From Melioribacter roseus (GTDB lineage Bacteria; Bacteroidota; Ignavibacteria; Ignavibacteriales; Melioribacteraceae): a DNA stretch of 64,000 nucleotides. Position 1 is the stretch's first letter, and each line of letters opens with the position of its first letter. Positions 1 through 64,000 of this stretch are shown here, piece after piece. The notes beneath the pieces were generated by a model. The model was not told the origin of the DNA and ran no database searches. It saw nothing but the letters and a program-made list of their open reading frames with translations. Location: assembly GCA_020726285.1 (NCBI GenBank), contig DYSW01000002.1:59059-123058 (forward strand), written 5' to 3'. The position numbers were made by a program, and so were the translations under genes.

Positions 1-1
1 T

Positions 2-109
2 TGGAATGGGAAAAATAATGATGGAATCCAAGCTGCAAGTGGAAGTTATTTTTACAGACTTACATCGGACAATAACATAATTACAAAGAAAATGATTTTA
101 ATAAAATAA
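2..109 (+). CDS. C-terminal tail of a T9SS-sorted secreted protein (5'-truncated by window edge)
   Basis: An open frame enters from the left edge and stops at 107-109. The last 35 residues contain W-N-G-K-N, then A-A-S-G-S-Y-F-Y-R-L and end in K-M-I-L-I-K. This is the usual last part of a type IX secretion (Por) sorting domain, where a tryptophan/glycine turn precedes a 'SGxYxYxL' strand and a final hydrophobic-lysine strand. The domain sends proteins across the outer membrane, after which it is normally cleaved. Nothing of the functional part of the protein lies in the window, so its activity is unknown. Confidence 0.75.
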   Translation, partial: WNGKNNDGIQAASGSYFYRLTSDNNIITKKMILIK

Positions 110-132
110 AGGCTTAAAATGGAAAACTATAA

Positions 133-381
133 AATATCATCAGTGGCATATTTGGACTATTTGGGGTACTTCTTTCAAATATAATTGCAATTCAGCTTAA
201 ATTTGATAAAGAAAAAATTAGAAGTGGAATTTATGGCTTCAATGGAATATTGGTAGGAGCCGCAGTTCCTTTCTATTTTCAAATTACACCGCAAATTGTA
301 TTTTTATCAATAATTTTTATAATAATCACTTTTTTTATTTCGTCAGTTCTCGAAAATTATTTGAATTTACAATTTTCTTAA
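133..381 (+). pseudogene. urea transporter (UT family) fragment, truncated at both ends
   Basis: The frame from 133 to the stop at 379-381 reads as hydrophobic sequence followed by R-S-G-I-Y-G-F-N-G-I-L-V-G-A. That matches the hallmark loop of the bacterial urea transporter family (GLYGFNGxLVGxAL), preceded by the usual helix. Real family members have about 300 residues in two repeated halves; here only about 80 residues of the first half remain. The frame is closed upstream by a stop at 130-132 and has no ATG. An ATG at 119 lies in another frame that stops within about 20 codons. The 3' end overlaps the convergent ispD end by 47 nt, so the second half is gone. I read it as a decaying relic; urea transport itself is not supported. 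Confidence 0.6.
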
Positions 382-1036
382 ATATTTCTAAATCAGCAGC
401 AGTAGTTATCTTAAAGTTGAATTCCGAGCCTTCAACTAAATGAATATCAAAACCAGCATTTTTCACTAATGAAGAATCATCAGTTGCGATAAAATTAGTA
501 TTCTCGCAAAAAATAAATGATTCTTTTAAGATTTTATAAGAGAAAATTTGTGGTGTTTGTACGTAAAAAACATTTTCACGAGGAATATATTTTTCTGCTT
601 TAGAATTCCCAATTAGCAACGTGTCTTTTGCTTTTATTGACACAATTGCAGATTGATGAATTTTAGCCTTTTCAATTGCATTTTTAAGAATTAATTTCGG
701 TAACAAAGGTCGAGCGGCATCGTGAATTAGAATTAAATCTGAATCTTCGGTAATAATAGAAAAAAGGGCGTTTGAAACTGACTTTTGTCTTGTCTCACCG
801 CCCTTTACAACTTTTGAAATTTTTGTGAATCCGTAATTATCCTTTATTTGTAGAATTTGGTCAAAAAATTCGGTTTGTGCTGAAATAATAATTTCATCAA
901 TTAAACCACAATTTTGAAAAATATCAATTGTGTAAGCAATTATTTCCTTTCCAAATACTTGTAAATATTGCTTCGGAATTTGTTCGCCAAGTCTTAAACC
1001 ATTTCCACCAGCAGGAATAATTACAATATTTTTCAT
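335..1036 (-). CDS. ispD: 2-C-methyl-D-erythritol 4-phosphate cytidylyltransferase
   Basis: IspD joins CTP and methylerythritol 4-phosphate in the third step of the MEP isoprenoid pathway, in the cytoplasm. The 233-residue length is typical. The N-terminal nucleotide-binding loop P-A-G-G-x-G-x-R lies at residues 8-15, with Arg15 and Lys22 at the positions of the catalytic Arg/Lys of E. coli IspD. H-D-A-A-R-P, Q-T-P-Q and a C-terminal N-F-K-I-T-T-A-A-D-L segment complete the family pattern. The start codon overlaps the queA stop by one base, so the two are probably co-transcribed. No ispF follows, unlike in many genomes where the two are adjacent or fused. Confidence 0.93.
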   Translation of the reverse strand: MKNIVIIPAGGNGLRLGEQIPKQYLQVFGKEIIAYTIDIFQNCGLIDEIIISAQTEFFDQILQIKDNYGFTKISKVVKGGETRQKSVSNALFSIITEDSDLILIHDAARPLLPKLILKNAIEKAKIHQSAIVSIKAKDTLLIGNSKAEKYIPRENVFYVQTPQIFSYKILKESFIFCENTNFIATDDSSLVKNAGFDIHLVEGSEFNFKITTAADLEIFKKIVNSNNFRELTK

Positions 1037-2073
1037 TATAAAACAAGCATAGCATCGCCATAACTAAAAAAGCGATATTTTTCTCTAACGGCTTTTTTAT
1101 AAGCATCCATTACAAAATCATAACCTCCGAAAGCTGCAACTAACATAATTAGTGTCGATTCTGGCTGATGGAAATTTGTTATTAATTTTTTTGTAATATG
1201 AAAATCGTATGTTGGATAAATGAATTTATCGGTCCAACCTCGATTTGGTTTTAAGTATCCTTCAGCTGTTACACTACTTTCCAAAGCACGACAAGTACTT
1301 GTTCCAACAACAAAAATATTTTTCTTTGCTTTGATTGCTTCGGTAACTATTTCTGCGGTTTCTTCTGGAACTTCAAAATATTCAGAATCCATTCTATGTT
1401 TTGTTAAATCTTCAACTTCAACCGAACGAAAAGTACCAATTCCAATATGAAGTAAAATTGGGACAACTTTTATTCCCTTTTTCTTGATTTTCTTTATCAA
1501 TTCTTTTGTAAAATGTAAACCTGCAGTTGGCGCTGCAACAGAACCATAAGTAGAAGCATAAACTGTTTGGTAATTGTCTTTATCTTCATGAATTGGGTCT
1601 CTTTTAATATATGGTGGTAAAGGAGTTGTACCATTTTTTTCAATGGCTTCGAAAATATTTCCAGCATCTTTATTAAAACGAACTGTTCTTCCGCGTGAAG
1701 TTGTGTTATCAATTACTTCGCACCAAAGTTCATTGTTAAAATAAATTCTATTTCCAATTCTAACTTTTCTTGCAGGGTCAACAATTACGTCCCAAATATT
1801 TTCATCTTTATTTAGTTCACGTAAAACAAAAACTTCAATTTGAGCATTTGTTCTTTCTTTAGTTCCGTACAATCTGGCTTGCATTACTTTTGTCTCATTC
1901 AAAACGAGTACGTCACCTTTTGACATAAAATCTACAATATCTTCAAAAGTTTTATTCTCAATTTCTTGAGTCTTTCTATTAAGAACCATCATTTTTGATT
2001 TGTCCCGTTCTTCAGTTGGGAATTTTGCAATCAAGCCTGGTGGAATCTTATATTGATAATCTGATAATTTCAT
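1036..2073 (-). CDS. queA: S-adenosylmethionine:tRNA ribosyltransferase-isomerase
   Basis: QueA transfers and isomerises the ribosyl part of SAM onto 7-aminomethyl-7-deazaguanine in tRNA, giving epoxyqueuosine. Visible family blocks are the N-terminal D-Y-x-Y-x-I-P-P-x-L-I-A, V-L-N-E-T-K-V near residue 60, the central A-A-P-T-A-G-L-H-F and the C-terminal F-H-Q-P-E-S-T-L-I-M-L-V. I place the start at the ATG at 2073 because an AGGAG ribosome site lies just upstream and the protein then begins directly with the conserved block; an in-frame ATG at 2088 would add five residues. It is followed by ispD with a one-base overlap and preceded by the ppdK terminator region. Confidence 0.93.
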   Translation of the reverse strand: MKLSDYQYKIPPGLIAKFPTEERDKSKMMVLNRKTQEIENKTFEDIVDFMSKGDVLVLNETKVMQARLYGTKERTNAQIEVFVLRELNKDENIWDVIVDPARKVRIGNRIYFNNELWCEVIDNTTSRGRTVRFNKDAGNIFEAIEKNGTTPLPPYIKRDPIHEDKDNYQTVYASTYGSVAAPTAGLHFTKELIKKIKKKGIKVVPILLHIGIGTFRSVEVEDLTKHRMDSEYFEVPEETAEIVTEAIKAKKNIFVVGTSTCRALESSVTAEGYLKPNRGWTDKFIYPTYDFHITKKLITNFHQPESTLIMLVAAFGGYDFVMDAYKKAVREKYRFFSYGDAMLVL

Positions 2074-2129
2074 TTGTTCTCCTATCATTTTCTAACACAT
2101 AATTATCTAAATATGTTTTGATTGAAGAA

Positions 2130-2173
2130 AATTAACGGAATCTTCCTATTAAAGAAGATTCCGAACGTTAATT
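2130..2173 (-). terminator. rho-independent terminator after ppdK
   Basis: A ten-base-pair perfect stem (2136-2145 with 2154-2163, eight-base loop) lies between the ppdK stop and queA. Flanking AATTAA/TTAATT can extend it past a small bulge. On the minus strand it is followed by a T-rich run. It should end the long smc-lpx-ppdK unit and separate it from queA-ispD. Confidence 0.65.
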
Positions 2174-2178
2174 AATAT

Positions 2179-4959
2179 TTACTTTTTTTTCTTTAAATCA
2201 CGAATTGCGGCACGAGCAGCAGCTAATTTTGCAATTGGAACTCGGAAAGGCGAGCAACTTACGTAATTCAAACCAGCTCTGTGACAGAATTCAACTGATT
2301 CGGGTTCACCACCGTGTTCACCGCATATTCCAACTTTTAAGTCTGGACGAACAGAACGACCTTTTTGTGTTCCAATTTCAACTAATTGTCCTACACCTTC
2401 TTGGTCTAAACTTTCAAAAGGATCTCGTGGAAGAATATCTTTTTCGATATACATTGGTAAAAATTTACCAGAATCATCTCTTGAAAGTCCAAAAGTTGTT
2501 TGAGTTAAATCATTTGTTCCAAAGCTAAAAAATTCAGCAACTTCTGCAATTTTATTTGCGGTTAAAGCAGCTCTTGGAAGTTCAATCATTGTTCCAACAA
2601 GATATGCAACTTTCTTTCCTTTTTCTGCAAATACTTGTTCTGCCACTTTTCTTACGATAGCTTCTTGTCCTTTTAATTCATTAACGTGGCCAACAAGTGG
2701 AATCATAATTTCTGGTTTTACTTTGATTCCTTTATTCGCAACATTAACTGCGGCTTCAAGAATAGCACGAGCTTGCATTTCTGTGATTTCTGGGAAAGCT
2801 GTTCCAAGTCGGCAACCTCTAAAACCAAGCATTGGGTTAAATTCGTGTAAACTTTCAATTTTTTCTTTGATATTCTTTACTGAAACGCCCATTGTTGTGG
2901 CCATTTCTTCAATGTCTTTCTTTTCTTGTGGTAAGAATTCATGAAGTGGAGGATCCAAAGTTCTAATTGTAACAGGAAAACCATTCATAACTTCAAAAAT
3001 ACCTTCAAAATCAGAACGTTGAAGTTCGAGTAATTTTGCTAATGCTCCTTTTCTTCCTTCTAAAGTATCAGAAAGAATCATTTCCCGCACGGAAACTATT
3101 CTATCTCCGCCAAAAAACATATGTTCAGTTCTTGTTAATCCAATTCCTTCAGCACCGAAAGCAATTGCATTTGCAGATTGATCTGGTTGATCAGCATTAG
3201 TTCGAATTCCAAGTTTTCTAAATTGATCAGCCCAAGTCATTAAATCTTTATATGTTTTGAAAACATCAGATTTTTTTGGATCTAATTCTTTTGTGATTAG
3301 AACTTGAACAACTTCAGAAGGTTTTGTATTGATTTGTCCAGAAATTACTTCGCCGGTTGTTCCATCTATCGATAGAAAATCACCTTCTTTTAAAACGAAA
3401 TCTTTTCCTTCAACAGTCATTATACCTTTTTTGTAATCAATACTTAAAGCACCAGCACCAGCAACGCAAACTTTACCCATTTGACGGGCAACAAGCGCAG
3501 CGTGCGAAGTCATTCCACCTTTTGCAGTTAGAATTCCTTCTGATGCGTTCATACCTTTAATATCTTCGGGTGAAGTTTCATTTCTTACTAGAATAACTTT
3601 TTCGCCTTTTGCTGCCATTTCTGCTGCATCTTGTGCCGAAAAAGCAATTCTTCCTGATGCTGCACCAGGACCTGCATTCAAACCTTTTGTTAAAAGTTTC
3701 CCATTTTGAATTAATTTCAACTTTTCGTCATTATCAAAAATAGGGCGAAGTAGTTGGTTTAATTGTTCAGGGTCAATTCGCATTAATGCTTCTTCTTTCG
3801 AAATTAATTTTTCGCGAACCATATCTACTGCAATTTTTACTGCTGCAAAACCTGTTCGTTTACCGACGCGTGCTTGCAACATCCAAAGTTTGCCTTGTTG
3901 AATTGTAAACTCAACGTCCATCATATCTTTATAATGTTTTTCTAATTTTAAACGAATATCATCAAGTTCTTTGTAAACAATTGCATTTTTCTTCTTCAAA
4001 TCAGATATTGGTTGTGGAGTTCTAATTCCAGCAACAACATCTTCACCTTGAGCATTCATTAAATATTCACCGTAGAAATAATTATCGCCAGTAGCGGCGT
4101 CTCTTGTAAATGCTACACCAGTACCTGAATCTTCACCCATATTTCCAAAAACCATTGATTGAACGTTTACAGCAGTTCCCCAAGAAGCAGGAATGTTATT
4201 CAATTTTCTGTAAATATTAGCTCTTTCATTTTGCCAAGAACCAAAAACTGCACCAACTGCACCCCAAAGTTGAACTTTAGGATCTTCAGGAAAATCATTC
4301 CCAGTTTTAGTTTTTATTGCAATTTTAAATTCTGATACAAGTTCTTTAAGATTTTCAGTTGTGAATTCAGTATCGAATTTTATTCCAAGTTTATGTTTTT
4401 TCTTTTCAATAATTACTTCAAAAGGGTCTTCATCAGTTTTTGATTCGGGTTTCAAACCCAAAACAACATCGCCATACATTTGTACAAATCTTCTGTAAGA
4501 ATCGTAAGCAAAACGAGGATTGTTGGTTTTTGCTATTAATCCTTCAACAGTTACATCATTCAAACCAAGATTCAAGATTGTATCCATCATTCCTGGCATC
4601 GATGCTCTTGCACCACTTCTAATAGATAGAAGTAATGGATTTTTCTTATCACCGAATTTAGCACCCATTACTTTTTCAATTTTTCCCAGAGATTCACTTA
4701 CTTCCGCTTCCAAAGTTTTAGGATATGTTTGTTTGTGTTCATAGAAATATGCACAAACCTCAGTAGTAATTGTAAAACCAGCTGGAACAGGAATACCAAT
4801 ATTCACCATTTCTGCTAAGTTTGCACCTTTTCCACCGAGTAGGCTTTTCATTTCAGATTTACCTTCAGCTTTTTTGCCGCCAAAAAAATACACATATTTT
4901 GGAGCTTTAGCTTTTACTTCAGTTTTTACTGCTTTTTTGGAATCAGCTTTATTAGCCAT
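2179..4959 (-). CDS. ppdK: pyruvate, phosphate dikinase
   Basis: PPDK interconverts pyruvate, ATP and phosphate with phosphoenolpyruvate, AMP and pyrophosphate, linking glycolysis and gluconeogenesis. The 926-residue protein has the three expected parts. The N-terminal ATP-grasp part includes [10 protein letters not shown] and an S-I-R-S-G-A segment. The swivelling phosphohistidine domain has G-G-M-T-S-H-A-A, with catalytic His486. The C-terminal PEP-binding barrel has C-G-E-H-G-G-E-P, with catalytic Cys879. About 20 Lys/Ala-rich residues precede the usual N-terminus. The gene starts 11 nt after lpxK and is the last gene of its unit, before a hairpin terminator. All key residues are present. 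Confidence 0.96.
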
Positions 4960-4970
4960 TTTTCCTCCGT

Positions 4971-6020
4971 TTATTTATTGATTTTATTTAATAATAATAT
5001 TTTGAATTTTTCTATTTCTTCTAGTTGAAGACTAATTTTCGAGTAAAATATGTCAATGTCATCCAACTCTTTTGAAAAATTTACCAATTTTACAGCATCT
5101 TTTTCAGTTGTAATTACAGAATATGAATTTGTTTCGTAGAATTGCTTTCGGATGTATTGAACTTCTTTATTTGTATAGAATTTATGGTCTTTGAAAATGA
5201 GTTGGTTTGTTACATCCACATTTACATTGTTTAACGATGTAAAAAACGATTCTGGTTTTGCAATTCCTGCTACAAGTAAACTTTTTTGTCCAACAAAATC
5301 TTTAGCAGTGTAATCCTTTTTAGTTTTAATGTCAATAAATCCTTCTAAAAAGTAATTTGCATAAAACACTGGTTTTGATTCAAGAAATTTTTCCAAATTT
5401 TGAGGAATATTTTTCTTTGGATTGAATTTTCTATTGATTATTACAACATCCGCTCTGTGAATTGAATCAAACGATTCCCGCATCATTCCAGATGGTAAAT
5501 GCATTTTATCTAGGGAATTATCAGCAAGAATAAATTCTTGGTCGAGTAAAAGAATATTTACATCTCGCAAAATCCAGCGATGTTGAAAAGCATCATCTAA
5601 AATTAGTACTTTATTCTGAAATTTATCGTAGAGCAATTTTGCACCTAAAACTCTATTTTCAGAAACCGCAGTTGGAACTGAAACTGAATTGGAAGTAAGA
5701 ATAATTTCATCACCACATTCTTTTGCTGAGCAGACAAAATTATTCCCATCATAAACTAACCGAAATCCGTTGGATTTTCTTCCGTAACCTCTGCTTAGAA
5801 TTGCGTTTGAAATTCCCATTTGTGAAATCAATTTTGAAATGAAAATTACAGTTGGGGTTTTTCCTGTTCCACCTAATGTTAAATTTCCAACTGAAATTAC
5901 CTTCGACTGAACTTTTTTGGATTTGAAAATTCCTAAATCGAAAAGTGAATTTCTTGCGGAAATTACAATTGAGTACAATAACGAAAAGGGAAGTAATATA
6001 ATTTTAATAATTGTTAGCAA
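4971..6020 (-). CDS. lpxK: tetraacyldisaccharide 4'-kinase (lipid A biosynthesis)
   Basis: LpxK phosphorylates the 4' position of the lipid A disaccharide at the inner membrane. The 349-residue protein begins with a hydrophobic helix that fits its membrane attachment, followed by the P-loop G-G-T-G-K-T at residues 50-55. Further family marks are [18 protein letters not shown] and H-L-P-S-G. The start overlaps the DUF374 acyltransferase stop by 7 nt, and lpxB lies just beyond, so three lipid A/envelope genes are translationally coupled. Confidence 0.94.
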
Positions 6021-6667
6021 TTTTCTTCAATCTTTCTTTGTTCAGATAAAAATCTTTCATTTAATTGTTTTATAAGCAAATCGGTTTCATCATAATTTAG
6101 ATTTGCATCAACACTGATTGGTTCACTTATTTCTAATTTAATTTTTGAAAAAGGTTTTGGAATTTGAAATTTATCCCAACTTTTTAGAAACCAGCTTTCT
6201 TCAGCACAAACTAAAATTAAAAAAATCGGTTTATTCGTTTTTTTCGCTAAAACTATTGTTCCTGGCTTCATTTTATAAATTGGTCCAGTTGGTCCGTCTG
6301 GTGTAATTGCAACAGAAAAACCATTATTTATGCTATCTTCAAGTAATTTTAACGCTTCTTTCCCACCAATGTGCGATGAACCACGAATCATTTTATAATT
6401 CCAACTCTCAAGAATTCGTGACAAAATTTCTCCGTCTTTACTTAAACTAACGAGTGCTGAAATATTAAATTTACGAAGGAAATACCAAGGAATTAACATT
6501 TTGCCGTGCCAAAAAGCAGCAATAAATTGATTTCCGTTTTTTGCATAATCTTCAAGAACATTAGCATTTTTTACTTGAATTTTGTACGTAAGCAAAACCA
6601 AATTAATTACAATTGGTAGTAATCTATTTCCCAGAAAGTGAAATATTTTCTTTTTAATTGATTTCAC
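6014..6667 (-). CDS. DUF374 lysophospholipid-acyltransferase-like protein
   Basis: This 217-residue protein belongs to the DUF374 branch of the LPLAT acyltransferases. Visible marks are an N-terminal hydrophobic segment, F-W-H-G-K near residue 53, S-L-S-x-D-G-E, R-G-S-S-H-I-G-G and T-P-D-G-P-T-G-P. Relatives in other Gram-negatives sit in lipid A or Kdo gene clusters and are thought to acylate an envelope lipid; the substrate here is not known. It overlaps lpxB by 4 nt and lpxK by 7 nt, which supports a role in lipid A assembly, possibly in place of a classical LpxL/M acyltransferase. That last point is inference. Confidence 0.85.
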   Translation of the reverse strand: MKSIKKKIFHFLGNRLLPIVINLVLLTYKIQVKNANVLEDYAKNGNQFIAAFWHGKMLIPWYFLRKFNISALVSLSKDGEILSRILESWNYKMIRGSSHIGGKEALKLLEDSINNGFSVAITPDGPTGPIYKMKPGTIVLAKKTNKPIFLILVCAEESWFLKSWDKFQIPKPFSKIKLEISEPISVDANLNYDETDLLIKQLNERFLSEQRKIEENC

Positions 6668-7806
6668 ACTAAACCTTCCAAAATACTTTCGGCTAAATTT
6701 GTAGAATTTGGGACGTCAAGTTTTTCTTCAATTATTTTTAGATTATTTTTCAGATAATTCAATTTTTCGGGATTTTCAAGCAAATCTGAAATGAAATCGA
6801 CTAACTTTTCGCTATTTAAATCATTTTGAATAAATTCAGTAATAATTAATTTTTCGGCAACAATATTTACAAGCGAAATTGTTTCCATTTTTATCAACAA
6901 TTTTGCAATTAAATATGTAATAAAACTTGTTTTATAAACAGAAACGTAAGGAAGCTGAAACAATCCAGCTTCAAGTGTTGAAGTTCCAGATTTGATAATT
7001 CCAAATTTGGAATATTTCTGAAGTTCGTAATTTTTATTAGAAATTAGCTTAATTCCAGAATTCTGTATGAATTTGGAATAATTTTCAATAGAAAGATTTG
7101 AAGACGCAGCAACAACAATTTGCAAATTGTATTTTTTCGATAAAATATCAGCAGTTTTTAGAATTTCTTCAAAAATTAGTTCTATTTCGTGCTTTCTACT
7201 TCCAGGCATAAGGAGAAGAATTTCTTTATTTATATCAAGATTGTATTGTTCAAAAAAATCTTCTTTTGGTTGGAATTCATAATTTTTAATTCTTTTAATT
7301 AATGGATGTCCGACAAATTCGGCAAGAATTCCAAATTTTTGGAAGAATTTTACTTCAAATGGAAACAGCACAAACAATCTATCAATTATTGTTCTCATTT
7401 TCTTCGCTCTACCTTGTCCCCAAGCCCAAAGTTGAGGCGAAATGTAATAGAAAACTTTAATTTTGTGCTTCTTTAAAGCTTTTGCAAAATTCAGATTAAA
7501 TCCTGGGTAATCAATTAGAATTACATTTTTAATTTGATTTGTTTTCACAAAATTGAGCAAAATTTTCTTCGATTTTATGATAAACGGCAAATGTTTGATA
7601 ACTTCTGTAATTCCTAAAAAGGAAAAATCTTTTATGTTGAAAATAGCATTTAAACCAGCTTCAATCATTTTATTTCCACCAACTCCATAAAATTCCAAAT
7701 TTGGATTTTTGGCTAACATCTCAGAAATTAAAGAAGAACCGTGTAAATCACCCGAATCTTCACCAGCAATAATTAGAATTTTGTTATTTGTAGAAATTTT
7801 ATTCAT
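6664..7806 (-). CDS. lpxB: lipid-A-disaccharide synthase
   Basis: LpxB condenses UDP-diacylglucosamine with lipid X to form the tetraacyl disaccharide of lipid A, at the cytoplasmic face of the inner membrane. The 380-residue length is standard. Family marks in order are A-G-E-D-S-G-D near the N-terminus, Y-G-V-G-G, D-Y-P-G-F-N, I-S-P-Q-L-W-A-W, F-V-G-H-P-L, L-L-M-P-G-S-R and the UDP-sugar-binding segment G-T-S-T-L-E-A. The start codon directly follows the HAD phosphatase stop, and the end overlaps the DUF374 gene by 4 nt. With lpxK and lpxH in the window, several late lipid A steps are covered. Confidence 0.95.
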   Translation of the reverse strand: MNKISTNNKILIIAGEDSGDLHGSSLISEMLAKNPNLEFYGVGGNKMIEAGLNAIFNIKDFSFLGITEVIKHLPFIIKSKKILLNFVKTNQIKNVILIDYPGFNLNFAKALKKHKIKVFYYISPQLWAWGQGRAKKMRTIIDRLFVLFPFEVKFFQKFGILAEFVGHPLIKRIKNYEFQPKEDFFEQYNLDINKEILLLMPGSRKHEIELIFEEILKTADILSKKYNLQIVVAASSNLSIENYSKFIQNSGIKLISNKNYELQKYSKFGIIKSGTSTLEAGLFQLPYVSVYKTSFITYLIAKLLIKMETISLVNIVAEKLIITEFIQNDLNSEKLVDFISDLLENPEKLNYLKNNLKIIEEKLDVPNSTNLAESILEGLV

Positions 7807-8535
7807 TTAACCTTGTTCGTAGACTTCTTTTCGTTTTAGAAATGCTTGATGACGCTTTTTAAGATTTTTTTTGTTTACTAATTCTTCCAATTTTCGCTGA
7901 ACATCATTAAAATTTTTATATGGGAAATAGCTAATTCTATATGTCTCACAATAGCGTAGGAGAGTTTTTTTTGCAAAAACATAATCGCAGAATTCAACTG
8001 GACAAACATCTGAAAATCCATCGCCCACATAAATTGTGTAATCTTCATCTCCGCTATTGTTAATTATGTGATTTCGTTTACAATTGGCACATTTTTGGCA
8101 ATTTTCATCTCGAAAAGGGAATTGTGGTTTGCAAGAATTTTCTTCGAATTTTGCAATATTTGAGAAAGTTGGTAGATATTGCAATTGATATTTCTTCAAA
8201 ATTCGATTGATATAATAATCAAATCCATCGCTCAAAACGAAAATGTCAATTTCATTTTGCTTACAAAACGAAAGAAAACTCTGTAAATAGAAATCAATTT
8301 CTACTGAATCTATAAATTCGTTAATTAATTCTATGTTAATATTATCCAACATTATGCAAAGCATTTCCCAAGTTTGAATTGATGTTATTTCACCGTTTAG
8401 CCATCTTTTTACGATTGCGTATGCTTTTTCTCTATCAGTAAAACGAACAAATAGTTCTTCACCGACATCGATATTTGTTATAGTTCCGTCAAAATCAAGG
8501 AATACTTTATATCTTCTAGTTACTTTTTCGGTCAT
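7807..8535 (-). CDS. HAD-superfamily phosphatase (MtnX/phosphoserine-phosphatase-like) with cysteine cluster
   Basis: The HAD fold is shown by D14-F-D16-G-T near the N-terminus, L-S-D-G around residue 102 and G-D-G-F-S-D at residues 171-176, which give the nucleophile, acid and Mg-binding aspartates. The layout matches the MtnX-like branch (2-hydroxy-3-keto-5-methylthiopentenyl-1-phosphate phosphatases and relatives). Four cysteines, Cys135, Cys146, Cys149 and Cys152 (the last three as C-x2-C-x2-C), sit in the cap-to-core linker and may bind metal. No other methionine-salvage gene is nearby, so the substrate is open. It overlaps smc by one base and abuts lpxB. Confidence 0.75.
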   Translation of the reverse strand: MTEKVTRRYKVFLDFDGTITNIDVGEELFVRFTDREKAYAIVKRWLNGEITSIQTWEMLCIMLDNINIELINEFIDSVEIDFYLQSFLSFCKQNEIDIFVLSDGFDYYINRILKKYQLQYLPTFSNIAKFEENSCKPQFPFRDENCQKCANCKRNHIINNSGDEDYTIYVGDGFSDVCPVEFCDYVFAKKTLLRYCETYRISYFPYKNFNDVQRKLEELVNKKNLKKRHQAFLKRKEVYEQG

Positions 8536-11500
8536 TAGTTTGCACCAAGTTTTTCATCAAACTTAATTCCAGCTAATTTCGAAATTCCATCTTCAACCAT
8601 TGTAACGCCATAAATTGCATCAGTAAAAACCATTGTGTTTTTATTGTGAGTTACAATTATAAATTGTGTGTTTTCACTGAATTTGCGAATTAGTTTGGTG
8701 AATCTATCAATGTTTGCATCATCAAGTGGAGCATCAACTTCATCTAAAATACAAAAAGGCGATGGTTTTACGAGATAGAACGCAAATAATAATGCTGTAG
8801 CTGTAAGAGTTTTTTCGCCACCAGAAAGTAATTCAATTGATGTTGGTCGTTTTCCTTTTGGTTTGGCTGTAATGTTAATTCTTGCTTCCAAAGGGTCATC
8901 GTTATCTTCCATAACTAAATCTGCTTCGTCTTCGGGATCAAAAAGTGTTTGGAATGTTTTCTTGAAGTTCTGTCTGATTTGCTCGAAAGTTTCAACAAAT
9001 TGTTGTTGTGCAGTCTCGTTTATTTCATTTATTGTTTTCACTAAATCTTTTTCAGATTCAATTAAATCAGTTTTTTGTTGAACCAGAAAATCGTAACGAT
9101 CTTTTTGTTCCTCATATTCTGCATAAGCCAAAGTATTAATTGGTCCCAAACTTTTAATTTTTTCCCTGAGATTGGAAATATCTTGTTTTGTGTTTGGAAA
9201 GTCGAAAGATTCGATGTCTTCAAATTCCTTTTTCTCAAGTTCAATTGAATATTCTTCTCGAATATGCGTATGAAGTGATTCGAATTCGAAAGTTAGTTTG
9301 TTTATTTCCAAATCGTATGTGTGAATTTTATCAGAAATATTAGTTCGTTCATTACGGTATTTTTGTACTTGTGTTTCCAATTCGGTTTGATTTTGACGAA
9401 CTTCGGATAATTTCTCTTCGATTTCTTTTCTTGATTCGTAAAGTGAATTTCGTTCACCTTTTAATTCATCTAATTCGAGAGTTCTTTCTTCAATTCTAAC
9501 TTTTAATTCTGCAATTTCTATTTCACTTTGTTGAATATTTTCTTTTCGCTTTTTAAGTGCATCTTCAATATTTCTTAGATTTGCCCTTATTTGCTCGATT
9601 TTGTTGTGTTCATTTCTCAGCAAACCTTTCGCTTTTTCAAGTTCAATCGATTTATCATTTTTAGCTTGAAGTAGTATATTAAAATTTTCTTCAAACTTGC
9701 TATAATCTGTCTGTAATTTCGAGATTTCAATTAATACTTCCGATTTCTGCTTTTCTAAAATCTCGGCAGTTTGTTTAAGTTCTTCAATTACTAAGTTGGA
9801 ATTCTCAATTTCGTGCAATTCAGAGGAAATTTGAGTCTCGCTATTTTGAATTTGCTCTGAAAATTTCTCGCTTTCAGATTCCAAACGGGCAATTTGCTTT
9901 TCGAAATTCACAATTTCTAACGAAACTCTTTTACCTTTTTCGCTTATCATGTCCAAATCAATTGAATCGAATTGTGCTTGAATTCTATTCTTTTCAGAAA
10001 CAACTTTTTCCAATTCAATTTTTCGATTCTCAGATTCTCTCTGTAAATCAACAACAAGTTGCTTCCTTCCGAAAAGTGTATCATCTAATTTTGGCAAAGA
10101 ACCAGCGTCAATAATTCCATCTGCCTGAATTAAATCGCCATCAAGAGTAACAAAAGTGAATTCTGGAAACTTTTTTGTCATTTCAATTGCAGTAGAAATT
10201 GTGGTAACAATAGCTGTTTTAAATAGAATTTTTTGAAAATAAGGATGCCATTTTTCTTCAGTTTGAACGTGATTAATTGTCCAATCGACAAAGCCGTTTT
10301 CTTTTTCCAATAATTTTATTTTACGTGTGTCGAAATAATCTGAGAATTTTTCGAAAATTGATTTTTTCTGATTTGAGAAATTTCCAAGTAAAAAGAAAGA
10401 TGCTTTTCCTAAATCTTGCGTTTTTAGATAATCTATTGCCTTGTTTAAGGAATCTAAATCTTCAATTAAAAGGTTGTTTAGTACTTTTTTGAGTGCGGCT
10501 TCTAAAGCATAACGGAATTTATCGTCAGTTTTTCCAACATCGGCAAAAAGTGTTTTATCTTTTTCATTCCATTCATTGTTGCTAATTAGAACTTTGGAGC
10601 CTTTTGAAACGCCTTCAAGATTTTCAATCAAATTATTTACGAAATCAATTTTATCTTCCAAAGCTGTAATAAAACTACGCTGATTTGTTTCTTTTTCAAA
10701 TAATTCTTGAACTTGCAAGCCAAGATTTTCTTTCTCATTTTTGAAAGAGACATATTCTTTTTCGCGTTCAGCAAGAAGATTTTCGGCAAGAATTTTGGCT
10801 TCGTTAAGTTCATCAATTAAACCAACGGTTTTTGCAATTTCATCTGTCCATTCTTGAATTTTGGTGTATAATATTTCAACTCTTTTTTGTGTCGATTCCA
10901 CATTTTTGTGCAAAGAAAGTATTTCGTTATTCTTCTGATTTAGTGAGATTTCATGGTTTTTTAAAATCTCTTCTCTTAATTTTAGATGATTTTGCTTTTC
11001 AGAAAGTATAACTTTGTCTTTTTCCACTTTGGATAATTTTTGTTCAAATTCCGATTTGTTTAAGTCAATAATTTGTTCAAATTTTAGAATATTTTGGTAG
11101 GAATCATCAACATTAAATTGGTTTTCTTCATTCTGAAAATTCAATTCTTCTACTTCAGATTTGTATCTTTCTATATTTTGCGAAAGCGATTTATCTCTTT
11201 CGGCTGCGACTGAAATTTCTTGTTGAAACTGATGAAATTGTTCATTTATTTTGCCAATTTCAGTTTGTTTAATTCTCAAACTTCGTTCAATTTCGAGAAC
11301 AATATCACGAATTGATATTAATTTTAATTCAATTTCATGAATTTGTGAATCAGTTAATTCTCGATTATGCTGCAAAATCTCAATTCCAGAAGTTAATTCC
11401 TCAATTCTTGAAATCAAGATGGTAAATCTTCTTTCAGAATAATTAATTTCTTTTTCTCTAAGTTCAGTCTGAAGAATGTTGAATTTATCAGCTTTTTTGG

Positions 11501-12125
11501 CTTGTCTTTCTAAAGCAACCACATTTTTCTGCACTTCAGAAATAATGTCGTTTACACGAGTTAAATCTGATTTTACTTCTTCAAGTTTTTTAAGTGAAAT
11601 CTTTCTTCTGTGTTTATATTTGTTAACTCCGGCAGCTTCTTCAAACATTTTTCTTCTTTCGCCAGTTTTATCATTTAGAATTCCTTCAACCATTTTCAAT
11701 TCAATTACAGAATAAGCGTTTGTAGCCATTCCTGTATCCATAAAAAGGTTTGTGATATCTTTCAGACGACAAACATTTTTGTTAAGAAGATATTCACTTT
11801 CGCCCGAGCGGAAAATCCGGCGTGTTATTGTTACTTCGGAATAATCAGTCGGAAGTGTGTTATCGTCATTTACAAAAGTTATTGAAACTTCACTCATTCC
11901 CAATGGTTTTTTTGTTTTAGTTCCATTGAAGATTACATTTTCCATTTTATCGCTGCGTAAAGTACTGCTTTTTTGTTCGCCCAAAACCCAACGAATTGCG
12001 TCAACGGTATTTGTTTTACCGCAACCATTTGGACCAACAATTCCGGTAACACCTTTATCAAAATGAAGTGTTGTTTTGTTCGCAAAAGATTTAAATCCAA
12101 AAAGTTCAAGTCGAGAAATGTGCAA
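8535..12125 (-). CDS. smc: chromosome segregation ATPase SMC
   Basis: SMC is the large coiled-coil ATPase that, with ScpA and ScpB (both encoded at 28.7-30.0 kb), compacts and separates sister chromosomes. The 1196-residue protein has Walker A G-P-N-G-C-G-K-T at 31-38, a long heptad-rich first arm, a hinge at roughly 500-680, a second coiled-coil arm, the ABC signature L-S-G-G-E-K at 1100-1105 and Walker B L-D-E-V-D-A-P-L-D-D-A-N. The length and order are normal. It starts 9 nt after the upstream membrane protein gene and overlaps the HAD phosphatase by one base. Confidence 0.97.
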   Translation of the reverse strand: MHISRLELFGFKSFANKTTLHFDKGVTGIVGPNGCGKTNTVDAIRWVLGEQKSSTLRSDKMENVIFNGTKTKKPLGMSEVSITFVNDDNTLPTDYSEVTITRRIFRSGESEYLLNKNVCRLKDITNLFMDTGMATNAYSVIELKMVEGILNDKTGERRKMFEEAAGVNKYKHRRKISLKKLEEVKSDLTRVNDIISEVQKNVVALERQAKKADKFNILQTELREKEINYSERRFTILISRIEELTSGIEILQHNRELTDSQIHEIELKLISIRDIVLEIERSLRIKQTEIGKINEQFHQFQQEISVAAERDKSLSQNIERYKSEVEELNFQNEENQFNVDDSYQNILKFEQIIDLNKSEFEQKLSKVEKDKVILSEKQNHLKLREEILKNHEISLNQKNNEILSLHKNVESTQKRVEILYTKIQEWTDEIAKTVGLIDELNEAKILAENLLAEREKEYVSFKNEKENLGLQVQELFEKETNQRSFITALEDKIDFVNNLIENLEGVSKGSKVLISNNEWNEKDKTLFADVGKTDDKFRYALEAALKKVLNNLLIEDLDSLNKAIDYLKTQDLGKASFFLLGNFSNQKKSIFEKFSDYFDTRKIKLLEKENGFVDWTINHVQTEEKWHPYFQKILFKTAIVTTISTAIEMTKKFPEFTFVTLDGDLIQADGIIDAGSLPKLDDTLFGRKQLVVDLQRESENRKIELEKVVSEKNRIQAQFDSIDLDMISEKGKRVSLEIVNFEKQIARLESESEKFSEQIQNSETQISSELHEIENSNLVIEELKQTAEILEKQKSEVLIEISKLQTDYSKFEENFNILLQAKNDKSIELEKAKGLLRNEHNKIEQIRANLRNIEDALKKRKENIQQSEIEIAELKVRIEERTLELDELKGERNSLYESRKEIEEKLSEVRQNQTELETQVQKYRNERTNISDKIHTYDLEINKLTFEFESLHTHIREEYSIELEKKEFEDIESFDFPNTKQDISNLREKIKSLGPINTLAYAEYEEQKDRYDFLVQQKTDLIESEKDLVKTINEINETAQQQFVETFEQIRQNFKKTFQTLFDPEDEADLVMEDNDDPLEARINITAKPKGKRPTSIELLSGGEKTLTATALLFAFYLVKPSPFCILDEVDAPLDDANIDRFTKLIRKFSENTQFIIVTHNKNTMVFTDAIYGVTMVEDGISKLAGIKFDEKLGAN

Positions 12126-12134
12126 AAGAAGCTC

Positions 12135-14609
12135 CTAAAAATACTTGATGTTGGATATTTGGGTGATTAGAAAATCCCAAGTATTGAATGAAAGGTGGTA
12201 AAATAAGAAAATACTTCCCCAAAAAATTGTAATAGAAACAAACGTAATAAAATATGCTGTTCGTGGAAAAACATCAAACACAACATAAATTCCTTTAACA
12301 TATCTAAAAAGTAACCAAAACCCATAAATCACTAAAAAGATATATATAAAATCATTAAAAACATTAAGATTTAATATTTTTAGAAGAAGTAATTCGAGAA
12401 CTAAAAGGATTGTTACTGGCATAAATGCCCAAGTTGAAGTATAAAATATACTTGCAACAAACACTTTTGTTCTATTAAAAAAGCCAAAAAAACGTGCAAG
12501 TAGAATTAAAAACACAAGTTTTAATAGTACGAGAATGAAAACAATGTAAAATGAGCTAATAGGATTCCAAGCTAAATAGCTAATAAAATCGAGTAGGGAA
12601 TTATCTGAAAAAGATAAAATTAAACGTTCGAGAGATAAGTTGGCACGCAAGAAAAACAGAATATTGATAATTAGCAATGAAATTGTTGCGGCTACAATGA
12701 AAAACATAAAGTAAGAATGAAATCCTAAAAGAAGCCTTTGGTCGCGAATATCAGAAAAGAAATTGTACGTTCGTAGTAAAGCTCGCATTGTATCTTCTTG
12801 GAATTTTCGGCGAAGATTGATTGTAATTCCCATTAAAATGGCTAAGAAAAGTGGAACAAGAATGAAAATTAACGGCGTTTTAGTATTTGCAGTCCCAAGT
12901 GGTATTATAATTCTCTTTTCTAAATTTAATCTGTTTTCAATTACGTTGTATGACGTTCTACTTACTTTTCTATTTATTCCCAAAATACCAATTTTATATA
13001 AATTTCTATCAGAATATGAAGAATAAAGGGAACTGTAATCACCGGAATAATCTACTAAAGTATTGAAAAACACTCCAGCATTTCCGTTCTTTTCTGTTAA
13101 TGTTAAAATTTCATCAAAAAATCTTCCTTGTGCTTCATAGGAATTTTCCCATAAATGCCCTTTTTTGCTACCTTCAAAAACTGGATATTCGGCAGTTATG
13201 AACAAATTTTTATTAAAATCTTGTGGAATTGCTTTCATTTTGGAATAAAATTCTACATTAACAAAATCGAGATTTAATTCAGAAGTAGGGAAATCCAAAA
13301 AAGATGCGGAAGAGAGTTTTCCATAAGAATTAATTTTATTTGAAAAATTTTCAACGAAATTCAGTAAATCAGTTGAATTTGGGTCTAGAGAACTCGCAAT
13401 ATTCACAACAAAAACATTGTCATATTTTGATATGTAACTCAATAAATCATCAGAAAAATTCTCAAATCTTTCAATAAATACTTCATCAGTAACATAATTT
13501 TCAGGGAGCATATTTACAGGAATATCAATTGCCACGAACAAGTTCAGTTTTTGGCAAATATCTAAAATTTGTGGAGTTGGAATGGAATTGTTAAATCTAA
13601 TTGTATTGAAACCCAATCTTTTAGCGATTTTCAAGTCGTTTTCTACAACTTTAAATGATAATTTCGGGTTGCTTTGTGTAGAAAAAGGCGTGTAATTAAC
13701 ACCAAATATTTTTTGTGGAACTCCATTTACAAAAAGTTGATTATCTTTTTTATAAAAATCTAAAAGTAGTTTTTCAGTTGAAAAATCATCAATTTTGTTC
13801 CCATTTTCTAAAATTGAGACTGAGAGAGTAATTCGTTGAAAAACTTGTGAAACAGGGATGTTAATTGGAAAATTCAATTGCAGAGTAGATTTCTGTTTAT
13901 CAGATAATTGAACAACTCGAGAAGAGATTAATGTCTTATTTTCACTAAATAATTGAATTTCAACAACTTGCGTTGATTTTGTTTTATTAGCCTCAAGCCA
14001 AAAAGACAAATTATGTTTTTCAAAATTATACTTAAATTTTACAATTTGAACATTAGTTTTGGGAATTAATTCTATATAAGCACCGCTTAAAATTCCCTTA
14101 AAATGGTTAGGAAACATCAAACTTTGCTTTAGCGGAATAGTTGTTTTTGAATTAATTTCAGAATTTACATTCAATGATAATATATTCTTTTGCTTGGAAG
14201 TAAGAATGTCTTGTGGAATTAAAAATCGATTAGGAATTATAGAAAATGGATTTTTATAGACAGCTTGTTCATTTATTTTAAGATCAAAGTTGTTGGAAAT
14301 ATTTTCTGTAACAAAATAGATATTGTAATTTTTTATCTGATTTTCTGTTAAAGAAACGCCTTTGTCAAAAATCAAATATTCAGAATTCGAAAATTTAACT
14401 GGTAAATTTATTCTTGCAGAATTTTCTGATTCTGGTATAGAAATCTTCCAATCTGAGAGTAAAGGTATTATTTGGCGAGAAGTAGAATTTAGATTTAAAT
14501 TTGAATAGTAATTTTTTAAGTAATCATTACTTATCGATTCAATATGGATAGAACTAAAAACATTATTAAATGTTAAAAATAGCAAAAACGAAACAAAAGT
14601 TTTATTCAA
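12135..14609 (-). CDS. membrane-anchored glycoside-hydrolase-family-2-like protein, probable pseudoenzyme
   Basis: This is an 824-residue protein. An N-terminal signal-like segment (about 1-20) is followed by beta-rich sequence to about 290. A region at 290-550 looks like a GH2/GH5-type barrel: it opens with F-V-N-G-V-P-Q, then D-L-K-I-A-K-R-L-G-F-N-T-I-R. From about 576 there are roughly seven or eight hydrophobic helices. The strand-7 motif I-T-A-E-Y keeps Glu474, where GH2 enzymes have their nucleophile. The strand-4 Asn-Glu pair reads Asn403-Ile404, so the acid/base is missing. Sugar binding without hydrolysis is possible; the role is unknown. Translation probably starts at a TTG with GAGG seven bases upstream. 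It heads the smc-lpx-ppdK unit. Confidence 0.6.
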   Translation of the reverse strand: MNKTFVSFLLFLTFNNVFSSIHIESISNDYLKNYYSNLNLNSTSRQIIPLLSDWKISIPESENSARINLPVKFSNSEYLIFDKGVSLTENQIKNYNIYFVTENISNNFDLKINEQAVYKNPFSIIPNRFLIPQDILTSKQKNILSLNVNSEINSKTTIPLKQSLMFPNHFKGILSGAYIELIPKTNVQIVKFKYNFEKHNLSFWLEANKTKSTQVVEIQLFSENKTLISSRVVQLSDKQKSTLQLNFPINIPVSQVFQRITLSVSILENGNKIDDFSTEKLLLDFYKKDNQLFVNGVPQKIFGVNYTPFSTQSNPKLSFKVVENDLKIAKRLGFNTIRFNNSIPTPQILDICQKLNLFVAIDIPVNMLPENYVTDEVFIERFENFSDDLLSYISKYDNVFVVNIASSLDPNSTDLLNFVENFSNKINSYGKLSSASFLDFPTSELNLDFVNVEFYSKMKAIPQDFNKNLFITAEYPVFEGSKKGHLWENSYEAQGRFFDEILTLTEKNGNAGVFFNTLVDYSGDYSSLYSSYSDRNLYKIGILGINRKVSRTSYNVIENRLNLEKRIIIPLGTANTKTPLIFILVPLFLAILMGITINLRRKFQEDTMRALLRTYNFFSDIRDQRLLLGFHSYFMFFIVAATISLLIINILFFLRANLSLERLILSFSDNSLLDFISYLAWNPISSFYIVFILVLLKLVFLILLARFFGFFNRTKVFVASIFYTSTWAFMPVTILLVLELLLLKILNLNVFNDFIYIFLVIYGFWLLFRYVKGIYVVFDVFPRTAYFITFVSITIFWGSIFLFYHLSFNTWDFLITQISNIKYF

Positions 14610-14627
14610 TTAAAAACCTCAACGATT

Positions 14628-14660
14628 CAAAAATAATGAATAGTAAAGATAATAAATCAA
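14628..14660 (-). promoter_or_regulatory. candidate Bacteroidota-type promoter of the membrane-GH2/smc unit
   Basis: On the minus strand TATTTTTG (14628-14635) fits the -7 consensus TAnnTTTG, and a TTG (14658-14660) lies 22 bases upstream, within the 17-23 range reported for Bacteroides promoters. The predicted start is about 13 nt before the TTG start codon and leaves room for the GAGG ribosome site. Confidence 0.45.
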
Positions 14661-14770
14661 TGAAGCGATGGCAAACTAAAATATGATAAATGAAGAACTT
14701 ATAAATGAATTTGTGCATAAATCTTTTTCAGATGGAACAAATCTGATAATTGAAAATCTTTTTGATATCG

Positions 14771-15763
14771 TTAAAAACTAATGCTAAATGGAACTGGAAT
14801 GATTGTTAATAAAAACATCAGAATAGCAAAATATCCCAACATTTTCCTTTTTAAATCGAGATTATAAAAAGCCATTACGGGTGGATGTTTTACTTTTACA
14901 AAAAAATAAAGCACAAAACCCCAGAATAACCAACCACTCCAAACGAATGGAAAAGAAGTTCCCAAAAATTCATTTGCAAAACCTAATGTACCGCTAACAA
15001 TTAAAAAGATAAGGAAAATGCTTCCAATTGCTTCTTGAATTTTATGACCAAACATTGAATAAATAATATGTCCACCATCTAATTGCCCTACTGGAATCAA
15101 ATTCATTGAAGTTATTAGCAACCCAAACCATCCTGTAATTAAAAAAGGATAATGGTACATTTCACTCATTGGTGGCACAAAAGTATTTGAATTCGTAAAA
15201 AGATTTTGAAGTAAAAAATAGAGAATTGTATTTCCAAACTCCAAATGAACTGAGTTTGCAGCATAATTCTGCGACAAATAGTCTGGATGTATTGCTAGAA
15301 GATATTCAATTCCAGGTAAGTTTGAAAAACCAAATGTCAAAACCAAAATACTTGCAAAAAAACCAGAAATTGGTCCAAAGATTCCAATATCAAATAGTTT
15401 GATATTATCAGAAAATTTCGCTTCAATTTTAATTACCGCTCCCATCGTCCCAAAATTAAGAAAACCACCAATTGGTGGAAATGGAATGTAAAAAGGTAAA
15501 GTCGTTCTAACTTTGTGATATTTAGCTGCAAAATAATGACCAAATTCGTGAAAAGTTATGATAAATAAAATTGAAATTGAGTATGGTAAACCTTTTGAAA
15601 TTAATTCAGAAAATTGATATGGTGGAATTGAGGCACTCGACCATTGCGTTCCAGCAAAAATTGTTGTTAAAATTGTAAACAAAAAAAGGGAAATATTTAT
15701 CCATATTCTTTTGTTAACTTTTGTTGAAGGTTTAGCAAAATTTTTATTAATAAAATCATTCAT
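14771..15763 (-). CDS. site-2-protease-type membrane metallopeptidase (M50 family)
   Basis: About 330 residues with at least six hydrophobic helices. The zinc motif H-E-F-G-H lies in T-F-H-E-F-G-H-Y-F-A-A, and the third ligand is in the family motif Q-L-D-G-G-H. Such proteases cut transmembrane segments, for example of anti-sigma factors; the target here is unknown. I place the start at the ATG at 15763. The frame stays open further upstream to 16024, but that part overlaps the divergent 90-residue gene and has unrelated composition. A TAAATTTG promoter-like element sits at 15776-15783, just before this ATG. Confidence 0.85.
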   Translation of the reverse strand: MNDFINKNFAKPSTKVNKRIWINISLFLFTILTTIFAGTQWSSASIPPYQFSELISKGLPYSISILFIITFHEFGHYFAAKYHKVRTTLPFYIPFPPIGGFLNFGTMGAVIKIEAKFSDNIKLFDIGIFGPISGFFASILVLTFGFSNLPGIEYLLAIHPDYLSQNYAANSVHLEFGNTILYFLLQNLFTNSNTFVPPMSEMYHYPFLITGWFGLLITSMNLIPVGQLDGGHIIYSMFGHKIQEAIGSIFLIFLIVSGTLGFANEFLGTSFPFVWSGWLFWGFVLYFFVKVKHPPVMAFYNLDLKRKMLGYFAILMFLLTIIPVPFSISF

Positions 15764-15775
15764 CTTAATTAATCT

Positions 15776-15783
15776 CAAATTTA
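15776..15783 (-). promoter_or_regulatory. possible -7 element (TAAATTTG) for the site-2 protease gene
   Basis: The minus strand matches TAnnTTTG exactly, 12 bases upstream of the ATG at 15763. No clear TTG was seen at the -33 distance, so the call rests on one element. If used, the leader would be only a few bases long. Confidence 0.3.
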
Positions 15784-15890
15784 GGTGCCAAAATATTAAA
15801 AAAATAATTAATGATAAATTTTTCGTTCTGCCATGCGTTAGTAAATAATAAGAAATACTTAAATTGATATACAAATTTTGAATAAGAAAT

Positions 15891-16163
15891 ATGAAATTAA
15901 AAGAAAAAGACTTTGAACTATTTTTGGAAGAATTGAAAAATCTTGCAACCCAAATGGGAGCAAAAGTAAGATATGAACGTGGTGATTTTGCCGGTGGTTT
16001 TTGTCTGCTAAAAGAAAACAACATAATTGTAATAAATAAACTTTCTACATTACAAAAAAAAGTAACGATTTTAGCAGCAGCTTTAAAAGAATTAGGTGTT
16101 GATGATTTGTATCTTCCTCCAAAATTAAGAGAATTTATTGATGAAATGGATGGTAACAGATGA
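15891..16163 (+). CDS. conserved small protein of unknown function
   Basis: A 90-residue soluble protein with no signal peptide or membrane segment. It has an acidic/basic helical start, a central G-G-F-C-L-L-K-E-N-N-I-I-V-I-N-K strand pair and the ending L-P-P-K-L-R-E-F-I. The stop overlaps the aroQ start by 4 nt, so the two are probably translated together. I recall similar short proteins next to aroQ or xerD in related genomes, but I cannot assign a function. Coding is supported by the ATG, the tight overlap and base use like its neighbours. Confidence 0.7.
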   Translation: MKLKEKDFELFLEELKNLATQMGAKVRYERGDFAGGFCLLKENNIIVINKLSTLQKKVTILAAALKELGVDDLYLPPKLREFIDEMDGNR

Positions 16164-16594
16164 AAATTCTTGTGATAAATGGTCCGAACTTAAATATGTT
16201 AGAAAAAAGAAATTCGCTACAATATGGTGAGTTATCGTTAGTAGAAATTGAAAAATCAATTTCAATTAAATTCCCGGAGCATATTTTTAGATTTTATCAA
16301 TCAAATCACGAAGGCGAAATTATTGATTTAATTCACTTTTCTGAAGAAGAATATGATGGGATTATCATCAATCCGGGTGGTTATGCACATTCTTCAGTTG
16401 CTATACGCGATGCATTAGAAATTGTGAAGATTCCTAAAATTGAAGTGCATCTTTCAAATTTAAGTAAAAGGGAAGAATTCAGACAAAAGCTTATTACTGC
16501 TTCAGCTTGCAATGGATATATTTCAGGATTTAAGAAAAATGGCTATTTTGCAGCTGTATTTTTAATAGAAGAAATCTTGAAAGAAGCTATATAA
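16160..16594 (+). CDS. aroQ: type II 3-dehydroquinate dehydratase
   Basis: AroQ removes water from 3-dehydroquinate in the third step of the shikimate pathway. At 144 residues it has the standard length. Marks are N-G-P-N-L-N-M-L, the active-site loop ending Q-Y-G-E, N-H-E-G, I-N-P-G-G-Y-A-H with its catalytic histidine, E-V-H-L-S-N and the C-terminal G-Y-x-S-G-F. Type II enzymes act as dodecamers in the cytoplasm. It overlaps the 90-residue gene by 4 nt and ends about 115 nt before the MerR gene. Confidence 0.94.
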   Translation: MKILVINGPNLNMLEKRNSLQYGELSLVEIEKSISIKFPEHIFRFYQSNHEGEIIDLIHFSEEEYDGIIINPGGYAHSSVAIRDALEIVKIPKIEVHLSNLSKREEFRQKLITASACNGYISGFKKNGYFAAVFLIEEILKEAI

Positions 16595-16708
16595 TTCATT
16601 ATAAAACTAATGTTTATAAGAAATAATTAAAATAATTTATCAATTAAAATTCTTAGTTTGCTAGTTACTTTAATTTTAGCTATTTTTTAGTAAAAAAAAT
16701 GTAAAGAA

Positions 16709-17119
16709 ATGAAAGATTCAGGAATTAAAAAACTATATTATTCGATTAGCGAAGTAAGCAAATTAACTCAGATTGAACAATACACTCTGCGTTACTGGGA
16801 AAATGAATTTCCACAATTAAAACCAAGTAAAAATCGTGCTGGAAATCGGATTTATACAAATCAAGATATTAGTTTAATTTTACAAATAAAGGAATTACTT
16901 AAATATAAAAAGTACACATTTGAGGGAGCACGGAGCATTCTTGTTGAAAACAATATGGAAAAAGCTTCTGAAAGTCAAATATATTTCAGTCCTATTGAAA
17001 ATCATAAAAAAGAAAAACAAATTTTAGAGAAAACAGATAATTACAAAAAATTATCACCCATTCAGAAAGACCTTTACGAAATAAAAGAAATTTTGCTACT
17101 TTTGAAAGCAAAAATTTAA
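16709..17119 (+). CDS. MerR-family transcriptional regulator
   Basis: A 136-residue protein whose first 75 residues form a MerR winged helix-turn-helix: Y-S-I-S-E-V-S-K-L-T, then T-L-R-Y-W-E, P-S-K-N-R-A-G-N-R-I-Y and an I-L-Q-I-K-E-L-L helix. The remaining 60 residues are lysine-rich and carry no cysteine metal site and no visible ligand domain, so the signal is unknown. Many MerR proteins of this short HTH-plus-tail type in this phylum are single-domain regulators. It lies alone, upstream of tRNA-Pro. Confidence 0.85.
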   Translation: MKDSGIKKLYYSISEVSKLTQIEQYTLRYWENEFPQLKPSKNRAGNRIYTNQDISLILQIKELLKYKKYTFEGARSILVENNMEKASESQIYFSPIENHKKEKQILEKTDNYKKLSPIQKDLYEIKEILLLLKAKI

Positions 17120-17125
17120 TCATTT

Positions 17126-17200
17126 CGGAACGTGGCGCAGTCCGGTTAGCGTACTAGACTGGGGGTCTAGGGGTCGCGGGTTCAAATCCCGCCGTTCCGA
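17126..17200 (+). tRNA. tRNA-Pro (anticodon GGG)
   Basis: The acceptor stem CGGAACG pairs with CGTTCCG. The anticodon stem CTAGA/TCTAG encloses the loop CTGGGGG, giving anticodon GGG. The T-arm has GGTTCAAAT, and the discriminator is A at 17200. CCA is not encoded. It lies 18 nt before purF. Confidence 0.95.
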
Positions 17201-17218
17201 CAAACTCAAATAAAAATT

Positions 17219-18721
17219 ATGCTCAAATCATTAGAAATTAAATCAGATAAGCCAAAATCATTCTGTGGTGTTTTTGGTTGTTTTGGAACTGAAACGGCAA
17301 GTTTAGATGCTTATTATGGATTATTTTCACTTCAACACAGAGGACAAGAATCTGCTGGAATAGTTACGGCTGAAAATATTGAGAAAACAAATAAAGTTAA
17401 ATTTAATTTTCATAAAGATTTTGGCTTAGTTTCTGAAGTATTTCATGATAGTAATATCTTTGCAACAAAACTAAAAGGGAAAGCATCAATTGGCCATAAT
17501 CGTTATTCAACCACTGGTTCTTCAATTTCAAAAAAGAATATTCAACCCTTTGTTGTTAACTATAGAAACGGACATTTAGCAATTGCTCATAACGGAAATC
17601 TGACAAATGCAAAGGAAATTAGAGATAGATTAGTTTCAGAAGGAGCAATTTTCCAATCAACTAGTGATTCTGAAGTAATACTACATTTAATTGCACACTC
17701 AAAAATGGAAAATCAAATTGAGCAAATAATTGAAGCATTACAACAAATTGAAGGAGCATATTCAATTACTATTTTACTTGATAATATGCTAATAGCAGCA
17801 AGAGACAAACACGGATTTAAGCCACTTAGCATTGGGAAACTTAACGGAGCATTATTTGTAGCATCTGAAACATGTGCTTTTGATATTAATAAAGCTGAAT
17901 ATATTCGTGATGTTGCTCCGGGTGAATTAATAGTTATTGATGAAGAAGTATTAAATAATAAACAAATTAAATCTTTTCAAATCTTTGATGGAAATGAAGA
18001 AATTCCAAAGCATTGCATATTTGAATTCATCTATTTTTCTCGTCCAGATAGTAAGATATTTGGTACAAGTGTAGATAAAATCAGAAGAAAATTGGGAAAA
18101 ACATTAGCAATTAAGCACCCTGTTTCTGATCCAGATGGTGAAAAAGTGATTGTCATTAGTGTTCCAGATAGTTCAAACACGACAGCAATCGGTTATCAAC
18201 AAGCATTAGAAAAATTAGGCATCGATTCAAAGTATGAAATTGGTCTAATTCGTAGTCATTATGTTGGACGAACTTTTATTCAACCGGCTCAATCAAAAAG
18301 GGAATTGGGAGTTCGAATTAAATTTAATACAGTAAAAGGTGTTTTACAAGGTAAAACTATTGTTGTCGTTGATGATTCAATAGTTCGTGGAACAACAAGT
18401 AAACAACTCATTAATTTAATTCGCGAAGCAAAGCCGAAATCTATTCATCTCAGAATCTCTTCTTCACCAATTCACTATCCATGTTATTATGGAATGGATT
18501 TTCCGTCAAAAGACGAACTAATCGCTAATAGATTTCCAACAATTGATGCCATTGCAGAATATCTTGGTGTTGATACACTTAAATTTATGACTAATGAGGA
18601 AATGTTAGAAGCTATGGTTGATCATGCTCCCGACCATTTCTGTACTGCATGTTTTTCTGGTAAATATCCAACAATTGTAAATAGTAATTTTTTCAAAGAA
18701 GAGTATGATGAAGAAGTTTAA
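17219..18721 (+). CDS. purF: amidophosphoribosyltransferase
   Basis: PurF makes 5-phosphoribosylamine from PRPP and glutamine, the first step of purine synthesis. The 500-residue protein is of the B. subtilis type. A 15-residue leader precedes Cys16 in C-G-V-F-G, the N-terminal nucleophile that is exposed after cleavage of the leader. The Q-H-R-G-Q-E-S-A-G block follows. Cysteines in H-C-I-F-E-F, Y-P-C-Y-Y-G and D-H-F-C-T-A-C-F fit the four 4Fe-4S ligands. The PRPP motif is V-V-V-D-D-S-I-V-R-G-T-T. Its end overlaps the secreted subtilase by 17 nt, an odd partner for a purine gene. Confidence 0.96.
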   Translation: MLKSLEIKSDKPKSFCGVFGCFGTETASLDAYYGLFSLQHRGQESAGIVTAENIEKTNKVKFNFHKDFGLVSEVFHDSNIFATKLKGKASIGHNRYSTTGSSISKKNIQPFVVNYRNGHLAIAHNGNLTNAKEIRDRLVSEGAIFQSTSDSEVILHLIAHSKMENQIEQIIEALQQIEGAYSITILLDNMLIAARDKHGFKPLSIGKLNGALFVASETCAFDINKAEYIRDVAPGELIVIDEEVLNNKQIKSFQIFDGNEEIPKHCIFEFIYFSRPDSKIFGTSVDKIRRKLGKTLAIKHPVSDPDGEKVIVISVPDSSNTTAIGYQQALEKLGIDSKYEIGLIRSHYVGRTFIQPAQSKRELGVRIKFNTVKGVLQGKTIVVVDDSIVRGTTSKQLINLIREAKPKSIHLRISSSPIHYPCYYGMDFPSKDELIANRFPTIDAIAEYLGVDTLKFMTNEEMLEAMVDHAPDHFCTACFSGKYPTIVNSNFFKEEYDEEV

Positions 18722-21700
18722 GATACTTTTTGTAATATTAATAATTTTTTCGCTTAATAATGGTCAAGATAGATACTTACTGAAATTTGATAAAAAGAGT
18801 CAGATTCAACTCAAGGAATTAAAACAAATTATTCAAAATAATATTAGCAATAATGTTGTAAGTGATGTAAATAAACAAGTTACTGAGTTTGTATTTAATC
18901 AATATCTATCAGATTATGGAATATATTTTTTTCTTGAGACAAATACGAATGCAAATCTTTCAGAAATTACGCTTTCTTTGTCAAAAAATTCAGATTTACT
19001 AAATGTCGAGAAATTGTCTGAGTTTCATACGCATGAAATTATTCCAAATGATATAGAATATATAAATCAATGGGGATTAGAAAAAGCAGATTTTCATTTA
19101 GCATGGGAGCATGAAGTTGGAAGTAATGACATCAAAATTGCTTTAGTTGATACTGGCATCGATTACTTGCATGAAGATTTGCAGAATTGTATTGGATATA
19201 ATTATAAGGAATTTGGTGTAGATATTAATGGGAACAATAAAATATCTAACGGAATTGATGATGATCAAAATGGTTTTATTGATGATTATCTAGGTTGGAA
19301 CTTTGTTGAAAATTCATTAAACGGGAATAATCCTACGGATGACCAAGGACATGGAACTTCAGTTGCTGGAGTTATTGGAGCATCAAGTAATAATGAGATT
19401 GGTATCACTGGGATTAGCTGGAATTCCAAAATTATAATTGCCAAAGCATTTAATAAATATGGCTATGGCAAAGAAGAAGATGTTTCTGCAGCTTTGTTGT
19501 ATTCATTTATTCGTGGAGCACAAATAATAAATATGAGTTTTGGCGATGTTACTTATTCAATATTATTTAAAGACGTAATTGATTTTCTGACTAATAATAA
19601 TGTTATTTTGGTCGCGAGTGCGGGAAATAGTGAATCAGATAATCCGCATTATCCATCAGCTTTTCCATCTGTAATTTCAGTTGGAGCATCAGATATTAAC
19701 GATAATTTGTCTTCATTTTCAAATTTTGGAAATACAATAGATTTGCTTGCTCCGGGTTCTGAAATTCTAACTACTTCAATTCAAGATGATAAAAAATATA
19801 ATTTAGTAAGCGGCACTTCAATTGCAGCTCCATTTGTAACAGGTTTAGCATCTCTGCTCCTATCAAGGAATAATAATTTATCAATAAGCGATTTATCACA
19901 AATATTTAAAACAACTGCGGATGATTTATATTCAGAAGGTTTTGATTATTATTCCGGAAGCGGAAGAATAAACGCATTGAAAGCTGTGTTAGCTAATTCT
20001 CAGCAAAGAATTCAGGTTAATTTTCCTTTAAATACTTCTGCATTTTCTGATACTACTTTTTCAGTGAACGTAACTGCAATTTCGCCTAATTTTCAAAATT
20101 ATAAAATTCAACTTGACCAATTAAACGAAACTGAAGATTGGGAAACAATTTTCACGTCGAGTTACCAAATAGTTGATTCTAATGTTTGTGATATTAATAC
20201 TACACTATTAAGCGAAGGATTCTATACTATCCAGTTAGTTGTATTTAATTATGATGGAACTTCAAGTGAAGAAAGAGTGCAGTTTGAAATAATTAAATCT
20301 GCTCCCAAAACGGAATGGTATTTATTTTCAACAGCTTTTGAAAATGGAAATCCGACAATTTCATTTAATTTAGGTTTTAACCAATATTGTACTTCGGAAG
20401 TATTGTTTGATGTTTTTCCATTTGACAATAAATTTGAAAAATTTTATTTGGACAATCTTTCAAAAAATATTGGTGATTACAGAAACATACATTCTGGTTC
20501 TTTACCAGATATTCTTAATGGGAGCACAGATATTAAATTCAAAATATTTTCAAAAAACCGTGCAAACCTTACAAATTATTTCCCAGAAAATAATTATGAA
20601 GTATTTGAATTAGGAATAACTCCCCTAAATCTAATACCAAGTGAAACAAGCTCTAAGATTTATGGTGATGTTTACCCCAAATTTTATATCAAAGATTCTA
20701 CTCCATATCTTTTGGTTAATGAATATGATTCATTCAGTGATTTGAAAATATATGAATTTAATGAATTTAGTGAATTAACTTTAGTGAAAACAGTTGAGAG
20801 TCGAAGAATTCCAAGAATTATTCAGGACGTAAATTCAGATGGGAAAAATGAAATAATTAGTTTCTCCTACCCAAATTTGTACATTGATTCGGAAGTGGAG
20901 CAGAATTCAATTAATTGGGAAAATATAATTTCTTTTAATACGATTCCTAATGTTTTGCTAATTGCTGATATTGACTTTGATAATAAATTAGAAATTGTTT
21001 CAACTGCATTTGATTCATTAATTCAAATATTCGAAATAGACTCTTCTTTAAAATTGAGTATTGAAGCAACTTTGAAGAATGAAACACAATATTTTGATAA
21101 AGATAACTCTCCAAATAAAATAATCACTTATGAAACTTCACTTTTAGATGGAGCATTCTATCTTATTGATTATGAAGGAGATATCCTAAAAATCACATCC
21201 TATGCTCCTAATGCCTATTCAATAAATTTAATTACAAACTTTCCAATATTATTTGAAGAAGCAATCATAAAAAATGATTCTGAAAACAATTTGTATTTGC
21301 AAGGAATAGTAAATTCTGAGATTTTTCCTCAAAATCAAGGATTTCTATTAAAATATGCGTTAGAAGAAACTCTGCAACTTATTGATATAAAATCATTTAT
21401 AGATAATCGAGAAACATCTTCAATAACAAATAATACTCTGCAAATTGTTGATTCACTTATTCTTTCATCAGTATTTAATGATTTCTACTTAATAAGTACC
21501 AAAACTGATGTAATTTTAGATTATTCAGATAACAAAAACACTAATGCTCCCACAAAATTTCTTTTGAGTGATTCATTATACGGCACACTATTTTTCTCAA
21601 AACCTGATGAACTTTCTAACAAACAGATAGTTGTAAAACTAGATAATAACACAACAGAATTACCTCTTGTCAAGGAATTATTTTGTGTAGATTCTAATTA

Positions 21701-22799
21701 TGTTAGTCTAACTTTAAACAAATTAACTGAAAATACTAAGTTGTTTAAATCTTTAGATTCACTAAATTATGTTCACATAACTGATTTAACACAAACAACT
21801 TATATAGATTCAAATGTAAGTTATGGTAAAATATGGTATAAAATATCAGTAATTAATCAACTTGAAAATGAAATTTTAAGTAAACCTTACGAAGTTTTTG
21901 TTCATCCAAAAATAACAATTCTTCAAGTCGAACAACTTGGCAATAAGTCGATAGAAATAAAATTTACAGATAAAATCAATACCAATTATTATTATGCTCC
22001 CGAGCATTATTTCAAAATAAATAATGATATTTTTCCAACTTCACTAATACCAAATAGCCAGAACTCAATTTTGTTAACCTTTGAAATTGACTTTAATCTT
22101 GGAACTTCATACCAATTAACCAATGAAAATATTTATGACTTTTGGAATTCTCCGATTGAAAATTCCACGGTTTTGTTTGAGGGTAACTATGTTGCAGCCG
22201 AAAAAGAATTCTTTATTTCAAATTTCACACTAAATAAAAATTCTAATGTTGTGTCGATTTCTTTCAATTTACCTTTTGATGAGAGTACAATCTTAGAATT
22301 GACAAACTATTCAATTACGCCAAAAAATAAGATTTTACGAATTAATGTAAAAAATCAGAATCAAATTGAAATTGAACTTCAGAATCAAATTGGTTTGGGA
22401 GCATCAGCATATCAATTAGAAATCTCAAATATTTATTCGACTGTTGAGACCGGTAGCATAAAATTGAATAATGACGAAGGCAATAAAATCTACTTAGTTT
22501 CTACAGAAAATAATCTAGAAAATCAATATGCTTATCCAAATCCTATTAATTTATCTATAAATAATAAGATGGTTTTCGGTAATCTTACAAAGCATTATGA
22601 AATTAGTATCTACGACATTAATATGAATTTGATTAAAAAAATTGAGAATCCCGAAACTCTGGGATATTATATTTGGGACTTGAAAAATCAGAAGAACGAA
22701 ATAATTTCTTCTGGTGTTTATATTTATAAAGTAAACTCAATGAACGATAAAGGTGAAATAATTGAAACAAAAACAAATAAATTTGCAATTGTAAAATGA
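18705..22799 (+). CDS. secreted subtilisin-like serine protease with T9SS sorting domain
   Basis: A 1364-residue protein. A signal peptide (about 1-22) is followed by a short prodomain-like region and an S8 peptidase domain. Its triad is Asp149 (V-D-T-G-I-D), His216 (G-H-G-T) and Ser372 (S-G-T-S-I-A-A-P). Later regions are beta-rich, with a D-V-N-S-D-G-K-N-E-I-I segment like FG-GAP/VCBS repeats and fibronectin-like stretches. The last 90 residues form a Por C-terminal sorting domain, with Y-P-N-P and a final S-G-V-Y-I-Y-K. It should be exported by Sec, then moved to the surface by the type IX system. Two ATGs in a row start it, inside the purF end. The pgsA start overlaps its stop. Confidence 0.9.
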   Translation: MMKKFKILFVILIIFSLNNGQDRYLLKFDKKSQIQLKELKQIIQNNISNNVVSDVNKQVTEFVFNQYLSDYGIYFFLETNTNANLSEITLSLSKNSDLLNVEKLSEFHTHEIIPNDIEYINQWGLEKADFHLAWEHEVGSNDIKIALVDTGIDYLHEDLQNCIGYNYKEFGVDINGNNKISNGIDDDQNGFIDDYLGWNFVENSLNGNNPTDDQGHGTSVAGVIGASSNNEIGITGISWNSKIIIAKAFNKYGYGKEEDVSAALLYSFIRGAQIINMSFGDVTYSILFKDVIDFLTNNNVILVASAGNSESDNPHYPSAFPSVISVGASDINDNLSSFSNFGNTIDLLAPGSEILTTSIQDDKKYNLVSGTSIAAPFVTGLASLLLSRNNNLSISDLSQIFKTTADDLYSEGFDYYSGSGRINALKAVLANSQQRIQVNFPLNTSAFSDTTFSVNVTAISPNFQNYKIQLDQLNETEDWETIFTSSYQIVDSNVCDINTTLLSEGFYTIQLVVFNYDGTSSEERVQFEIIKSAPKTEWYLFSTAFENGNPTISFNLGFNQYCTSEVLFDVFPFDNKFEKFYLDNLSKNIGDYRNIHSGSLPDILNGSTDIKFKIFSKNRANLTNYFPENNYEVFELGITPLNLIPSETSSKIYGDVYPKFYIKDSTPYLLVNEYDSFSDLKIYEFNEFSELTLVKTVESRRIPRIIQDVNSDGKNEIISFSYPNLYIDSEVEQNSINWENIISFNTIPNVLLIADIDFDNKLEIVSTAFDSLIQIFEIDSSLKLSIEATLKNETQYFDKDNSPNKIITYETSLLDGAFYLIDYEGDILKITSYAPNAYSINLITNFPILFEEAIIKNDSENNLYLQGIVNSEIFPQNQGFLLKYALEETLQLIDIKSFIDNRETSSITNNTLQIVDSLILSSVFNDFYLISTKTDVILDYSDNKNTNAPTKFLLSDSLYGTLFFSKPDELSNKQIVVKLDNNTTELPLVKELFCVDSNYVSLTLNKLTENTKLFKSLDSLNYVHITDLTQTTYIDSNVSYGKIWYKISVINQLENEILSKPYEVFVHPKITILQVEQLGNKSIEIKFTDKINTNYYYAPEHYFKINNDIFPTSLIPNSQNSILLTFEIDFNLGTSYQLTNENIYDFWNSPIENSTVLFEGNYVAAEKEFFISNFTLNKNSNVVSISFNLPFDESTILELTNYSITPKNKILRINVKNQNQIEIELQNQIGLGASAYQLEISNIYSTVETGSIKLNNDEGNKIYLVSTENNLENQYAYPNPINLSINNKMVFGNLTKHYEISIYDINMNLIKKIENPETLGYYIWDLKNQKNEIISSGVYIYKVNSMNDKGEIIETKTNKFAIVK

Positions 22800-23365
22800 A
22801 ATATTCCTCAAAAGAAATCTTTACAACCTCAAATTTTGTTTCTTTATTAAGAATTTTGCTGTTTTTCCCGATTTATTTCACCCTACAAAGAATTGAAATT
22901 GACAGTATTTACAGAATTTATTCTGTTTTACTATTCATTTTAGCATTTATAACTGATATTTTAGATGGATTTATAGCAAGAAAGTTTAACCAAATTAGTG
23001 AAGTTGGAAAAATAATCGACCCGCTTGCTGACAAAATATTAGTCGCATTGATTATAATTCAATTGTATTTACAATCAGAAATTACAACAGAATATTTTAT
23101 AATCATTTTATTACGAGATTTGATAATATTTTTAGGTGGCATTTATGTTTCAAAAAGGTTGCACTATGTGCTCCCATCCAACGTTGTAGGCAAAATTACA
23201 GTTTTTCTAATTACCTCATACTTGCTTGTAACTGTTTTAAACGGAGTTTATAACTTAACTTTTATTAGAAAAATATTTTATTACTTAGGAATTATAATGA
23301 GTTTTGTTTCTGTGATTGTTTATTCTAATCGAGCAATTGTTGTACTTAAAATCGAGAAAAAATAA
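22796..23365 (+). CDS. pgsA: CDP-diacylglycerol-glycerol-3-phosphate 3-phosphatidyltransferase (CDP-alcohol phosphatidyltransferase)
   Basis: This 189-residue membrane protein carries the full CDP-alcohol phosphatidyltransferase motif, D-x2-D-G-x2-A-R-x8-G-x3-D-x3-D, around residues 59-84. Several hydrophobic helices surround it. The most likely reaction is formation of phosphatidylglycerophosphate, because the length and position beside ftsY fit PgsA; another head group cannot be excluded from motifs alone. It overlaps the subtilase by 4 nt and ftsY by 1 nt. Confidence 0.85.
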   Translation: MKYSSKEIFTTSNFVSLLRILLFFPIYFTLQRIEIDSIYRIYSVLLFILAFITDILDGFIARKFNQISEVGKIIDPLADKILVALIIIQLYLQSEITTEYFIIILLRDLIIFLGGIYVSKRLHYVLPSNVVGKITVFLITSYLLVTVLNGVYNLTFIRKIFYYLGIIMSFVSVIVYSNRAIVVLKIEKK

Positions 23366-24303
23366 TGGGATTTGGTGAAAATTTTAACTTCAGAAAGTTG
23401 AAAGATGGACTGAAAAAGACAAAAGATAAACTATTCAATTCAATAAGTGAAACCTTGCAAGGTAAAGCAATTTTAGATGAAAATGTTTATGAAGAATTAG
23501 AAGAAATATTAGTAACTAGCGACATTGGTTTTGATGTATCAATGCAAATTATTGATAGAACACGCGAAGCAATGCTTACAGAAAAAGACAGAGGCTACGA
23601 AAAAGTAATTGAAATTCTGGAAAAACAATTATCAAAAGTTTTATCAAAATATGAAGAGAAAGAAACAATTTCTGACAAAATTAAAACAAACAAACCATAT
23701 GTAATGCTAATAATTGGTGTAAATGGAGCGGGAAAAACGACAACAGTAGGAAAATTAGCCCATAATTTTAAGAAAGATGGTTTGAAAGTTGTTATCGGTT
23801 CTGCTGATACTTTTCGAGCAGCTGCAAATGAACAACTTGAAATTTGGGCAAACCGTGTTGGAGTTGAAGTATTTCAAAAGGAAAAGGGAAGCGATCCATC
23901 CGCAGTTGCTTTTGAAACTTTAGAATACTCAATTAAGGAAAATGCTGATGTCGTTATAATAGATACTGCAGGTAGATTACATACAAAATCAAATTTAATG
24001 GAAGAATTATCCAAAATAAAGCGTGTTTTACAAAAAGTAATTCCGTCTGCTCCGCATGATGTTTTTCTTGTGATTGACGGAAACACTGGTCAGAATGGTT
24101 TAGTTCAGGCGAAGGAATTTTCAAAATATGCTGAATTATCGGGTTTGATTATTACAAAATTAGATGGAACAGCAAAAGGTGGAATAATATTTCAGATTTG
24201 TTCCGAACTGAAAATACCTTTAAAATACATTGGAGTTGGTGAAACTGTAGATGATCTACAATCTTTTAACCCAACAGAATTCGCAAAAGCATTTTTTGAG
24301 TAA
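23365..24303 (+). CDS. ftsY: signal recognition particle receptor FtsY
   Basis: FtsY is the GTPase that docks SRP-ribosome complexes at the inner membrane. This 312-residue form has the N domain and the GTPase G domain but no long acidic A domain. Marks are the P-loop G-V-N-G-A-G-K-T at 118-125, A-D-T-F-R-A-A-A, I-I-D-T-A-G-R and T-K-L-D-G-T-A-K-G-G. An amphipathic N-terminal helix could bind lipid. The gene lies between pgsA and a lipid-kinase-like gene, with 1-2 nt junctions. Confidence 0.96.
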   Translation: MGFGENFNFRKLKDGLKKTKDKLFNSISETLQGKAILDENVYEELEEILVTSDIGFDVSMQIIDRTREAMLTEKDRGYEKVIEILEKQLSKVLSKYEEKETISDKIKTNKPYVMLIIGVNGAGKTTTVGKLAHNFKKDGLKVVIGSADTFRAAANEQLEIWANRVGVEVFQKEKGSDPSAVAFETLEYSIKENADVVIIDTAGRLHTKSNLMEELSKIKRVLQKVIPSAPHDVFLVIDGNTGQNGLVQAKEFSKYAELSGLIITKLDGTAKGGIIFQICSELKIPLKYIGVGETVDDLQSFNPTEFAKAFFE

Positions 24304-24305
24304 TT

Positions 24306-25220
24306 ATGAATGATTATTTTTTCCTCGTAAATCCCAAAGCTGGCAAAGGCAAAGCTGGTAAATCGTACAAATTTGTTGAAGAATTTCTCCATAAATCTGG
24401 TAATTCATTCAAAACACATCTTTCAAAATCACGACAAGATACATTGGACACACTTTCAAAAGAAAGTAACAATTTCAAAATTCTTATTGTTGCTGGGGGC
24501 GATGGGACAGTAAATAGTGCTGTAAATTGGTTGAATAGGCACGAACAAAAAATTCTTGCATTGCCATTTGGTTCTGGGAATGATTTTACATCAATGTTGT
24601 GGAAAAAGAAAAAACTTCCGGAAATTCTTGATATTCATTTCAAAGGAAAAAGTAGAATAATCACATCTAACCATATCAAAGTAAATCTGATTGAAGAAGG
24701 TGGGAAGGAAGTTAATTTTATGTATATTAATGCTTTAGGTGTCGGTTTTGATTCCTACGTTGCGAAAATTAACCAGAATCAAAAAACACTTTCTGGATTG
24801 TTGTCTTATATTTTTGCAGTATTTAAAGGACTAAGTAGTTTCGAAAAAATATCTGCATCTGTTCAAATTGATGGAAAAGAAATGAATTTGCCAAAAGATC
24901 AAACAATAATTACAATTGGGAATAATAAAACGAGCGGTGGAGGATTTTATCTGAATCCAAAAGCTGAAATTGATGATGATTTGCTTGACATTGCGACAAT
25001 ACCAAGATTAGATAAATTTCAGATTGTGAAAAAATTACCATATACGTTGGTTAATAAAACGGAAAGAATTCCAGAATTTATAGAAATGAGTGGTAAAAGT
25101 GTTGAGATATTGCTTTCAACACCATTTATTGTGCATGCTGATGGCGAAATTTTCTCGGAAAATGCAAAGAAAATTAACATTTCAATTTGCAAAGAGAATC
25201 TACAATTTTACGGTGTTTGA
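24306..25220 (+). CDS. diacylglycerol/sphingosine kinase-family lipid kinase
   Basis: A 304-residue protein of the YegS/DgkB/BmrU type. The N-terminal Y-F-F-L-V-N-P-K-A-G-K-G, the nucleotide-binding G-G-D-G-T-V-N and P-F-G-S-G-N-D-F define the DAGK catalytic domain. The C-terminal half has the usual beta sandwich, with V-H-A-D-G-E near the end. It probably phosphorylates a diacylglycerol-like lipid at the inner membrane, which fits its place after pgsA and ftsY. The exact substrate is not determined. It converges on the HIT gene with a 9-nt gap and no visible terminator. Confidence 0.88.
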   Translation: MNDYFFLVNPKAGKGKAGKSYKFVEEFLHKSGNSFKTHLSKSRQDTLDTLSKESNNFKILIVAGGDGTVNSAVNWLNRHEQKILALPFGSGNDFTSMLWKKKKLPEILDIHFKGKSRIITSNHIKVNLIEEGGKEVNFMYINALGVGFDSYVAKINQNQKTLSGLLSYIFAVFKGLSSFEKISASVQIDGKEMNLPKDQTIITIGNNKTSGGGFYLNPKAEIDDDLLDIATIPRLDKFQIVKKLPYTLVNKTERIPEFIEMSGKSVEILLSTPFIVHADGEIFSENAKKINISICKENLQFYGV

Positions 25221-25229
25221 GATAATTTT

Positions 25230-25577
25230 TCAGCCTGGAGGCCAATTCATTTTCCTTCCACCCAATAAATGCATATGTAAATGGTAAACTTCTTGTCCGC
25301 CGTTTTTACCACAATTGATTACTAATCTGAAACCATCTGACGAAATTCCTTCGTTTTCTGCAATAATATTTGCTGCATCGTACATATTAGCAAGTAATTC
25401 CGCATGTTTTTTCCCAGAAATTTCTTTGACAGTTGGAATTTCTTCTTTTGGAATTATAAGAATATGAACTGGTGCTTGCGGATTAATATCACGAAAAGCA
25501 AGCAGTATTTCGTTCTCAAAAACAATTTGAGCTGGAATTTCTTTACTGATTATTTTGGAAAATATTGTACTACCCAT
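25230..25577 (-). CDS. HIT-family nucleotide hydrolase
   Basis: A 115-residue histidine-triad protein with F-S-K-I-I near the start, the middle segment P-Q-A-P-V-H-I-L-I-I-P-K and the catalytic H-L-H-M-H followed by G-G-R near the end. Such proteins hydrolyse nucleoside phosphoramidates or dinucleotides; the natural substrate is rarely known. I use the ATG at 25577, which has AAGG nine bases upstream, rather than the TTG at 25586, which lies too close to that site. The start overlaps the NtrC-type gene end by 8 nt. Confidence 0.92.
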   Translation of the reverse strand: MGSTIFSKIISKEIPAQIVFENEILLAFRDINPQAPVHILIIPKEEIPTVKEISGKKHAELLANMYDAANIIAENEGISSDGFRLVINCGKNGGQEVYHLHMHLLGGRKMNWPPG

Positions 25578-26937
25578 TGTTGTCAACCTTTTTATCTAAA
25601 CCATATTTTTTAAGTTTGTTGTATAAATGACTTCTCTGAATATCCATTGCTTCTGCTGTTTTGCTTATGTTCCAATTATTCAAAATTAGTTGTTTTTCAA
25701 TAAATATTTTCTCGGTTTTTTCTTTAAATTCAGCAAAAGTATTAGAAACATCGTACAAGTTATGGATTTCAATTTCTTCAATAGGAAGAAGATTTTGGAT
25801 TAAATCTACAGTAACTTTCTGTTCAGAAACCATAATTAATATCCGTTCAATTAGATTCCTTAACTGACGAACATTTCCAGTCAACTTCAGATTTTTAATA
25901 ACCTCAATTGCATTCTGATGGAAACTTTTTTCTTGTATACCATTCTTTTTTGAAAGAACTTTATTGAAATAATTTATTAGAAGTGGAATATCGTCCTTTC
26001 TTTCTCGAAGCGGTGGAACGTAAATAGGAATAACATTCAGTCTGTGGAATAAATCTTCTCTGAAATTTCCATTCTTAATTTCATCTGCCAAATTTTTGTT
26101 TGTGGCTGCTATTACTCTAACATCAACCTGTATGTTTTGAGTATCACCAACCCGCTGAATTTTAGATTCTTCCAACGCCCGCAACACTTTTGATTGTGCC
26201 TCTAAACTCATATCACCTATTTCATCAAGAAAAAGCGTACCGCCATTAGCTTGTTCAAATTTGCCAACGTGATCAGAAATCGCACTTGTAAACGAGCCTT
26301 TTTTATGTCCAAATAATTCGGATTCAATTAGTTCTTTTGGAATTGCAGCACAGTTTACTTCTACAAATGGTTTCTCGTTCCTCTTACTTTGTTGAAAAAT
26401 TGATTTTGCAACAAGTTCTTTTCCCGTTCCATTTTCACCAGTTATTAAAACTCTTACGTCAGTTGGTGCAACTCGGTTAAGTACTTCCAAAATATTTTTC
26501 ATTGCGAAACTTTCGCCAATCATTGTAATTTCGTTATTTGAATTGGTTTTTAGCTGAATATTTTCTTTTAAAAGATTATTCTGATTAATTCCATTTCTCA
26601 CACTAATTAATAATTTATTGCGGTCAATTGGTTTCTCAAGAAAATCGAAAGCACCAAGTTTTGTTGCTTGAACAGCATTTTCAAGTGAACTGTAAGCAGA
26701 TATCATTAAAACCGGAGTTTGAATTTGTTTTTGAGTAAGCCAATCAAGAAACTGAAAACCATTCATTCCAGGCATTTGAATATCAAGTAGTATTAGTGAA
26801 AAATCAGAGAAAAGTAACTTTTCTTGTGCATCAAAAGGATTGTTAACAAATTGAACATGATAATTTTCATATTCAAGAATCATTTTTATACTTTCACAAA
26901 TTTCAATTTCATCATCAATTATTAAAACAGATTTCAT
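25570..26937 (-). CDS. NtrC-family sigma-54-type response regulator with altered GAFTGA loop
   Basis: A 455-residue three-domain regulator. The receiver domain (1-120) has Asp8-Asp9, phosphoacceptor Asp52 and Lys102. The AAA+ domain has Walker A G-E-N-G-T-G-K-E at 167-174 and Walker B L-F-L-D-E-I-G-D at 235-242. A Fis-type helix-turn-helix ends the protein. The sigma-54 contact loop, normally GAFTGA, reads G-S-F-T-S-A at 214-219, with Phe and Thr kept but two small residues changed. AAGGG lies before the ATG. No histidine kinase or rpoN is in the window, so partner and targets are unknown. Confidence 0.9.
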   Translation of the reverse strand: MKSVLIIDDEIEICESIKMILEYENYHVQFVNNPFDAQEKLLFSDFSLILLDIQMPGMNGFQFLDWLTQKQIQTPVLMISAYSSLENAVQATKLGAFDFLEKPIDRNKLLISVRNGINQNNLLKENIQLKTNSNNEITMIGESFAMKNILEVLNRVAPTDVRVLITGENGTGKELVAKSIFQQSKRNEKPFVEVNCAAIPKELIESELFGHKKGSFTSAISDHVGKFEQANGGTLFLDEIGDMSLEAQSKVLRALEESKIQRVGDTQNIQVDVRVIAATNKNLADEIKNGNFREDLFHRLNVIPIYVPPLRERKDDIPLLINYFNKVLSKKNGIQEKSFHQNAIEVIKNLKLTGNVRQLRNLIERILIMVSEQKVTVDLIQNLLPIEEIEIHNLYDVSNTFAEFKEKTEKIFIEKQLILNNWNISKTAEAMDIQRSHLYNKLKKYGLDKKVDNNG

Positions 26938-27032
26938 ATTTCCCTTGATATTTTCAATAATAAGTTCAGTAAAAATAGTAAGAATATGATAAAGTTAGCA
27001 GGGAAATCTTGAAACGAAGTTTCCTAAAACAG

Positions 27033-27064
27033 AAAATCCTTGCAAAGAAATTTGCAAGGATTTT
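27033..27064 (-). terminator. rho-independent terminator of the tRNA-Gly/tRNA-Val unit
   Basis: A 14-bp perfect stem (27033-27046 with 27051-27064) with a GAAA/TTTC loop lies six bases after the 3' end of tRNA-Val on the minus strand. Its descending arm ends in TTTT. It probably ends the two-tRNA transcript. Confidence 0.75.
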
Positions 27065-27070
27065 ATTTTG

Positions 27071-27145
27071 TGGGACCTAAAGGATTCGAACCTTTGACCC
27101 TCTGCTTGTAAGGCAGATGCTCTGAACCAGCTGAGCTAAGGTCCC
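27071..27145 (-). tRNA. tRNA-Val (anticodon UAC)
   Basis: On the minus strand GGGACCT pairs with AGGTCCC, with discriminator A. The D-arm contains TTAGCTCAG. The anticodon loop CTTACAA gives UAC, and the T-arm has GGTTCGAATCC. No CCA is encoded. It is downstream of tRNA-Gly on the same strand and just before a strong hairpin. Confidence 0.95.
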
Positions 27146-27211
27146 TTTTTATCTCGAAAATTGAGAGCGAAAATATAAGGTATGAGTTTGAATTATGCAA
27201 GTAAAATTTAG

Positions 27212-27284
27212 AGCGAACGACGGGATTCGAACCCGCGACATTCAGCTTGGGAAGCTGACACTCTACCTACTGAGTTACGTTCGC
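27212..27284 (-). tRNA. tRNA-Gly (anticodon CCC)
   Basis: On the minus strand GCGAACG pairs with CGTTCGC, and the discriminator is T. The anticodon stem TCAGC/GCTGA encloses the loop TTCCCAA, giving CCC, the reader of the GGG codon. The T-arm has GGTTCGAATCC. It is separated from tRNA-Val by 66 nt and is probably co-transcribed with it. Confidence 0.94.
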
Positions 27285-27660
27285 AAAATATTTTAATTAT
27301 TTGGTACTCAAAATACAAAATTTCATTAATTTTTATTTAGCAAATAGCTGATTTAGATTACGTTTTAGTATGTTCTTATTTTATATGAGGATTTTCGGTT
27401 TTAGTTTTTGTAGACGCAGTGAAAATTCTAAATTATGGATAAAAAGAGGGAAATCGATTAGTTGCAATGCCGTTATTTGCTAAAAGAAGAAGAATAATTA
27501 AATGAAGTTGTATTTTGGAACATAAAAGTAGGTTAGTTATCTGGATAATTTTTTATAAGATTTATTAAAACATAATATCTAAAAGTCACAAATCTAGTTG
27601 AATGTTAAATTTAATTTTTAACCTAAACCTCAGCCTTAACTTCAAGCAATCCGTAATTCG
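27285..27660. other. intergenic stretch with no recognised gene
   Basis: About 375 bases between tRNA-Gly and the trpS promoter region. The sequence is AT-rich, has only very short open frames on both strands, and no hairpin with a T-run stands out. I see no RNA family that I recognise. The minus-strand tRNA promoter should lie at its left end. Confidence 0.5.
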
Positions 27661-27679
27661 ATAATTCATTTGATTTTCT

Positions 27680-27687
27680 TATCTTTG
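27680..27687 (+). promoter_or_regulatory. candidate -7 element (TATCTTTG) of the trpS operon
   Basis: TATCTTTG matches the Bacteroidota -7 consensus TAnnTTTG and lies 24 bases before the first trpS ATG, giving a leader of roughly 18 nt. At the -33 distance only TTC is seen rather than TTG, so the upstream element is weak. Confidence 0.4.
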
Positions 27688-27711
27688 CAAGTCTAAAAAT
27701 TACAAAGGTTT

Positions 27712-28692
27712 ATGAAAATGAAAAGAATACTAAGCGGAATGCGTCCGACAGGGAAATTGCATATTGGTCATTATGTTGGAGCTTTAGAAAATTGGATAGA
27801 ATTACAAAAAAAATACGAAAGTTATCATCTTATTGCAGATTATCACGTATTAACAACAACTTTAGATTCATCAAATATTTACGAAAATACGCTGGAAATG
27901 GTAATGGATTGGCTTGCAGCTGGAATCGAACCAGAAACAACGCCAATGTTTCGTCAATCACAAATAAAAGAACATTCAGAATTATTTTTAATTTTTTCGA
28001 TGCTCATTACCAAAGCAAGATTGGAACGAAATCCCACTTTGAAAGAACAAGTTCGCGATTTGAATATTGACAACATAATTTTCGGACATCTCGGTTATCC
28101 AATTTTGCAAAGTGCCGATATTCTTCTTTACAAAGGAGAACTTGTCCCAGTTGGCGAAGATCAAGTTCCGCATGTTGAAATTACACGAGAAATTGCTCGG
28201 AAATTCAATAATCAATATGGTATTGTTTTCCCAGAAAGTGAACCACTTTTAACCAAATTTTCTCGCTTGCCCGGACTTGATGGACAAGCAAAAATGAGTA
28301 AATCACTCGGAAATACAATTTTAATGAGTGATAATAAAGAAGAACTTACTGCAAAAATTCGAAAAGCTGTTACAGATCCACAAAAAGTACGAAGAAACGA
28401 CCCGGGACATCCTGAAGTTTGTACAATTTTCACATATCACAAAAAGTTTAATGCCGATGAAGCTTCAGAAATTGAAACAAATTGCAAATCTGGTGCTTTA
28501 GGTTGCGTAGATTGCAAACTAAAATGTGCAACAAAGATTGATGAATTTCTTTCTCCAATGCGAGAAAAAAGAATTATTTATGAAAACGACAAGCAAAAAG
28601 TTGTAGAAATTTTGCACGAAGGTGAAAAAATAGCTAATAAAGTTGCAAAAGCCACAATGGACGAAGTAAGACAAGTGATGAAATTAGGCTAA
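27712..28692 (+). CDS. trpS: tryptophanyl-tRNA synthetase with four-cysteine motif
   Basis: TrpRS charges tRNA-Trp. The 326-residue class I enzyme has its HIGH box (H-I-G-H, 17-20) after G-M-R-P-T-G and K-M-S-K-S at 194-198. Cys237, Cys258, Cys265 and Cys268 form C-x20-C-x6-C-x2-C, close to the C-x22-C-x6-C-x2-C ligand set of the 4Fe-4S cluster in the Thermotoga maritima enzyme; Cys272 is an extra cysteine. Two ATGs compete: 27712 lies close to the AAAGG site, while 27718 has better spacing. It opens an eight-gene run, with scpA beginning 3 nt later. Confidence 0.95.
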   Translation: MKMKRILSGMRPTGKLHIGHYVGALENWIELQKKYESYHLIADYHVLTTTLDSSNIYENTLEMVMDWLAAGIEPETTPMFRQSQIKEHSELFLIFSMLITKARLERNPTLKEQVRDLNIDNIIFGHLGYPILQSADILLYKGELVPVGEDQVPHVEITREIARKFNNQYGIVFPESEPLLTKFSRLPGLDGQAKMSKSLGNTILMSDNKEELTAKIRKAVTDPQKVRRNDPGHPEVCTIFTYHKKFNADEASEIETNCKSGALGCVDCKLKCATKIDEFLSPMREKRIIYENDKQKVVEILHEGEKIANKVAKATMDEVRQVMKLG

Positions 28693-28694
28693 AA

Positions 28695-29411
28695 GTGTAT
28701 AAAATTAAACTTGAGCAGTTCGAAGGACCATTAGATTTACTTCTTTTTTTCATTAAAAGAGATGAATTGGATATTTACAATATTCCAATTTCATATATCA
28801 CAAAAAATTTTATTGAATACATCAATTTAATGGAAGAATTAAATCTTGAAATTGCTGGCGATTTTATTCTAATGGCTGCAACATTAATGCAAATAAAAGT
28901 GAAAATGTTACTTCCGCGTGAAAAAAATCAAAAAGGCGAGGAAATTGACCCACGTGAAGAATTAGTTCAAAAACTTTTGGAATACAAGCGTTATAAAGAA
29001 ATGTCGGAAGAATTTTCAATTCTTGAAAGCGAGCAAAGAAAAGTATTTTATCGTGGATATTTTGAGGAAGATGAAAAACAAAAAATGGATAACCTTGGCA
29101 CTTTACTAAAAAATATAACACTTTTCGACCTTGCAAGAGCATTCAAAAAGGCAATAGATTCCAAACCAATTGAGCCAATTCATACTATTGAGAAAATTAA
29201 TATCAGTATTGAAGAACAAATGAATTTCGTTCTAAATAAAATTGGTTCAAATAGAAGCATTTCATTTTTGGTGCTTGTTGAAGAATTTACACACCGAATA
29301 ATTGTTGTTGTAACTTTTATTGCCGTTCTCGAAATGGTGAAACTTGGCAAAATTGATTTACACGAGTCGGAAAATTTTAATGATTTTGAGATATTTAAGC
29401 TAAATGGATAA
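28695..29411 (+). CDS. scpA: segregation and condensation protein A
   Basis: ScpA is the kleisin that bridges the heads of the SMC dimer. The 238-residue protein opens with the family signature F-E-G-P-L-D-L-L-L, then D-E-L-D-I-Y-N-I-P and, further in, a helical linker with L-L-E-Y-K-R-Y-K. The C-terminal winged helix ends the protein. Translation probably starts at GTG, three bases after trpS. Its end overlaps scpB by 8 nt; smc itself is at 8.5-12.1 kb on the other strand. Confidence 0.95.
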   Translation: MYKIKLEQFEGPLDLLLFFIKRDELDIYNIPISYITKNFIEYINLMEELNLEIAGDFILMAATLMQIKVKMLLPREKNQKGEEIDPREELVQKLLEYKRYKEMSEEFSILESEQRKVFYRGYFEEDEKQKMDNLGTLLKNITLFDLARAFKKAIDSKPIEPIHTIEKINISIEEQMNFVLNKIGSNRSISFLVLVEEFTHRIIVVVTFIAVLEMVKLGKIDLHESENFNDFEIFKLNG

Positions 29412-30045
29412 AGAATATAAATCTATAATAGAAGCAATAATATTTGCTTCGGACGAACCGATTAAAGAAAAAGATATTTTAACGGTTCTAAAAGAAATTG
29501 ACGGAGAAGATATCCGTTTAAAACTTGGCGAATTAAAATCGCTTGTTGATGAATTAAATGATGAATACACAGCAACAAATCGTTCGTTTAAAATCCGAGC
29601 AATTGCTGGTGGATTTACCTTTGCAACAAACATAGAATATTCAAAATACGTTGGATTTTTAACAACAGAAAAAAGTAAACGAAGATTAAGCCAATCAGCT
29701 TTAGAAACACTTGCACTTGTTGCTTATAAACAACCAATCACAAAACCAGAAGTAGAATCTTTGCGCGGTGTAAATTCCGATTATATGCTAACAACTTTGC
29801 TCGAAAAAAATCTAATAAAAATTGATGGAAGAGCCGAGACTATTGGTCGCCCGCTTTTATACACTACAACAGAGGAATTCCTAAAATATTTTGGGTTAAA
29901 TACACTCGCCGATTTACCAAAACCACGAGAAATAGACGATATTATGAAAGATGCTGATTTCTTGGAACAACGCCGACAGTTAATGTTGAACCAAATTGAA
30001 GAAGAAATGGAAGAAGGAATAGAAGAAAATGATGAGACTGAATAA
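29404..30045 (+). CDS. scpB: segregation and condensation protein B
   Basis: ScpB forms a dimer that binds ScpA and regulates SMC. The 213-residue protein carries two winged-helix domains. It has I-E-A-I-I-F-A-S-D-E-P near the N-terminus, then the conserved L-S-Q-S-A-L-E-T-L-A-L-V-A-Y-K-Q-P-I-T and L-R-G-V-N-S, and G-R-P-L-L-Y-T-T-T-E-E-F-L in the second domain. The acidic C-terminal tail is typical. It overlaps scpA by 8 nt and the pseudouridine synthase by 17 nt. Confidence 0.95.
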   Translation: MDKEYKSIIEAIIFASDEPIKEKDILTVLKEIDGEDIRLKLGELKSLVDELNDEYTATNRSFKIRAIAGGFTFATNIEYSKYVGFLTTEKSKRRLSQSALETLALVAYKQPITKPEVESLRGVNSDYMLTTLLEKNLIKIDGRAETIGRPLLYTTTEEFLKYFGLNTLADLPKPREIDDIMKDADFLEQRRQLMLNQIEEEMEEGIEENDETE

Positions 30046-30730
30046 ATTTTTAGCTGAAAGTGGAGTTGCTTCTCGACGAAAAGCTGATGAATTAATTGTT
30101 CAAGGAAGAGTAGATGTAAACTTAAAAACTATATCTGAATTAGGTTACGAAATTGATGAAACCAAAGACGTTGTTATGGTTGATGGGGAAAAAGTAAAGA
30201 TTGAATCGAAAGTATATTATATTCTAAATAAACCGAAAGGCTACGTTACAACAACATCTGACGAAAGACATCGCCCAACAGTTGTGCAGTTAATAAAAAC
30301 AAATAAAGCAATATTTCCCGTTGGAAGGTTAGATTTTAACACAACAGGTATTTTATTGCTAACAAACGATGGCGAGTTCGCTAATAAACTTACACATCCA
30401 TCTTTTAAAGCCGAAAGAATTTACACAGCAAAATTAAATTATGATTTAGATGAAAAGCACGCTGAAAAGTTATTAAACGGAATTATGATTGAAAGAAGGA
30501 AAAGTAAATTCACAATTTGCGAAGTACTTGGAAAAAACAATAAAACGAAAATTAAAGTTGGTACGTTAGAAGGAAGAAATCACTTTGTAAAAAAAATGTT
30601 TGAAACACTCGGTTACAAAGTACTTGAACTAAATCGCGAAAGTTTCGGGAAATTCAAACTTGGAACATTACCATTAGGACATTACATAGAATTAACAAAA
30701 TCTGAAATAGATAGAATAATTTCAAAATAG
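30029..30730 (+). CDS. rRNA pseudouridine synthase (RsuA/RluB family)
   Basis: A 233-residue protein with an N-terminal S4 RNA-binding domain (L-N-K-F-L-A-E-S-G-V-A-S-R-R-K-A) followed by the RsuA/RluB catalytic domain. The catalytic aspartate is in G-R-L-D-F-N-T-T-G, and L-L-L-T-N-D-G-E and G-R-N-H-F-V-K-K-M-F follow. Enzymes of this type modify 23S rRNA (RluB, RluE, RluF) or 16S rRNA (RsuA); its position after scpAB, as in many genomes, favours RluB. The first two codons are both ATG and lie inside the scpB end. Confidence 0.9.
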   Translation: MMRLNKFLAESGVASRRKADELIVQGRVDVNLKTISELGYEIDETKDVVMVDGEKVKIESKVYYILNKPKGYVTTTSDERHRPTVVQLIKTNKAIFPVGRLDFNTTGILLLTNDGEFANKLTHPSFKAERIYTAKLNYDLDEKHAEKLLNGIMIERRKSKFTICEVLGKNNKTKIKVGTLEGRNHFVKKMFETLGYKVLELNRESFGKFKLGTLPLGHYIELTKSEIDRIISK

Positions 30731-30738
30731 GAGAATTA

Positions 30739-32247
30739 GTGGAAAACCAGAATACACAAGAAATAAATGATTTGATTGTAAGACGACTCGAAGAACTTGA
30801 AGAATTAAAGAAAAGAGGCGTAAATCCTTTTGGATACGAATTTCACACAGATAGCAATTCCGAACAAATAAAACAAAATTTTGACCAACTTGAAGGAAAA
30901 GATGTAAATATTGCAGGCAGAATTATGGCAATTCGTAAAATGGGGAAAGCATCTTTTGTCCATTTACAAGATAATTGCGGAAAAATTCAATTTTATATAC
31001 GATTGGATGATGTTGGCGAGGAATCTTATTCCAATTTCAAGCTATTTGATATTGGCGATATTGTTGGAATTTCGGGATTTGTGTTCAAAACAAAAACTGG
31101 TGAAATTTCTGTACACGCTAAAACAATTCAACTACTTGCAAAATCAATTCGACCAATTCCAATTGCAAAAGAATCAATCGATGAACAAGGAAACAAGGTA
31201 ATTCACGACCAATTTGCTGATAAAGAAATGCGTTATCGACAAAGATATGTCGATTTGATTGTGAATCCCGATGTAAAAGACACATTCAAAAAACGAAGTA
31301 AAATTATTTCCGAAATTAGAAATTATCTTGACAAAAATAATTTTCTTGAGGTTGAAACTCCAATTCTTCAACCACTTTATGGCGGAGCAGCCGCAAGACC
31401 ATTTATAACTCATCACAATGCGTTAGATACAACTCTTTATATGAGAATTGCTGACGAGCTTTATTTAAAAAGACTGATTGTTGGTGGTTTTGATGCAGTT
31501 TATGAAATATCAAAAGATTTTAGAAATGAAGGAATGGATAGAACACACAATCCCGAATTTACAATGATGGAACTTTACATTGCTTATAAAGATTACAATT
31601 GGATGATGGTTTTTGTCGAAGAAATGTTCAAACAAATTGCCGAAAAAGTATTTGGTACAACAATTTTTGAGATTGAAGGAAACCAAATAGATTTTGGAAA
31701 ACCTTGGAATAGAATCTCAATGGTTGATGAATTACAAAAAGTTACCGATTTGGATGTTCTTTCCGCAACTAAAGATGAATTAAAGGCGGAATTATTAAAA
31801 CATCATATTAAACCTGAAGCTGGAGATAGCAAAGGAAAATTGATTGACCAACTATTTGAAATTACAATTCAAAATAATCTTATTCAGCCAACATTTATAA
31901 TTGATTATCCTGTTGAACTTTCTCCACTTGCAAAAAAACACCGAACTCGCGAAGGATTAGTCGAACGATTTGAAGGTTTTGTTGTTGGAAGAGAAATCTG
32001 TAACGCCTTCACAGAATTAAATGACCCAATCGATCAAAAAGAACGTTTTGAAGACCAATCAAAAACACGCGATGAAGGTGATGAAGAAGCTCATCAAGTA
32101 GATTATGATTACGTTAGAGCTTTAGAATACGGAATGCCACCAACAGCTGGTTTAGGCGTTGGAATTGACAGATTAGTAATGTTGTTTACAAATCATAGTT
32201 CAATCCGAGACGTAATTCTATTTCCACAAATGAAAGCGGAAAAATAA
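30739..32247 (+). CDS. lysS: lysyl-tRNA synthetase, class II
   Basis: LysRS charges tRNA-Lys. The 502-residue protein has an N-terminal OB-fold anticodon-binding domain (G-R-I-M-A-I-R-K-M-G-K-A) and a class II core: motif 1 around V-E-T-P-I-L, motif 2 as F-R-N-E-G-M-D-R-T-H-N-P-E-F and motif 3 as G-L-G-V-G-I-D-R-L-V-M-L. The start codon is GTG, with AGGAG eight bases upstream. It lies 8 nt after the pseudouridine synthase and 2 nt before a DUF2279 gene. Confidence 0.96.
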   Translation: MENQNTQEINDLIVRRLEELEELKKRGVNPFGYEFHTDSNSEQIKQNFDQLEGKDVNIAGRIMAIRKMGKASFVHLQDNCGKIQFYIRLDDVGEESYSNFKLFDIGDIVGISGFVFKTKTGEISVHAKTIQLLAKSIRPIPIAKESIDEQGNKVIHDQFADKEMRYRQRYVDLIVNPDVKDTFKKRSKIISEIRNYLDKNNFLEVETPILQPLYGGAAARPFITHHNALDTTLYMRIADELYLKRLIVGGFDAVYEISKDFRNEGMDRTHNPEFTMMELYIAYKDYNWMMVFVEEMFKQIAEKVFGTTIFEIEGNQIDFGKPWNRISMVDELQKVTDLDVLSATKDELKAELLKHHIKPEAGDSKGKLIDQLFEITIQNNLIQPTFIIDYPVELSPLAKKHRTREGLVERFEGFVVGREICNAFTELNDPIDQKERFEDQSKTRDEGDEEAHQVDYDYVRALEYGMPPTAGLGVGIDRLVMLFTNHSSIRDVILFPQMKAEK

Positions 32248-32249
32248 TC

Positions 32250-33185
32250 TTGCGATTTATTCACGCTTTTGCAATATTTTTTATAATCAACTCGGTTTTT
32301 GCTCAAAATCAAGTTGACAGTTTGTCTAACTCAACAACATATTTAAATAGAGATTTCCAGTTAAGTAAATTGAATTTGCAAAACATTCCCAATGTTGAAA
32401 AACTACCAGAATTTCAAGAAGAATTAGATTGGGGTTATCTCGCTTTAGGAAGTGCAATTACACTTACCGCTGGTTTGGGAGTACATTTTTATCAAGCAAA
32501 TGCTTGGTGGCAAGACCAAAGTGCTGAATTTCACGTTGTGAATGATTGGAAATATGCTCGCGGAATTGATAAATTCGGCCATTTATATGCAACTCAATTG
32601 CTTGCTCACGGATTTAGTACTTTCCTTGAAACAACCAATCTTTCTGATGAACATAATGCAATAATAAGTTCAAGTTTAGCTTTTTTATTTGAAATTTATG
32701 TCGAAATTGAAGATGGCTACGGTCCAAATTGGGGATTTTCTCCAGGTGATGCAACAATGGATTTACTTGGAGCAAGTTACTATTCGGCACAATATTATTT
32801 TCCTTTACTTAAGAATTTTCAACCACGAATAAGCTATTATCCTACAAAAAAAGTTCTTGAAGGAAATACAAATGCAATAATAATTGATGATTACGAAGGA
32901 CAAACTTTTTGGATTGCAACTCGGGTTGAGAAATTACTTCCCAAAGACTACAGAGATTATTGGCCAAATTGGCTTATGCTTTCATTTGGAACTTCAGCAC
33001 GGAATCTTGATGGCGGTGGTGGTGGAATTAATGAATTTTACTTGGCTTTAGATTATGATCCGCTTGAATTACCAATTCACGGTAAATTTGCTAATTTCAT
33101 TAAAAATTCGTTAGATTACCTACATTTTCCAATGCCTGGAATTCGCATTTCTCCAAATTTTGCTGGATTTTCAATTGTTTACTAA
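32250..33185 (+). CDS. DUF2279 (YfiM-like) exported protein
   Basis: A 311-residue protein beginning at TTG, with a clear signal peptide (about 1-18, ending V-F-A-Q). A hydrophobic helix lies near residues 65-80, then D-K-F-G-H-L-Y-A-T-Q and F-E-I-Y-V-E-I-E-D-G-Y-G, which match DUF2279/YfiM proteins thought to sit in the periplasm or outer membrane. A long C-terminal part without clear family follows and includes a G-G-G-G-G run. The function is unknown. It lies 2 nt after lysS and overlaps the next glycosyltransferase frame, so it belongs to the same transcript. Confidence 0.75.
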   Translation: MRFIHAFAIFFIINSVFAQNQVDSLSNSTTYLNRDFQLSKLNLQNIPNVEKLPEFQEELDWGYLALGSAITLTAGLGVHFYQANAWWQDQSAEFHVVNDWKYARGIDKFGHLYATQLLAHGFSTFLETTNLSDEHNAIISSSLAFLFEIYVEIEDGYGPNWGFSPGDATMDLLGASYYSAQYYFPLLKNFQPRISYYPTKKVLEGNTNAIIIDDYEGQTFWIATRVEKLLPKDYRDYWPNWLMLSFGTSARNLDGGGGGINEFYLALDYDPLELPIHGKFANFIKNSLDYLHFPMPGIRISPNFAGFSIVY

Positions 33186-33921
33186 TCAAAAAATAAAGTA
33201 TTCATTTATAATTCCCACTTTGAATGAACAAAAACTGATTAGTAATTTGCTTTCAACTTTGCGAGATTACCAAAAAACATCAAATTATTCTTTCGAAATA
33301 ATTATTTCAGATGGCGGTAGCAAAGACAAGACAACCGAAATCGCCCGTAAATTCACAAACAAAGTGTTTATTCATTCTGAAAATCGCCGACAAAGAATTG
33401 CAGAGGGAAGAAATGTTGGTGCTCAAAATGCTGAAGGCGAAATTCTAATTTTCATCAATTGTGATGTGAAAATCGAAAACTATGAAAAATTCTTCGAAAT
33501 AATTGAACGAAAATTTATAAATCATAATTTTATCGCCCTAACATTTGCAGTCCAAGTTTTCCCAGAAGAAGAGAAATTATCTGACAAAATATTCTTGTCA
33601 TTTTATAATCAATATTTTCACTTACTTAATTATTTGGGAATGGGAATGGGTAGAGGAGAATGCCAAGTTATTAAAAAACGAGACTTTATCGAAATTGGCG
33701 GTTATGACGAAAATAAAGTCGCGGGTGAAGATTTTGACCTTTTTATGAGATTACGCCGAAAAGGTAAAATTCTTTTTTATCAAAAGTTTAAAATATTCGA
33801 ATCTCCGCGAAGATATCGCAAATTTGGACATTGGCGAATTCTACTTTCTTGGTTTATAAATGCAATTAGCGTACTTTTGTTCAATAAATCAATTTCGAAG
33901 CAATGGGAAGAAGTTAGATGA
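33160..33921 (+). CDS. glycosyltransferase family 2 protein
   Basis: About 253 residues with the GT-A fold: S-F-I-I-P-T-L-N-E near the start, I-I-I-S-D-G-G-S-K-D, G-A-Q-N-A-E-G-E and later G-G-Y-D-E and G-E-D-F-D-L-F-M-R-L. The usual DxD is N-C-D-V here. The C-terminus has a hydrophobic segment that may attach it to the membrane. No ATG is available; TTG at 33160 or 33175 must be used, and both overlap the preceding gene. Acceptor and sugar are unknown, but DUF2279 and Wzi-like neighbours suggest surface polysaccharide or lipid work. Confidence 0.82.
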   Translation: MLDFQLFTNQKIKYSFIIPTLNEQKLISNLLSTLRDYQKTSNYSFEIIISDGGSKDKTTEIARKFTNKVFIHSENRRQRIAEGRNVGAQNAEGEILIFINCDVKIENYEKFFEIIERKFINHNFIALTFAVQVFPEEEKLSDKIFLSFYNQYFHLLNYLGMGMGRGECQVIKKRDFIEIGGYDENKVAGEDFDLFMRLRRKGKILFYQKFKIFESPRRYRKFGHWRILLSWFINAISVLLFNKSISKQWEEVR

Positions 33922-35552
33922 GAAAAATTGTATTTTTATTTTTGGTTGTTTCCCAAATTTCATATTCACAAGTGAATTTTGTTCCAGTTGACCACAAAAT
34001 ATACTCTTTTTTAGAAAGAATATCAGTTGCAAATTTTATTACCAATTACAATTCATTCGAAATTCCTAAAAGTGGGAAAGAAATTGGCGGTTATTTATCT
34101 GAAATCAACAAGACAAAATTAAGCTCGATTGACCAAGCTAAATTAGATGATTTTTTAGATGAATTTCAACTTGAGATTACGGGTGAAACTAAAAGTATTC
34201 AATCAATTGTTGACAATCCTAATTTTGCAGTAACACGTGGAACAAGATTTTTTTATTTCAATAAAGATAATTCCAACAATAATTTATATGTCAAATTACT
34301 CAGCGAGACAAAATTCATCTCACAAATTGATGATAAAAAGGCAGTTTCCGTTGCTCCATTTAAATTTGGAGGAGAAATTGGAGGTACATTTGCCAACAAT
34401 TTTGGATTTCAAATTCAAGGAATAAATGGCTCGTTTTTCGGGGAAAAATCAATCTTAGTAGAAGATACTGAATATGACAATAATTATAAATTCAATTTAC
34501 CAGATTCCCAAGCTGGTAGTAGTTTTTATGATGAAACTCGCGGGAGTTTAATATATCAGAATCAGAATTTTATTTTTAGATTTGGAAGAGACAGAATTAA
34601 ACTTGGTTACGGAAATGAAAAATCGGTTTTAGGCGAAAATGCACCAATTTTTGATTTTGCACAAATGCAAATAAAATACAATATCTTCAACTTTTCTTAT
34701 TTGCACGCAAAGCTAATGCAAGATGAAAATCCACAAAACGAGACGAAAAGAGATGTTTTGGAAAAATATTTTGTGTTTCATCGGCTTTCGGCTCAAATCA
34801 CAAAAAACACAAATTTCAGTTTAGGAGAGCTTGCAATTTATAGCAATCGTGGAATCGATTTAAGTTATGTTAATCCGTTGGCATTCTACAAAAGTATAGA
34901 GCATTACAATCAAGATAGAGATAATACAATTCTCTTTACAGATATTAAAATTGAAAATCTATTCAATTTTATGTCATTATACGGTTCATTTTTTGTTGAT
35001 GATATGGATTTTGGGCAAATTGGAAGTGGTTGGTACGGTAATAAAACAATGTGGGATTTTGGTATTTCTTTCATTCCGTCAGTTTTCGAAAGTGATTTCT
35101 TTTCTGCACAATTTATTCATATCGAGCCTTATTTTTACACTCATCATCTTTTTGGAAATAATTTCACTCATTTTGATAAACTTATGAACGATAATTTAAT
35201 GCCGAATAGTGAACTTTTTGGATTACTCTATAAGTTTTCTTTAACTCGAGATTTAGATTTTGAGATAAATTATAAGTTTTATCGAAATGGGAAAAATCCA
35301 TTAGACGAAAATGCGGAAGTTGAAGAGAATGTTGGTGGAGATATAAATTTTGGACATCGAACAGAAGATGCAACTAAAATTATTTTTTTACAAGGTGATG
35401 TTTTAACTATAAATTCTATCAAAATTACCTCATTTTATAATTTTTTGAGATATTACCAATTCCTAATTTCAGCAGAATATCTTAATGAAGATTTTTTAAT
35501 TACGAATTCAAATTATGTCGAATTGCGTACTTCATTAAAAATACTTTTATAA
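33918..35552 (+). CDS. outer-membrane beta-barrel protein, Wzi-like capsule assembly family
   Basis: A 544-residue protein with signal peptide (about 1-17, ending S-Y-S-Q). The mature part begins V-P-V-D-H-K-I-Y-S-F-L-E-R, as in the capsule-assembly Wzi family of Bacteroidota. Many alternating aromatic/polar strands follow and include F-R-F-G-R-D-R-I-K-L-G-Y-G. This supports an outer-membrane barrel. Wzi of E. coli binds capsule at the surface; whether this organism makes a capsule cannot be told here. It overlaps the glycosyltransferase by 4 nt and is the last gene of the run started by trpS. Confidence 0.7.
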   Translation: MRKIVFLFLVVSQISYSQVNFVPVDHKIYSFLERISVANFITNYNSFEIPKSGKEIGGYLSEINKTKLSSIDQAKLDDFLDEFQLEITGETKSIQSIVDNPNFAVTRGTRFFYFNKDNSNNNLYVKLLSETKFISQIDDKKAVSVAPFKFGGEIGGTFANNFGFQIQGINGSFFGEKSILVEDTEYDNNYKFNLPDSQAGSSFYDETRGSLIYQNQNFIFRFGRDRIKLGYGNEKSVLGENAPIFDFAQMQIKYNIFNFSYLHAKLMQDENPQNETKRDVLEKYFVFHRLSAQITKNTNFSLGELAIYSNRGIDLSYVNPLAFYKSIEHYNQDRDNTILFTDIKIENLFNFMSLYGSFFVDDMDFGQIGSGWYGNKTMWDFGISFIPSVFESDFFSAQFIHIEPYFYTHHLFGNNFTHFDKLMNDNLMPNSELFGLLYKFSLTRDLDFEINYKFYRNGKNPLDENAEVEENVGGDINFGHRTEDATKIIFLQGDVLTINSIKITSFYNFLRYYQFLISAEYLNEDFLITNSNYVELRTSLKILL

Positions 35553-35616
35553 TGTGATTTATATCAATTGATTCTTGAAATAGAATTATTATTTTTTTCC
35601 CAAAATATTATTTGTT

Positions 35617-36186
35617 ATGAACCAAAACTTTAAATACTTAAACAAAGAACACTTTTTATACTCCTACAAAGAATTTTCTCCAAGAATCCATTCATCTGTA
35701 TTTGTTGGACCTGGAGTGAAAATTGTTGGAAATGTTGAGATTGGGGAAAATTCTTCAATCTGGCACAATTCTATTGTTCGTGGTGATGTAAATTGGGTAA
35801 AAATTGGAAAAATGACAAATATACAAGATTTATCTATGTTACATGTAACCGTAAATGAATTTCCATTAAGTATTGGTAATAAAGTTACCATTGGACATGC
35901 TGTTAAGTTACACGGTTGTACAATTGAAGATTTAACATTAATCGGAATTGGTGCAGTAGTTTTGGATGGTGCGATTGTAAAAGAAAATTCAATAGTGGCA
36001 GCTGGTTCAGTTGTACGTCCAAATTTTGTTGTGCCAAGCGGAGTTTTAGTTGCTGGCGTTCCTGCAAAAATTGTAAGATATTTAACTAAAGATGAAATTG
36101 ATTATTTTGAAAAATCTGCTCAACATTATATCGATTATACAGAAATAACGATGCAATCTTTTAGAGAGCAACAAAATGAAAATTAA
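35617..36186 (+). CDS. gamma-carbonic-anhydrase-family hexapeptide protein
   Basis: A 189-residue left-handed beta-helix protein with repeating I/V-G-x4 hexapeptides from residue 28 to about 150, for example I-G-E-N-S-S-I-W and V-R-G-D-V-N. The histidines in L-H-V-T and G-H-A-V-K-L-H-G-C match the three zinc ligands of gamma carbonic anhydrases, but many family members have no proven activity. It has an ATG after an AT-rich leader and overlaps the following MBL hydrolase by 11 nt. Confidence 0.85.
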   Translation: MNQNFKYLNKEHFLYSYKEFSPRIHSSVFVGPGVKIVGNVEIGENSSIWHNSIVRGDVNWVKIGKMTNIQDLSMLHVTVNEFPLSIGNKVTIGHAVKLHGCTIEDLTLIGIGAVVLDGAIVKENSIVAAGSVVRPNFVVPSGVLVAGVPAKIVRYLTKDEIDYFEKSAQHYIDYTEITMQSFREQQNEN

Positions 36187-37057
36187 ATTTTGGGGAGTTC
36201 GTGGCTCTGTTCCAGTCTCTGATAGAAAATTTTCCAAATTTGGTGGAAATACAACATGTATTGAAGTAGTTAACGAAGAAATTCCAGATGAAATTACAAT
36301 TATTGATGCGGGAACTGGTATTTTTCCACTTGGTAATGATATTCAGAAACGAAAAGAAATTAAGAAGATAAACATACTTTTTACTCACTATCATTGGGAT
36401 CATATACAAGGTTTGCCGTTCTTTGCTCCACTTAAAAATCAGGATTGTAAAATTACGATATATTACAACAATGAAACAATTTCAGAAGGGAAAGAGCTTT
36501 TCACAAAACAAATGAGTTCACCCTTTTTCCCAATAAGTTTTGAAGATGCAGTAAAACATGAACTGAATTTCGTGAATATCTCAAAGCAATATTCTTTTAT
36601 TATCAATGGAATAAATTATTCAAAAATTCAAAATCATCATTCTGAAGGTACGTTTTCGTATAAAATGGAACACAACGGAAAATCTGCAGTATTTATGACA
36701 GACAACGAAATTTATTGCAATGGAGACGAATTTCATCCAAATATTGGTTCAATTTCTGAATTAAATAAAGAATTATTACACTTTTGTTTGAATTCAGATG
36801 TACTTATTCATGATTCTCAGTTTTTTGAGTATGGTTTTTCTAATTATTTGGGTTGGGGTCATTCGAATAATGCATCAGTTACGTATTTTTCGCATATAGC
36901 AAAAGTGAAGAAATTATTTCTTTTCCATTTTGATCCACATTTGGAAGATAAACAACTTGAGTTAATGCTAAATCTTAGCAAAAAAATTGCAAAATCTCAA
37001 TTAAAATCCAAGACAAAGATTTTTGCTTCAAAGGAAAGATTGGAAATATCACTCTAA
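36176..37057 (+). CDS. MBL-fold metallo-hydrolase
   Basis: A 293-residue metallo-beta-lactamase-fold protein of the PhnP/RNase-Z-like group. It opens with K-F-W-G-V-R-G-S-V-P-V and F-G-G-N-T-T-C-I. The metal motif is H-Y-H-W-D-H, with a further aspartate in F-M-T-D-N-E and a histidine in H-D-S-Q-F. Relatives act on phosphodiesters, cyclic nucleotides or RNA ends; the substrate is not clear. The start lies inside the end of the carbonic-anhydrase-like gene, so the pair is co-expressed. It ends 39 nt before ybeY. Confidence 0.85.
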   Translation: MKIKFWGVRGSVPVSDRKFSKFGGNTTCIEVVNEEIPDEITIIDAGTGIFPLGNDIQKRKEIKKINILFTHYHWDHIQGLPFFAPLKNQDCKITIYYNNETISEGKELFTKQMSSPFFPISFEDAVKHELNFVNISKQYSFIINGINYSKIQNHHSEGTFSYKMEHNGKSAVFMTDNEIYCNGDEFHPNIGSISELNKELLHFCLNSDVLIHDSQFFEYGFSNYLGWGHSNNASVTYFSHIAKVKKLFLFHFDPHLEDKQLELMLNLSKKIAKSQLKSKTKIFASKERLEISL

Positions 37058-37096
37058 TTATTTATATTCACCATTGAATTTATAGAGGAAATCTTG

Positions 37097-37543
37097 GTGA
37101 AATCTTTGCAAATTAGCACAACAACTAAGTTCAAAATCGATAAACGGAAAATCCACCAAATAATAAAATATTTAGCTAATTATTTCGAGTTTGAAATTAC
37201 AAATCTCGAGATACATTTTGTAAATTCTCAATCTATTTTGGCTATTAATACTGAGTACTTAAACCACAATTACGTAACGGATATTGTTACACTCGATTAT
37301 TCCCAAAATCCAAAAGAGATTGATGCTGAACTTTATATTTCTTACGAAGTTGCCAATGAAAATGCACTTATTTATAAGAATTCATTAAATGTTGAGATAA
37401 TTAGATTAATTGTGCACGGCGTTTTACATCTTCAGAATTATAATGACACAGATGCAATTTCAAAGAAAAAAATGGAAAAGATTGAAAATAGTTTAGTAAA
37501 TGAACTTTTTGCTATTGAGTTAATTAAGGAACAAGTTGAATAA
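37097..37543 (+). CDS. ybeY: endoribonuclease YbeY (16S rRNA maturation), variant metal site
   Basis: YbeY is a metal-dependent RNase involved in 16S rRNA 3'-end processing and ribosome quality control. The zinc motif, normally H-x3-H-x5-H, reads H-G-V-L-H-L-Q-N-Y-N-D here: the first two histidines are kept but the third is aspartate, at residue 117 counting from this start. As I recall, relatives in Bacteroidota have the same change, so it need not mean loss of activity. I chose GTG at 37097, eight bases after GAGG; TTG at 37094 is the alternative. It is followed by the DUF494 gene with an 8-nt overlap. Confidence 0.85.
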   Translation: MKSLQISTTTKFKIDKRKIHQIIKYLANYFEFEITNLEIHFVNSQSILAINTEYLNHNYVTDIVTLDYSQNPKEIDAELYISYEVANENALIYKNSLNVEIIRLIVHGVLHLQNYNDTDAISKKKMEKIENSLVNELFAIELIKEQVE

Positions 37544-37997
37544 AGAATTCATAAATATTTTACTAACTATTATTGAAGAACTTCAGATTAGGAAGGATTT
37601 GGACGAAGTTATTGATATTTTTAATAACTCCAAAGAATTTGATGAAAAGCAAGTTTATGCCGCTTTTAGTATCCTATTTGAAAAAATGATTCAACTGAAA
37701 GCTGAGGGTTTATTAAATCCACCAATTGGGAATAGGTTTTTGGATGAAACTGAACTGAATCATATCGGAACGGAAAAATATAATTATTTACTAAAACTTA
37801 TGAATTTGGGAATTATTAATTCTATAGATTTTGAAAATATTATTAACGAAATGATGTTCATTCCAGAAGTTGAAATTGACAAAAATGAATTCAAAATTTT
37901 AGTTTTAGCCTCGATAGCAAACACAAACCAAAATTCAGATTTGGGTCAATTCCCAAATTCACAATCAACACTTTTTATTTCAGATAAAATTAATTAG
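37536..37997 (+). CDS. DUF494/Smg-like protein
   Basis: A 153-residue acidic, mostly helical protein. The C-terminal half, with F-L-D-E-T-E-L-N, Y-L-L-K-L-M-N-L-G-I-I, then E-V-E-I-D-K-N-E-F-K-I-L-V-L-A, matches the pattern of DUF494 (Smg of proteobacteria): a short beta start, a helix ending in a hydrophobic G-I/V-L, then a helix with E-x-L-K-x-V-V-L. Its role is unknown; Smg lies beside dprA and topoisomerase genes elsewhere. Here it precedes a Xer recombinase by one base. It starts at TTG within the ybeY end. Confidence 0.6.
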   Translation: MNKEFINILLTIIEELQIRKDLDEVIDIFNNSKEFDEKQVYAAFSILFEKMIQLKAEGLLNPPIGNRFLDETELNHIGTEKYNYLLKLMNLGIINSIDFENIINEMMFIPEVEIDKNEFKILVLASIANTNQNSDLGQFPNSQSTLFISDKIN

Positions 37998-37998
37998 C

Positions 37999-38889
37999 GT
38001 GTTAATATCCAATTTAGAAAAATATTCTGAAGAATATCTGATAGAATTAGTTGGAGTTAAAAGAGCTTCACTTAAAACAATAGAAGCATATAAAATTGAT
38101 ATTCTTCAATTTATTAAGTTCATTGAAAAAAATAGTGTAACTATGTATTCACAAATAAATGAAAGATTTATTCGCAGATACCTTTTTTATCTAAATGAGC
38201 AAAAGATGGAAACTGCTTCTGTTCGTAGAAAATTAAGTGCTTTACGAAGGTTCTTTAACTTTTTGCTAAAAAGAGAAATTGTTGAAAATAATTCATTTGT
38301 AAATATTAGTTCACCAAAAAAAGCAAGAAAATTACCAAAAACATTATCTGAAGAAATGTTTTATGAAATTATTAATCAAATAGAGAAAGAAAATCCCGAT
38401 AATAAATCAGAAGTTATGCTTATGTTTGAGTTACTTTATGGAGACGCTTTGAGAGTCTCAGAATTGTGCAATTTGAATATTTCGGATTTAGATTTTGCTA
38501 ATAATCATATCAGAATTTTTGGTAAAGGTTCTAAGACAAGGTTTGTTCCAATAAGTAGAAAGATTCGTGAAAAATTGATAACTCAAATTAAAGAAAGAAA
38601 TTCCAACAAAAATTCACCACTTTTTTTAACAAAAAAAGGTTTGAGAGTAACACCACGACAAATTCAATACTTGGTTAAACATTATACAAAAGACTCAGCT
38701 TCATCCGAAAAACAAACTCCGCACACTTTTCGGCATAGTGCAGCAACTCACATGTTAGATAACGGAGCGGATTTACTTGCAGTAAAAGAATTACTTGGTC
38801 ACGAAAATTTATCCACAACTCAAATCTATACACACGTAAGTGTTGAACATTTGAAAAAAGTATACAAACAATCACATCCCAAATCATAG
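37999..38889 (+). CDS. tyrosine recombinase XerC/XerD family
   Basis: A 296-residue recombinase of the length and layout used to resolve chromosome dimers at dif. An N-terminal SAM-like DNA-binding domain (1-100) precedes the catalytic domain. The catalytic residues are Arg152, a lysine near 177, His242-x2-Arg245, His268 and Tyr277 in Q-I-Y-T-H-V. Without a second Xer gene for comparison I cannot say whether it is XerC, XerD or a single XerA-like protein. It starts with GTG. An hpf gene follows after 10 nt with a GGAGAG ribosome site. Confidence 0.92.
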   Translation: MLISNLEKYSEEYLIELVGVKRASLKTIEAYKIDILQFIKFIEKNSVTMYSQINERFIRRYLFYLNEQKMETASVRRKLSALRRFFNFLLKREIVENNSFVNISSPKKARKLPKTLSEEMFYEIINQIEKENPDNKSEVMLMFELLYGDALRVSELCNLNISDLDFANNHIRIFGKGSKTRFVPISRKIREKLITQIKERNSNKNSPLFLTKKGLRVTPRQIQYLVKHYTKDSASSEKQTPHTFRHSAATHMLDNGADLLAVKELLGHENLSTTQIYTHVSVEHLKKVYKQSHPKS

Positions 38890-38899
38890 GAGAGACGTT

Positions 38900-39196
38900 A
38901 TGAATATCCAAATAACCTCGCGAAAATTCAAAGCTTCAGATTCATTGAAGGAATACATTACTTCTGAAGTGAACTCTCTAACTAAAATTTATGATACTAT
39001 TATGGCAGTTGAAGTAATTCTCAGTTACACGCATCTAAAAGATAGCATCAAGAAAGTTGAGTTAATTTATCAAATTCCAGGAAAAACACTCAATGTATCT
39101 GAAGAAACAGATGATTTTAAGAAGTCAATAGCAAATGCAATTAGCAAAGCCAAAAGACAAATTAGAAAATATAAATCACTTCAGATAGAACACTAA
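38900..39196 (+). CDS. hpf: ribosome hibernation-promoting factor, short form
   Basis: A 98-residue HPF/RaiA-fold protein. It has M-N-I-Q-I-T-S-R-K-F, a helix S-L-K-E-Y-I, the V-E-V-I-L-S strand and a C-terminal basic helix K-A-K-R-Q-I-R-K-Y-K. Short HPF binds the ribosome decoding centre and promotes 100S dimers in stationary phase in proteobacteria, where a second protein helps; the long form with a dimerising tail is absent here. It overlaps hprK by one base. Confidence 0.92.
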   Translation: MNIQITSRKFKASDSLKEYITSEVNSLTKIYDTIMAVEVILSYTHLKDSIKKVELIYQIPGKTLNVSEETDDFKKSIANAISKAKRQIRKYKSLQIEH

Positions 39197-40209
39197 TGAA
39201 AATAGATAAAAAAAGTATTGCTCAAAAAGAATCAATTTCTGTTGCATTCTTTTATAATAATACTAAAAAATTATTTAATATGAAGTTGCTTACACCTGCA
39301 GAAATTGGAATGACTAAGCAAATTAATGAACCAAATTTACACAGACCCGGTTTAGCATTAGCCGGGTTTGTTGATTTGTTTACGTATAATCGAATTCAAT
39401 TAATTGGAAATACCGAAAGTCAGTATTGCGACAAACTTTCTAAGGAAAAGAGACTCTCAACTTTACAACAACTTTTAACTTTCGATATACCTTGTTTTGT
39501 AATTACAAACGGAAACCAACCTTGTCAAGAACTTATAGACTTAGCAATTGAACGAGATATTGCAGTTTTGCAAATGGCTTCAAATTCCACGAAATCAGCC
39601 TATTTAATAAGTGATTTTTTAGAAGATCAATTTTCAAAAAGAATTACAATACATGGGTCATTTGTGGACGTTTATGGAGTTGGAATTTTGATTGTTGGAA
39701 AATCTGGAATAGGGAAAAGTGAAGTTGCTTTAGATTTGGTAGAAAGAGGTCACAGATTAGTTGCAGATGATATTGTGATTTTCACCAAAAAAGGAGAAAA
39801 TATCTTAATTGGAGCTGGCACAGATGTTATTCAGCATTCAATGGAAATCCGTGGAATAGGAATACTTGACGTAGAAAGAATGTTTGGAGTTCGTTCAATT
39901 CGGTTTCAAAAAAGATTGGAAGTTGTAATTGAATTAGAAGTTTGGGATGAAAAGGAAGTTTACACACGTACTGGTCTTGACAAAATGGAAGTTACTATTG
40001 ATGATGTTAAGATTTTATACGTACGATTACCAATCTTTCCAGGGAAAAATATTACTGTTATTGCTGAAACAATAGCAATGAATTATTTACTTAAACATTA
40101 CGGATTTGATGCGGCACAAGAATTGCAGAATAGGTTACAAAACAAAATTCGTGATAAACATCAGGAAAGTGAACGAATTGTTAATTATTTTGAACATGAC
40201 TTTGAGTAG
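39196..40209 (+). CDS. hprK: HPr kinase/phosphorylase
   Basis: HprK phosphorylates and dephosphorylates Ser46 of HPr in response to metabolite state. The 337-residue protein has the N-terminal ligand-like domain (1-130), the P-loop G-K-S-G-I-G-K-S at 168-175, R-L-V-A-D-D after it and the C-terminal signature I-R-G-I-G-I-L-D-V with G-V-R-S-I. All key residues are present. No HPr, EI or PTS transporter gene is in the window; in FCB bacteria the partner is often an HPr-like protein outside sugar uptake. It follows hpf with a one-base overlap. Confidence 0.94.
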   Translation: MKIDKKSIAQKESISVAFFYNNTKKLFNMKLLTPAEIGMTKQINEPNLHRPGLALAGFVDLFTYNRIQLIGNTESQYCDKLSKEKRLSTLQQLLTFDIPCFVITNGNQPCQELIDLAIERDIAVLQMASNSTKSAYLISDFLEDQFSKRITIHGSFVDVYGVGILIVGKSGIGKSEVALDLVERGHRLVADDIVIFTKKGENILIGAGTDVIQHSMEIRGIGILDVERMFGVRSIRFQKRLEVVIELEVWDEKEVYTRTGLDKMEVTIDDVKILYVRLPIFPGKNITVIAETIAMNYLLKHYGFDAAQELQNRLQNKIRDKHQESERIVNYFEHDFE

Positions 40210-40231
40210 TCAATTTTAACCTAAAATAATT

Positions 40232-40261
40232 TTGTGAACACTATTTTTTTTACTATTTTCG
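40232..40261 (+). promoter_or_regulatory. candidate promoter of the M23-peptidase operon, predicted leaderless
   Basis: TTG (40232-40234), a 19-base spacer and TATTTTCG (40254-40261) fit the Bacteroidota promoter pattern with one mismatch to TAnnTTTG. The ATG lies only 6 bases after the -7 element, so the transcript would begin at or next to the start codon. The 59 nt after hprK hold no other signal. Confidence 0.5.
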
Positions 40262-40267
40262 CACGTT

Positions 40268-41221
40268 ATGAAAAGATATTATTATTTCTCGCATACTAAA
40301 CTAAAATTTGAAGAAATTAAGAAGTTCAAAGGTAAAGTAGCAATTGGTTTACTAATTGCCTCAATATTTTTTGGAGCGGTAATTTCTACAAGTATATATT
40401 TCATTTTTCGTGTGAATAATCCTGAAATGCAAATAGAGTATCTTAAAAAGCAGAACAAACTTCTTGTAGATAAATTAGAAACATACGAAGAAACGATTCT
40501 TCAATTTGACGAAGAATTCAAAAATTTGCAAGAAATAGATAAACAATTACGATTACGTGCCAATCTTGAACCTTTGGAAGAAAATGTTTATGAAGTTGGA
40601 ATGGGTGGAAGCCGTTCTGAAAACTATTCTGAATTTTCTTCTGTCGATGTTTCAGATTTAGTTAGCAACCTTGATTATTTGGTTAATTCTCTTTCTCATA
40701 AACTAACTATTGAAAAGAAAAATTATAACGAAATAGTTAGCAAATTTGAATTTGACAACGAACTTTATGATGCAATTCCTGCAATCGCACCAATTGTTGC
40801 GCAATATGGCGATCGTTTTGGATTACGTGCACATCCAATACTTAAAATTACAAGAATGCATAACGGTCTCGATTTTATTGCAGATATTGGTACAGATGTT
40901 TATGCTCCAGGAAATGCAATTGTTGCTTTTGCTGGGCAAAAAGATGGTTTTGGAAATACACTGATATTAAATCATGGTTTTGGATATACAACAGTTTATG
41001 GGCATTTGAACTCAATTGTTGTGAAGGAAGGACAAAAGGTAGAAAGGGGAGATTTAATTGCAACTTCAGGAAATAGTGGTCAATTATCAACAGGTCCGCA
41101 TCTTCACTACGAAGTTAGACACAATGGAATTGCATTAAATCCACGAAATTTTATTTACGATGATATCAAATTATTTGATTATTTATCAATTCGGAAAAAC
41201 TCAGAGGTTACTAAAATATGA
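40268..41221 (+). CDS. M23-family (LytM) peptidoglycan endopeptidase, membrane-anchored
   Basis: A 317-residue protein with a cytoplasmic N-terminus, one transmembrane helix (about 23-47), a coiled coil (55-95) and a C-terminal peptidase M23 domain (180-300). The zinc ligands are His198 and Asp202 (H-N-G-L-D) and H-L-H at 278-280, and His246 assists. The domain should cut peptide cross-links in peptidoglycan. Similar proteins take part in cell-shape control in this phylum. It overlaps the DUF2795 gene by 4 nt. Confidence 0.9.
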   Translation: MKRYYYFSHTKLKFEEIKKFKGKVAIGLLIASIFFGAVISTSIYFIFRVNNPEMQIEYLKKQNKLLVDKLETYEETILQFDEEFKNLQEIDKQLRLRANLEPLEENVYEVGMGGSRSENYSEFSSVDVSDLVSNLDYLVNSLSHKLTIEKKNYNEIVSKFEFDNELYDAIPAIAPIVAQYGDRFGLRAHPILKITRMHNGLDFIADIGTDVYAPGNAIVAFAGQKDGFGNTLILNHGFGYTTVYGHLNSIVVKEGQKVERGDLIATSGNSGQLSTGPHLHYEVRHNGIALNPRNFIYDDIKLFDYLSIRKNSEVTKI

Positions 41222-41442
41222 TTTGGACTGTAGAATTAGCAGCTTATTTAGATGATGCCCCTTGGCCAGCAACAAAAGAGGAATTAATAGATTTTGCCGA
41301 CAGAATTGGCGCCCCATATGAAGTAATTGAAAACCTTGAAGAACTTGATGACGATGGTGAAATTTACGAAACAATAGAAGATATTTGGCCTGATTATCCA
41401 TCAAATGAAGAATTCTTTTTCGACGAAGACGAATATTCTTGA
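41218..41442 (+). CDS. DUF2795 protein
   Basis: A 74-residue, very acidic protein. A-Y-L-D-D-A-P-W-P-A-T-K-E-E-L-I, then R-I-G-A-P-Y-E-V-I-E-N-L and I-W-P-D-Y-P match the small DUF2795 family, which is common in Bacteroidota and relatives. No catalytic residues are evident and the function is unknown. It starts in the last codons of the M23 gene and its end lies within the start of the holB frame, so the three are translationally coupled. Confidence 0.85.
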   Translation: MIWTVELAAYLDDAPWPATKEELIDFADRIGAPYEVIENLEELDDDGEIYETIEDIWPDYPSNEEFFFDEDEYS

Positions 41443-42553
41443 TAATATCTTGAAGTACGAACTTTTTAAGAATATTCCAGGTAACCAAAACAATAAAATA
41501 AAACTCCAAAAACTACTTGATTCTAACATTAAACCGAATGGATTACTGTTTTCTGGACAATATGGAATTGGAAAATTTGCTTTTGCTATTGATATAGCAA
41601 GGTATTTAAATGTTTATACTTCCGAAAATCCACAAAAAACAATTGGGCTTGTAAATCAATTTGTAAAACCTTATGTAAATTATGTTTTCCCAATTCCAAA
41701 TAAGCAATCTGATGATGACGGGGATAAGAAAAATATTCCCGAAAATATTCTAAAACTAATCAAAACTCAAATAACAAAGAAATCCGAAAATCCTTTTCAT
41801 CCAATTTATTTTAAAGAAAAGACTAACATTTCAATTGATATAATTCGAGATTTAAAAAAAGATTTGTCGATTACACGAAATGAAAATGGAACTAATGTTA
41901 TCATTATTGATTATGCCGAACAAATGTCTATCGAAGCCCAGAATAGTTTACTCAAAATTTTAGAAGAACCACCAGAATCGACTTTATTTATCATTTTAGT
42001 TGAAGATAAGAACCAAATTGTAAGCACAATTTTATCACGTTGTTGGGTTTTTGATTTCAATCCACTTATGGAAGAAGAAGTATTTAGTATTTTAACTAAT
42101 AATTTTCAGATTGAACCAGAAAAAGCAAATTCAGTCATTCCATTTGCTCATGGTTCTTACGTATCTGCTATTGATTTATTACAATTAAAAAATATAGACT
42201 TGTCTGATTTGTTAACAAATTTCTTTAGATTTGCAATCACAAAAAAATATTTTACTGCTTTCAATTATTTATCACAGATTTATGAAAACGTAAACGAAAA
42301 GTTAGATTTTGTTATATATTTATTAAAAATTTGGTTGAATGATGCTGAAAAAAATATGTTAAATTTTGATCAATATACTTTTTCTAATCTAAATGAAACC
42401 TATTCAAAGATGAATAGTAGTCAGACTAAATACAATTTCTATCTTGTTCAACAAAACTTAGATAAGTACTTTTCATACACAAAAACGAACATTAATTCAA
42501 AGATTCTATTTATGAATTTAATCTTTGAAATATCGACAATAAGTAATAGGTAA
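41405..42553 (+). CDS. holB: DNA polymerase III delta' subunit-like clamp-loader protein
   Basis: A 382-residue clamp-loader AAA+ protein. The Walker A-like loop is G-Q-Y-G-I-G-K-F, with Phe in place of Ser/Thr, so ATP binding is doubtful, as usual for delta'. I-I-D-Y-A-E-Q-M, N-S-L-L-K-I-L-E-E-P-P and S-R-C form the sensor and arginine-finger region. No zinc cysteines are seen. The start at 41405 lies 38 nt inside the DUF2795 gene; a later TTG at 41450 is possible. The following gene encodes a PSP1 protein, the same neighbour as in Bacillus (holB-yaaT). Confidence 0.85.
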   Translation: MKNSFSTKTNILDNILKYELFKNIPGNQNNKIKLQKLLDSNIKPNGLLFSGQYGIGKFAFAIDIARYLNVYTSENPQKTIGLVNQFVKPYVNYVFPIPNKQSDDDGDKKNIPENILKLIKTQITKKSENPFHPIYFKEKTNISIDIIRDLKKDLSITRNENGTNVIIIDYAEQMSIEAQNSLLKILEEPPESTLFIILVEDKNQIVSTILSRCWVFDFNPLMEEEVFSILTNNFQIEPEKANSVIPFAHGSYVSAIDLLQLKNIDLSDLLTNFFRFAITKKYFTAFNYLSQIYENVNEKLDFVIYLLKIWLNDAEKNMLNFDQYTFSNLNETYSKMNSSQTKYNFYLVQQNLDKYFSYTKTNINSKILFMNLIFEISTISNR

Positions 42554-42555
42554 AA

Positions 42556-43407
42556 ATGATACATATAGATTTATCCTTCCAAAAAATTGCTACTAAAACT
42601 ACTCGGGATAAGGAAATTTTAGAAAGCAAAGCAAACGACCATTTTAAATATAAAATATTCGATTTGTTTACAAATTCCATTATAAACAGCAATTCTTGCT
42701 CAGATTGTAAAGTTAGCATAAATCAATTCCACACATGGGATGAAAGAAATATTATTGAAGTGGAATCTGAAGGAATTTGGGGAAATCATTTCTGCGAAAT
42801 TCCAGAATCTTTTGAAAAAAATGTTCGAGTTGGCGAATATTTAATAGAAACCGATAGAACTTCATTTGACATTTGCAAAGTAAAGGAAGTAGGGAAGCTA
42901 GTAAATATGAAAAGGAATCTCTTCGATTTATCAAATGAATTTTTACCCGTAGTTTCGAGGTTAGTTGGAAAAAAAGATTTAGATAAAAAAGAAGAAAATG
43001 AAAGGGAAGCCAAAGAATCACGAACAATTTTTAGAGAATTAGCTACTAAATATCAATTAGATATGAAACTTGTTAAAGTGCATTTCCAATTTGATAGGAA
43101 AAAGTTGTTCTTTTTTTATACTGCTGATGGAAGAGTAGATTTTAGATTATTAGCAAAAGATTTAGCCAATAATTTTAAAACCAGAATTGAATTGCGACAA
43201 ATTGGGGTTCGTGATGAAGCCCAAATTGTTGGTGGACTTGGCTCTTGTGGAAGAGTTTATTGTTGTTCTACTTTTTTAAATTCTTTTAAGAAAATTCAAA
43301 CTAATATGATAAATGATCAAAACATCAACACAAATTCATCAAAGTTAACTGGACCTTGTACAAAATTGAAATGCTGCCTTTCATTTGAGATGGTGGAAAA
43401 CAATTAA
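42556..43407 (+). CDS. PSP1-domain protein, RicT (YaaT)-like
   Basis: A 283-residue protein whose second half has the PSP1 marks: H-F-Q-F-D-R-K-K-L-F-F-F-Y, A-D-G-R-V-D-F-R, R-I-E-L-R-Q-I-G-V-R-D-E, then C-G-R-V-Y-C-C-S-T-F and K-L-K-C-C near the end. In Bacillus RicT joins RicA and RicF in an iron-sulfur complex linked to RNase Y; those partners are not in the window. The first half contains a C-S-D-C pair, so there may be more metal ligands. It starts 2 nt after holB. Confidence 0.85.
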   Translation: MIHIDLSFQKIATKTTRDKEILESKANDHFKYKIFDLFTNSIINSNSCSDCKVSINQFHTWDERNIIEVESEGIWGNHFCEIPESFEKNVRVGEYLIETDRTSFDICKVKEVGKLVNMKRNLFDLSNEFLPVVSRLVGKKDLDKKEENEREAKESRTIFRELATKYQLDMKLVKVHFQFDRKKLFFFYTADGRVDFRLLAKDLANNFKTRIELRQIGVRDEAQIVGGLGSCGRVYCCSTFLNSFKKIQTNMINDQNINTNSSKLTGPCTKLKCCLSFEMVENN

Positions 43408-43425
43408 TTACAGAAAGGAGATTAT

Positions 43426-44760
43426 ATGAATTACGACGAAAAACTAACAAATATTTCTATTTTGGGAGCTGCAGGCAAAATGGGAAGTGGAATTCTTTTA
43501 TTAACTGCAGTTGAAATTACAGATTTGAATTTTAGAAAGGAAAATCAAGACAAAGTATTTGTTCTAAACGCAATTGATATCTCGAACAAAGCGTTATCAG
43601 GATTAATTGAATACGTTAGAGTTCAAATAAGAAAAATTGCTGAAAAAAAAATTATTCAACTTCGGGAGATGTATAAAGAAAATTTAGAACTTGTGAATAA
43701 TTCCCAAATAATTGATGATTACATTGGCAAAGTATTGGCAAATATTCGAACATCAACAAGAATGGAAACCGCTTACAATTCCGAAATAATCTTTGAAGCT
43801 GTAAACGAAAATCCTGAATTGAAAATAAAATTATTCACACAAATTGATGATAATTCAAAAAACCAACCATGGTATTTCACAAACACTTCGTCAGTTCCAA
43901 TTTCATATCTTAATGAAAAAGCGAATCTCGGTGGTAGAATAATTGGCTTTCATTTTTATAATCCACCAGCAATTCAAAAGTTGGTTGAGTTGATAAATTC
44001 AGAATCAACGCTACCAGAAATAACTGAATTTGCTCAAACTTATGCCAAAAATCTGAAAAAGTTTGTTGTAAATTCAAATGATATTGCTGGATTTATTGGA
44101 AATGGACATTTTATGCGAGATGCACTTTTCGGAATAAAAATGGTTGAAGAATTGCAGGAAAAGTACGGTTTTGCAAAATCTGTTTACATCGTAAATAAAA
44201 TTACGCAAGATTATATGATTCGACCGATGGGTATTTTTCAACTTATTGATTATGTTGGAATTGATGTTTGTATCTACATTATGAGTGTTATGAACCCATA
44301 TTTTGTTGATGAAGAAATTCACAGCGAATTATTAGACAAACTATTTGAAATGAATATTCGAGGTGGACAGAATTCAGATGGAACTCAGAAAGATGGATTT
44401 TTCAAATATCAAAAAGGAAAAATGACAAACATATTTGATTTTCCAAGCAATGCTTATGTTAATATTGAAGATGTATTTCCTGTAGAAGAAATTCTTGGAC
44501 AACTTCCTAAAAAACATCTTACTTGGAAAGAAGCTATTAAAATCAAAGAAAATGAAAACCCAATTTCTGAATATTTTTATAATTTGAAGGATACTAATTC
44601 TTTGGGAGCAGAGTTGTCTATAAAATATATGAAAGCAAGTAAAGCAATTGGTGAAAAACTTGTAACACTTAATGTTGCAAAAACAGAAAAAGATGTAAAT
44701 GATGTTATGAAAACTGGTTTTTTTCATGCTTATGGCCCAATTAATAATTATTTAGGTTAG
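43426..44760 (+). CDS. 3-hydroxyacyl-CoA dehydrogenase
   Basis: A 444-residue protein with the N-terminal NAD-binding loop G-A-A-G-K-M-G-S-G and, in the middle, G-F-H-F-Y-N-P-P, which contains the catalytic histidine of the 3-hydroxyacyl-CoA dehydrogenase family. Two C-terminal helical 3HCDH domains follow, with G-F-I-G-N-G-H-F and R-P-M-G-I-F-Q-L-I-D-Y-V-G. It is longer than the usual 280-310 residues because of an insertion after the first strand and an extended C-terminus. A strong AAGGAG site precedes it. Paired with the thiolase 8 nt later, it could act in beta-oxidation or in acetoacetyl-CoA/3-hydroxybutyryl-CoA interconversion. Confidence 0.85.
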   Translation: MNYDEKLTNISILGAAGKMGSGILLLTAVEITDLNFRKENQDKVFVLNAIDISNKALSGLIEYVRVQIRKIAEKKIIQLREMYKENLELVNNSQIIDDYIGKVLANIRTSTRMETAYNSEIIFEAVNENPELKIKLFTQIDDNSKNQPWYFTNTSSVPISYLNEKANLGGRIIGFHFYNPPAIQKLVELINSESTLPEITEFAQTYAKNLKKFVVNSNDIAGFIGNGHFMRDALFGIKMVEELQEKYGFAKSVYIVNKITQDYMIRPMGIFQLIDYVGIDVCIYIMSVMNPYFVDEEIHSELLDKLFEMNIRGGQNSDGTQKDGFFKYQKGKMTNIFDFPSNAYVNIEDVFPVEEILGQLPKKHLTWKEAIKIKENENPISEYFYNLKDTNSLGAELSIKYMKASKAIGEKLVTLNVAKTEKDVNDVMKTGFFHAYGPINNYLG

Positions 44761-44768
44761 GAGTTACG

Positions 44769-46004
44769 ATGAAAAAGAAAATATATTTAACTGCTGGATA
44801 TAACACAATTTCAATGGGAACTGGAAGAAAAGAATTTAATCCAAAAAATTCAAGACCTGGAATTGAACACTATATAAAAGAAGCTGGACAATCAACTATC
44901 AAAATGATTAATGGAGCAGAGAATGTAGATGAAATTGTTATCAGTAATTTTGCAGCCTCTCAATACAATAATCAGGGTAATTTGCCAGGTTATGCTCCTT
45001 TCATAGATGATAAATTAAGGTACAAACCTTCTACACGAGTTGAGGGAGCATGTGGCTCAGGTGGACTAGCACTTGCAACAGCAATCAAATTTTTACTTTC
45101 TGGTGAATCAGAAGTTGTTTTAGCACTCGGTTTTGAAGTTCAAAATACAATGAAAGCTGTTTATGGAGCTGATGTTTTAGCAACTGCTGGATGGTGGGCT
45201 CATCGCAAAGATGGACATGCACATTTTTTTCCTGGCCAATTTAGTGACCGAGCCGGAGCATATTATGAAAAATACGGCAAAGACATAACAAGAAAAGCGA
45301 TGGTTAAATGGTATCAAAATGCTATCGAAAATGCTCGTTTAGATAATACAGCTCAGGAATTTCATAATTCGGATACAGATTTAGAGAAAACAGCCTCAAT
45401 TGAACCTAATAAAAAGAGTTTTGTTGAAAACTTAACAGTATTTGATTGTTCAAAAGTATCAGATGCAGCTTCAGCAATAGCATTAATGACTGAAGATGGA
45501 TTAAAAAGATGTAATATCTCAAAATCTGATGCAATTGAAGTAGTTTCTTTTGCTCAAGCTGAAGATGATATTACTACAAAACCAGAAGATGCAACAAAGT
45601 TGCTTACAACGCAAAAAGCAGTTCAAAATGCATTTTTAAAAGCTGGAATTACAAAAGATGAAATTGGAACAGTTGAAGCACATGATTGCTTTTCGATTGC
45701 TGGAATAATGGCTATTGAAGCTTTAGGTTTTGCTGAATTTGGTAAAGGTCCAGAATTTGTAATTAGTGGCAAAACTACACGAGATGGTGAAGTTCCATTC
45801 AATACTACAGGAGGTTTAGTTGGTTGGGGACATCCTGTTGGGGCAACAGGAATTCATCAAGCAGTTACAATTTGGCAACAATTAACAGGAAAAGCTAAGA
45901 GTTCACAAATTAAAATAAATCAAAATAAACCATATGGAATGACAATTAATATGGGTGGTGATGATAAAACTGTAACGTGCATAATATTCAAGAAATCTGA
46001 ATAA
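44769..46004 (+). CDS. thiolase (acetyl-CoA acetyltransferase-like, SCP-x type)
   Basis: A 411-residue thiolase-fold protein. The acylated cysteine is Cys95 in E-G-A-C-G-S-G. Further motifs are H-D-C-F, which carries histidine and a second cysteine, and G-H-P-V-G-A-T-G. The last loop reads N-M-G-G-D-D-K and lacks the classical C-x-G-G-G, as in the SCP2/SCP-x thiolase branch. It follows the 3-hydroxyacyl-CoA dehydrogenase after 8 nt with GGAG, and a hairpin terminator follows. The two enzymes catalyse successive steps of fatty-acid chain shortening or lengthening. Confidence 0.85.
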   Translation: MKKKIYLTAGYNTISMGTGRKEFNPKNSRPGIEHYIKEAGQSTIKMINGAENVDEIVISNFAASQYNNQGNLPGYAPFIDDKLRYKPSTRVEGACGSGGLALATAIKFLLSGESEVVLALGFEVQNTMKAVYGADVLATAGWWAHRKDGHAHFFPGQFSDRAGAYYEKYGKDITRKAMVKWYQNAIENARLDNTAQEFHNSDTDLEKTASIEPNKKSFVENLTVFDCSKVSDAASAIALMTEDGLKRCNISKSDAIEVVSFAQAEDDITTKPEDATKLLTTQKAVQNAFLKAGITKDEIGTVEAHDCFSIAGIMAIEALGFAEFGKGPEFVISGKTTRDGEVPFNTTGGLVGWGHPVGATGIHQAVTIWQQLTGKAKSSQIKINQNKPYGMTINMGGDDKTVTCIIFKKSE

Positions 46005-46028
46005 ATTATATATTTTGTTATATTTTGT

Positions 46029-46064
46029 AAAGCCTTATACTTAAATAAGATAAGGCTTTTTCTT
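46029..46064. terminator. bidirectional hairpin terminator
   Basis: Ten perfect base pairs (46029-46038 with 46050-46059) around an 11-base loop, with TTTT on the plus-strand side and an A-run on the other. It lies 25 nt after the thiolase stop and should end the M23-to-thiolase unit; it could also work from the other side. Confidence 0.75.
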
Positions 46065-46169
46065 TACATTAACAACACGCATAATATATATTATGTAAAG
46101 TTGCCTTTTGCTTTTTAATTTAAATATATACTATTTGCTGTTTTTTATTATTTTGATTTTTTATTTAGA

Positions 46170-46195
46170 AAAAGGCAAGAATCATCTTGCCTTTT
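46170..46195 (-). terminator. rho-independent terminator after atpC
   Basis: Eleven perfect base pairs (46170-46180 with 46185-46195) around a four-base loop. On the minus strand the stem ends in TTTT followed by more T-rich sequence, 10 nt after the atpC stop. Confidence 0.8.
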
Positions 46196-46204
46196 AAGAT
46201 AAGT

Positions 46205-46611
46205 TTATTTAGAAATTTTAAGTCTATTTAATGCTCTTGCTAATGCTAATTCTGCACGTGTTACGTCAATGTCTACTGAAGACTTATTATTTAGTCTTTT
46301 TTCAGCACGTTCTTTAGCTTTTTGAGCTCGGTTTGTATCTATTTCATCTTCAAATTCAGCTGAATTAGCAAGTACTACTACAGAATTATTTTTAACCTCA
46401 ACGCTTCCACCAGAAGTAGATATATTTCTTTTATTTCCGTTTACATCTTCAATCTTAATTATTCCAATTGTTAAGGAACTTAAAATTGGAGCATGGTTAT
46501 ATAATACTTGAAAATTCCCTTCTGTCCCAGGTAAAGTTATACTTTTAACTTCTCCGTTAAATATTGGTTTTGAAGGCGAAACTATTTCGATATGTAACAG
46601 TTTTTCTTTCA

Positions 46612-46612
<1 letters not shown>
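46205..46612 (-). CDS. atpC: F0F1 ATP synthase epsilon subunit
   Basis: The epsilon subunit is part of the rotating stalk and can inhibit ATP hydrolysis. The 135-residue protein has the N-terminal beta barrel with I-V-S-P-x-x-x-I-F-N-G-E and L-P-G-T-E-G-N-F-Q-V-L, and the C-terminal two-helix region with A-x-x-R-A-E-K-R. The start overlaps the atpD stop by one base. A strong hairpin follows. Confidence 0.95.
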
Positions 46613-48027
<1,415 letters not shown>

Positions 48028-48057
48028 TCACCTTGATTTCTCTAAAATTTCAAGTTG

Positions 48058-48088
48058 CAAACTTAACTATTAAAGTCAATTTTTACAA
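48058..48088 (-). promoter_or_regulatory. promoter of atpDC (Bacteroidota type)
   Basis: On the minus strand TTG (48086-48088), 20 bases and TAAGTTTG (48058-48065) match the consensus TTG-N17-23-TAnnTTTG without mismatch. The leader would be about 28 nt long. It lies in the 122-nt space shared with the divergent peptidase gene. Confidence 0.6.
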
Positions 48089-48095
48089 TTCTTTT

Positions 48096-48125
48096 TTGTT
48101 GTTCATACAATAAACATTAATTTTA
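48096..48125 (+). promoter_or_regulatory. candidate promoter of the DPP-IV-like gene
   Basis: TTG (48096-48098), 19 bases and TAATTTTA (48118-48125) fit the Bacteroidota pattern with one mismatch in the last base. The ATG follows 21 bases later. It is back to back with the atpDC promoter. Confidence 0.35.
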
Positions 48126-48146
48126 CTCGTTAAATAAAGAGAATTT

Positions 48147-50285
48147 ATGAAATTCAGATTTTTATTATTACTCGTTTTATTCAGTTTCATTTCATTTATT
48201 GCACAGAAAAAGGATTTTTCAACTGAAGATGTTGTACTAAATTCGTACTCAATTCTTGCTCCCGAAAATCTTCAAAAATTAAACTGGTTTTTAGACCTTA
48301 ATAAATATTTTTGGATTGAAAAAGACGCGATATTATTTGAAGATGTTGATGGACAAAAAGATAAACTTACCCTTGATAAAATCAACCAAATATTAGTTTC
48401 TAAAGGTTTCGAGAAATTGTATTCTTTACATAGCTTGTATTCCCTTTCCAAAGAGGAAGTATCATTTTCAGAATCCAATAGATTTGTCAAAATTCAACCA
48501 TATTTAGGAAATGTAACCGAAATTCAATTTTCAAATAATGAATTTGATTCTTGGGAAATATCTAAAAATCAAGAATTTGCTGTCGCTAATCTGAAAAATA
48601 ATATTTGGTTTGTCGATCAATTCAACTCTTTTCCTATCACAAACGAAGAAAATCTCGATATAATTTCGGGGCAAACAATTAGCAGAAATGAATTTGGTAT
48701 TTCTGGTGGAATCTTTTTTTCGCCAAATAATCAAAAAATTGCTTTTTACCAAAAAGATGTTTCAAATGTTACTGATTACCCAATTATAGATTTTACTGAT
48801 GTTGCTAATAGACCTGCAAAATTGCAAAATATAAAATATCCAATGAATGGAATGCCGAGTGAAATTCTAAAAATTGGAGTTTTTGATGTAAAGACAAAAA
48901 ATGTAATCTTTCTGAATACAAATGGTGAAAAGGAACAATATCTGACTTCAGTTACTTGGAGTCCTGATGAAAAATATTTGTTTGTTGCACATCTAAATCG
49001 ATTACAAAATCATCTTAAATTATTTAAATACAATGTTTTAACTGGTGAACAAGAGAAATTACTTTTCGAAGAGAAGTCTGAAAAATATGTAGAACCTGAG
49101 ACTCCACTTTACTTTTTGCCAGGTTCAAATGATAAATTTCTTTGGTTTTCTGAAAGAAATAATTGGAATCATTTATACTTATATGATACTGATGGTAACT
49201 TGATTAAACAAGTTACAAATGGAGATTGGATTGTTCAATCAATTGATAAAATGATAAGTAACAATGAGTTTGTAATTACTGCTACAAAAGATTCTCCAAT
49301 CGAAAAAAAACAGTATTTAGTGAATATAAGAAATGAGAATATTAGTAGAATTGTAAAAGAAAATGGCACTCACAATTTACTTTTTTCAGAAAATGGCAAG
49401 TATTTTATTGATAAATTTTCTTCATTTACTACGCCAAGAGAAATAACTCTAAATAAATTATCTGGAGATATAGTCAAAACTCTTTTGAATTCAAAGAATC
49501 CGTTGGAAAATTACAATCTGGGCAAACAAAAAACATTTACATTAAAAGCTTCGGATGGAAATGACTTATTTTCAAGATTAATTTACCCCGTAAACTTTGA
49601 TTCCACAAAAAAGTACCCCGTTATTTTCTATGTTTATGGTGGACCTCATGTTCAATTAATTCAAAATACTTTTACTTTTGGTAGATATGATTTGTGGTTT
49701 CACCAAATGGCACAAAAGGGATATTTCATCTTTACAATTGATAATCGTGGTTCAGACAATCGTGGTTTGCAATTTGAGCAAGCAACCTGGCACAGAAACG
49801 GTTCAATCGAAGTTGAAGATCAACTAGTTGGTGTAAATTATCTAAAATCTCTTTCATATATTGATTCAGAAAGATTTGGAGTTTTTGGTTGGAGTTACGG
49901 TGGTTTTATGACAACATCGCTTATGTTGCGTAGTAATAATGCTTTTAAAGTTGGTGTTGCAGGTGGCGCTGTTATAGATTGGCGTTTTTATGAAATTATG
50001 TATGGCGAACGTTACATGGGAACAGAAGTAACAAATAAAGTTGGAATGGAAGAAACCAGTTTATTGAATTACATTCCTAATTTGAATGGAAAACTTTTAC
50101 TTGTTCATGGTACTTCGGACGATGTTGTTGTTTGGCAACAAACTCTTTCATTTTTGGCTAAAGCAACAACGTTAAATAAACGAGTTGATTATTATCCATA
50201 CATTGGCTCAAAACATGGAGTTGGTGGAAAGGATGCACTCAACTTATATCAAAAAATAACTGAATACTTTTTAGAAAACTTATAG
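48147..50285 (+). CDS. exported dipeptidyl-peptidase IV-like serine peptidase (S9)
   Basis: A 712-residue protein with signal peptide (about 1-19). A beta-propeller domain runs to about residue 460 and includes a D-G-T-like D-G-N-L-I-K repeat. The C-terminal alpha/beta-hydrolase domain has nucleophile Ser583 in G-W-S-Y-G-G, an acidic residue at Asp658/659 in H-G-T-S-D-D and His690 in S-K-H-G. The G-G-P-H-V and D-N-R-G-S segments are typical of the DPP-IV branch, which cleaves X-Pro or X-Ala dipeptides. It is probably periplasmic. It ends 11 nt before the arginine deiminase gene, so the two may share a transcript and supply amino acids. Confidence 0.92.
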   Translation: MKFRFLLLLVLFSFISFIAQKKDFSTEDVVLNSYSILAPENLQKLNWFLDLNKYFWIEKDAILFEDVDGQKDKLTLDKINQILVSKGFEKLYSLHSLYSLSKEEVSFSESNRFVKIQPYLGNVTEIQFSNNEFDSWEISKNQEFAVANLKNNIWFVDQFNSFPITNEENLDIISGQTISRNEFGISGGIFFSPNNQKIAFYQKDVSNVTDYPIIDFTDVANRPAKLQNIKYPMNGMPSEILKIGVFDVKTKNVIFLNTNGEKEQYLTSVTWSPDEKYLFVAHLNRLQNHLKLFKYNVLTGEQEKLLFEEKSEKYVEPETPLYFLPGSNDKFLWFSERNNWNHLYLYDTDGNLIKQVTNGDWIVQSIDKMISNNEFVITATKDSPIEKKQYLVNIRNENISRIVKENGTHNLLFSENGKYFIDKFSSFTTPREITLNKLSGDIVKTLLNSKNPLENYNLGKQKTFTLKASDGNDLFSRLIYPVNFDSTKKYPVIFYVYGGPHVQLIQNTFTFGRYDLWFHQMAQKGYFIFTIDNRGSDNRGLQFEQATWHRNGSIEVEDQLVGVNYLKSLSYIDSERFGVFGWSYGGFMTTSLMLRSNNAFKVGVAGGAVIDWRFYEIMYGERYMGTEVTNKVGMEETSLLNYIPNLNGKLLLVHGTSDDVVVWQQTLSFLAKATTLNKRVDYYPYIGSKHGVGGKDALNLYQKITEYFLENL

Positions 50286-50296
50286 AGATACATTTT

Positions 50297-51541
50297 ATGG
50301 CACAAATTAATTCTGAAATTGGAAAATTGGAAGAAGTAATAATTCATACCCCCGGTTCTGAAGTTGAAAATATGACACCGGAAAATGCAGAAAGAGCATT
50401 ATATAGCGATATTCTTAATCCTACAATTGCAGAAAGAGAATACGGAAAATTTCGTGATGTGCTGAATAAAGTTAGTAAAACATACGAGGTTATGGATTTA
50501 CTTGAAGAAGTCTTATCGCACAAAAAAGCAAAAGAAAAACTTATAAACGACATAATTACACTTGAAAACAAGATGGAATTAGAAGATCATCTTTATAAAA
50601 TTTCGAATAAAGAACTCGCCCGACAATTGATTGAAGGTGTTCCAATTTCAAGAAATACTTATTCAAGATATGTTAGCGACGAGAGATTTTCACTGGCGCC
50701 ACTACATAATTTCTTCTTCACTCGAGATGCATCAATGGCTTTTGGAGAAAATGTTTTAATTGGAAGTATGTTTAGTGTAGTTCGTGAACGCGAAGCAATG
50801 ATAATGAAATGTATTTTTGATTATCATCCCGAATTGATGAGCAAAACAATCAGATTAAAACCGCATACAGAAAGTCAGAAATTTTCAATTGAAGGTGGAG
50901 ATTTTCTTGTTCCACGAGAAAATGTATTTTTAATTGGAAATAGTTCGCGTACAACCGCAACAGCAATAGATTCTTTTATAGATTTTATTGCTAATACACG
51001 TAACGATAAAATTAGAATGATAATTCAAGAATTACCACCAAAACCCGAATCATTTATTCACCTTGATATGGTTTTTACATTTTTAGACAAAGACTTTGCT
51101 TTAGTTTATGAACCAGTTATTTACAATCAACACGATTACCGAACAACACTTATTTCAATTGAAAATGGAAAAGTAACCTTCCGAGATATTAAAAACGTAA
51201 TGTCAGGCTTAAAAACTGTTGGAATTGAAGTAGATACAATTGCTTGTGGCGGCGAAGATGATTTATGGATTCAAGAACGCGAACAATGGCATAGTGGAAC
51301 AAACTTCTTCTGTTTTGAACCAGGAAAAGTAATTGGTTATGGACGTAATCAGTACACATTAGAAGAAATGAACAACGAAGGCTTCGAAATTGTTCATTCA
51401 ACAGAATTCCTAAAACAAGATTTTGATCATAGTAAATACAAAAAACTTATTGTTACTATCGATGGTGCAGAATTAGCACGTGGTGGCGGCGGAAGTAGAT
51501 GTATGACTATGCCTTTGACTAGAAAAGAAGTAGATTGGTAG
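50297..51541 (+). CDS. arcA: arginine deiminase
   Basis: Arginine deiminase hydrolyses arginine to citrulline and ammonia. The 414-residue protein has the family marks I-H-T-P-G-S-E near the N-terminus, F-T-R-D in the middle, the substrate region G-G-E-D-D-L-W-I-Q-E-R-E-Q-W-H, and G-G-S-R-C-M near the end with catalytic Cys402. The other genes of the energy-yielding arginine pathway (ornithine carbamoyltransferase, carbamate kinase, antiporter) are not next to it. A hairpin terminator follows. It lies 11 nt after the exported peptidase gene. Confidence 0.92.
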   Translation: MAQINSEIGKLEEVIIHTPGSEVENMTPENAERALYSDILNPTIAEREYGKFRDVLNKVSKTYEVMDLLEEVLSHKKAKEKLINDIITLENKMELEDHLYKISNKELARQLIEGVPISRNTYSRYVSDERFSLAPLHNFFFTRDASMAFGENVLIGSMFSVVREREAMIMKCIFDYHPELMSKTIRLKPHTESQKFSIEGGDFLVPRENVFLIGNSSRTTATAIDSFIDFIANTRNDKIRMIIQELPPKPESFIHLDMVFTFLDKDFALVYEPVIYNQHDYRTTLISIENGKVTFRDIKNVMSGLKTVGIEVDTIACGGEDDLWIQEREQWHSGTNFFCFEPGKVIGYGRNQYTLEEMNNEGFEIVHSTEFLKQDFDHSKYKKLIVTIDGAELARGGGGSRCMTMPLTRKEVDW

Positions 51542-51562
51542 TATAATTATATTGTTAATAAA

Positions 51563-51596
51563 AAAAAGTTCCATCTTAATTCAGAAGGAACTTTTT
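51563..51596. terminator. bidirectional terminator between arcA and glgC
   Basis: Ten perfect base pairs (51563-51572 with 51587-51596) around a 14-base loop, with T5 on the plus-strand side and A-rich sequence on the other, in the 76 nt between two converging genes. Confidence 0.75.
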
Positions 51597-51617
51597 GGTA
51601 GAAAATCATTATTACAA

Positions 51618-52853
51618 CTAAAATTTATAATTTTTTGGAATTACTACAATACCTGTTTCAGAAACAGTGAATTTTTTTGCATCTTCTTCAGGATCAAATC
51701 CAATTTCAATTCCAGCTGGAATATGTACATTTTTATCAATAATTGCACGGCGGATTTTAGCATGTCTTCCTATATCACAGTTATCAAAAATTATTGAATC
51801 TGTAACGTAAGCATAACTATTTACTCGAACATTTGAGCCAATAATTGATCTTTCCACTAAACCACCAGAAATAATTGTACCGTCAGAAACGATTGAATTT
51901 AGAGCTCTACCAACTCTTTCACCTTCATGTGAAATGGTTTTTGCTGGCGGAAATTGCAATTGTTTTGTTCTCATTGGCCAATCAAAATCATAAAAATTGA
52001 ATAATGGTTGTATCGAAATTAAATCCATACTTGCGGCATAGTAACTATCAAGAGTTCCAACATCTACCCAATATGGTGTTTCCTTTTTATTTTCATCAAC
52101 AAATCTATATGAACGAATATTATAACCTTCTTGTATCATATATGGAATTACATGTTTACCGAAATCATCATCAGGAAGTTTTGCGGCTTTCATTTTCTCA
52201 AATACTTCAATCAATTTTGTTGTGTTAAAAATATAAATTCCCATATTTACAAAAGTAAAACCTGGTTTGTCTGGTGCTTCTGGTGGATTTGATGGTTTTT
52301 CAACAAAATTTATAACTTTATAGTTTTTATCGATATCTAAAACCCCAAATCTACTTGCATGATCTTGTGGAACATACATCGATGCAATTGATAAATCAGC
52401 TTCCTTTTCCATGTGATATTCTACCATTTTTAGATAATCCATTTTGTAAATGTGGTCACCAGAAAGAATCAATACATTTTTTGCTCGAGTTGGTGTAATT
52501 AAATTCATATTTTGAAGAATTGCGTTCGCTGTTCCCGTGTACCAATTGTTCCCAATTTTTTGTTGTGGTGGAATTGAATAAACATATTCACCTAATTCAC
52601 TATTAAAAATATTCCAACCTTCGTGTAAATGTTGGTTAAGTGAATCAGATTTGTATTGAGTAAGGACGTATATTTTTCGTAAACCAGAATTCAAACAATT
52701 TGATAAAGTAAAGTCAATAATTCGATATTTTCCTCCAAATGGAACAGATGGTTTGGTTCTATATTTTGTTAATGGGCTTAATCTTTCTCCTTGTCCGCCA
52801 GCAAGTATCATTGAAATTGTTGATCTAATTAATGATGAACCTTTGAATGCCAT
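51618..52853 (-). CDS. glgC: glucose-1-phosphate adenylyltransferase
   Basis: GlgC makes ADP-glucose for glycogen. The 411-residue protein has the nucleotide loop G-G-Q-G-E-R-L-S-P-L-T, K-P-S-V-P-F-G-G-K-Y-R-I-I-D-F, S-G-D-H-I-Y-K-M-D-Y, F-V-E-K-P and, near the end, the left-handed helix domain with I-I-D-K-N-V. Allosteric control is likely from the family but not readable here. No glgA or glgB is adjacent, so glycogen genes are scattered. A TATTTTTG element with a palindrome upstream lies before the start. Confidence 0.95.
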   Translation of the reverse strand: MAFKGSSLIRSTISMILAGGQGERLSPLTKYRTKPSVPFGGKYRIIDFTLSNCLNSGLRKIYVLTQYKSDSLNQHLHEGWNIFNSELGEYVYSIPPQQKIGNNWYTGTANAILQNMNLITPTRAKNVLILSGDHIYKMDYLKMVEYHMEKEADLSIASMYVPQDHASRFGVLDIDKNYKVINFVEKPSNPPEAPDKPGFTFVNMGIYIFNTTKLIEVFEKMKAAKLPDDDFGKHVIPYMIQEGYNIRSYRFVDENKKETPYWVDVGTLDSYYAASMDLISIQPLFNFYDFDWPMRTKQLQFPPAKTISHEGERVGRALNSIVSDGTIISGGLVERSIIGSNVRVNSYAYVTDSIIFDNCDIGRHAKIRRAIIDKNVHIPAGIEIGFDPEEDAKKFTVSETGIVVIPKNYKF

Positions 52854-52878
52854 TAGATACCTCTAAAAATTATTGTTT

Positions 52879-52898
52879 CAAAAATAATGCAAATTTGC
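52879..52898 (-). promoter_or_regulatory. candidate glgC -7 element with adjacent 10-bp palindrome
   Basis: On the minus strand TATTTTTG (52879-52886) matches TAnnTTTG and is followed three bases upstream by the perfect palindrome GCAAATTTGC (52889-52898), which would lie between -7 and -33. No TTG is present at the usual distance. The palindrome could be an operator, but it occurs once and is AT-rich. Confidence 0.3.
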
Positions 52899-52972
52899 GA
52901 TTTTAAATAGTATTAATTTTAAAAGAATTGAAAAATCTATAGATAATTAAAATTCAGCGGGAATTTCTTAAA

Positions 52973-53740
52973 TTGAACTCATCAATTTTACAAATAAAGG
53001 AAGATCATTTTTTGAACGAAAAAGTAATTTTTATTTCCGATGTACATTTTGGATTAGAAAATAATATACGTGAAAATCATAAGGAAGAAATTCTTGTTGA
53101 TTTTATCAACAAATTGGAAAATATTTCGCACTTTATAATTCTTGGTGATTTGTTTGATTATTGGTTCGAATACAAAAAAGTTGTTCAAAAAGGATATTAT
53201 CAATTATTTGCTGCTCTAAAAAAATTATCAGAAAAAGGGACGAAAATTATTTATCTAATCGGAAATCACGATTTTATGCATTTGGATTTCTTCCAAACTG
53301 AATTTGGTACTGAATTAATTGAAAATTCGAAGGAAATTACGTTCTTCGGAAAGAAATTCTATCTTGCACACGGAGATGGATTCAATCCAAATGATAAAGG
53401 TTATCTTTTTCTAAAAAAGATTTTTAGAAACAAATTTGCTCAGAAAGTTTTTAGTTACTTACATCCAGATTTTGCATTAAAATTAGTTAGTAAAACAAGC
53501 AAAAAAAGCAGAGATTATACTTCAAAAATTGATTTAAATGAAAATGAAGAACTGATTAAGTTTGCGAAAAATAAGATTGATTTTGGATTCGATTTTGTTG
53601 TTTTTGGGCATTCGCACAAACAAGAATTCTTGCAATACAAAAGTGGTTTTTATATAAATCTTGGCACTTGGTTAATAGAACCGAATTACGGAATTTATGA
53701 TGGTGAAAAATTTGAAATTATTAAGTTGGAAATAAAATGA
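52973..53740 (+). CDS. lpxH: UDP-2,3-diacylglucosamine diphosphatase
   Basis: LpxH cuts UDP-diacylglucosamine to lipid X, the substrate that LpxB uses. The 255-residue calcineurin-like phosphoesterase has the metal motifs F-I-S-D-V-H-F-G, L-G-D-L-F-D-Y-W, G-N-H-D-F, H-G-D-G and G-H-S-H in order. The D-Y-W and the long helical insert favour LpxH over a general phosphoesterase. It starts at TTG, the only start codon near the N-terminus; no good ribosome site is seen. It overlaps the PBP gene by 4 nt, coupling lipid A and peptidoglycan synthesis. Confidence 0.88.
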   Translation: MNSSILQIKEDHFLNEKVIFISDVHFGLENNIRENHKEEILVDFINKLENISHFIILGDLFDYWFEYKKVVQKGYYQLFAALKKLSEKGTKIIYLIGNHDFMHLDFFQTEFGTELIENSKEITFFGKKFYLAHGDGFNPNDKGYLFLKKIFRNKFAQKVFSYLHPDFALKLVSKTSKKSRDYTSKIDLNENEELIKFAKNKIDFGFDFVVFGHSHKQEFLQYKSGFYINLGTWLIEPNYGIYDGEKFEIIKLEIK

Positions 53741-56019
53741 AAGAATATTTGAAGAAAAACAAAAATAAATTTATTAGCAAACCATTCATTATTTCTTCAG
53801 TTGGAATATTTTTGATTGTAGTATTTGTTTTTATTCAATATGTTATTTCAGAATTACCTTCAGTCGAACAATTGGAAAGTCCGGAACAAGAACTTTCTAG
53901 CAATGTTTTTAGTGAAGATGGAAAAATTATCGGTCAATTTTTCATTCAAAACCGAGTTGAAACAGAACTCGATTCTATTCCACCAATAGTAATTCAAGCA
54001 CTAATTGCTACTGAAGACAGAAAATTCTATGATCATTGGGGAGTTGATGCTCAAAGATTTGTTCAAGCAATGATAAAAAGTCTATTCCTTGGTAAAAAAG
54101 AAGGTGGAAGTACAGTAACTCAACAACTTGCAAAAAATTTATATTCATTCAAAACTTCCGATGAATCTTTGTTTGAAACTGGAATTCGAAAAATAAGAGA
54201 ATGGATAACCGCTGTACAAATTGAAAAAAACTATACAAAACACGAAATTCTTGCAATGTATTTTAACAACTCATATTTTGGCAATGGTGCATACGGAATT
54301 GAAATGGCATCTGCAGCTTATTTCAACAAAAAGCCAATGGAATTAAACATTCCCGAAGCTGCATTGCTAATTGCTCAATTGAAATCACCCGCATATTATA
54401 ATCCTGTAACCCATTTTGAAGCAGCAACCAACAGAAGAAATCTTATTCTGCATAATATGTTCGTTGTTGATTTTATTACAGAGGCTGAGTACGAACGATT
54501 TATAAAGCAGCCAATTAAAATCTCGATGGAAAAAATTAAACGAGGTTTTAAAAGCGAATTTGCACCTCATTTTGTTGAATTGATTCGACAAAATGTTTCA
54601 AAATTAGCCAAATCCAACGATTTGAATTTATATAAAGATGGATTAAATATTCACACAACTTTAGATAGCAAAATGCAACAATTTGCTCGAGAAGCAGTTG
54701 ATGAACATTTAAATGAATTTCAGAAACAATTTGATAAAAGTTGGAATTGGAAATATCACCAAGAATTATACAATACAATTTTAGATGAAGAAATAAAAAA
54801 AACGTCTGAATATCGTTCTGGAAAGAATAAACAAGAGAAGACAAAAATTTATCATTCATTAAAGAACAATAAAAATTTTGTTGATTCATTATTGCGGCAA
54901 AAAACAAAAATTCAAGTATCTTTGATTGCAATTGACCAACGAACTGGGAAAATTAAAGCATTAATTGGTGGAAGAGATAACAACGATTATTACGGATTAA
55001 ATCGTGCAACACAAATAAAACGACATCCAGGCTCAAGTTTTAAACCAATAATTTATGCTACCGCAATCGAGAATGGTTTATATCCAGCCTACCCTATTCT
55101 TAATCAAAAATTCGATTATAACGGTTGGTCGCCAAGTAATTATTCAAATGATGTCGGTGGATTTATGACTTTACGCGACGGTTTGAAATTATCTAAAAAT
55201 ATTGTTGCCGCTCGACTTATAGTTGAAGGACATGTGGAACTTTGGCAAATTGGAAACCTTGCAAGAAGATTAGGAATTACGAGCAAATTGGAACTTTATC
55301 CTGCTATTTCACTCGGAGCAACTGAAGTTACGCCGCTCGAAATGGTGAATGTATTCTCAACTTTTGCTAATCACGGAATTTATGTTGAACCATTTTCAAT
55401 TGATAGAGTAACAGATAAAAATGGAATTATACTTACACAAAACTCTCCCAAAACTCGCGAAGCACTTTCAGAAACAAATAATTACATAATTACAAATATG
55501 TTGGAATCGGTTATTGAGAGTGGTACTGGTGCTGGAATTAGAAGTAAATTTCAGTTTTTTGAAACTTCTGCAGGCAAAACCGGAACTACACAAAATTGGG
55601 CTGATGCATGGTTTATTGGATTTACAAAAGATATTGTTGCTGGTGTTTGGGTTGGTTTTGACGACCACCGAATTACTCTTGAAGTTGTTCGAGGAGATGG
55701 TGCAAAATCAGCGTTACCGATTTGGGCTTTATTTATGAAAAAACTCTATAATGAATTCAAATTCACAAATAGCGGTTCAAACTTTGTTATGCCTTCAAAT
55801 GGTTCAGTAATTTATGCTGATTTTTGCATAGAATCTATTTATGAATATGGAAATCCAAAATTAAGCTCTGGTGATTGTACACAAGGAGTAATTACTGATT
55901 TAATAAAGGCTGTTGATTTACCGCAACCTTTTAATGCTGCTGAAGATACAGAAGTAAAAATTGATCCTAATTTATTACCAAAAAACAAGGAAAGTTCTGA
56001 TAATCCAGAAGATAATTGA
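53737..56019 (+). CDS. penicillin-binding protein 1A (class A transglycosylase/transpeptidase)
   Basis: A 760-residue bifunctional peptidoglycan synthase. One transmembrane helix (about 18-38) is followed by the GT51 transglycosylase domain with catalytic Glu93 in A-T-E-D-R-K-F-Y and G-G-S-T-V-T-Q-Q. The transpeptidase domain has active Ser433 in S-S-F-K, Ser486-x-Asn488 (S-K-N) and K-T-G at 614-616. A short polar tail ends the protein. It is the only PBP in the window. It overlaps lpxH by 4 nt and converges on the YIP1-like gene. Confidence 0.94.
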   Translation: MKEYLKKNKNKFISKPFIISSVGIFLIVVFVFIQYVISELPSVEQLESPEQELSSNVFSEDGKIIGQFFIQNRVETELDSIPPIVIQALIATEDRKFYDHWGVDAQRFVQAMIKSLFLGKKEGGSTVTQQLAKNLYSFKTSDESLFETGIRKIREWITAVQIEKNYTKHEILAMYFNNSYFGNGAYGIEMASAAYFNKKPMELNIPEAALLIAQLKSPAYYNPVTHFEAATNRRNLILHNMFVVDFITEAEYERFIKQPIKISMEKIKRGFKSEFAPHFVELIRQNVSKLAKSNDLNLYKDGLNIHTTLDSKMQQFAREAVDEHLNEFQKQFDKSWNWKYHQELYNTILDEEIKKTSEYRSGKNKQEKTKIYHSLKNNKNFVDSLLRQKTKIQVSLIAIDQRTGKIKALIGGRDNNDYYGLNRATQIKRHPGSSFKPIIYATAIENGLYPAYPILNQKFDYNGWSPSNYSNDVGGFMTLRDGLKLSKNIVAARLIVEGHVELWQIGNLARRLGITSKLELYPAISLGATEVTPLEMVNVFSTFANHGIYVEPFSIDRVTDKNGIILTQNSPKTREALSETNNYIITNMLESVIESGTGAGIRSKFQFFETSAGKTGTTQNWADAWFIGFTKDIVAGVWVGFDDHRITLEVVRGDGAKSALPIWALFMKKLYNEFKFTNSGSNFVMPSNGSVIYADFCIESIYEYGNPKLSSGDCTQGVITDLIKAVDLPQPFNAAEDTEVKIDPNLLPKNKESSDNPEDN

Positions 56020-56046
56020 TTGTTGAACAGATTGACAAATTATAAA

Positions 56047-56077
56047 ATTGCAGTATTCTTTAGAAAAATACTGCAAT
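56047..56077 (-). terminator. hairpin terminator at the end of the nine-gene parAB/cdaA unit
   Basis: Eleven perfect base pairs (56047-56057 with 56067-56077) around a nine-base loop. On the minus strand the stem is followed by TTTT and A/T-rich sequence. Its upstream arm lies within the last codons of the YIP1-like gene. Confidence 0.65.
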
Positions 56078-56767
56078 AGAAAAAACTATAATCAAATAAA
56101 AAAATAAATTGATTAATACCGCCCATAATTTTGATTTAAGTAAAAATAATTGACTTCTGAAGAATAAAACCATGCTCCAAAGTAGAAATAATCCTTCAAA
56201 ACTTAGAATAAAGTAAGCTGGAAATGGTTTAATGTTCCAAGGTAATGGATTGAATGTAAACCAAAACTCGCCAAATAAACCTAATTTAACTAATAGAAGT
56301 AAGAAGAAAGATAAAATCCAAGGCGTAAAGGAATAAATTATTAAAGCCAAATTATCCTTTATTCTTGTATAATAATTAAATATGAGCAATAAGTGTTTAC
56401 TTGCGATTGCCCAAATCAGAATAGAAAATAACATTATTCCCAAAACTGAGCCGTAGAATTTCAAATAATTATCTGTTAATTCAGTCTGATAATTTATGAA
56501 GTTGAAAAATATTGAAATCCATGAAAATAATGCCCAAGTAAAAATCGGTAAAATTGCCCAAATACCGTTCTTTTTCCGTGTGAAAATAATATCTCTTATA
56601 GTTCTATTCGGCTCTACAAAAAGCGACCAAATTGTTTTCCAAATATCTATTGTGTTAATTCTATCTCGAATAAATGCTCCGCAATTTGAACAAACTTCAG
56701 CATAAATTGGATTTTTTTCAGAACAATTAGGGCAATTACATGAATTATTAACTTTTTCATATTTCAC
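56060..56767 (-). CDS. YIP1-like membrane protein with N-terminal zinc ribbon
   Basis: A 235-residue protein. The first 35 residues hold C-N-C-P-N-C and C-S-N-C, fitting a zinc ribbon. The rest has E-P-N-R-T-I-R-D-I-I, the usual entry to YIP1-domain proteins, followed by about five hydrophobic helices. The bacterial YIP1 family is widespread but its role is unknown. It is the last gene of a nine-gene unit and overlaps the DUF5683 gene by 4 nt. Confidence 0.75.
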   Translation of the reverse strand: MKYEKVNNSCNCPNCSEKNPIYAEVCSNCGAFIRDRINTIDIWKTIWSLFVEPNRTIRDIIFTRKKNGIWAILPIFTWALFSWISIFFNFINYQTELTDNYLKFYGSVLGIMLFSILIWAIASKHLLLIFNYYTRIKDNLALIIYSFTPWILSFFLLLLVKLGLFGEFWFTFNPLPWNIKPFPAYFILSFEGLFLLWSMVLFFRSQLFLLKSKLWAVLINLFFYLIIVFSIAVFF

Positions 56768-57267
56768 AATTTCACTCGCAAGTTGATTACAGTTGATTTT
56801 GTTTGATAATCACTTGTTACGTACGAAAAATCAAATAGATGTGCATCAACATAAGCATCTACAATATTTAACAAATATGTTAATCCCATAAATAAAGCGT
56901 ACATATCCCTTTGATCTCGATAAAATTCTCGAGACTGAAAATCGGAATAATCTTTCGAAGTTTGATATAAATCATCATATTTATTGAATTCTGTGTTGTT
57001 TAAAACCCAACTTGAAATAAAAATTGCAGAAGTTCCCCAAATGACAGGAATTTTAAGATAAGATTCATTGTAATATTGTCCCCAACCTGGTAAAATTGCA
57101 CTTCGTAACATTGCGGAAGTTGGATTTTTCTTCATTTCGAATGGAGTTTGGTCGGTAATTTCAAAATTCTTTTGCTCAACTTTTGCTGAATCTGTAACAA
57201 TTTGGGCGGAATTAGTTGTAAAAAGAATAAGAACAAATGAGATTAAATTAATGTAAAATCTTGTCAT
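56764..57267 (-). CDS. DUF5683 membrane protein
   Basis: A 167-residue protein with a signal-like N-terminus (about 1-21). P-T-S-A-M-L-R-S-A-I-L-P-G-W-G-Q-Y-Y-N-E-S-Y-style sequence, then K-I-P-V-I-W-G, match DUF5683, a family of Bacteroidota and relatives with two to three membrane helices. In these bacteria it often lies just after parB, as here, with a 4-nt overlap. The function is unknown; a role at the membrane in segregation would be a guess. Confidence 0.75.
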   Translation of the reverse strand: MTRFYINLISFVLILFTTNSAQIVTDSAKVEQKNFEITDQTPFEMKKNPTSAMLRSAILPGWGQYYNESYLKIPVIWGTSAIFISSWVLNNTEFNKYDDLYQTSKDYSDFQSREFYRDQRDMYALFMGLTYLLNIVDAYVDAHLFDFSYVTSDYQTKSTVINLRVKL

Positions 57268-58205
57268 TTTAATAATTCAAACAATTCAAAAAGTCTATCC
57301 AATTCTTCATTTGAATAAAAATCAATTTCAATTGAGCCTGAACCATCTTTTTTCTGCTTGCAACTAACTTTTGTGGCAAAAATTGAACGTAATTTCCCTT
57401 CCAAATCTTCGCGTGCAATAATGTCTCTTTCTGAAATTTCCAACCTATCAATTCCATTTTTTTTAGGTTTACTTTTTTCTTCAGAAAGTTCTCTTACTAA
57501 TTTTTCGACTTGGCGTACAGATAGATTATTTCGCTTAATTTTATTAAAAATTGACAATCTATCTTCTTCGTTTGGAATGTTAATTAAAGCTCTTGCGTGC
57601 CCAAAAGTGATTTCATTCTGCAAAATGCTATCTTGAATAATTTGCGGAAGTTTGAGTAATCTGATTGAATTTGTTACTGCTGAACGAGTTTTTCCAACTT
57701 TTTGTGCAATTTCTTCTTGAGATAAATTACATTCTGTTACTAATCTTTGATATGCTTTTGCAACTTCTAATGCATTTAATTCTTCTCTTTGGATATTTTC
57801 AATTAATGCAAGTGCTAACATTCCTTCGATAGTATCAACTTTAATAATGTATGCGGGAATATCCTTAAATCCGATTTCCTTACAAGCTCTAAATCTTCTT
57901 TCTCCCGAAATTAATTCGTAATTACCTTCTTTTCTTCGAACAGTTATCGGTTGAATTAATCCATTTTCCAAAATTGAATTTTTCAGCTCATTTAATGCTT
58001 CGGGTTCAAACTCGGTTCGCGGTTGATATTGATTTGGAACAATTTTGTAAATTGGGATTTTTGCAAGAATGTCAAAATCTTTACCGTTATCATTCCCAAT
58101 TTCCTTATTTGAAATTGTTAGCGGTTCTTCAATTCCCTCTTTTGCTTTCGGATTTATTAAAGCATCAAGTCCTCGTCCCAACTTAATATTTGATTTATTC
58201 AACAT
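57264..58205 (-). CDS. parB: chromosome partitioning protein ParB
   Basis: ParB binds parS, spreads on DNA with CTP and loads SMC. The 313-residue protein has R-G-L-D-A-L-I at the start, box I with N-Q-Y-Q-P-R, box II with G-E-R-R-F-R-A, the central helix-turn-helix region N-I-Q-R-E-x-L-N-x-L-E and a C-terminal dimer domain. I set the start at the ATG at 58205, from where the canonical N-terminus begins; the longer frame reads through the parA end with an unrelated sequence. It overlaps parA by 11 nt. No parS palindrome was seen in the window. Confidence 0.95.
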   Translation of the reverse strand: MLNKSNIKLGRGLDALINPKAKEGIEEPLTISNKEIGNDNGKDFDILAKIPIYKIVPNQYQPRTEFEPEALNELKNSILENGLIQPITVRRKEGNYELISGERRFRACKEIGFKDIPAYIIKVDTIEGMLALALIENIQREELNALEVAKAYQRLVTECNLSQEEIAQKVGKTRSAVTNSIRLLKLPQIIQDSILQNEITFGHARALINIPNEEDRLSIFNKIKRNNLSVRQVEKLVRELSEEKSKPKKNGIDRLEISERDIIAREDLEGKLRSIFATKVSCKQKKDGSGSIEIDFYSNEELDRLFELFELLK

Positions 58206-58980
58206 CTTGAAATTCCTCTTTATTCCTATTATTATTAATGAATTCTGTTGCCAATGCAATATAATTTTGCGAACCTGAAGAAGTTGCATCATACAACATA
58301 ACTGGCTTTTCAAAACTTGGGGCTTCAGAAAGTCTTACGTTTCGATGAATAATCGTTTTGAACACGCGTTTTCCGAAGTATTTTACTACTTCTTCAGCAA
58401 CTTGTTGCGAAAGTTTTAGCCTTTGGTCGTACATTGTTAATAAAACACCTTCAATAAATAAATCTTTATTGAAATTTTTCTTAACGATATTTATTGTGTT
58501 TAATAACTGTCCCAAACCTTCCAAGGCAAAATATTCTGTTTGAACTGGTACAATCACAGAATCTGAAGCTGTTAGTGCATTCAGAGTAAGTAAACCAAGC
58601 GAAGGTGGACAATCAATAAATATAAAATCGTATGAATCTTTAACAGAATCTATGAATTGTTTAAGAAAATATTCTCGATTATCAATTCCAACCATTTCAA
58701 TTTCTGCTCCAACAAGATTAATACTTGCGGGAATCAAATCAAGAAATGTTAAATATGTTTTTTGAATTACTTCATTTTTTTCAGCTAAACCACTTATTGC
58801 TTCATAAATCGATTTTTCAACATTATGAAAACCAAAGCCTGAAGATGAATTTGCTTGCGGGTCAATATCAATAAGCAAAGTTTTTTTTTCTAATGCTGAA
58901 ACTGAAGCGGATAAATTGATTGAAGTTGTTGTTTTTCCAACTCCACCTTTTTGATTTGTGATAGCTATTACTTTTCCCAT
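58195..58980 (-). CDS. parA: chromosome partitioning ATPase ParA (Soj)
   Basis: ParA is the nucleoid-bound ATPase that moves ParB-parS complexes. The 261-residue protein has the deviant Walker A K-G-G-V-G-K-T at residues 11-17, D-I-D-P-Q-A-N-S-S-S-G, D-C-P-P-S-L-G and V-P-V-Q-T-E-Y-F-A-L-E-G. The length fits the chromosomal, Soj-like form without an N-terminal DNA-binding domain. Its start overlaps the UPF0173 gene by 13 nt. Confidence 0.96.
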   Translation of the reverse strand: MGKVIAITNQKGGVGKTTTSINLSASVSALEKKTLLIDIDPQANSSSGFGFHNVEKSIYEAISGLAEKNEVIQKTYLTFLDLIPASINLVGAEIEMVGIDNREYFLKQFIDSVKDSYDFIFIDCPPSLGLLTLNALTASDSVIVPVQTEYFALEGLGQLLNTINIVKKNFNKDLFIEGVLLTMYDQRLKLSQQVAEEVVKYFGKRVFKTIIHRNVRLSEAPSFEKPVMLYDATSSGSQNYIALATEFINNNRNKEEFQDVE

Positions 58981-59663
58981 AAAGCCTGCAATTGTATTTC
59001 TTCTCCAAAATTTAAGACTTTGGCGTAATAACCATTTTCTTCTACTTTGGATTTGAAAGTTTGTGGATCTGAATTAATTACTGAAAATGTATTATAATGA
59101 ATTGGAATTACGCATTTAGGATTTACAAATTCAACCGATTTCACGGCATCTTCAATTCCCATCGTAAAATTATCGCCAATTGGAGCAAACATATAATCAA
59201 TTTTATTCATTTCACCTATTAATTTCATGTCATAAAATAAGGCTGTATCGCCTGTGTGATAAATCGTAATTCCATCAATCGTAAGTAAAATTCCAGCAGG
59301 TTCGCCAGCATAATAACCTTCTGGCGTACTTGAACCGTGATGAGCAATTGTAAATTTCACTTTACCAAATTCAAAATTGTAACTTCCGCCGATATGCATG
59401 TTATGAGCTTTTACACCTTTTCCAGATACGTAATTTGCAAGTTCGTTTACAGCAATTACAAGAGAATTGCTTTTCTGAGCAATTTTAATTGTATCGCCAA
59501 GATGATCGCCGTGTGCGTGTGTAAGAATTATGTAATCAGCAAATATTTCATTTGAAGTAACTGGTGATGTCGGGTTTCCATCAAGAAATGGGTCAATTAA
59601 TATTATTTTATTTGAATTAGTTGTAATCTGAAAAGCGGAATGGGAAAAATATCGCAACTTCAT
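58968..59663 (-). CDS. UPF0173-type metal-dependent hydrolase
   Basis: About 231 residues of MBL fold. It opens with L-R-Y-F-S-H-S-A-F, has the metal motif H-A-H-G-D-H, A-H-H-G-S-S and H-T-G-D-T and ends with I-P-I-H-Y-N-T-F. This order is typical of UPF0173 (YtkL) proteins, of unproven substrate. The start at 59663 has GGAGG five bases upstream, so I prefer it to an upstream in-frame codon at 59696. It overlaps parA by 13 nt. Confidence 0.88.
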   Translation of the reverse strand: MKLRYFSHSAFQITTNSNKIILIDPFLDGNPTSPVTSNEIFADYIILTHAHGDHLGDTIKIAQKSNSLVIAVNELANYVSGKGVKAHNMHIGGSYNFEFGKVKFTIAHHGSSTPEGYYAGEPAGILLTIDGITIYHTGDTALFYDMKLIGEMNKIDYMFAPIGDNFTMGIEDAVKSVEFVNPKCVIPIHYNTFSVINSDPQTFKSKVEENGYYAKVLNFGEEIQLQALWEK

Positions 59664-59696
59664 ACTTCCTCCAATAAGTTTTATTTTGCGAAACAA

Positions 59697-60359
59697 TTAT
59701 ATGAATAACACTCTAATAAATCCAATTATTGCTCGTATTGATTTCATTTTACTTTGGTTGTCGTTGTAGATTGTTGGAATATCAACAAAACCAATCAAGG
59801 CTTTTTGTCTGCCTGCTTTTACAAGCATTTCGCTTTCAGCTTCAAATCCAGAAAATGTTGGTAAAATGTTCTGAAGAATTGATTTTCTGAAAATTCTGAA
59901 ACCAGATTGGCTATCCAATATTTTTGTTCCAATTTTTTTTGATAGTAAAAATGATGTTAAAAAATTACTCATTCTTCTGTGAATTGGCATTGTTTTAAGA
60001 GTGTGTAATCTATTTCCAATTACAATATCATAGTCTGATATTTTTTGTACAAATTTAAGTATTTCGTTTGGTTGATGTTGTAAATCTCCATCCAAAGTTA
60101 AAATTAACTCAAATTCAGATTGAATTGCGTTTTCAAAACCTGTTCTTAACGCTTTCCCTTTCCCGAAATTGTATTTATGACTAATAATTTTTACGTTTGC
60201 CAAGTTTTGTATTTTTTCAATTGAATTATCTGTACAACCATCATCAACCACTATTACTGTATTTACAAATTGAAGTGTTTCTTTTACAACTTGATAAATG
60301 TATTTTTCCTCATTATAGACAGGAATAATAGCACAAACTTTATTTTCTAATTTCTTCAA
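59697..60359 (-). CDS. glycosyltransferase family 2 (dolichyl/polyprenyl-phosphate sugar transferase-like)
   Basis: A 220-residue GT-A glycosyltransferase. I-I-P-V-Y-N-E-E starts the fold, V-D-D-G-C-T-D-N-S follows, and L-D-G-D-L-Q-H is the metal-binding motif. D-S-Q-S-G-F-R-I-F-R is typical of the DPM1/polyprenyl-phosphate glycosyltransferase branch. No membrane helices are evident. Sugar and acceptor are unknown. It overlaps cdaA by 20 nt and lies 33 nt before UPF0173. Confidence 0.85.
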   Translation of the reverse strand: MKKLENKVCAIIPVYNEEKYIYQVVKETLQFVNTVIVVDDGCTDNSIEKIQNLANVKIISHKYNFGKGKALRTGFENAIQSEFELILTLDGDLQHQPNEILKFVQKISDYDIVIGNRLHTLKTMPIHRRMSNFLTSFLLSKKIGTKILDSQSGFRIFRKSILQNILPTFSGFEAESEMLVKAGRQKALIGFVDIPTIYNDNQSKMKSIRAIIGFIRVLFI

Positions 60360-61161
60360 ATAACTGCTTAATTTTGGATGATTTTGTTAAATTCAATTTT
60401 TCAGTAAGCAATTTTCGTAATTTATCTTTCGAAAGTCCACGAGTTAAATTGCCATTTTCAGCAACCGAAATACTTCCAGTTTCTTCAGAAACAACAAGCA
60501 CAAGAACATCTGCTTGTTCAGTAACACCAAGTGCGGCTTTGTGTCGCATTCCCAATTGAACACCATCAACAATCGAAATATTTGAAAGTGGCAAGGTACA
60601 TCTTGCAGCTTTTATTTGGTCGCCACCAATTACAACTGCTCCATCGTGCAAAGGCGAACGTGGAAAGAATATATTTTTGAGCAAATCTTTTGAAACAATT
60701 GCTTGAATAGATTGCCCTGTTTCGATAATTGCTTTTACTTCAACATCTTTTTCGAACACTATTAAAGCTCCGTGTTGAACTTGTGCCATCTCAAAAACTG
60801 ATTGTGTGATTTCATCTGCCAAATTAACTTCATTTTTATTTTTCTGCGAGCTAAAAATCTGAAGTAAACTTGTTTTGCTTAAAGCAACTAAAAATCTTCT
60901 AATTTCTGGTTGAAATAGTACAATGAATGCAAAAACCCAAATATCGGTAACAAGTCGTAAAATCCAAGTCATCGTTCTCATTCCAGAAACTTGAGCTACA
61001 AATGAGAGAGTAATAATAAAAATTAAACCGCTAAATATTTGCGAGGCAACTGTTCCTTTTATCATTTTATATACTTGATAAATTATAAAAGAAACAAGCG
61101 AAATGTCAAACAAATCGATTAATGTAATTGAAATAAAGCCAATTTTAATTATTTCAATCAT
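60340..61161 (-). CDS. cdaA: diadenylate cyclase CdaA (c-di-AMP synthase)
   Basis: CdaA makes c-di-AMP from two ATP at the membrane. The 273-residue protein has three hydrophobic helices in the first 85 residues and a DAC domain. The motifs are D-G-A at 173-175 and R-H-K at 206-208, where the second is R-H-R in most characterised enzymes. The neighbouring A-A-L-G and S-E-E-T-G-S-I-S are intact, so activity is likely. It follows folP with an 8-nt overlap, an arrangement common in Bacteroidota. No c-di-AMP phosphodiesterase or receptor is in the window. Confidence 0.92.
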   Translation of the reverse strand: MIEIIKIGFISITLIDLFDISLVSFIIYQVYKMIKGTVASQIFSGLIFIITLSFVAQVSGMRTMTWILRLVTDIWVFAFIVLFQPEIRRFLVALSKTSLLQIFSSQKNKNEVNLADEITQSVFEMAQVQHGALIVFEKDVEVKAIIETGQSIQAIVSKDLLKNIFFPRSPLHDGAVVIGGDQIKAARCTLPLSNISIVDGVQLGMRHKAALGVTEQADVLVLVVSEETGSISVAENGNLTRGLSKDKLRKLLTEKLNLTKSSKIKQLFEEIRK

Positions 61162-62299
61162 AAACAGAAGTAATATTTGGATATTTATAGAATTGGAATA
61201 ACTTTTTCATTTCCGTAACATTTTGAACGTTGTGAGTTCTGATAATTCTTGCTCCATTCAAAACCGCCATATATTCTGAAATTGAAGTTGCATTTTCTCG
61301 CGAATTCACATCAAGATTCAAAGATTTTCCCAAAAAGGATTTCTTTGATAAACCAACCATTATTGGCTTTCCTAATGTTTTGAATTCATCTAACCTTTCT
61401 ATCAATTTGAAATTATCAGAGACACGTTTTCCAAAACCAATTCCCGGGTCAATAATAATTTTCTCTATTTCCAACTCGTTGAGTAAATCCAATTTTCTTG
61501 CTAAGAAATTATATATTTCACTAACTGGTTCATCATAAAATGGATTATCCTGCATATTTTGTGGATTTCCGTTAATATGCATTAGAACATAAGTTGCATT
61601 AAAATTGTAAACAACCTCCAAAATTCTTTCATCAACCGAAAAAGCACTAACGTCATTTACAATTGTTGCGCCAGCTTGCAAAGCAGCGTGTGCGACTTCG
61701 GCTTTTGTTGTATCAATTGAAATTGGAATATTTTTTTCCATTCTATGAATTGCTTCAATTACTGGAATTACACGCTTAATTTCTTCATCAATACTCACTT
61801 TTTCGGCACCGGGACGTGAAGATTCGCCACCAATATCAATAATGTCTGCACCTAAATTTATCATTTCAATTGCGTGTTCAATTGCTTTTGAATGGCTTAA
61901 ATATTTCCCACCATCTGAAAAAGAATCGGGTGTTACATTCAAAATTCCCATTGTTAAAGGATATGTCAATTCATATTTTACGTTGTTCAGAATCAAGAAT
62001 TTATTCTCAAAATTAAAATAATTATCAATTTGTCTGATAATTTGAACTGACAATTCTGGATTTTCAACTGAAATTCCATTTGCAAAATCATTCAATTCTT
62101 CAATTCTACCTGGAATTAGTAATTTATCTTCAACTTGAAAAATCTGAAAATCGTAAAATGAAGTAAAATATGTTTCATTGCAATTAGTCAGAAGAATTGC
62201 AAAAATCCCGCTTTGATTGTAAGAATTATTTAATCCAAAATATTTTGAGAAAAATTCCCAAGCTGATTGTTTTGTTAGATTTAGTAATTGAACTTGCAT
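61154..62299 (-). CDS. folP: dihydropteroate synthase with N-terminal extension
   Basis: FolP joins p-aminobenzoate and hydroxymethyl-dihydropterin diphosphate in folate synthesis. The barrel core starts near residue 112 with M-G-I-L-N-V-T-P-D-S-F-S-D-G-G, then G-A-D-I-I-D-I-G-G-E-S-S-R-P-G, I-S-I-D-T-T-K and D-P-G-I-G-F-G-K. About 110 residues before the core make the protein 381 long, well above the usual 260-290. The extension has no motif that I recognise. It starts 3 nt after the PASTA gene. Confidence 0.93.
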   Translation of the reverse strand: MQVQLLNLTKQSAWEFFSKYFGLNNSYNQSGIFAILLTNCNETYFTSFYDFQIFQVEDKLLIPGRIEELNDFANGISVENPELSVQIIRQIDNYFNFENKFLILNNVKYELTYPLTMGILNVTPDSFSDGGKYLSHSKAIEHAIEMINLGADIIDIGGESSRPGAEKVSIDEEIKRVIPVIEAIHRMEKNIPISIDTTKAEVAHAALQAGATIVNDVSAFSVDERILEVVYNFNATYVLMHINGNPQNMQDNPFYDEPVSEIYNFLARKLDLLNELEIEKIIIDPGIGFGKRVSDNFKLIERLDEFKTLGKPIMVGLSKKSFLGKSLNLDVNSRENATSISEYMAVLNGARIIRTHNVQNVTEMKKLFQFYKYPNITSVYD

Positions 62300-62302
62300 A
62301 AT

Positions 62303-63025
62303 TTATTTTGTTATAACCAAATTTACAGGATCACCAGAATTTAAAAGTGCATCTTCACTTGGATTTTGGTCAATTACTGTGTTTGGCAGTAGTTTGCTGG
62401 ATTTTTGATAAGAAATTTCTCCAACAGAAAGATTACTGCTTTTCAGAATTGATTCTGCTTCTCGATAACTTTTTGCAATTAAACCAGGAACTCGCACCAT
62501 TCCCAAACTTGGTCCAACGCTTATTTCTATATCAATGCGTGAACCTTTTTTAATCATCACGCCAGGATGATATGCTTGCGAAAGTACAGTGTTGCTGGGT
62601 AATTCCGATTCAGTTTGCACAATTTCACCTACTTTAAATTGCAATCTTTCCAAAGTAATAGATGCATCGCGTAAAGTTCTACCTATAATATTGGGTACTT
62701 TTACTTGTAGTTCGCCACTACTTACCCAATAATAAATGTGTCTGCCTTCTTTTACCGACTTTCCCGCTTCTGGTTTTTGCATTACAATCATATCTTTCGG
62801 TATTTTTTCGTCGTACTTTTCACCTTGTTTTATTGGAATTAAATCTTGGTCTATAAGTATATCTATTGCTTGCGAACGAGATTTTCCAACAATATTAGGC
62901 ACTTCAACTTCGGGTACGCTTACCATCAAAGGCATAAAAATTGAATCTATAAAGATTATGATTCCAGTAAAAATGATGAGTACAATTGTACTCCACACTG
63001 ATAATTTTATTATTGATTTTTTCAT
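62303..63025 (-). CDS. membrane-anchored PASTA-domain protein
   Basis: About 240 residues from the start I prefer. One transmembrane helix (about 8-28) is followed by three PASTA repeats. Each starts with V-P-N-I-V-G, V-P-N-I-I-G or V-P-G-L-I-A, and the repeats are roughly 65-70 residues long. PASTA domains bind peptidoglycan pieces or act as spacers. No kinase or penicillin-binding domain is attached, so it may sense or hold cell wall on its own. I choose ATG 63025 because a TAAGTTTG -7 element lies within the first codons of the longer reading starting at 63073. Confidence 0.82.
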   Translation of the reverse strand: MKKSIIKLSVWSTIVLIIFTGIIIFIDSIFMPLMVSVPEVEVPNIVGKSRSQAIDILIDQDLIPIKQGEKYDEKIPKDMIVMQKPEAGKSVKEGRHIYYWVSSGELQVKVPNIIGRTLRDASITLERLQFKVGEIVQTESELPSNTVLSQAYHPGVMIKKGSRIDIEISVGPSLGMVRVPGLIAKSYREAESILKSSNLSVGEISYQKSSKLLPNTVIDQNPSEDALLNSGDPVNLVITK

Positions 63026-63058
63026 TGTGTTAATATATTGAATCAGATTTTTTTTTGA

Positions 63059-63066
63059 CAAACTTA
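63059..63066 (-). promoter_or_regulatory. candidate -7 element (TAAGTTTG) for the PASTA-folP-cdaA-parAB unit
   Basis: An exact TAnnTTTG match, 33 bases upstream of the ATG at 63025. No TTG is seen at the -33 distance. Its place inside the longer reading of the PASTA gene argues for the shorter start. Confidence 0.4.
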
Positions 63067-63138
63067 TTTTCATTACAGCATTTTTTTTTATAACTTTTCA
63101 TTCATTTTGTTAATTCATAATCACCAAACGGAGAATAT

Positions 63139-64000
63139 ATGTTCAAAAATCACCCGAAAGGGTTACCAGTTCTTTTCTTTACAGAAATGTGGGAAAGATT
63201 TGGTTTCTACACAATGATTGCAATTTTTGTTTTTTATTTGCAAGCTAATTTTGGTTGGGACCAAGCAACAGTTACAAACATTTACGGCATTTTTTTAGCG
63301 GGAGTTTATTTTACTCCAATTTTTGGCGGTTGGATTGCTGATAATGTACTTGGTTACGGTAAAACAATTACAGTTGGTGCTATAACTATGGGAATTGGAT
63401 ATACCGTTCTGGCAATTCCAACAAATCAAGTTGTACTACCTATTCTTGGGTTATCAATTATTGCAATTGGTAACGGACTTTTTAAAGCTAACATTTCAGT
63501 ACTAGTTGGCAATTTGTATTCTCACTCCGAAAACTCCCTGAAAGATTCTGGTTTTAATATTTTTTATATGGGTATTAATATTGGTGCGTTTTATGCTCCA
63601 TTTGCCGCTGCTGGAATTAAAAACTATTTGATGGAAAACTATGGAGCAACTTTAGCACAAGGTTATAACGGTGGCTTTGCAGTAGCTGCTATTGGAATGG
63701 TATTCTCTTTCATAATTTTCACTGTATTCAAAAAATATTATCAAGATGGTGATTATCAATCTAAAAACGTTGTTAATCACGAAAGAGATTTACAACTTAC
63801 TCCAAAACAAGAAAAAGATAGAGTTATGGCACTTTTAACAGTTTTTGGAATTGTAATTTTCTTTTGGATGGCTTTCCATCAAAATGGAGCTGCGCTTTCT
63901 CTTTTTGCCCGCGATTATACTCATTCACAAGTAGGAAAATCAATCTACTTATTGTTTGATGTAATTGCACTACACGGAATTTTAGCTATCATTCTCGGAA
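63139..64000 (+). CDS. proton-dependent oligopeptide transporter (POT/PTR2 family), 3'-truncated by window edge
   Basis: The open frame runs from the ATG at 63139 past the right edge, 287 residues so far. E-M-W-E-R-F-G-F-Y near the start is the E-x-x-E-R-F motif of POT transporters, which bring in di- and tripeptides with protons. F-I-M-like helices and G-I-F-L-A-G-V-Y-F-T-P, G-N-G-L-F-K-A-N and F-Y-M-G-I-N-I-G-A follow, all typical. A GGAG site precedes the ATG. It is divergent from the PASTA gene. Confidence 0.92.
   Translation, partial: MFKNHPKGLPVLFFTEMWERFGFYTMIAIFVFYLQANFGWDQATVTNIYGIFLAGVYFTPIFGGWIADNVLGYGKTITVGAITMGIGYTVLAIPTNQVVLPILGLSIIAIGNGLFKANISVLVGNLYSHSENSLKDSGFNIFYMGINIGAFYAPFAAAGIKNYLMENYGATLAQGYNGGFAVAAIGMVFSFIIFTVFKKYYQDGDYQSKNVVNHERDLQLTPKQEKDRVMALLTVFGIVIFFWMAFHQNGAALSLFARDYTHSQVGKSIYLLFDVIALHGILAIILG

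Follow-up and report, generated by a model that had tools for sequence, protein, structure and literature searches.

A putative non-catalytic, GH2-shaped membrane protein encoded next to smc in Melioribacter roseus and related bacteria

Why should a protein with the shape of a glycosidase, fused to a membrane tail, be encoded almost in contact with smc? This question is raised by a gene, here called PGH2, in a stretch of 64,000 nt from Melioribacter roseus (contig DYSW01000002.1, positions 59,059 to 123,058), referred to below as the window and numbered from its first letter. PGH2 lies on the minus strand (12135..14609) and codes for a pseudo-GH2/Yip1-type membrane protein of 824 aa. The original prediction had read this region as one open frame ending in about 250 residues of transmembrane helices, and both statements hold, the helical tail comprising 249 residues in the structure model. 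No study of a PGH2-type protein was found in the open-access literature.

All parts of the protein are given here with their minus-strand coordinates. A signal peptide (residues 1–20; 14550..14609) was called by eye from the hydrophobic N-terminus and a model helix at residues 2–14, not by a prediction program. It is followed by a beta sandwich of the GH2 sugar-binding type (residues ~41–190; 14040..14489), seen in the model strands and as PF02837 in orthologs, by a GH2 immunoglobulin-like domain (residues ~191–290; 13740..14039), seen in the model strands and in orthologs exceeding the curated cut-off for PF00703, and by a TIM barrel (residues ~291–565; 12915..13739). The AlphaFold model of PGH2 (mean pLDDT 89.6, pTM 0.87) contains all eight barrel strands (301–305, 336–339, 358–362, 399–403, 432–437, 449–455, 469–474 and 512–517). 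The barrel proposed in the original prediction is therefore complete, and the R-L-G-F-N-T-I-R strand containing R338 was correctly recognised. GH2 beta-glucuronidases are the best structural matches: Foldseek ranks 5z1a first (E 6.2e-28), and VIA-align superimposes PGH2 on 6ld0_A with a Z of 30.0 and an rmsd of 2.9 over 510 residues (34–564). The Pfam matches of the window's own protein stay below cut-off; all six scanned orthologs exceed it for PF02836 (barrel) and PF00703. Model, fold search and ortholog profiles thus agree on the GH2 order of sandwich, Ig-like domain and TIM barrel, which is identical to that of the beta-glucuronidases 5z1a, 8dhe and 6ld0. Unlike these enzymes, PGH2 has not kept the catalytic Glu pair, is fused to the membrane and adjoins smc.

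The fate of this pair was read from alignments. When eight GH2 paralogs were added to the family alignment, the GH2 Asn-Glu pair fell on Ser406-Ser407 of PGH2, which leaves the acid/base site empty. The same placement results from profile alignment to PDB 8dhe and 5z1a, a family motif G-l-G-s-s standing against G-L-F-N-E in 8dhe. At the end of strand 4, where GH2 enzymes have Glu after Asn, the window's protein therefore has Ser407 (13389..13391). The original prediction was right about the empty acid/base site and placed it, at Asn403-Ile404, three residues too early; followed across orthologs at Ser407, the column holds Glu in just 7 of 136 family members. Its second proposal, a nucleophile Glu474 in place, was not supported. 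The end of strand 7 reads Thr472-Ala473-Glu474 (13188..13196; model strand 469–474), and in ungapped register Thr fills the nucleophile column, as Thr472 in the window and likewise in the nearest relatives, with Glu474 two residues further on. Among the 136 members (80 of the order, window included, and 56 from other orders and classes) 68 have Glu in the nucleophile column, and in no case are both catalytic positions acidic. An earlier tally on 119 members handled gaps differently from this final one. The eight GH2 controls all showed the nucleophile and six showed both residues, the remaining two not being aligned to Glu at the acid/base column. Judged by these alignments, the catalytic pair is lost across the family, and an active beta-galactosidase was rejected on its absence. 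The loss is a reading of alignments rather than of superposed coordinates, and the active site may still be within reach of Glu474.

An enzyme with unusual chemistry, in which Glu474 or another carboxylate acts, perhaps with assistance from the substrate, would find some support in the 62 of 80 order-level members with Glu in the nucleophile column and in the well conserved barrel residues R338, D448, Y475, N516 and D520. We regard it as quite improbable, as no member is acidic at both positions and the nucleophile column is variable outside the order, where Ser, Glu, Gly, His, Arg, Thr, Cys and others occur. The barrel also carries a conserved G-(H/Y)...S-x-E-x-Q motif (residues 484–494; 13128..13160), which reads NGYSDPxSxEAQA in other lineages. 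PGH2 is under purifying selection despite its lost chemistry. Compared with its nearest relative, which is 90% identical to the window (locus L031), the whole gene evolves at a dN/dS of 0.17, residues 21–290 at 0.21, the barrel at 0.12 and the tail at 0.16, values obtained from this one genome pair by a simple counting method. Binding is the most fitting role for a glycosidase fold that lacks its catalytic pair and is both constrained and anchored in the membrane.

What, then, is the membrane part? Its first transmembrane helix (residues 581–599; 12813..12869) is a model helix, followed by a module (residues 600–824; 12138..12812) that, on profile evidence, is of the Yip1 type in most members. 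PF04893 (Yip1) is matched by 50 of 62 family tails, with E values up to 1 and a best value of 7.7e-9, and no other Pfam family was matched by more than 2 of the 62. For the tail encoded in the window Pfam showed no match, which puts it below detection. A stand-alone relative (L134) exceeds the Pfam cut-off for PF04893 (33.3 bits vs 28.6). In the model the helices of the tail (pLDDT 89.7) are compatible with the Yip1 pattern of five membrane-spanning helices and a cytoplasmic start, their sidedness being predicted. Tail and Yip1 groups from the same genomes were only weakly alike in hhalign comparisons (P 0.17 and 0.28, controls 0.20–0.26), and a comparison with one single Yip1 sequence gave P 0.0024. 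In the PDB, no fold match to the tail reached an E below 0.001 or a Z of at least 5, and sequence matches were weak, with a best E of 0.095. By profile, the tail of most members resembles the Yip1 domain family, stand-alone bacterial members included, but PGH2 differs by one extra helix in front and by its GH2-type ectodomain. Top among the weak hhalign matches to the tail was a Yip1-type protein with a cysteine-rich, zinc-ribbon-like N-terminus (L177, genome G040).

The strongest conservation was found in a basic helix pair at the membrane junction (residues 597–628; 12726..12821), with a mean of 3.25 bits per column against 1.38–2.28 in the other regions compared, and with invariant residues in the alignments, Arg and Asp among them. 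Signal peptide and positive charge together predict a cytoplasmic position for this pair. One review proposes that Yip1 proteins could act as channels, transporters or receptors, and notes that prokaryotic members are without reported function (PMC6682643). That the Yip1-type module of PGH2 moves a small solute, with the ectodomain as a substrate-catching lid, would accord with two of these proposals and nevertheless appears a poor prospect: no transporter was matched by sequence or fold, no substrate suggests itself, and conservation is highest in the juxtamembrane helix pair.

We return to the reading as a binder. Binding instead of cutting, as the original prediction had suggested, is likely given the GH2-like fold without a catalytic pair, the fusion to the membrane and the close-packed row that PGH2 shares with smc and lpx genes. 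As a whole, PGH2 is somewhat more probably than otherwise a putative receptor or scaffold of the inner membrane without catalytic activity. The signal peptide would send the GH2-shaped ectodomain into the periplasm, a topology that we infer. With the catalytic pair lost, the mouth of the barrel most likely binds its ligand and leaves it uncut; this ligand may be a glycan of the envelope or a protein. The Yip1-type module would expose the strongly conserved basic helix pair to the cytoplasm as a likely output face, through which a signal might cross the membrane and contact with SMC might be made.

The original prediction of a common row with smc and lpx genes is confirmed by TIGR and Pfam profiles of the neighbors, all on the minus strand. 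Directly downstream, after a gap of 9 nt, lies smc (8535..12125; TIGR02168, 976.9 bits), followed by genes scoring over the respective cut-offs for an MtnX-like HAD-IB phosphatase (7807..8535; TIGR01489), lpxB (6664..7806; TIGR00215), a DUF374 protein (6014..6667; PF04028) and lpxK (4971..6020; TIGR00682). From PGH2 to lpxK all gaps are at most 9 nt, or the genes overlap. PGH2 and smc are probably co-transcribed. A scan for promoters and terminators was uninformative, with 41 promoter-like elements vs 39.3 by shuffling and 3 terminator-like ones vs 3.3. On the other side, 161 nt upstream of PGH2, a profile match identifies a Peptidase_M50 gene (14771–16024); it occupies this place in the window and in L031, but of 60 order-level loci whose flank is long enough just one has it.

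The same fusion beside smc, for which the original prediction had suggested looking in related genomes, was found across the lineage. In all 76 judged order-level loci (of 80) the next gene downstream is a co-oriented smc, which lies within 20 nt in 74 of these 76, distances being counted between open frames. Among loci from other orders and classes, smc follows directly in 34 of 57 (27/40 plus 7/17). The 57 are those listed genomes whose match is of the family type: 56 have barrel and tail, and G209 has the tail alone. Two further loci (L214, L215) stand outside the analysed set. Adjacency is thus conserved, as an SMC-linked protein would lead one to expect. Co-orientation and near contact make PGH2 similar to other genes in bacterial smc neighborhoods, but no such adjoining membrane protein was found in the open-access literature. 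The 23 non-adjacent loci fall in families f6, f7, f9, f11, f17 and f18. Thirteen of them were placed in a tree, where they group in a single clade (support 0.998); the remaining ten belong to the same families as the set of this clade. Since the placed exceptions form one clade, the adjacency looks ancestral and lost once. As this clade keeps PGH2 away from smc, contact with SMC would not be required everywhere. A search for smc in 30 genomes matched 27, in which, among readable flanks, only G209 and G074 show a family member just upstream; some of the matches are fragments without a readable upstream flank.

Could the association be inherited rather than functional? PGH2 may be a passenger, that is, a non-catalytic envelope factor belonging to the lpx neighborhood, with smc next to it by frozen old gene order. 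This explanation competes with the link to SMC only, not with the pseudoenzyme reading, and we consider its chances evenly balanced. In its favor, a shared gene order is in itself no proof of a functional link, and every one of the 61 order-level loci with 7 kb downstream has lpxB there, as do 17 of 26 outside the order. Against it stand the smc-adjacent loci outside the order with at least 7 kb downstream (n = 26): smc is kept in 26/26, lpxB in 17/26 and the HAD gene, the other neighbor of smc in the window, in 13/26, and in 9 of the 26 the retrieved flank showed smc and no lpxB. The rarity of the M50 gene upstream likewise speaks against a block preserved as such. The lpx genes are less constant partners of PGH2 than smc is. 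A functional link of the putative receptor or scaffold to SMC is, on gene order, possible.

PGH2 is carried by 54 of the 58 searched genomes, the own genome included, far above chance, and this presence rules out a protein confined to one genus. The four misses do not look like real losses, because in two genomes (G015, G025) a contig ends inside the 5' part of smc, and the other two (G023, G043) are also without detectable smc and lpxB. In G098 and G251 smc is present and PGH2 was not detected. Across the phylum sample, a threshold of 1e-30 gave matches in 123 of 296 genomes, many of these being ordinary GH2 matches to the ectodomain. Other phyla were reached by one scan, in which the 80 listed matches bear titles of this group or generic ones, with 219 further matches.

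Two eroded members are informative about which part of the protein lasts longest. G209 has a frame of 294 residues, 126 nt from smc, with the Yip1 module and without the GH2 part (L134/L183). In G074 a protein of 588 residues overlaps smc and retains an eroded barrel and the membrane junction; it matches the family profile with a total of 36.5 bits in two stretches, one in the barrel and one at the junction, and gave no match in Pfam. In these two cases the membrane part and the smc neighborhood outlast the GH2 ectodomain. One could go further and assume that the pseudo-GH2 ectodomain reads the state of a wall or surface glycan and that the Yip1 helix pair recruits or tunes SMC, which would make PGH2 a membrane receptor for SMC. 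We think this unlikely. If true, such a receptor would tie chromosome organisation to the growth of the envelope, and the lineage with the Yip1 part alone beside smc would mark the membrane part as central to the link.

Fold, loss of the pair, relation to Yip1 (in most members), purifying selection and gene order are computed results. This membrane protein is present almost throughout a deep bacterial group and is tied by gene order to the main chromosome organiser. Similarity searches will label it a beta-galactosidase or GH2 enzyme, though on its sequence it probably does not cut. PGH2 makes two questions testable, the function of bacterial Yip1 domains and a possible membrane partner of SMC in these bacteria, and it is the order of genes at smc that makes a link to SMC worth testing.

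Where smc is not adjacent, a search for another constant neighbor gave one large divergent gene, which faces PGH2 at a distance of 69–522 nt in seven loci (L128–L131, L133, L148 and L149); the eighth locus of the cluster, L137, is not such a case. This gene comprises 2321 codons in L130, and from its appearance we presume it to be perhaps sprA-like. In three loci with PGH2 away from smc (L185, L195 and L205, from G152, G205 and G287) smc is preceded on the same strand by two frames that we take to be mreD- and mreC-like. Elsewhere in the window (18705–22799), a frame of 1364 residues with what we assume to be a subtilase-like region lies downstream of a presumably purF-like gene.
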